Below, one piece after another: positions 1 through 22,198 of a DNA stretch of 22,198 nt. How positions within the stretch are numbered: position 1 is the first letter of the stretch; every line of letters starts with the position of its first letter. The DNA lies in IMG/VR virus record IMGVR_UViG_3300042520_000415, positions 1-22,198 of that record; one strand, given 5' to 3'. The notes beneath the pieces were generated by a model that made no database searches, was not told the origin of the DNA, and saw only the letters and a program-made list of their open reading frames with translations. A program made the position numbers and the translations under genes. This DNA comes from a virus.

Positions 1-426
1 AGCGTTCTTCCGCAAGATGGAGCACCCGCCGATATTTACATTAAGCCTGACGGTACAAAGATGTACATCCTTGGTAACGACAGTCCAGAAAATGTCTACC
101 AGTATACAGTGCCAAGCATTGACATCCAACTAACTGGCCCAACTTCTGTTGCGGCCTTGGATGTACAGCAAGACTTGACTGTCTACGGCAAATTGGAAGC
201 TTATTCAATTTCTGCTTCAAACGTAGGTGTTGGCACAAGCTCCCCTTTAGCTTCAGCCATCTTAGATATTCAAAGCACTACCAAGGGCGTGAGGATGCCT
301 AACATGACCACAACACAGAAAAACGCTATTGCTTCTCCTGCTGCTGGATTGATGGTGTTTGACACCACACTTGCAAAGCTCAGTGTTTACTCAGGCGTTG
401 CTTGGGAAACAATTACTTCGATATAA
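1..426 (+). CDS. Tail fibre/appendage protein, C-terminal part (5' end outside window)
   Basis: The frame is open to the first base of the window, so this is the last 141 residues of a longer protein. The ATG at 61 is internal and not the start. The first part contains a DIYIKPDGTKMY motif, the type of repeat seen in beta-propeller-like phage and surface proteins. The last ~75 residues have the pattern common at the ends of phage fibre proteins: NVGVGTSSP, then ALD/ILDIQSTTKG, RMPNMTTTQKNAI, and a GLMVFDTT...W ending. From family knowledge, this C-terminal module sits on exposed fibre or appendage proteins. The next gene starts 9 bases downstream after an AAGGAAA ribosome site, so the two are co-transcribed. 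The exact structural role is not determined because the N-terminus is missing. Confidence 0.6.
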   Translation, partial: SVLPQDGAPADIYIKPDGTKMYILGNDSPENVYQYTVPSIDIQLTGPTSVAALDVQQDLTVYGKLEAYSISASNVGVGTSSPLASAILDIQSTTKGVRMPNMTTTQKNAIASPAAGLMVFDTTLAKLSVYSGVAWETITSI

Positions 427-435
427 GGAAACAAC

Positions 436-2295
436 ATGAGCATTCAATCAAACTTCCCTGCAATCAAGCCAACACTGCTGCTGGACTTTGCCAACACCAA
501 GCAACTTGATCCTCGCATCACCTTCACTAGGGCAAGCACTGCCACGTACTACGGCACTCAAACGGCTAAGGCTGAAGAGAATTTGCTGTTACAGAGTCAG
601 ACATTTGATAACGCAAGTTGGATAGGTCTGGGAATAACGACAACGGCTGATACATCTGCTGCACCAGATGGCACAACTACTGCTGACAGCATAAATGAAT
701 TGGCAACAACTGAAGCACATAGATGCGCCCAGAACGTAACGCTTATTGTGGGACAGACTTATACAGTGTCTGTGTTTGTTAAGCCACTAAACGGCAGGGA
801 ATTTCAAATATCTTTTGGCGCTTCAGATGTATCAGGAAATCCTCGCGCAAACTTCAATTTAACTAGCGGGATATTAGGCGATGTTGGCTCTGGACTGACG
901 GCAACAATTACAGCTTCAACAAATGGTTTTTATAGATGCACAACAACTTTTGTTGCTGCTGATTCCGCGCTGTCAGTAAGTTTTTGTGCGATTACAACTG
1001 CTACCGCAGCAAGACAGGAGAGTTATGCTGGCGATGTTACAAAGGGAATTATCCTTTGGGGCGCTCAACTGGAGCAACGCTCCGCAGCCACAGCCTACAC
1101 AGTCACAACCACACAGACGATCACCAACTACGTCCCTCAACTTCTGACTGCTGCAAGTGGTGTGGCACGGTTTGACCACAACCCAACTACGTTTGAGAGC
1201 TTGGGGCTGGAGATTGAGGAGCAGCGGACGAATTTAATCTTGCAAAGCGAGGCCTACAATGTCTCGCCTTGGGCTTCATCATCGCCATACAGCGTAACTG
1301 CAAATACTGCTATTGCGCCAGACGGCGCGCAAACAGCAGATGCTTTAATTGTTGAAAGCGGTCAAAGTTCTTTTGCAAATAACGTAACAAGACAGGTTGT
1401 GTCAAAAGCAGCATCGGCAATTCAATATACTCGCAGCACTTATTTCAAAGCATTAGGCGCAACCACATCAGTTCGGTTGTCGGATTTTGGAAATCTTTCA
1501 GCGAATAGCGCAAGTGTCATTGTTTCACTAATTGATGGAAGCGTCATTACTGCTCCGTCTATAACAGGTAGTTTTTCTGGTGCATCAGTTGCTGTATCAA
1601 ATGCTGGCAACGGCTGGTGGCGTGTGGCTTTTACTTACACGACAGACGCTCACACTTCTTTGACTGTTAGGTCTTTTCCATACGTAGGGGCAACCCCACT
1701 TACTGGAAATGGTTTTAGCGGTCTGCTTGCATGGGGCGCTCAACTGGAAGCCGGAGCCTTTTCCACCAGCTACATCCCCACAGTGGCTTCACAGGTCACA
1801 CGCGCTGCTGATGCTGCAAGCATGACAGGTACGAACTTCAGCAGTTGGTTTAACCAGGGTGAAGGAACAATTTATGCAGAAGGCCTTTTAAGCAACCCTG
1901 CTGTGACTGGAGTGCAAACAAGAAGGTTTGTTGATATAAATGACGGCACTATCAACAATAAAATAATTTTTGGCAGAGCAGCAACTGCATCCGATCTACG
2001 AGTGACTTATACCGTTTCTGGTACAAACGTGAATGGAACAAACGGACAAACGGCAAGTAATGTTTTTCCATCTGCTAAAGTTGCTGTTGCATATGAAGCT
2101 GCTGATTATGCTTTTTCGCCAAATGGTGCTCCTGTAACAACAAGCACTGCGGCTAACGTCCCTGTTGTAAATAGATTAGATATTGGCAGTAACTTTGATA
2201 ATAGTGCTACTGCATCAGCAAACGGCACAATCAAAAAGATCGCCTACTACCCAATGCGACTTGTTAACGCTCAGTTGCAAGCCCTCACAAGTTAA
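436..2295 (+). CDS. Phage appendage/head-spike-type protein with two lectin-like repeats
   Basis: This is a 619-residue protein with an AAGGAAA ribosome site before the ATG. Two homologous beta-sandwich-like units are visible at about residues 47-215 and 258-440. Each begins with an NL-[LI]-LQS motif followed by an APDG motif, and each ends with WGAQLE (W208 and W433). The second unit continues into TSYIPT and VTRAAD. This arrangement is typical of carbohydrate-binding or head-spike-fibre domains in phage surface proteins. Residues ~465-619 look like a concanavalin/LamG-type end domain (FSSWFNQGEGTIYAE onward, ending IKKIAYYP). The likely role is glycan binding on the virion surface. G+C appears to vary along the gene, higher around the unit borders and lower inside the units, which fits module shuffling. 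The class is fairly sure; whether it sits on the tail or the capsid is not. Confidence 0.65.
   Translation: MSIQSNFPAIKPTLLLDFANTKQLDPRITFTRASTATYYGTQTAKAEENLLLQSQTFDNASWIGLGITTTADTSAAPDGTTTADSINELATTEAHRCAQNVTLIVGQTYTVSVFVKPLNGREFQISFGASDVSGNPRANFNLTSGILGDVGSGLTATITASTNGFYRCTTTFVAADSALSVSFCAITTATAARQESYAGDVTKGIILWGAQLEQRSAATAYTVTTTQTITNYVPQLLTAASGVARFDHNPTTFESLGLEIEEQRTNLILQSEAYNVSPWASSSPYSVTANTAIAPDGAQTADALIVESGQSSFANNVTRQVVSKAASAIQYTRSTYFKALGATTSVRLSDFGNLSANSASVIVSLIDGSVITAPSITGSFSGASVAVSNAGNGWWRVAFTYTTDAHTSLTVRSFPYVGATPLTGNGFSGLLAWGAQLEAGAFSTSYIPTVASQVTRAADAASMTGTNFSSWFNQGEGTIYAEGLLSNPAVTGVQTRRFVDINDGTINNKIIFGRAATASDLRVTYTVSGTNVNGTNGQTASNVFPSAKVAVAYEAADYAFSPNGAPVTTSTAANVPVVNRLDIGSNFDNSATASANGTIKKIAYYPMRLVNAQLQALTS
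1057..1748 (+). repeat. 17-bp exact direct repeat at the ends of the two lectin-like units
   Basis: The sequence tggggcgctcaactgga occurs at 1057-1073 and again at 1732-1748, encoding the WGAQLE motif in the same frame both times. The surrounding units have diverged much more. It marks the end of each repeated domain and could serve as a homologous junction for gain or loss of a unit. Confidence 0.75.
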
Positions 2296-2304
2296 GGACA
2301 AATC

Positions 2305-2598
2305 ATGGACTACTACCTCGCCTTTCCCGACCAAGCTGCTGCTGATGCAGTGCTGTACACCACACACAATGCTGTGACTGATGAAGATGGCAACGTGACC
2401 ATTGAAGCTTACGTCACGCCCAATTACGCCAACATTGACACGCTTGGTGTTTTGTACGAGCGTCAAGACGATCCTGAAGCAGAGCCTGTTGCACTTCCCG
2501 GCTGGCATATCAATATCCGATTAACAGAAGGTGAAGATGCTGAAATTTTAATGCCATTTAGCGTTAACCCTTCAACACCTTTTCGAATTTGGGGATAA
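2305..2598 (+). CDS. Small phage protein of unknown function
   Basis: This is a 97-residue acidic protein with no membrane segment or signal peptide. An AAGGA ribosome site precedes the ATG, 9 bases after the appendage gene, and the gene ends 3 bases before the holin start. Visible features are an N-terminal YYLAFPD motif, a central TDEDGN turn and a C-terminal PFRIWG. I do not recognise a family. Its position between a receptor-binding gene and the holin would suit a fibre-associated accessory or chaperone, but nothing in the sequence proves this. Confidence 0.6.
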   Translation: MDYYLAFPDQAAADAVLYTTHNAVTDEDGNVTIEAYVTPNYANIDTLGVLYERQDDPEAEPVALPGWHINIRLTEGEDAEILMPFSVNPSTPFRIWG

Positions 2599-2601
2599 TT
2601 C

Positions 2602-2817
2602 ATGTCAACTACGTTACAACAAACAACTGAAACAGGGGTTAGTATTGCTACCAAATCCGCTGCTCCTGTGACAGTTTCATTAGCAACCATTTATGGTTAT
2701 CAAGTATCTGAAGTACTTCTTTGGGCTACTTTGATATATACATTACTTATGATTGGTCACAAAGTTTATAGCATTTATAAAGATGTAATAAACAAACCTA
2801 AAAATAAATCTGTTTAA
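2602..2817 (+). CDS. Holin, T7 gp17.5-like
   Basis: This is a 71-residue membrane protein. One clear hydrophobic segment covers about residues 38-52 (VLLWATLIYTLLMIG). A short, weakly hydrophobic stretch lies at ~20-33. The C-terminus is basic (KPKNKSV). The pattern of a single membrane helix followed by IGHKV and a charged tail matches the T7 gp17.5 holin, which has IGAKV at the same place and is about the same size. Holins form lesions in the inner membrane that set lysis time and release or activate the endolysin. The lysozyme gene follows 15 bases downstream and the spanins after that, forming a complete lysis cassette. Confidence 0.75.
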   Translation: MSTTLQQTTETGVSIATKSAAPVTVSLATIYGYQVSEVLLWATLIYTLLMIGHKVYSIYKDVINKPKNKSV

Positions 2818-2832
2818 ACAAAAGGGAGTCAT

Positions 2833-3294
2833 ATGATCGAAAGAATGAAGATGGCTTCCCTCTCACTATCTGCATCTGCTTTAATAAGCATTGCAATGCA
2901 TGAAGGGTATAAATCAGAAGCCTATATACCCGTACCCGGTGATGTACCCACTATAGGTTTTGGAACAACAAACAATGTTAAAATGGGTGATAAGATAACA
3001 CCTGAACGTGCATTAATTAAGTTATTAAATGATACAAATGAATTTGAACAAGCAGTTAAAAGGTGTGTTGGGGATATACCCTTAACAGCCTACGAGTATA
3101 GTGCTTATGTATCTTTAACTTATAATATCGGTTCAGGTGCCTTTTGTAAATCATCTATTATTCCTAAACTAAAGGCGTATGATTATGATGGAGCGTGTAA
3201 GACTATCCTTTTATACAATAACTTCAAAGGCAAACCTCTTTCTGGACTCACTAAGAGAAGGCAGGAAGAATATAGAATGTGTACAAATGGTTAA
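2833..3294 (+). CDS. Endolysin, GH24-type lysozyme (muramidase)
   Basis: This 153-residue enzyme cleaves the glycan strands of peptidoglycan at lysis. The ATG at 2833 follows a GGGAG ribosome site. The catalytic Glu is in HEGYKSEAY (E24). The second signature is GDVPTIGFGTT, with D37 and T40. Later conserved patches are YNIGSGAFC and LSGLTKRRQEEY near the end, as in phage lysozymes of the T4/P22 superfamily. The spacing differs from the T4 pattern (Glu-x8-Asp-x5-Thr): here a proline (P33) is where the Asp would be, and D37 is nearer the Thr. I recall the VPGDVPTIGFGTT form from other phage endolysins. Residues ~8-22 (ASLSLSASALISIAM) are a Ser/Ala-rich, weakly hydrophobic stretch that could be a signal-arrest-release segment. 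The end overlaps the Rz start by 8 bases. Confidence 0.85.
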   Translation: MIERMKMASLSLSASALISIAMHEGYKSEAYIPVPGDVPTIGFGTTNNVKMGDKITPERALIKLLNDTNEFEQAVKRCVGDIPLTAYEYSAYVSLTYNIGSGAFCKSSIIPKLKAYDYDGACKTILLYNNFKGKPLSGLTKRRQEEYRMCTNG

Positions 3295-3745
3295 ATATGT
3301 TTTTATATTAGCTGGTGTTATGTTGCTTAATTATTTATCATATGACTATGGTAGATTAAAATATAATAATAAACTTGAGCAATATAAACTGGAACAATCA
3401 ATTATAAACAATCAAAAAATTATTGAGCTATCAAAACAAAATAGTGAAATACAAAAGAAGTTTGTTTTAAATAACCTAGAGAAAGATCGTGAAATATACA
3501 ATCTTAATCAGCGTAATGCTGCTATCATTAGCAGCTTGCAGTCACGCCCCCAAAGAACCGCAAGTAATCCAACTACAAATACCAAAGAGCCAACCACTGA
3601 GCCAACAGGAGCAGGAAGCACTGGACAACAACTATTTAGAGAGGATGCAGAATTTCTTATCGGGGAAGCTACCAAAGCTGAAATAATTAAAAAGTCCCTC
3701 ATATCTTGCCGTAAAGATTTAGAGGCGGTACCTAATAGTAAATAA
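3287..3745 (+). CDS. Rz: Inner-membrane spanin (Rz-like)
   Basis: The likely start is the ATG at 3287, inside the end of the lysozyme gene, giving 152 residues. The open frame extends further upstream, but only from this ATG does the protein begin directly with a membrane anchor (residues ~3-18, YVFILAGVMLLNYLSY). The anchor is followed by a long, charged, Gln/Asn/Lys-rich helix (~20-85) that fits the periplasmic coiled coil of Rz proteins. The C-terminal part has the usual RPQR patch, a Thr/Pro-rich linker, and a final helix containing FLIGEATKAE and a cysteine. With Rz1 it would span the periplasm and fuse the inner and outer membranes in the last step of lysis. Rz1 is encoded entirely inside this gene in another frame. 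Confidence 0.8.
   Translation: MVKYVFILAGVMLLNYLSYDYGRLKYNNKLEQYKLEQSIINNQKIIELSKQNSEIQKKFVLNNLEKDREIYNLNQRNAAIISSLQSRPQRTASNPTTNTKEPTTEPTGAGSTGQQLFREDAEFLIGEATKAEIIKKSLISCRKDLEAVPNSK
3489..3686 (+). CDS. Rz1: Outer-membrane lipoprotein spanin (Rz1-like), embedded in Rz
   Basis: This is a 65-residue frame that lies wholly inside Rz and starts at GTG, preceded by a GAGAAAG ribosome site. It has a lipoprotein signal: K2, a hydrophobic core of residues ~4-14, and a lipobox L14-A15-A16-C17. Cys17 would be lipidated, leaving a mature 49-residue protein rich in Pro and Gln (SHAPKEP, IPKSQPLSQQEQ). This is the expected make-up of Rz1: an outer-membrane lipoprotein that binds the C-terminus of Rz. 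The fully nested arrangement is as in phage lambda. Confidence 0.85.
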   Translation: MKYTILISVMLLSLAACSHAPKEPQVIQLQIPKSQPLSQQEQEALDNNYLERMQNFLSGKLPKLK

Positions 3746-3752
3746 AGGATAT

Positions 3753-4436
3753 ATGAAAAGAAGTAACAAGCAGCGTAGTGAACGTATCCAACGTAGTGAA
3801 CGTTCATTTCATATCCAACCAAAAACCCCTAATCAACAATTATTGTTAGATGCTATTGATGAATTCCCTATTACCGTTACACTAGGCGCTGCAGGTGTCG
3901 GTAAAACTTATTGTGCTGCTTCTAAAGTTGCACAACTATTTCTAACAGGGAAATATGATCATATTATTTTAACTCGGAGTAACGTACCAACGGGTCGTTC
4001 TCTGGGTTTCTTTCCCGGTAATGTCAATGAGAAATTAACTCCTTGGTTATTACCCCTAATTTCAGTCCTAGAAAAACAGCTAGGCAAAACAAAGTACGAA
4101 TATATTGAAGCTAAGAATATTCTTCAATTACAACCACTTGAAACTATCCGTGGTCGTTCGTTTGAAAATTCCCTTGTGCTAGTAGACGAGTGTCAAAACC
4201 TTACAATAGAAGAATTAAAAGCAATAACAACCCGCTTAGGTGAGAACTCAAAAATGGTTCTTATGGGTGACAGCACTCAATCAGATATTAATTCTGGTAA
4301 TGAGATTCTTAAGTTTTGTAAGATCTGCAAGAAACATAATATTGATATTCCTATTGTAGAATTTACAGTAGATGATATTGTCAGATCAGATATTGTTGGT
4401 CAACTAGTTAGAGCATTTATTAAAGAGAAAATATAA
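3753..4436 (+). CDS. phoH: PhoH-family P-loop ATPase
   Basis: This 227-residue protein is preceded by an AAAGGA ribosome site. Walker A is GAAGVGKT (residues 45-52) and Walker B is VLVDECQN (142-149, D145/E146). The PhoH-specific patches are TRSNVPTGRSLGFFPG, ETIRGRSFENS and VLMGDSTQSD. The basic N-terminus (residues 1-17) contains a short repeat, RSERIQRSER, encoded by two 12-base copies of cgtagtgaacgt (3774-3785 and 3792-3803). PhoH-like ATPases are frequent in phages and act on RNA or nucleotides, but their exact role in infection is not settled. The gene sits 7 bases after the spanin stop, so it is probably expressed late with the lysis genes, an unusual place for a supposed metabolic gene. 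The family call is firm. Confidence 0.9.
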   Translation: MKRSNKQRSERIQRSERSFHIQPKTPNQQLLLDAIDEFPITVTLGAAGVGKTYCAASKVAQLFLTGKYDHIILTRSNVPTGRSLGFFPGNVNEKLTPWLLPLISVLEKQLGKTKYEYIEAKNILQLQPLETIRGRSFENSLVLVDECQNLTIEELKAITTRLGENSKMVLMGDSTQSDINSGNEILKFCKICKKHNIDIPIVEFTVDDIVRSDIVGQLVRAFIKEKI

Positions 4437-4476
4437 CGGTAGTATAACTAACGTTACACTATAAGGAGAATACCCA
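4437..4476 (+). promoter_or_regulatory. Intergenic gap with possible phage-type promoter
   Basis: This is the largest gap in the + operon. It contains cactataaggaga (4457-4469), which differs at one base from the last 13 bases (-7 to +6) of the T7 promoter; the aligned start base would be A (4464) instead of G. The upstream half matches poorly, apart from acg at the -13/-11 region. An 8-base palindrome, taacgtta (4449-4456), and two tataac boxes (4432-4437 and 4443-4448) lie alongside. The aaggag part also serves as the ribosome site for the gene at 4477, so part of the match may be coincidence. Confidence 0.3.
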
Positions 4477-6000
4477 ATGGCAACCCCAATTACAGACCTA
4501 GGCAAAGGAGGTCTTAACACAGACCTATCACCTTTGATTGTTGCGCCTAATGTGTTTTCAGATGTGCTTAATGTTAGGTTTGATGACAATGCAGTACAAA
4601 CAATTACTGGTGAAACAGCATATAGGACTGTAAGTATTACTCCTGACTATGGTATTCATTGGAAAAGACCAGATCAAGGTTACAATATCTTTGCTAAAAA
4701 TGGAGCTATTGTTCGTGTAGATGCAGCAGGTAATTCTTCTAATATGTTTACTTCTGCCGATGTAGTCTATGACAATAGTGATTGGCAAGGTACGTTATTT
4801 AACGGTGGGTTTGCTGTTGTAGTAAACAACGGTAAAACAACACCTTTATATTGTTTATATGGTAGCACAACTGCAGGATCTACATTCCAACCATTACCTG
4901 GATGGAACTATTTAGCTGGTTTAACAGTAACTGCTAAAGTAGTCAGGTCACTTAACTACTCACTTATTGCAGCTAACCTTACTTTAGCTCAGAGTGGAAT
5001 AATAACTTATGCACCGGGGACTTTACGTGTATCAGTACAAGCACCCACAGGAGATATCCCACAAATATGGCAACCGGGATTAACAACAGATACAGCCGAT
5101 GAGTTTGAACTTAGTTCTACTTCTCAAATATTAGATATGCTTGATCTTCGTGGTAATATGTTTATCTATTCTGAGGACAGTATTAATATATTGTCTATAG
5201 GTAATGTATCTAAAGTAACCCCATATTCAAAGTCTTATGGTATTCTCAATACAGATTGTGTATGTGAGTTTGACGGTAATCACTTTGTTGTAGACCGTAA
5301 TGATATTTATGTTCATAATGGTTCGGGTAATATTGAATCCATTGCTGACTTTAGAATCAAAAAGTATTTCTTTAATAATCTTAATAAAGCTCAAACTAAT
5401 AAAGTTCACGTTGTACGTAATCCTTTCTATAAAGAAATTTGGATTAACTACCCTAAAGGTTCTGCAACAAATTGTACTGAAGCTCTTATCTTTAATTATA
5501 AAAATAATACATGGACAAAGAGACAATTAGCTAATGTAACTTATGCGTTTAATGCTCCCCAAAATGTAAGTAATACTTTTAATTATGTTAAACAAGAACT
5601 ATTGTTTACAACTAATTCAACACAAACGCTTATTACAAATGATTCTTATTTAATGTATAATGGATCATCATTTGTAGCTTATAATTCTTATATATCTAAA
5701 AAGATTAATACAGGTGATTTAACAGGTAGTTCTCTTATCAATGCTATTTATCCTATCTTTGATAAGGTATCAGGAACAGCAAACATAAGTATTAAAGTAC
5801 TTGGTCAAAACAACTATATAGATGAACCTACATATACATCAGCAGATGTGTTTACATTTCTCCCTAATAATGAAAAGTCTCAGGGATACAAAGTTGATCC
5901 CCGAGTTAATGGTCGTGTAATGAATTTATATATTACATCAACAGACTACTGGAGACTTCCTACTATTTCATTTGATGTGCGACCAGCTGACCGGAGGTAA
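4477..6000 (+). CDS. Virion structural protein, probable tail nozzle/tubular protein
   Basis: This 507-residue protein has an AAGGAG ribosome site before the ATG. The N-terminal region (LGKGGLNTDLSP, then NVRFDDNAVQTITGE) is an arrangement I associate with podovirus tail proteins that form beta-propeller-like nozzles. The centre has alternating strand patterns: IWQPG, then ILDMLDLRGNMFIYSEDSI, then DGNHFVVDRNDIYVHNG. Residues ~310-350 include YKEIWINYP and IFNYKNNTW. These are the kinds of repeats seen in T7 gp12 and P22 gp10-like proteins, which close the tail below the portal. At 507 residues it is shorter than T7 gp12 (~794). There are no membrane segments. The tail fibre gene follows 3 bases downstream. 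It is clearly a virion protein by context; the nozzle assignment is a fold-level guess. Confidence 0.55.
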   Translation: MATPITDLGKGGLNTDLSPLIVAPNVFSDVLNVRFDDNAVQTITGETAYRTVSITPDYGIHWKRPDQGYNIFAKNGAIVRVDAAGNSSNMFTSADVVYDNSDWQGTLFNGGFAVVVNNGKTTPLYCLYGSTTAGSTFQPLPGWNYLAGLTVTAKVVRSLNYSLIAANLTLAQSGIITYAPGTLRVSVQAPTGDIPQIWQPGLTTDTADEFELSSTSQILDMLDLRGNMFIYSEDSINILSIGNVSKVTPYSKSYGILNTDCVCEFDGNHFVVDRNDIYVHNGSGNIESIADFRIKKYFFNNLNKAQTNKVHVVRNPFYKEIWINYPKGSATNCTEALIFNYKNNTWTKRQLANVTYAFNAPQNVSNTFNYVKQELLFTTNSTQTLITNDSYLMYNGSSFVAYNSYISKKINTGDLTGSSLINAIYPIFDKVSGTANISIKVLGQNNYIDEPTYTSADVFTFLPNNEKSQGYKVDPRVNGRVMNLYITSTDYWRLPTISFDVRPADRR

Positions 6001-6003
6001 CCT

Positions 6004-7668
6004 ATGTTTAACCCACCTATAACAGGCAATAAAGAGCTTGATGCTTATCTATATGATTTAAGTTTAAACTTAGATGGTAGTGCAGGTACTACCGAATCAA
6101 ATCCTAATATTCCCGGTGGAGACCCTGGATCCTATACATATCAGTATATTCAAATTAAATATGCTACAGATAATGTAGGTACTGGGTTCTCTAATACTCC
6201 TACTAATAAAACTTACTTTGGTATTTATAATAGTAGCTCAAGTACTGAATCAAATAATCCGGCAGACTATACTTGGTACCTTTCAGGATTTCCTTTTGGA
6301 ACCACATACTTCCTTTACTACCTTATTTTAGGTGGTCGTAAGATTAAGTTTGCTGTTAACACTTCACCTCCAGATTACCATTGGAAACAAGATGATGGTA
6401 CCGCTGTTGATTTAGATATTCTTGTTCCTCCAGCCACAGTTTCTTTTAATGAGATTATGAATGCTGCAGTCACTGAACTTAAGATTGCATCTAACGCCGT
6501 TACAGCAACTAAGCTTAACGTAGCAGCTCTTGATCAAGCTTTTGGTGACTTAAGACCTAACACAGTATCTGCAGCACAGATTGCTACGGGAGCAGTATCA
6601 GAATTAAAACTTCTTGATGGTGCTGTTACTGCGGCCAAAACAGCAGTAGCTGCCATTAGTCCTATAACAGGTAATCTTACGGCTAATTCTGTAGGTACTA
6701 CCCAAATCACTGACAATGCTATTACATCACAGAAAATTACCGCTAATGCTATTACTGCAGGTAAGATTGCGGCTGATGCTATTGTAGCAAGTAACATTCA
6801 AGCAGGTACAATTACTGGGGATAGGATTCTTGCCAACACTATTACAGGTAATAACATTGCAGCATTAACTATTGGTGCTCAAGCTATTGCATCTCAAGCT
6901 ATTACATCTGTTAAGATTGAATCTGGTGCTATTACATCTGATAAAATCTTTGCTGGTGCTGTTACATCTGATAAAATAACTGTAAATGATCTTTCTGCTA
7001 TTAACGCTAATATGGGCACTATTACAGCAGGAACATTAACTGCTGGAACTATTTTTGGTGGTGCATTAAATGCAGCTACAGGAACTTTCTCTGGATCTTT
7101 AAGTGCTGCTACAGGTACATTTGCTGGATCTATGACTGTTGGATCTTCTCCCAATATATCCGGAACAACTATGACGGGTGCGGGTGCAAGAATCAATAGT
7201 AACGGTACATTTGCTTTGGGTAATTCATCTACTAACGTTACTTATAATGGTAGTACTATGTATCTTAATGGTAATGTAGTAACAACAGAAAACATTAATT
7301 TAAATGCTGTTACTGTTCCTGTGAGCGCATTTACTGCTAATACTTTTACCAACACACAAACAAACACATGGCAAGTAGCACAATCTGTTTCAATAACAAC
7401 TTCAGGTAGCCGTGTATATATTTCGGCTGCTGGACAAGCATTTTCTACTGTACTTGGTGAAGATAATGCATCACCATCATTTAGATTGACAAGAGATGGT
7501 ACACAGCTCATGACCTCTGGCGCTGAACCTGCTCTGTCGTTTTCAGAAACACCATCTGCCGGAACTTACACATATGCGCTTGAAATACAAACCCCATTTA
7601 ACGGTACTATTGCCGGAGGCGCTAGTATAAGCAACAGATCAATTTTTGTGATTGAAACTAAACGATGA
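6004..7668 (+). CDS. Tail fibre protein with decapeptide-like repeat shaft
   Basis: This 554-residue protein follows a strong GGAGG ribosome site. The N-terminal ~145 residues form a separate domain and are probably the virion attachment part. Residues ~154-350 are a run of ~10-residue repeats of the form x-A-I-T-x-x-K-I-x-A-x (for example NAITSQKITA, NAITAGKIAA, GAITSDKIFA). These are common in the C-terminal regions of phage tail-tip and fibre proteins and are likely to form a trimeric shaft. They are followed by GTF-SGSLSAATGTFAGS repeats and a distal domain (~440-554) rich in Thr/Ser and beta-strand patterns, probably the receptor-binding tip. The stop overlaps the start of a tail-assembly-chaperone-like gene (ATGA), a common fibre/chaperone pairing. 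Confidence 0.75.
   Translation: MFNPPITGNKELDAYLYDLSLNLDGSAGTTESNPNIPGGDPGSYTYQYIQIKYATDNVGTGFSNTPTNKTYFGIYNSSSSTESNNPADYTWYLSGFPFGTTYFLYYLILGGRKIKFAVNTSPPDYHWKQDDGTAVDLDILVPPATVSFNEIMNAAVTELKIASNAVTATKLNVAALDQAFGDLRPNTVSAAQIATGAVSELKLLDGAVTAAKTAVAAISPITGNLTANSVGTTQITDNAITSQKITANAITAGKIAADAIVASNIQAGTITGDRILANTITGNNIAALTIGAQAIASQAITSVKIESGAITSDKIFAGAVTSDKITVNDLSAINANMGTITAGTLTAGTIFGGALNAATGTFSGSLSAATGTFAGSMTVGSSPNISGTTMTGAGARINSNGTFALGNSSTNVTYNGSTMYLNGNVVTTENINLNAVTVPVSAFTANTFTNTQTNTWQVAQSVSITTSGSRVYISAAGQAFSTVLGEDNASPSFRLTRDGTQLMTSGAEPALSFSETPSAGTYTYALEIQTPFNGTIAGGASISNRSIFVIETKR
6463..7053 (+). repeat. Coding tandem repeat in the tail fibre shaft
   Basis: These are degenerate ~30-base units encoding the A-I-T-x-x-K-I decapeptide. 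The clearest copies at DNA level lie around 6895-6980, where gctattacatctg or gctgttacatctg recurs. Such repeats allow shaft length to change by recombination or slippage without breaking the frame. Confidence 0.65.
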
Positions 7669-8081
7669 AATACACAATTTATTTAAATAACGGTGAGATA
7701 GTTAAACTTCTTGACTGCAACAACATTGAACAACAACTTGTTGCAGGTGAATCTTATCTTGAAGGTTGGTTTCTGGACAATAAGTATTACGTAACTCAAG
7801 GTAAGGCAGTACAAATGCCCCCTAAGCCTTCAAAGTACTGTGTGTTCAATTACGATACTAAACAATGGTTTGACCCTCGCACACCTGAAACACAATGGCC
7901 TATTGTTCGTATTGAAAGAAATAAAAAACTACAAGCCAGTGATTGGACAGACACAGCTTCAGCACTAGCTCGGTTAGGCTCAGAACTATATAACCAATGG
8001 CAAACTTATCGGCAAGCGTTAAGGGATGTGACAAAACAACCTGATCCATTTAATATTATTTGGCCTACGCCACCACAATAA
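7665..8081 (+). CDS. Tail fibre assembly chaperone-like protein
   Basis: This 138-residue protein starts within the fibre stop codon (ATGA overlap), implying coupled translation. The N-terminal half has strand-like segments (YTIYLNNGEIVKLL, then GWFLDNKYYVTQGK). The C-terminal half carries the signature of phage tail assembly chaperones: RNKKLQASDWT, then YRQALRDVTKQPDPFN, then IIWPTPP. In related phages this domain sits next to the fibre gene and helps the fibre fold or attach. The gene order fits this exactly. The next gene follows after one base. Confidence 0.7.
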   Translation: MKYTIYLNNGEIVKLLDCNNIEQQLVAGESYLEGWFLDNKYYVTQGKAVQMPPKPSKYCVFNYDTKQWFDPRTPETQWPIVRIERNKKLQASDWTDTASALARLGSELYNQWQTYRQALRDVTKQPDPFNIIWPTPPQ

Positions 8082-8082
8082 A

Positions 8083-8502
8083 ATGAAAATTATTCAATTA
8101 CGACCCTCAGATGCGTTAGGTCATTGGCCCACTATCTCTAAACTATTTCTTAAAGTATTAGACCATGGGCAAGGAGAATCAACACTAACAGATTATATGC
8201 AAAAGATTCTTAACAATTATGCTCAATGTTGGGTTGTAATTGATGAAGAATCTAATATTGTTGGTGCTGGTTTAACTGAGTTTATGCAATACTCACAACA
8301 TAAAACACTTCACATTATCGCTTTTAGTGGTAATAACTTTGAAGATCAATCGAAAGTATTTCCAACCGTAGAGCAGTTTGCTAAGGATGCAGGTTGTAAA
8401 GCAATAGAACAATGGGGTAGACCCGGTTGGGCTAAAGTACTACCTCAGTACGTACCCGGATTTAAACAAGCATACGTAGTAATGCGAAAGGATATACAAT
8501 GA
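8083..8502 (+). CDS. GNAT-like small virion-cluster protein (T7 gp13 position)
   Basis: This 139-residue protein has no clear ribosome site of its own; the start lies one base after the previous stop, so it probably depends on coupled translation. The layout resembles an N-acetyltransferase (GNAT) fold. There is an N-terminal helix region, a central beta-hairpin (QCWVVIDEESNIVGAG, then TLHIIAFSG), a helix (VEQFAKDAGCKAIEQW) and a final strand (KQAYVVMRKDI). The acetyl-CoA loop typical of active GNATs (Q/R-x-x-G-x-G/A) is not visible. In T7, gene 13 is a GNAT-like protein of the same size just before the internal virion proteins, and this gene holds the equivalent place. An assembly role is more likely than catalysis. 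The stop overlaps the next start (ATGA). Confidence 0.45.
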   Translation: MKIIQLRPSDALGHWPTISKLFLKVLDHGQGESTLTDYMQKILNNYAQCWVVIDEESNIVGAGLTEFMQYSQHKTLHIIAFSGNNFEDQSKVFPTVEQFAKDAGCKAIEQWGRPGWAKVLPQYVPGFKQAYVVMRKDIQ

Positions 8503-9170
8503 AATATATTAAAGTTAAAAAGAACTATGGTGGAGGCGGTGGTACCGTCAGCACTATCCCTGATTGGGCAAAACCTTATCTTCAAAATGTGGGTAACGCA
8601 GCAGAAAAAGCTTATGGTGAGGGTGAGCTAGGTAAGGTTGCTGGTGCTTCTGCTCTCCAACAAACTGCATTTGGCGGTGGTGCTGAGGCAATGATTAAGG
8701 CAGGTCAAGGTGGAATCTCTGCTTTAGAATCCCAACAAAAAAGGCTTGGTGATTTGGCAACACAAGGTGCCTATGACACTAAAGCACTTAAAGATGCAGC
8801 TATTTTACAAGCAGGAATGGAAACTGCAAAGTTAAATCAAAACTTCGGTGGTACAGGTACATTAGGTTCAGCCAGACAAGCCGTTCAACAAGGCGCTCAA
8901 AATGCTGCTACTGCTGCACAGTTTTCTAAAATTGATTCTGAGGCTGCTCAAAAGGCTTTTGAAAATAAAATGTTAGCTGAGAAGGGTATTGGTCAAAACG
9001 TTTCTAGTGCAAGTGATTTAGCTTCCCGTACGACTTCTGGGCTAGCTTCTCTAGGTCAACAACAAAGAGGTATTGACCAACAAGGCTTAGATGCTACATA
9101 TCAGGGACTACAAAGATTTGCAAGTACAATCTATGGCAACCCCGCCAGACAACAAGCGGGAGGTAAATAA
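8499..9170 (+). CDS. Internal virion protein (T7 gp14-like position)
   Basis: This is a 223-residue protein, mostly helical by composition and rich in Ala, Gly and Gln. It begins with a basic patch and a glycine run (KVKKNYGGGGGT). The C-terminal part has the pattern SRTTSGLASLGQQQRGIDQQ followed by YQGLQRFASTIYGNPA, which I associate with podovirus internal or DNA-transfer proteins. It has no signal peptide or strong membrane helix. In T7, gp14 forms the outer-membrane part of the ejection channel; by order and size this may be the counterpart, but I cannot show sequence relationship to gp14. It overlaps its neighbours by ATGA upstream and TAATG downstream. Confidence 0.5.
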   Translation: MKYIKVKKNYGGGGGTVSTIPDWAKPYLQNVGNAAEKAYGEGELGKVAGASALQQTAFGGGAEAMIKAGQGGISALESQQKRLGDLATQGAYDTKALKDAAILQAGMETAKLNQNFGGTGTLGSARQAVQQGAQNAATAAQFSKIDSEAAQKAFENKMLAEKGIGQNVSSASDLASRTTSGLASLGQQQRGIDQQGLDATYQGLQRFASTIYGNPARQQAGGK

Positions 9171-10021
9171 TGGGAGCACCAGCAGGACAACCTGGAACAG
9201 GTAATACTACAACGCAGTTACCACAAGGTACTGACACAATGCCATCACCACAAAGCACTAGCACTATGGGTGGTTCTAAAGGTACCGGACAACCCGTAGT
9301 TGGTTATGGAGGTAATGCTACTACCACTCCAATGGGTACACCTATTGTTTATGGTAAAAACTATTTAAACCAAAGTAACTTTAGTTCTAATCCTCAAAGC
9401 AGTGGAAATACCCCTCCAGTATTTGATGAAGCACTTCAAGCCGCTAATGGTACAACTAATGTACAGCCTAAATACTTTGAAGACGGTACTACAGGGGTTG
9501 ATGACCCTTGGGCATGGGTATCCCAACAAAAGCCAGTAGCACCCCTAGCCGCTACTATTCAGCCTTCACAGGAACAACCTTCTGGAGGCGTACCCCAAGA
9601 TCCATTAACTCAAATGGCTGAGGCGGGTGCAATCAATGCTACTGCTAAAGGTATGGAAGCAGGTTTTAAGGGTTATCAAGCTGCTAACGCAGCACAAGCC
9701 GCACAAGCAGCTATGGCACCTTTATCAGCTAATGCCGCTATTGGAGCTGCTGCTCCGGCAATGAGTGTCGCACCCGCTATGGCTACTCCAGCTGCTGCCG
9801 CATTAACTCAAGCAGGTGTTACAGGTCTAACTGCTCCTGCAATGTCTACTGCAGCAGGTGCCGCATTAGGTGCTGGTGGTACTGCTGCCGCTGCTCCAGC
9901 CGCCGCTGGTGCATTAGGTGCTGGTGGAGCCGCTGCTGGTCAAGCCGCTTTAGCTGCTATGGGGCCAGTAGGTTGGGCAATTGGTGCTGGTTTACTGGCA
10001 AAGAAAATGGGAATTTTTTAA
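9170..10021 (+). CDS. Low-complexity Ala/Gly-rich virion protein, probably membrane-associated
   Basis: This 283-residue protein starts at the TAATG overlap after a GGGAGG ribosome site. Residues 1-100 are rich in Gly, Thr, Ser, Pro and Asn and probably disordered. A motif YFEDGTTGV lies at residue 102, related to motifs in the next protein. Residues ~155-270 are strongly Ala/Gly-rich (for example AANAAQAAQAAMAP, then GAGGTAAAAPAAAGALGAGG). The end (GPVGWAIGAGLLAKKMGIF) is a glycine-rich hydrophobic helix with a basic cap. Such composition suits a protein that inserts into the host membrane during ejection. No enzymatic domain is visible and the family is unknown to me. Confidence 0.5.
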   Translation: MGAPAGQPGTGNTTTQLPQGTDTMPSPQSTSTMGGSKGTGQPVVGYGGNATTTPMGTPIVYGKNYLNQSNFSSNPQSSGNTPPVFDEALQAANGTTNVQPKYFEDGTTGVDDPWAWVSQQKPVAPLAATIQPSQEQPSGGVPQDPLTQMAEAGAINATAKGMEAGFKGYQAANAAQAAQAAMAPLSANAAIGAAAPAMSVAPAMATPAAAALTQAGVTGLTAPAMSTAAGAALGAGGTAAAAPAAAGALGAGGAAAGQAALAAMGPVGWAIGAGLLAKKMGIF

Positions 10022-10030
10022 GGAGTCACT

Positions 10031-12724
10031 ATGGGACCACTAGGCATGTCTGCAAAGCAGCATCGTGAATATCTTAAGCTACAATCTCAACAACAAAGAG
10101 AAGCAGCTAAGATGGAAAGAGACGAAAGTCGCAAACAACAACTGCATGAAATTAAGCTTAAAGAAGCTGCTGCCAAGGCTAACCAAGGTATTGGTCACAA
10201 AGAAGACATTCATGCAACTAAACTACAAGAGTTAGGTTCTCCGCTAGGTAAAGCACCTAGAATGAATAAACAAAAATTAGGTATTCCTACTCAAAATCCT
10301 TTAGCTGATACAGGCGTATTAGGTCAAGGTCAAAAGAAACTATACGCACAAGGTACTGATACTGTACCCGCTATGTTAACTCCCGGTGAGGCTGTTATTC
10401 CAGAACCAGCTGCTCAAAACCCTGAGAACAAACCTATTATTAAAGCATTGGTTGAAGAAGGTCGTGCAAAGAATAAACTAAGAGATGGTGCCGTACAAGT
10501 AGTACCTTCATTAGCTTACGAACATTCAGATACTCCCGGTTCTTCTTTTATGGGTGGTTCTACGGACGTACCTACATTTAGCCGTGGATCATCTGCTCAG
10601 GCAAACTATGCTGATGGTACTTATGGAGTAGTACCCCAACAAGTTCAGTCTGCTGCAGGGTACAATGATGGTACTACCAGTGTTAATTTACTTGACAGAT
10701 TCCTTAACACTATAGCAGGTCAAAAGATTGAGGTACCTCCAGCAGAATCAATGCCTGTAATGGATCCTAAATTACTTGAAGCACAGAGAGGTGTTGAGTC
10801 TAATAACACTCAGTTTTACCCACCGGGCCACCCTAAAGCTTATCAATTAGTTACTTCTCCTGCTGGTGCTTTAGGTATTGCTCAGATTATGCCTAAGACA
10901 GCTGCTAGCCCTGGCTTTGGTATTCAGCCATTAAGTTCTGCTGACTTACAAAACGAAGGCAAACAAATTGAATTTCAAAAGCAGTACATGGATAAGATGT
11001 TTGAGAAATACAAAGATCAAGATAAAGCACTTACAGCCTATAATGCTGGTCCAGGTAATGTAGATAAAGCTATTGACAGGGCTAATAAAGCAGGTAAACC
11101 CGATGAATGGCGTAGTTTCCTACCCACTCAAGAAGCCAAAGAGTATGCTACAAAAGTTAATGAAAAAGTTACTAGTATGAATGCTAAGCCATTACCGCCC
11201 GGTAGACAAATTCCCGGTGGTGGTTTTGCAAGTAATGAAGGCGGTGCTGCCTTTGGTAATCCTAACATTACCCGTGAAGCTGCTACATCTATTCCAAGGC
11301 AACAAGCTATTAGTAGAGGTGACTATGTACCTGTTCCAGATGTAACTCAGCCTACAGTACCTATGTTAGAAAAGTTCCCTAAAGGTATTCCAGTAACACC
11401 TGATCAAGTAGCCGAAGCAAATCCTGTTTTACCTGTAGATGTAACTAATACAGTACCTGAAGTAGATAAACCTCAAGCACCTAGCTTATTAGAAACTAAA
11501 CCAGAAGAAGCTAATAAGACTATTGCTCAGATCTCTCAAGAAAAAGCAAACATTATTCAAGGCTTCTTAAACGATCCCGGCTATAATCAGCTTGGAAGTC
11601 CTGAAGAAAAGAAATCATGGCTTGAGAAAGCTATTGGTTCTGTGTATGGCCCTACAGGTGTCTTTAGTAGTGCTGAGTTAGCTCGGTTTGCTATTCTAGC
11701 TGCTGGTGGTATTGCTACTGGTCGTTCTGTTGGTGGATCTTTAAGGTTTGCCGGATTAGATGCGCTTAAGTCTGCTGATGAAAGACGAGCATTACAAGCT
11801 AAAAATGTCAATGAGTCTGCTAAGAACACCCGTGAACTACTTGAAAGACTTGACAGTGACTATCGTACTGCATTAGGTGAAAATGTACCTCCAGAAGTAA
11901 GATCTAGGGCTGTTGAACTATATCAAGGTGCCAGAAGCCCTGAACAAAAGAGAGCTGTTATTCAACTTCTTAAGATGAATAAGTCAACAGAAGATACTAT
12001 GGGAACTGGTAAGCCCGGTGTTGTTAGTAAAGGATTCTTTGATGGTAAGCCTATGGAATTCCGTAATCAAGCTGGTAACGTTCAAAGAGTTAATTCAAAG
12101 GGTGAATGGGAAAATATTCCTCCATCTGAATTAAAAAGATTTCAAACTAAAACAGAGTTTAATGACAATCGAGATCGAATGATTAAGTCTAATGTGGCTA
12201 GGTTAACACCTGTACTCAGAGAAGCTTTTGGTGGTGATAAGAAATACAATGCAGAAGACAACGCAAAGAGATATGCCGAAGTATTTGATTTAATACTAGA
12301 AGATCTTGGCCCTAATGTTTCTCCAACATCATTTGCTAAAATGTCTGAAAACACTATTAAGTCAGCTGTTGAATCCGCTAAAGCAACTGGTACAAATCTG
12401 ACTGAAGAAGGTTTAAGAAAAGCTTTCTTTGGTAATGCAGTTATTGAAACTAAAATGGTTACCGGTAATAAAGAAATGTATATGGCTAAGGATAGCAAAG
12501 GTAAATTTACTTTACCGTCTGCTCCCTACCAAGCTGCTTTAGGTACTGCTATGGAAGTTTATAAGAAACAAGGTATTGATTTAGGTGAAGCAAGTAATGC
12601 TATTGAAAATAAATTTAATAAATTACCTGCTGAAACTAGAAAGAAATTTACTCAGATGTCTGCCGGAGCACCCGGCTCAACACCTATGCTATTGTGGCTA
12701 CAACAAACAGGTGGCACAAACTAA
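10031..12724 (+). CDS. Internal virion protein with lytic transglycosylase (SLT) domain
   Basis: This 897-residue protein is preceded by AAGGAG. Residues ~8-60 form a charged Gln/Lys/Glu coiled coil. Residues 105-120 hold a GTDTVPAMLTPGE motif often found in phage tape-measure and internal proteins. The SLT domain covers about 245-375. It has the catalytic Glu in RGVES (E256), then GALGIAQIMP (279-288), then AYNAGPGNV (Y337 onward) and a closing LPTQEAKEYATKV. Such enzymes cut peptidoglycan locally so that DNA can cross the wall, as the N-terminal domain of T7 gp16 does. The middle (~385-500) is Pro-rich and probably extended. The C-terminal ~400 residues are helical with one short hydrophobic patch (~555-575) and are otherwise unassigned. 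Confidence 0.8.
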   Translation: MGPLGMSAKQHREYLKLQSQQQREAAKMERDESRKQQLHEIKLKEAAAKANQGIGHKEDIHATKLQELGSPLGKAPRMNKQKLGIPTQNPLADTGVLGQGQKKLYAQGTDTVPAMLTPGEAVIPEPAAQNPENKPIIKALVEEGRAKNKLRDGAVQVVPSLAYEHSDTPGSSFMGGSTDVPTFSRGSSAQANYADGTYGVVPQQVQSAAGYNDGTTSVNLLDRFLNTIAGQKIEVPPAESMPVMDPKLLEAQRGVESNNTQFYPPGHPKAYQLVTSPAGALGIAQIMPKTAASPGFGIQPLSSADLQNEGKQIEFQKQYMDKMFEKYKDQDKALTAYNAGPGNVDKAIDRANKAGKPDEWRSFLPTQEAKEYATKVNEKVTSMNAKPLPPGRQIPGGGFASNEGGAAFGNPNITREAATSIPRQQAISRGDYVPVPDVTQPTVPMLEKFPKGIPVTPDQVAEANPVLPVDVTNTVPEVDKPQAPSLLETKPEEANKTIAQISQEKANIIQGFLNDPGYNQLGSPEEKKSWLEKAIGSVYGPTGVFSSAELARFAILAAGGIATGRSVGGSLRFAGLDALKSADERRALQAKNVNESAKNTRELLERLDSDYRTALGENVPPEVRSRAVELYQGARSPEQKRAVIQLLKMNKSTEDTMGTGKPGVVSKGFFDGKPMEFRNQAGNVQRVNSKGEWENIPPSELKRFQTKTEFNDNRDRMIKSNVARLTPVLREAFGGDKKYNAEDNAKRYAEVFDLILEDLGPNVSPTSFAKMSENTIKSAVESAKATGTNLTEEGLRKAFFGNAVIETKMVTGNKEMYMAKDSKGKFTLPSAPYQAALGTAMEVYKKQGIDLGEASNAIENKFNKLPAETRKKFTQMSAGAPGSTPMLLWLQQTGGTN

Positions 12725-12741
12725 TTTAATATGAGGAATCT

Positions 12742-15700
12742 ATGAGTACATTAGAAGAAGATGCAAGGCTATTAGCCGAATCTAGAAAGCAATTACCCGG
12801 TTCTCCGGTTACAACGATTGATAATAAACCTGTAGGTTCCCCTGTTAAAGTTATTGACCCTGATACTCTTAGGGTAGGTCAAGAATCATACCGTCTCAGA
12901 GGCTTTAATGCTCCGGAAACAGCGAAGTTCCAAGGCGGTATCTTTGTACCTAACCAAGTAGCTAATGATACATCTCAACAAGATGTTAATACTATTGCTG
13001 CATTAGGTGGTTATACAAACTTAGTTACAGAAGGTCGTGACCCTTATGGTCGTGTATTAGCTAAACAGACTAACAGACTGGGTGAATCATTAGGTGATAC
13101 ACTAACGGCATTAGGTTTACAGCGTACCAATTTACACAGCACAGATGAGGCTGTTCAAAAGAATGCCACATTAAATGCTATTTCAAGAGTACTACCTGAG
13201 CTAAGTAACTCAGATCCAATGCTACGTTATGCAAGGGAAGCTAAAGAAAAAGCTATTGCAGATGCTGGTGGTAATCCATTATACATTCCTAAGATAAATG
13301 TACATGATGAAAAGATGTATGCTGCTTTTAAGAACTCTACAGGTATTCCTGCTGTTAAAGCTGAAGTAGAAGAAGTAGCAAGGTTAGAAAAGATTCTTAA
13401 AGAAGAACAATTAAAACCAGAAACAAGAACTAACCTACAAGCTAAACTAGAACAGTCTAAACAAAGATTATTCTTAGCTGCTACTACCCCTGACATTGTT
13501 GGTGGTGTCATGACAAGACGTCCTGACCGTACTATTATGAATCAGGCTCATGATCAGTTTGATACTACTCTACACAGAGCAGCATTAGATATGTATAAGG
13601 GTCTTGGTGGTATTCTACAATTATCAGGTGACAAAGCCGAATGGGATTGGTTATCAACTAAAGGTCAAGAGATTGTAAGATCTACTAAGATGAAACAAGA
13701 TGACCTTGCTGATACCTTAACATCATTCAAAGACATCCGTACCAACGATCCTTGGACAGCTATCAAGGACACTGCAACATACTCAACTAACCTTATTGCG
13801 GGTACACTACCTAGCATGGCGTTGTTGTTAGCTTCTGTTGCTGCTACAGGCGGTACCAGCTTACCAGCTTTAGCTGCCTATGGATTGTCTACCTTACCAC
13901 CTGCTTTGATGTACTCAGGTAGCTTTTATGCAGACCAACCTGACGATAAAAAGAATGCTGAATTGGCATTAACTTTGGGTTTAGGTTCTGCTGTACTAGA
14001 CCGAGTTGGTCTTGACGGTATGATGATGAGTGGTAACATTCTCACCAAGTCAGGTAGAGAAGAAGTTAGTAATGCACTAGTACAATCAGGTAAAGCAGCA
14101 AGCATCCCTGAAGCTATGGCTATGATTGAACAAGCTACTAAACGCGAGTTGGTAGGTATGTCTAAAGCAGGTGCTGCATTAGCTAAGTCTCAATACGCTT
14201 CTTCAGAAGCTGCTTTAAGGGGCTTAGGTAAACTCACTACAGCTACTGGCGCTGAAGCTACTACTGAGAGTGCTCAACAGTACTTAGAGATGATGGCTAC
14301 TAGTGGTGCATGGAATACTGATATCCAGTATGAACGTAACTTCTACCAGAATCTTATGGACGCTGCAATTGGTGGTGGTACAATGGGTGGTATGTTTCAA
14401 ACAGCAGGTCAATTAAAAGATGCTGCTCAATGGCAATCATTAGCCAGCGCTAAAGAAGTTTACACACAACAATTAACTGAAGAACAAACATTTAACAATG
14501 ATCAACTATTAAGAGTTCGTCAAAATGACCCTACAGCCTATGCAAGCACCGTTGAGATGGTTCGTGGTGTTAAGTCACAGCCAACAAATGCACCTGTACC
14601 TGAGCTATCTAGCTTACCAGCTTTAGAGGGTGCATGGAATGGATTTAAATCTATTATTACAGACCCAGGTAGGTTATTAAGGCAGCTAGTTAACACAGCT
14701 ATTCCTAGTATTACAAAAGAAGATGGTACCTTTAAAACAAACTTAGCATACCTTAAGTCTATCATTGGTGGTAAAGGTATTTTACCCGGTGATAACTATG
14801 CTGGTTTTAAACAAAGACTTATGGGTAGCTGGTCAGGTAATACCGCCGAAGAATTAGCAAGTAACCTTGGTACTAACGTAAGTGGTGCTAATAGAATGGC
14901 TAAAGAAGCTTGGCAGAATTACTGGTCTAAAGGCCAAGAGCTACCACAAACAACTAAAGAAAATATTGAACTTCAAAATTGGAAAAACAACCTAGATACT
15001 GTTATGAATAAAATGAGAATTGAAGTTGCTCGTTTTAATACAACTAGTTCTGACCTTGATTCTACTAATCCTTTATTTGAGTCAGCAACGATTCACCCTG
15101 CTACATTAAACCGTAACAGAGAAGCAGTTATTGCGACTATGGTTGCTAACGGAAGTACCCGAAGACAAGCTATGGAAGCAATAGAGAATGTTGTTTCGGG
15201 TGACCCCGATAAAGCTAAACCAGCAAGAGACTGGATGTCTAAACATGGTGTATTTACTGATCCTAAGTTAAACAATGTGTTTGAAACTAACTTGTTTAAT
15301 AGCATGGAAACTTTAAAAGAGAATGTTGCTAACCGAATTGCTCATGAAGTATTTCTGGGTGATAATGGTATGGTACTTTCTAAACTGTTAACTCAAGCTA
15401 AAGCTAATGGCGAGTTTGAGTCTGAACAAGAGTACATGGACACCGTAAAGAACGTTCGTGACTGGTATAATATTGTTACAGGTCAGTATAACCCGTTAAC
15501 TAAGTACCCTAAGTTAGAGAAAATGCTCGGTTGGGGTGTAACCTTAACTATGTTAGCTTCATTAGGTAAGGCAGCTATTAGCTCTCAAGCTGAGGTTGCT
15601 ATGTCTACGCTTGGAACTAATGGCGATCAAGTTAAAGATCAATTAGCTCTATACGCAAAAACATTAGCTTCAGAACTACGTAATGATATTAGTGGTGGTG

Positions 15701-16923
15701 CATCTTTTGCAACAGCTAGCTTAGGTATTGCTTATACGCGATATAGCCCTAGTGCTGCTATCAATGCAAAAGTAGAAAAGCTACAACAAGAATTAGATGT
15801 AGCTCAAAACAATAATGACATTAAGGCTTATGAAAGAATCTCCAAAGAAATAGCTCAACTACATAAGAAAGCCTTTGGAAGATCTTTATTTGAAACCTTA
15901 GGTTACAATGAGACAGGATACAATACACAAGCTAAGTTTGAATTACCTAACAGTAATATGAGAAAGACTATGCAAGTGTTTGCTGCTATTATTGGTCTAC
16001 GTGCTACTACTGATTCTGTTCGTATTGCTTCATTAGCTTTTGCTTCAGATGCTGTTGTTACCAAGCTACAATCTCTGAGAGCTATACCTCCAGAAGACCG
16101 TGTAGCAGCATTAACTACAGGTCGTGGTTTAGATAACCAACAAGGTCAAGCTTTAAAAGAGCTTCAAGAGTTTGGTATGGATGTTCTTGGTGTTATTGAA
16201 GTGTTAGATAATATGGAATCAATGAACCTTGATCCTTATGATTTCTTTTCTGAACAGAACTTAACCAAAGACGGTTATCCAGCCAACACACAAGCTAAGT
16301 TCCTGCAAGAAAACATTCTTACAACTATCGGTAATATGACTGATGGTAAGATAGCAAACCCACAGGCACACAACTTACCTAAATACTACCATGACCCTCG
16401 ATTCCGTTTAGTTACAGCTATGACTCGTTTCATTGCAACACTACATGCAACCGTACTACCAAGACTGTACCAGAATTACATCTTAAATGGTGATGCTGGT
16501 ATGCGCTATCAAGCCTTCAGTGTTGTTGCTATGTCCCTTATGTTTGCAACATTAGCTAATATGCTTAAAGACGAATTGTCTTATGGCGAAGAAAACCCTT
16601 ACATTAAAGGTAAAGTAGCTAATGCACAAAGAACATTATACGGTTCAGGCTTATTAGGTCAATATGAAAAGTTAGTAGATGGTGTTATGCCTCTGTACCC
16701 AGACAGAAAACCTTCTGCTCTGGATAATCCTGTGAGATGGTCTTATGAAACACTAAAAGACATTTCACCCGTTGTATCTTGGGCTGATAAGCCTATTCAA
16801 GGTGCATATAAATTAAGTGAAGGTGATACTGCTGGTGGTGTAGCTCAATTAATCAGAGCAACACCCGTAGTAGGTAGCTTTCCTATTGTAGCTAATAAAG
16901 CAAAAGAAGCTTTAAAGGAGTAA
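12742..16923 (+). CDS. Large internal/ejection protein with N-terminal staphylococcal-nuclease-like domain
   Basis: This is a 1393-residue protein. Residues ~35-130 resemble the Staphylococcus nuclease (TNase) fold: VIDPDTLRV (D41), [11 protein letters not shown] (R51, N56, E59) and RDPYGRVLA (R104). These line up with nuclease D21, R35, D40, E43 and R87; only the D40 position differs (Asn). The rest is long and mainly helical. There is a Gly/Ala hydrophobic stretch at ~352-392, a [12 protein letters not shown] region followed by glycine-rich [10 protein letters not shown], and further hydrophobic segments in the last 500 residues ([14 protein letters not shown], then [17 protein letters not shown]). 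Size, position and membrane-type segments resemble the large T7 ejection proteins gp15/gp16, but here the transglycosylase is on the preceding protein. Activity is unproven given the Asn change. Confidence 0.65.
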
Positions 16924-16929
16924 ATATAA

Positions 16930-19900
16930 ATGGCAATTCAAACTAAAGTCGCACCTTTAGGAGCGCCAAAAGCAGGTCTATCTTTAGATCAAATGCTGGC
17001 ATTACAAGGTCAAACTACAAGTGCTATGGGTACAGTACCTTCACCTGTAGAAGACCCAAGATCTAACGTACAAGCTATGGTAGATCAATATATGCCAAAC
17101 CCAACGGCTATTCCACAACCCTCAGCACCCCCTGAAGCGGTGTTAGCAGCAACCCCTACTATCAGAACGTATGAGGATATTGCTCGTGCATCAGGCTCTC
17201 AGTTTGGTGCTCGTCCTGTTGAAGAACCTGTATTAGATATGCAGGGTAATCCTGTTGTAGACCCTATGACGGGTATGCCTCAGATGAGGGCTGTTACACC
17301 AGAAGACTATGCTGGTCAACAAGCCATTGAAAAAGCTTCTCAGCTAAATACAATGGAAGCTATGGAAGGTATGGCTCAGGATCCTTATGGTCAAGCTAAA
17401 GATGCAACATCTGCTTTGTTATCTGGCAGACAAGAATCTATGTTTAATGCTTCTGCAAGAGAAGTTTCTAAGTCATCTATGGATGCTGATGAAATAGATC
17501 GTTATTCAGATAAAACTGCTACGGCATTGGCTAGTATTGTATCTCAAACAAATGATGCCTTGTTTACAGCTAATGCCCGTATTAAAAGTGAAATGAAAGG
17601 AGCTGACGGTAGCTCTGTTCTTATTGCTGCTGGTCTTAAGGCTGCTGCTGAAGATGGATTTTCATCTCCGGAAGAATTAGCTGACTTAGGTTTAGTGTTT
17701 GGTGTTGCTTTGGCTAAGTCTGCTTCACAAGGTAAAGTGGAAAAGGGTGAGAAAGAAGGTACAGGAAAAGTAATGTCTCAGTCAGGTGCATCTATTGATG
17801 ATGCTACCTATATGTTAGACTTTATTAATTCAATTAAACACTTTGCTACTAACGGTCTTAACCGTATGGGTAAAAAGGTATCACCTAAAGCAATTAATGA
17901 AATGGCCAAGACAGTAGCAATGGATGCTATTGATCGGGGTGCCGTAAAGGTATTTCATATTGGTGACCGACCTGTAGTTCAAATGAGTCCTGATATCAAA
18001 GATATCGCCCGTGATTTACAAATTGCTTCAGAAGCCTTAGTAGGTGACTATGGGCGTAGACGTTCTTCATCTACTCCTAACCGTAGTGGTGCTTCTTTTT
18101 CTGCTAATAGACCTCAGTTAACTAAGCGTTCTATTAAGAAAGGTGACTTAGTTACTACTGCTGCAGAGGCTACTAAGGATATTCTAGGCTCAGTTGGTTT
18201 AATGTTTGGTGTTAAAGATATTCAATATAAAGAAATTGAATTAGGCTTAGTTATGAGTCCTGAGTATATCGTTAAAGATGATCAAGGTAAAATTAAATTT
18301 AGTAACCATTGGGCAGCAAAGCGATTAGGTGTAAGTGAAAAAGATTTTAATGCAGCTAAATTAAAAACTAAACCTGAAAAGGATTTTAATCCTGCGGATC
18401 CTGAGTCTGTAAGACGTTTTGAAGCACAACAAGAATACCAAGCAACAGAAGTTATTAATAATAAACTAAAGACTATTGAGTTTGATATTCAGAATGCTAA
18501 GAATTCTCCGGGTATTCGTTACTCTGAATGGGTACATAGCTTAGCTAACCAACGATTTTTCCCTAACAGCTTTGATGTAGACTACATGGGTTCAAAGAAT
18601 GCTACCCGTGATATGCTTGGATTTGCTGTTAAAGAGTATGTAACTTCCGACATGCTGTTTGATCCTCGTATGGTAGAGAGTATCAAGCAAAAGGCAGTTA
18701 ACATTTTACGTATGCCCGGTGATAAACAAAACGATGCATTAGAAAGGTTAACACCTTCTGAGCGCGGTACTATCGGTACCATGATGAATGCTGTTATTGG
18801 CTATTACTCTGCTGTTGAAGGTTCTAATCCTGATATTGTCAAAGAATCACCTGCTAATATTGTAGCTAAATATAATCTGGATATTGGTAATAAGCTTGCA
18901 GAAGCAGGTAGAGACTATAACCTCTTCCTCAATGACCCAATGAATGCCTCAGATAACATTCAAGAGTTATTAGCTGGTATGGAGAAGGGTGAGTCTATGG
19001 GTTCTAAGAACCTTTGGGATGATATGTTTAACCTTAAAGCTGCTTCACTTAAACCTGAAACACAACGTAAGCATATTCCATTAACTCACCACGGCTTTGA
19101 TGACGGTAATCAGAACGGTATTTTCTTACAAGCACTATTCTTTGGTAGCCCTGATAATGCTATTCGTTTGGGTACTTTTAATCCCTCATTGGACGACATG
19201 CGTGAGTACGCAATGAATACAATGATTGCTAACTTAGAAAACAACCTTGCAGATAACCCTGAAGCTAATGATGCCTTCAGAAACTTCTTTAAGGCTATTC
19301 GGGATAAGCAAGGTAAGGCTGAAATGGCAAAAGATTTCTTTAAGAAACCTTTGATGCAAAATGCTTATGGTAAAGATGCCAGTATGTTCGGTGATATGAT
19401 GGTTGAAATTTTAACCAATGTATACCCTGATGAAGCGCAACAATACTTATTAGACAGCAACGCTTATAACCGGGATGTTGATAAGGCTTCCTCTGCATTA
19501 AGTGATGCATTAGAAAATACTCTCAGAGAAGTTATTAACTCTAAGTCAACTCAGGTATTAAAAGATATTGGTAGATATACAGCCATTCTTAATCAAACAG
19601 TTATGATGCCGGGTGTTACCGGAGACACTTATGTGTTTACACCAGTAGAAGTTATGCCTGTTAATAAAGCAAATGATAGCGGAGAAATCCTACCTATTAA
19701 GCTTGATGATGGTACTACCGTTATGGTTAAATATAAAGCTTATGAGTCAGATACCTTTATCGGCAGTGATGGTCAAGAAGTAACTGTAGAGTCTAGTGCT
19801 ATGGGATATAATCCTGCAGCAAGTAAAGGTACCCAGTTAATCTACAATCAACGTACTAAAAAGTATGATGTGTATAATAATGCTATTGGTACAAGTCAAT

Positions 19901-20823
19901 CAAGACAAATGGTAGTTATGCCTATTCAGTCTATTGACGGTGACCTAGTAAAGTCAACAACACTATCTGTGAATAAAGATAGATCAACTCCAGTACCTAT
20001 TATGTGGGTACACGACTCAGCTATCTCTACTCCCGGTGGTTCTCTGTTGTACCGTAATGCCTACAATAATATCTCTATTCCAAAAGCTATTCCCCAGATT
20101 GCTAAATTTGGTGATAGGTTTGCAACTGTTATTAAGGACAGTGAAGAAGAAGTCTTTAATAAAGTTATGGAACGAGGCCGTCCTGTAAGTATCGGCGATC
20201 AAGGTGACTTCCCTGCTCTTGGTGCATACTTGGATGAACAGTTTGAAAGAGTACAAGATGACGGTGCTTATAAACAAATCTTTTTAAAAAGAGCTTATAA
20301 CAACGAAACAACTTGGCTTAAGTACCAACAGAAAACCAATGCTATCCTTAAAGAAGCTGAAGCTAATGGTTGGAAAGCACCACGCTCTATTCCGGATACT
20401 GCTAACATGACTGGTGAACAGATCAGAAGACACCTTGCAGTTACACCAAGACAATTCAAAAACTTAGTTAACCTTTCTAAAGAGATGTTAAAGCTAAGTG
20501 GGCCTTCTAATAGGTTCGATTCTTGGGTACGTAACTTTGCAAGTAATGTTAATGATACTGCTTCTAAGTTAATGACTGCAGCTAAGAAAGATGGTATTGG
20601 CCAAATGACTTACGGTGCTACAGGTGAACGCGGTAATATTACCAAGTCAAAAGCTATTGCTGATCAAGCTGATATTAAACGAGATGAAGCTTTTATAGAT
20701 AGATATGAAAAATCTTTTTTAAATAAACCTGATAACAATACAAGATCAAGATTTAATTTTAGAGTTAATGATAATGCTAACGATTATAAAGACCAAACAT
20801 CTTATATGAGACGAGATGATTAA
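16930..20823 (+). CDS. Single-subunit RNA polymerase-like protein, candidate virion RNA polymerase
   Basis: This is a 1297-residue protein. The ordered motifs of T7/mitochondrial/N4-type single-subunit RNA polymerases are visible. The region equivalent to the DxxGR motif is NQRFFP, then MGSKNATRDMLGFA (R542-A566), close in pattern to the mitochondrial R-T-Y-P, then LGSDVARALLEFA. Motif A is FDDGNQNGIFLQ (D725, like T7 D537-G-x-x-x-G-I). Motif B is KKPLMQNAYGK (K805 and Y813, like T7 K631/Y639; the T7 R627 position is K801). Motif C is MWVHDSAIS (D1029, like T7 HDS, D812). The N-terminal ~110 residues are Pro/Gln-rich and probably flexible. It is far longer than T7 RNA polymerase (883) and lacks a T7-like FAFA end. 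Being last in the ejection-protein block suggests it is packaged and injected like N4 gp50; this is inference. The polymerase relationship is well supported, activity and packaging are not shown. Confidence 0.75.
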   Translation: MAIQTKVAPLGAPKAGLSLDQMLALQGQTTSAMGTVPSPVEDPRSNVQAMVDQYMPNPTAIPQPSAPPEAVLAATPTIRTYEDIARASGSQFGARPVEEPVLDMQGNPVVDPMTGMPQMRAVTPEDYAGQQAIEKASQLNTMEAMEGMAQDPYGQAKDATSALLSGRQESMFNASAREVSKSSMDADEIDRYSDKTATALASIVSQTNDALFTANARIKSEMKGADGSSVLIAAGLKAAAEDGFSSPEELADLGLVFGVALAKSASQGKVEKGEKEGTGKVMSQSGASIDDATYMLDFINSIKHFATNGLNRMGKKVSPKAINEMAKTVAMDAIDRGAVKVFHIGDRPVVQMSPDIKDIARDLQIASEALVGDYGRRRSSSTPNRSGASFSANRPQLTKRSIKKGDLVTTAAEATKDILGSVGLMFGVKDIQYKEIELGLVMSPEYIVKDDQGKIKFSNHWAAKRLGVSEKDFNAAKLKTKPEKDFNPADPESVRRFEAQQEYQATEVINNKLKTIEFDIQNAKNSPGIRYSEWVHSLANQRFFPNSFDVDYMGSKNATRDMLGFAVKEYVTSDMLFDPRMVESIKQKAVNILRMPGDKQNDALERLTPSERGTIGTMMNAVIGYYSAVEGSNPDIVKESPANIVAKYNLDIGNKLAEAGRDYNLFLNDPMNASDNIQELLAGMEKGESMGSKNLWDDMFNLKAASLKPETQRKHIPLTHHGFDDGNQNGIFLQALFFGSPDNAIRLGTFNPSLDDMREYAMNTMIANLENNLADNPEANDAFRNFFKAIRDKQGKAEMAKDFFKKPLMQNAYGKDASMFGDMMVEILTNVYPDEAQQYLLDSNAYNRDVDKASSALSDALENTLREVINSKSTQVLKDIGRYTAILNQTVMMPGVTGDTYVFTPVEVMPVNKANDSGEILPIKLDDGTTVMVKYKAYESDTFIGSDGQEVTVESSAMGYNPAASKGTQLIYNQRTKKYDVYNNAIGTSQSRQMVVMPIQSIDGDLVKSTTLSVNKDRSTPVPIMWVHDSAISTPGGSLLYRNAYNNISIPKAIPQIAKFGDRFATVIKDSEEEVFNKVMERGRPVSIGDQGDFPALGAYLDEQFERVQDDGAYKQIFLKRAYNNETTWLKYQQKTNAILKEAEANGWKAPRSIPDTANMTGEQIRRHLAVTPRQFKNLVNLSKEMLKLSGPSNRFDSWVRNFASNVNDTASKLMTAAKKDGIGQMTYGATGERGNITKSKAIADQADIKRDEAFIDRYEKSFLNKPDNNTRSRFNFRVNDNANDYKDQTSYMRRDD

Positions 20824-20824
20824 A

Positions 20825-20873
20825 TAAAAAACCCCTACTAGGATTATTCCTAATAGGGGTTATTTTTTTTTTA
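20825..20873. terminator. Bidirectional rho-independent terminator between convergent operons
   Basis: The arms are 20830-20843 and 20848-20861: aacccctactagga pairs with tcctaataggggtt over 14 positions with one mismatch, around a 4-base ttat loop. A run of T follows on the + strand (20863-20872). A run of A precedes the stem (20826-20831), giving a U-run on the other strand. It lies directly after the stop of the polymerase-like gene and reaches the stop of the convergent gene, so it can end both transcripts. Confidence 0.9.
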
Positions 20874-21128
20874 TTTACTTAAATCTTTAATTTGTGATCT
20901 GATATCATCAGCTAGTTTATCAGCCAAAGATAAAGCACTAGCACTATCAATACCACGGTCAATGTAAGACTCATAATTCTCTCGATGCATTGCTTTAATA
21001 GCTGCGTCATTAATCTCAGGTGTATTAGCTAACCGAGGATCTAATCCAAGAGTAGAACAGACATCCTGATCTGTTGTTGCTGTATCACCCCTCAGGGCAA
21101 AGATATTGTAATGTTTTAACTCAGACAT
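20871..21128 (-). CDS. Small phage protein of unknown function
   Basis: This is an 85-residue acidic, helical protein. The start chosen is the ATG at 21128, because GGAAGG lies at ribosome-site distance before it. An in-frame ATG five codons upstream (21143) lacks such a site. It overlaps the Dps gene by 13 bases, so translation is probably coupled. Visible features are an N-terminal KHYNIFALRG, TLGLDPRLANTPE in the middle, and a helical C-terminus with ASALSLADKLADDI. There is no signal peptide or membrane segment. I do not recognise the family. It is the last gene of the minus-strand cluster and ends in the shared terminator. Confidence 0.6.
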   Translation of the reverse strand: MSELKHYNIFALRGDTATTDQDVCSTLGLDPRLANTPEINDAAIKAMHRENYESYIDRGIDSASALSLADKLADDIRSQIKDLSK

Positions 21129-21547
21129 GAATCTACCTTCCATTTAAGTTTAGAGACACCAGTCATATAGTCTCCGATATATGTTTCTAAAGCACCATGA
21201 CCTTCAGCACCAGCTTCTTCATATAGTTTTTGGCTACATTCAAGGATATTCTTTAGATCATCACAGGTGTTAATCAGCATATCTTTTAATTTAGTTGCAT
21301 CAGCAGCTGTGTTGGTAATACAGTTTGCCATATAAACCTTCAGGCTATTAGGTACCTTATAACCCATCTGCCTTAATTGTTCATTTAAACTATCGTGATG
21401 TTCAAATAGGTACTCATATACTTCACTAAATAAGTCGTGGTACTGAACAAAGTCAGGGCCAACAACGTTAAAGTGGTATACATGTGCGTTAAAATATGCC
21501 AGAAAATTATCGGCAATAAGGTTATTTAGTTTTGTTTGGCAACTCAT
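21116..21547 (-). CDS. dps: Dps-family ferritin-like protein
   Basis: This is a 143-residue protein starting at the ATG at 21547, preceded by AAAGGA. The open frame runs 34 codons further upstream, but that part is covered by a different small gene. It has the Dps core: LIADNFLAYFNAHVYHFNVVG, then a QYHDLF and EHHDSLNEQLRQMG pattern, then GYKVPNSL. Aligned to E. coli Dps, the ferroxidase ligands H51, H63, D78 and E82 are H25, H37, D52 and E56. The D67 ligand position is Ser41, with Glu42 next to it. Dps proteins form 12-subunit shells that oxidise and store iron and can shield DNA from peroxide damage. In a phage this could protect the host or progeny DNA from oxidative stress, or withdraw iron. 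The family call is firm; the infection role is inference. Confidence 0.85.
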   Translation of the reverse strand: MSCQTKLNNLIADNFLAYFNAHVYHFNVVGPDFVQYHDLFSEVYEYLFEHHDSLNEQLRQMGYKVPNSLKVYMANCITNTAADATKLKDMLINTCDDLKNILECSQKLYEEAGAEGHGALETYIGDYMTGVSKLKWKVDSCLS

Positions 21548-21653
21548 TTGTTTCCTTTGGTTGTTCTTTTGTTTTCTTACCGAAGATAGTATCCCAGTTA
21601 CTGCGAACTTTATCTTCGTCACACGGCCTACGACCGCTTCCTTTACCACTCAT
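21522..21653 (-). CDS. 43-residue GSGRRP...NWDxIFG phage protein
   Basis: This is a short gene with a strong ribosome site (AGGAGA, 5 bases before the ATG at 21653). It encodes MSGKGSGRRPCDEDKV, then RSNWDTIFGKK, and a Lys/Pro/Asn-rich tail, ending at a TAA 26 bases inside the Dps gene. The pattern GSGRRP...NWD-x-IFGK recurs as a small stand-alone protein in many phages in my experience, but I know of no assigned function. The basic N-terminus and aromatic NWD-x-IF patch suggest a binding protein or peptide. Overlap with Dps indicates co-expression. Confidence 0.7.
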   Translation of the reverse strand: MSGKGSGRRPCDEDKVRSNWDTIFGKKTKEQPKETNELPNKTK

Positions 21654-21666
21654 ATAGTCTCCTATG

Positions 21667-21843
21667 TTATTTTAACTTCATAGAAGCTTTAAAGTTAGGT
21701 GCTTTATAACTACCCCATCCCATCTCTACGGAGAGTGCTTCTAGCTCAAGATCTAATAAATATGCCCTATCGTCATGTAGGATTTCTTCAGGAGTCAAGT
21801 CATAGTTTGGTTGCATATCTTGAATGTCGTGTTCATTAATCAT
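21667..21843 (-). CDS. Small acidic phage protein of unknown function
   Basis: This is a 58-residue protein. The ATG at 21843 is chosen because GAGG lies at the right distance upstream; an ATG four codons earlier (21855) has no such site. It is strongly acidic in the first 40 residues (NEHDIQDMQ, then LTPEEILHDDRAYLLDLELEAL), with a basic tail (APNFKASMKLK). There is no membrane segment. It overlaps the preceding gene by 8 bases and is followed 13 bases later by the 43-residue gene. No family is recognised. The acidic surface could mimic nucleic acid, but that is speculation. Confidence 0.55.
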   Translation of the reverse strand: MINEHDIQDMQPNYDLTPEEILHDDRAYLLDLELEALSVEMGWGSYKAPNFKASMKLK

Positions 21844-22162
21844 GATCGACCTCATTAAAGATACTTGTAATACTATTTTTATTATCTCTGTTTTTACTTA
21901 AGTTAATAAATTCTTGGGTAGCTGGTACTAAGTATTCTTTTAATTTATTTAATTCATTAATCAAAAGATCTAGCTTATCAATCTTTTCTTTTACTTGCTT
22001 AGGATTCCACATGGAAAAGTCTAAGTCAATCTTACGATTACAGTCTGATAGTGACACCGTACAATCAAAGTTCCATGCACTGTAGCTAGATTGGATCTCA
22101 ATAGCGGCAGTACCATTTGTTTTATTAAGGAATTTCCTTACATGATATTTCTTTTTACTCAT
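21836..22162 (-). CDS. Phage protein of unknown function with coiled-coil segment
   Basis: This 108-residue protein is preceded by AAGG 7 bases before the ATG. It has a basic N-terminus (MSKKKYHVRKFLNK), a strand-rich middle (AAIEIQSSYSAWNF, then VSLSDCNRKIDLDFS) and a helix at ~residues 55-80 with heptad-like Leu/Ile spacing (IDKLDLLINELNKLKEYL), probably a coiled coil. It is the first gene of the minus-strand cluster inside the window. The remaining 36 bases to the window edge show no clear promoter, so the operon may begin further right. No family is recognised. Confidence 0.6.
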   Translation of the reverse strand: MSKKKYHVRKFLNKTNGTAAIEIQSSYSAWNFDCTVSLSDCNRKIDLDFSMWNPKQVKEKIDKLDLLINELNKLKEYLVPATQEFINLSKNRDNKNSITSIFNEVDHD

Positions 22163-22198
22163 TGTATACCTTAGGTTAAGTGGAGGGTGGTAGAGGAA

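Follow-up and report, generated by a model that had tools for sequence, protein, structure and literature searches.

The gene considered here encodes a ferritin of the Dps type in a stretch of DNA of 22,198 nucleotides from an uncultured tailed phage (IMG/VR record IMGVR_UViG_3300042520_000415; the whole stretch is called the window below). It raises the question of what a phage would do with such a protein, and what it means that an acidic residue of the ferroxidase centre has been exchanged for serine. The protein is a genuine phage Dps and an ordinary member of a known, widespread phage family. It probably forms a shell of twelve subunits with ferroxidase activity that oxidises and stores iron during infection, without binding DNA in the manner of the Escherichia coli protein.

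The product matches the Pfam Ferritin family PF00210 (2.7e-14, 53.7 bits with a cut-off of 24.5), showing that a ferritin-like domain is present, and, along the whole protein, PHROG 3636 (2.9e-27; residues 3-142 of 143 against profile positions 8-147 of 149). Dozens of solved Dps proteins in PDB also match, from 1e-10 downwards, and a family profile puts Dps PA0962 from Pseudomonas aeruginosa first among the solved relatives (PDB 8ff9; 1e-43 and 2e-33). An AlphaFold2 model of the Dps subunit only, based on 69 aligned sequences, has a pLDDT of 95.0 and a pTM of 0.89. It has helices at residues 3-27, 33-60, 69-75, 87-114 and 118-142, forming a four-helix bundle with the short helix 69-75 in the B-C connection and the chain ending at helix 118-142 with no fifth helix. 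The short helix is equated with Leu69-Leu75, the Dps-type helix of HP-NAP in Helicobacter pylori (PMC4192664). HP-NAP (PDB 1ji4 and 3t9j) is also ranked first by Foldseek (TM 0.92, rmsd 1.5 A), and a second aligner gave Z values of 21-23 across all 143 residues against Nostoc punctiforme Dps4 (NpDps4, PDB 5hjh; Z 22.7), TeDps, MrgA and HP-NAP. The model also resembles A0A6J5KST5, a Dps from uncultured Caudovirales (TM 0.95) with 30% identity. The Pfam match, the PDB alignment, the predicted fold and the Foldseek result bear out the initial annotation as a phage-encoded ferritin of the Dps type, while an ordinary ferritin or bacterioferritin is ruled out by the length, the absence of a fifth helix and the Dps ligands.

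The gene is under purifying selection, with dN/dS of 0.10-0.11 in comparisons with loci L002, L003 and L005. This value and the conserved flanking gene order in related phage contigs of approximately 60 kb argue against an artefact or decay. A decayed or chance ORF is further ruled out by the PF00210 match, the invariant ligands and the model, and an assembly chimera by the recurrence in L005 of the downstream virion gene and the small ORFs around dps.

The window genes at 436-20823 run rightward and comprise virion, lysis and PhoH genes, and dps belongs to a leftward group (Table 1). In L005 and L007 the leftward group contains a DnaB-like helicase (labelled from sequence alone), a T7-type RNA polymerase, NrdA with a C-terminal glutaredoxin, NrdB, tRNAs and small ORFs, followed by dps, another small ORF and the convergent virion genes. 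The window dps keeps a stable position where the non-structural gene group of the phage ends. The position of the 43 amino acid ORF is conserved in L005 and L007, and no family match was found for the L005 copy; nor was any known family found in Pfam or PHROG for the ORF overlapping the end of dps. Comparison with isolates gave no matches beyond distant ones, to Roseobacter phage CRP-7 and to Bruynoghevirus-like virion proteins. Within the virion and lysis module there is a PhoH-like ATPase gene (3753-4436), and at 12742-13100 the N-terminus of a 1393 amino acid virion-module protein resembles a staphylococcal nuclease domain by eye, with no Pfam match.

Table 1. Features of the dps region in the window, in order of position.
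Feature	Position	Strand	Remark
Terminator-like hairpin, 14-pair stem	20830..20861	minus	Separates the dps group from the convergent virion genes
Downstream ORF, at most 90 aa	20871..21143	minus	Overlaps the end of dps; L005 has a homologue in the same place (8405-8677)
dps, 143-aa Dps mini-ferritin	21116..21547	minus	ATG at 21547
Codon Glu56, ligand from partner subunit	21380..21382	minus	HP-NAP alignment; invariant
Codon Asp52, ligand from partner subunit	21392..21394	minus	HP-NAP alignment; invariant
Codon Ser41, canonical acid replaced (E. coli Asp67, HP-NAP Glu41)	21425..21427	minus	Alignment
Codon His37, ferroxidase ligand	21437..21439	minus	Aligned to HP-NAP His37; invariant
Codon Phe26, switch residue Trp26 in HP-NAP	21470..21472	minus	Homologue alignment
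Codon His25, ferroxidase site A ligand	21473..21475	minus	Aligned to HP-NAP His25; invariant
Codon His22, position of E. coli Lys48 (salt bridge to Asp67)	21482..21484	minus	Nearly always His or Gln in viral homologues
Upstream ORF, 43 aa, MSGKGSGRRP...RSNWDTIFGK	21522..21653	minus	26-base overlap with the start of dps
ORF of 62 aa	21667..21855	minus	Same leftward gene group as dps; homologue in L005

The window protein aligns with HP-NAP without gaps up to about residue 60, so the two share their numbering in this region. In HP-NAP two subunits hold the iron between them, one supplying His25 and His37 and the other Asp52 and Glu56 (PMC4192664). All four residues are colinear in the window protein, and they are invariant in 191 homologues, namely 122 of 122 non-redundant viral sequences and 69 of 69 bacterial ones, the latter being the proteins nearest to a viral profile. 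Their earlier assignment as ferroxidase ligands stands, and the alignment places them within the site at the dimer interface and not outside it.

The initial annotation also held that Ser41 takes the place of an aspartate. The loss of an acid is confirmed but its identity is not, as the residue is Asp in the E. coli type and Glu in HP-NAP and in 60 of the 69 bacterial homologues. The window protein lacks the Asp or Glu at the fifth position of the canonical five-residue centre. It does not have the cyanobacterial His-type centre of NpDps4 either, which is defined by a His replacing the site-A Asp, position 52 in the window protein (PMC6675082), where Asp is kept. Residues other than Asp or Glu occupy position 41 in 102 of the 122 viral homologues (84%) compared with 9 of the 69 bacterial ones. 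The viral residues are Gly (60), Ala (13), Ser (12), Gln (10), Lys (3), Asn (3) and Met (1), with Glu and Asp in ten sequences each. Among 52 further non-redundant viral sequences an acid was found in six; this set was gathered with patterns described as not touching position 41, one of which demanded Glu there, a bias that if anything works against the contrast between viruses and bacteria. As judged from these alignments, Ser41 is one case of a virus-wide pattern and not peculiar to the window protein.

Studies on other Dps proteins indicate what the missing acid might mean. Asp67 in E. coli forms a salt bridge with Lys48 and lowers access to the second iron site (PMC6150300). The equivalent residue in canonical centres works at site B via a water molecule, whereas Asn67 in NpDps4 lies outside the iron coordination and iron is oxidised with O2 but not detectably with H2O2 (PMC6675082). 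P. aeruginosa Dps uses H2O2, with Fe1 held by the equivalents of H25, D52 and E56 and Fe2 only by those of H37 and E56 (PMC10002758). Because the residue is second-shell or unused in the solved relatives, Ser41 does not imply a dead enzyme. With the acid at 41 missing, H37 and E56 are probably the main ligands of the second iron site, and it is possible that the serine alters iron oxidation.

Other residues depart from the canonical pattern as well. Position 26 is F, L or V in the sub-clade of the window protein but Trp in most other homologues. The Dps proteins of PHROG 3636 and of uncultured Caudovirales belong to the same family by profile, and the sub-clade differs from them by Phe or Leu at 26 and by Ser, Gln or Lys at 41. 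PA0962 has the same four ligands and likewise no basic tail, but it is bacterial and has Glu at the position of 41 and Trp at 26. HP-NAP (144 amino acids) shares the ligands, His22 and helix 69-75, but differs in Glu41, in Trp26 and in the pore. Two of its three pore-I acids, Glu114, Asp126 and Asp127, are Gly in the window protein (G113 and G125, with D126 kept); like Phe26, these departures are read off the HP-NAP alignment numbering. Lys or Arg at 22 is paired with an acidic residue 41 in 40 of 41 sequences, consistent with a salt bridge, although the link follows ancestry and independent pairs are not significant. The idea that His22 compensates for the lost Glu41 was rejected since within viruses His22 is not tied to the loss of the acid (p = 1).

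Phage-encoded Dps had been regarded as uncommon, which does not hold. At least 576 of 599 candidate stretches in an IMG/VR scan encode a Dps relative, a direct scan with the window protein gave 19 loci with up to 87% identity, and 24 annotated public phage records carry relatives, including Synechococcus phages S-SRM01 and S-EIVl, Cronobacter phages GAP52 and A24, Aeromonas phage BUCT695 and Streptomyces phages. A phage family is already defined as PHROG 3636. Benler et al. (2021) described Dps from 'Gratiaviridae' as well as from 36 other phage genomes and proposed protection from oxidative damage (PMC8008677), and a gene for a DNA-binding ferritin-like protein is present in Lactobacillus plantarum phages (PMC6669764). 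These proteins resemble the window Dps in being phage-encoded with a proposed role in iron and oxygen stress, but the carriers are different phages, and the named gut Bacteroides-phage Dps that was sampled falls outside its clade.

In a tree of 102 rows, built without columns 22 and 41, the window protein lies deep in a virus-only clade of 56 sequences (support 95/92) and in a sub-clade with support of 100/99; the tree is unrooted and has few alignment columns, so the order within it is uncertain. Its place in the virus-only clade identifies the window dps, on sequence grounds, as an old viral gene of a virus-only lineage. The nearest annotated phage with a clade member is Synechococcus phage S-SRM01. 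The proteins from GAP52, BUCT695, Coruscant, BS162P1 and a gut phage are found outside the clade, and thus phages have acquired Dps more than once.

The four-helix mini-ferritin subunits would be expected to assemble into a 12-mer. Its shell would contain twelve ferroxidase sites, each located at a dimer interface where one partner contributes H25 and H37 and the other D52 and E56. Made during infection, such a shell would bind free Fe(II), oxidise it with H2O2 and/or O2 and store the Fe(III) in its cage, and the sequestration would lessen Fenton damage to phage DNA and enzymes. At an early stage of infection, Yersinia phage YerA41 causes strong induction of the dps and catalase of its host (PMC7354516), an observation that fits a need for a protein of this kind, and oxidative or iron stress may, as proposed earlier, be a factor during infection. 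Three further canonical features are, however, weakened in the window protein: Trp26 is replaced by Phe, two pore-I acids by Gly and the acid at 41 by Ser.

These changes lead to a possible, if tentative, alternative: a Dps whose ferroxidase centre is altered, weakened or tuned in another way by the loss of the acid at 41, of the salt bridge between Lys/Arg22 and that acid, and of Trp26. Oxidant use would then be shifted towards O2 as in NpDps4, or the protein would act mainly as an iron buffer or chelator. The difference between viruses and bacteria at position 41 and the coupling with Lys/Arg22 favour this alternative, and so does the O2-dependent NpDps4, which also lacks a carboxylate there. 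On the other hand, NpDps4 has the two extra ligands His78 and His164, absent from the window protein with its Asp52, the coupling is confounded by ancestry, and P. aeruginosa Dps keeps the acid without using it as a direct ligand. A more far-reaching version, which we regard as rather unlikely, is an old, virus-specific lineage of tailed-phage Dps whose centre has been systematically reduced to four ligands and whose oxidant preference or iron release differs from that of host Dps in a way that suits a short infection cycle. It is very improbable that the protein compacts or shields DNA as a nucleoid protein like E. coli Dps. Only the family name speaks for this, and the earlier description as DNA-protecting, if meant as binding, is unsupported: the protein has a pI of 5.07 and a net charge of about -8, and neither terminus carries a basic, Lys/Arg-rich tail of the E. 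coli type (the N-terminus is MSCQTKLNN). Several Dps proteins do not bind DNA (PMC10002758), and protection by the window protein would arise from iron and peroxide chemistry and not from coating of DNA.

Nor is dps likely to be an iron or oxygen guard for the phage ribonucleotide reductase encoded just upstream in related genomes, an explanation to which we give little credence. In L002, L005 and L007 the genes for NrdA-glutaredoxin and NrdB stop 1.7-1.8 kb short of dps, and dps abuts the anaerobic NrdD in Grimontviridae (GAP52 and BUCT695). However, clade members L008 and L010 have at the same place an adenosylcobalamin-dependent class II enzyme (TIGR02505), which needs no iron, and the change of reductase type while dps stays argues against a service to an iron-containing reductase. 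The Grimontviridae Dps is a separate acquisition, and elsewhere outside the clade reductase genes are about 4.5 kb to more than 100 kb away or absent from the record, so no general linkage was found there. It is highly unlikely that dps was captured from a host recently and has no settled role in the phage. Dps is nearly universal in bacteria according to a control search and some phages did gain it separately, but the window protein sits in the virus-only clade, dN/dS is low, and its best bacterial homologue (1e-15, 29% identity) is far weaker than the viral ones. No bacterial homologue nested beside it was seen among the best 80 genome hits. An iron-oxidising and iron-storing phage shell is the reading we prefer.

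The reductase genes upstream of dps vary within one phage clade, with class I (NrdA with fused glutaredoxin, and NrdB) in L005 (3210-6159) and L007 (3251-6270) and B12-dependent class II in L008 (4970-6847) and L010 (4583-6460). In Grimontviridae dps is located directly before nrdD (L263, GAP52; L265, BUCT695). GAP52 also has a thioredoxin-like gene close by, and in BUCT695 GrcA comes next.

The literature searched on phage-encoded Dps, mostly without subscription journals, contained nothing directly on the lineage of the window protein and no description of viral Dps proteins lacking the acid at position 41. Across viruses, Dps has lost one conserved ferroxidase carboxylate, a clean and testable difference from bacterial Dps. 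The window dps adds to the evidence that control of iron and peroxide is a constant concern for many lytic phages and that the gene is not an odd borrowed one.

Fusions of Dps to other domains are rare, with one distinct fused ORF among 258 loci, and a domain-fusion role was ruled out on this basis. In L239 (2641-4377) the Dps domain has an N-terminal extension of 120 amino acids and a C-terminal one of 319. Dps folds are also found in longer phage proteins of 333-763 amino acids annotated as prohead protease (BFVD A0A6J7WPK9, A0A6J7XDU5 and A0A6J7WIS1), which could hint that Dps is carried into the prohead.
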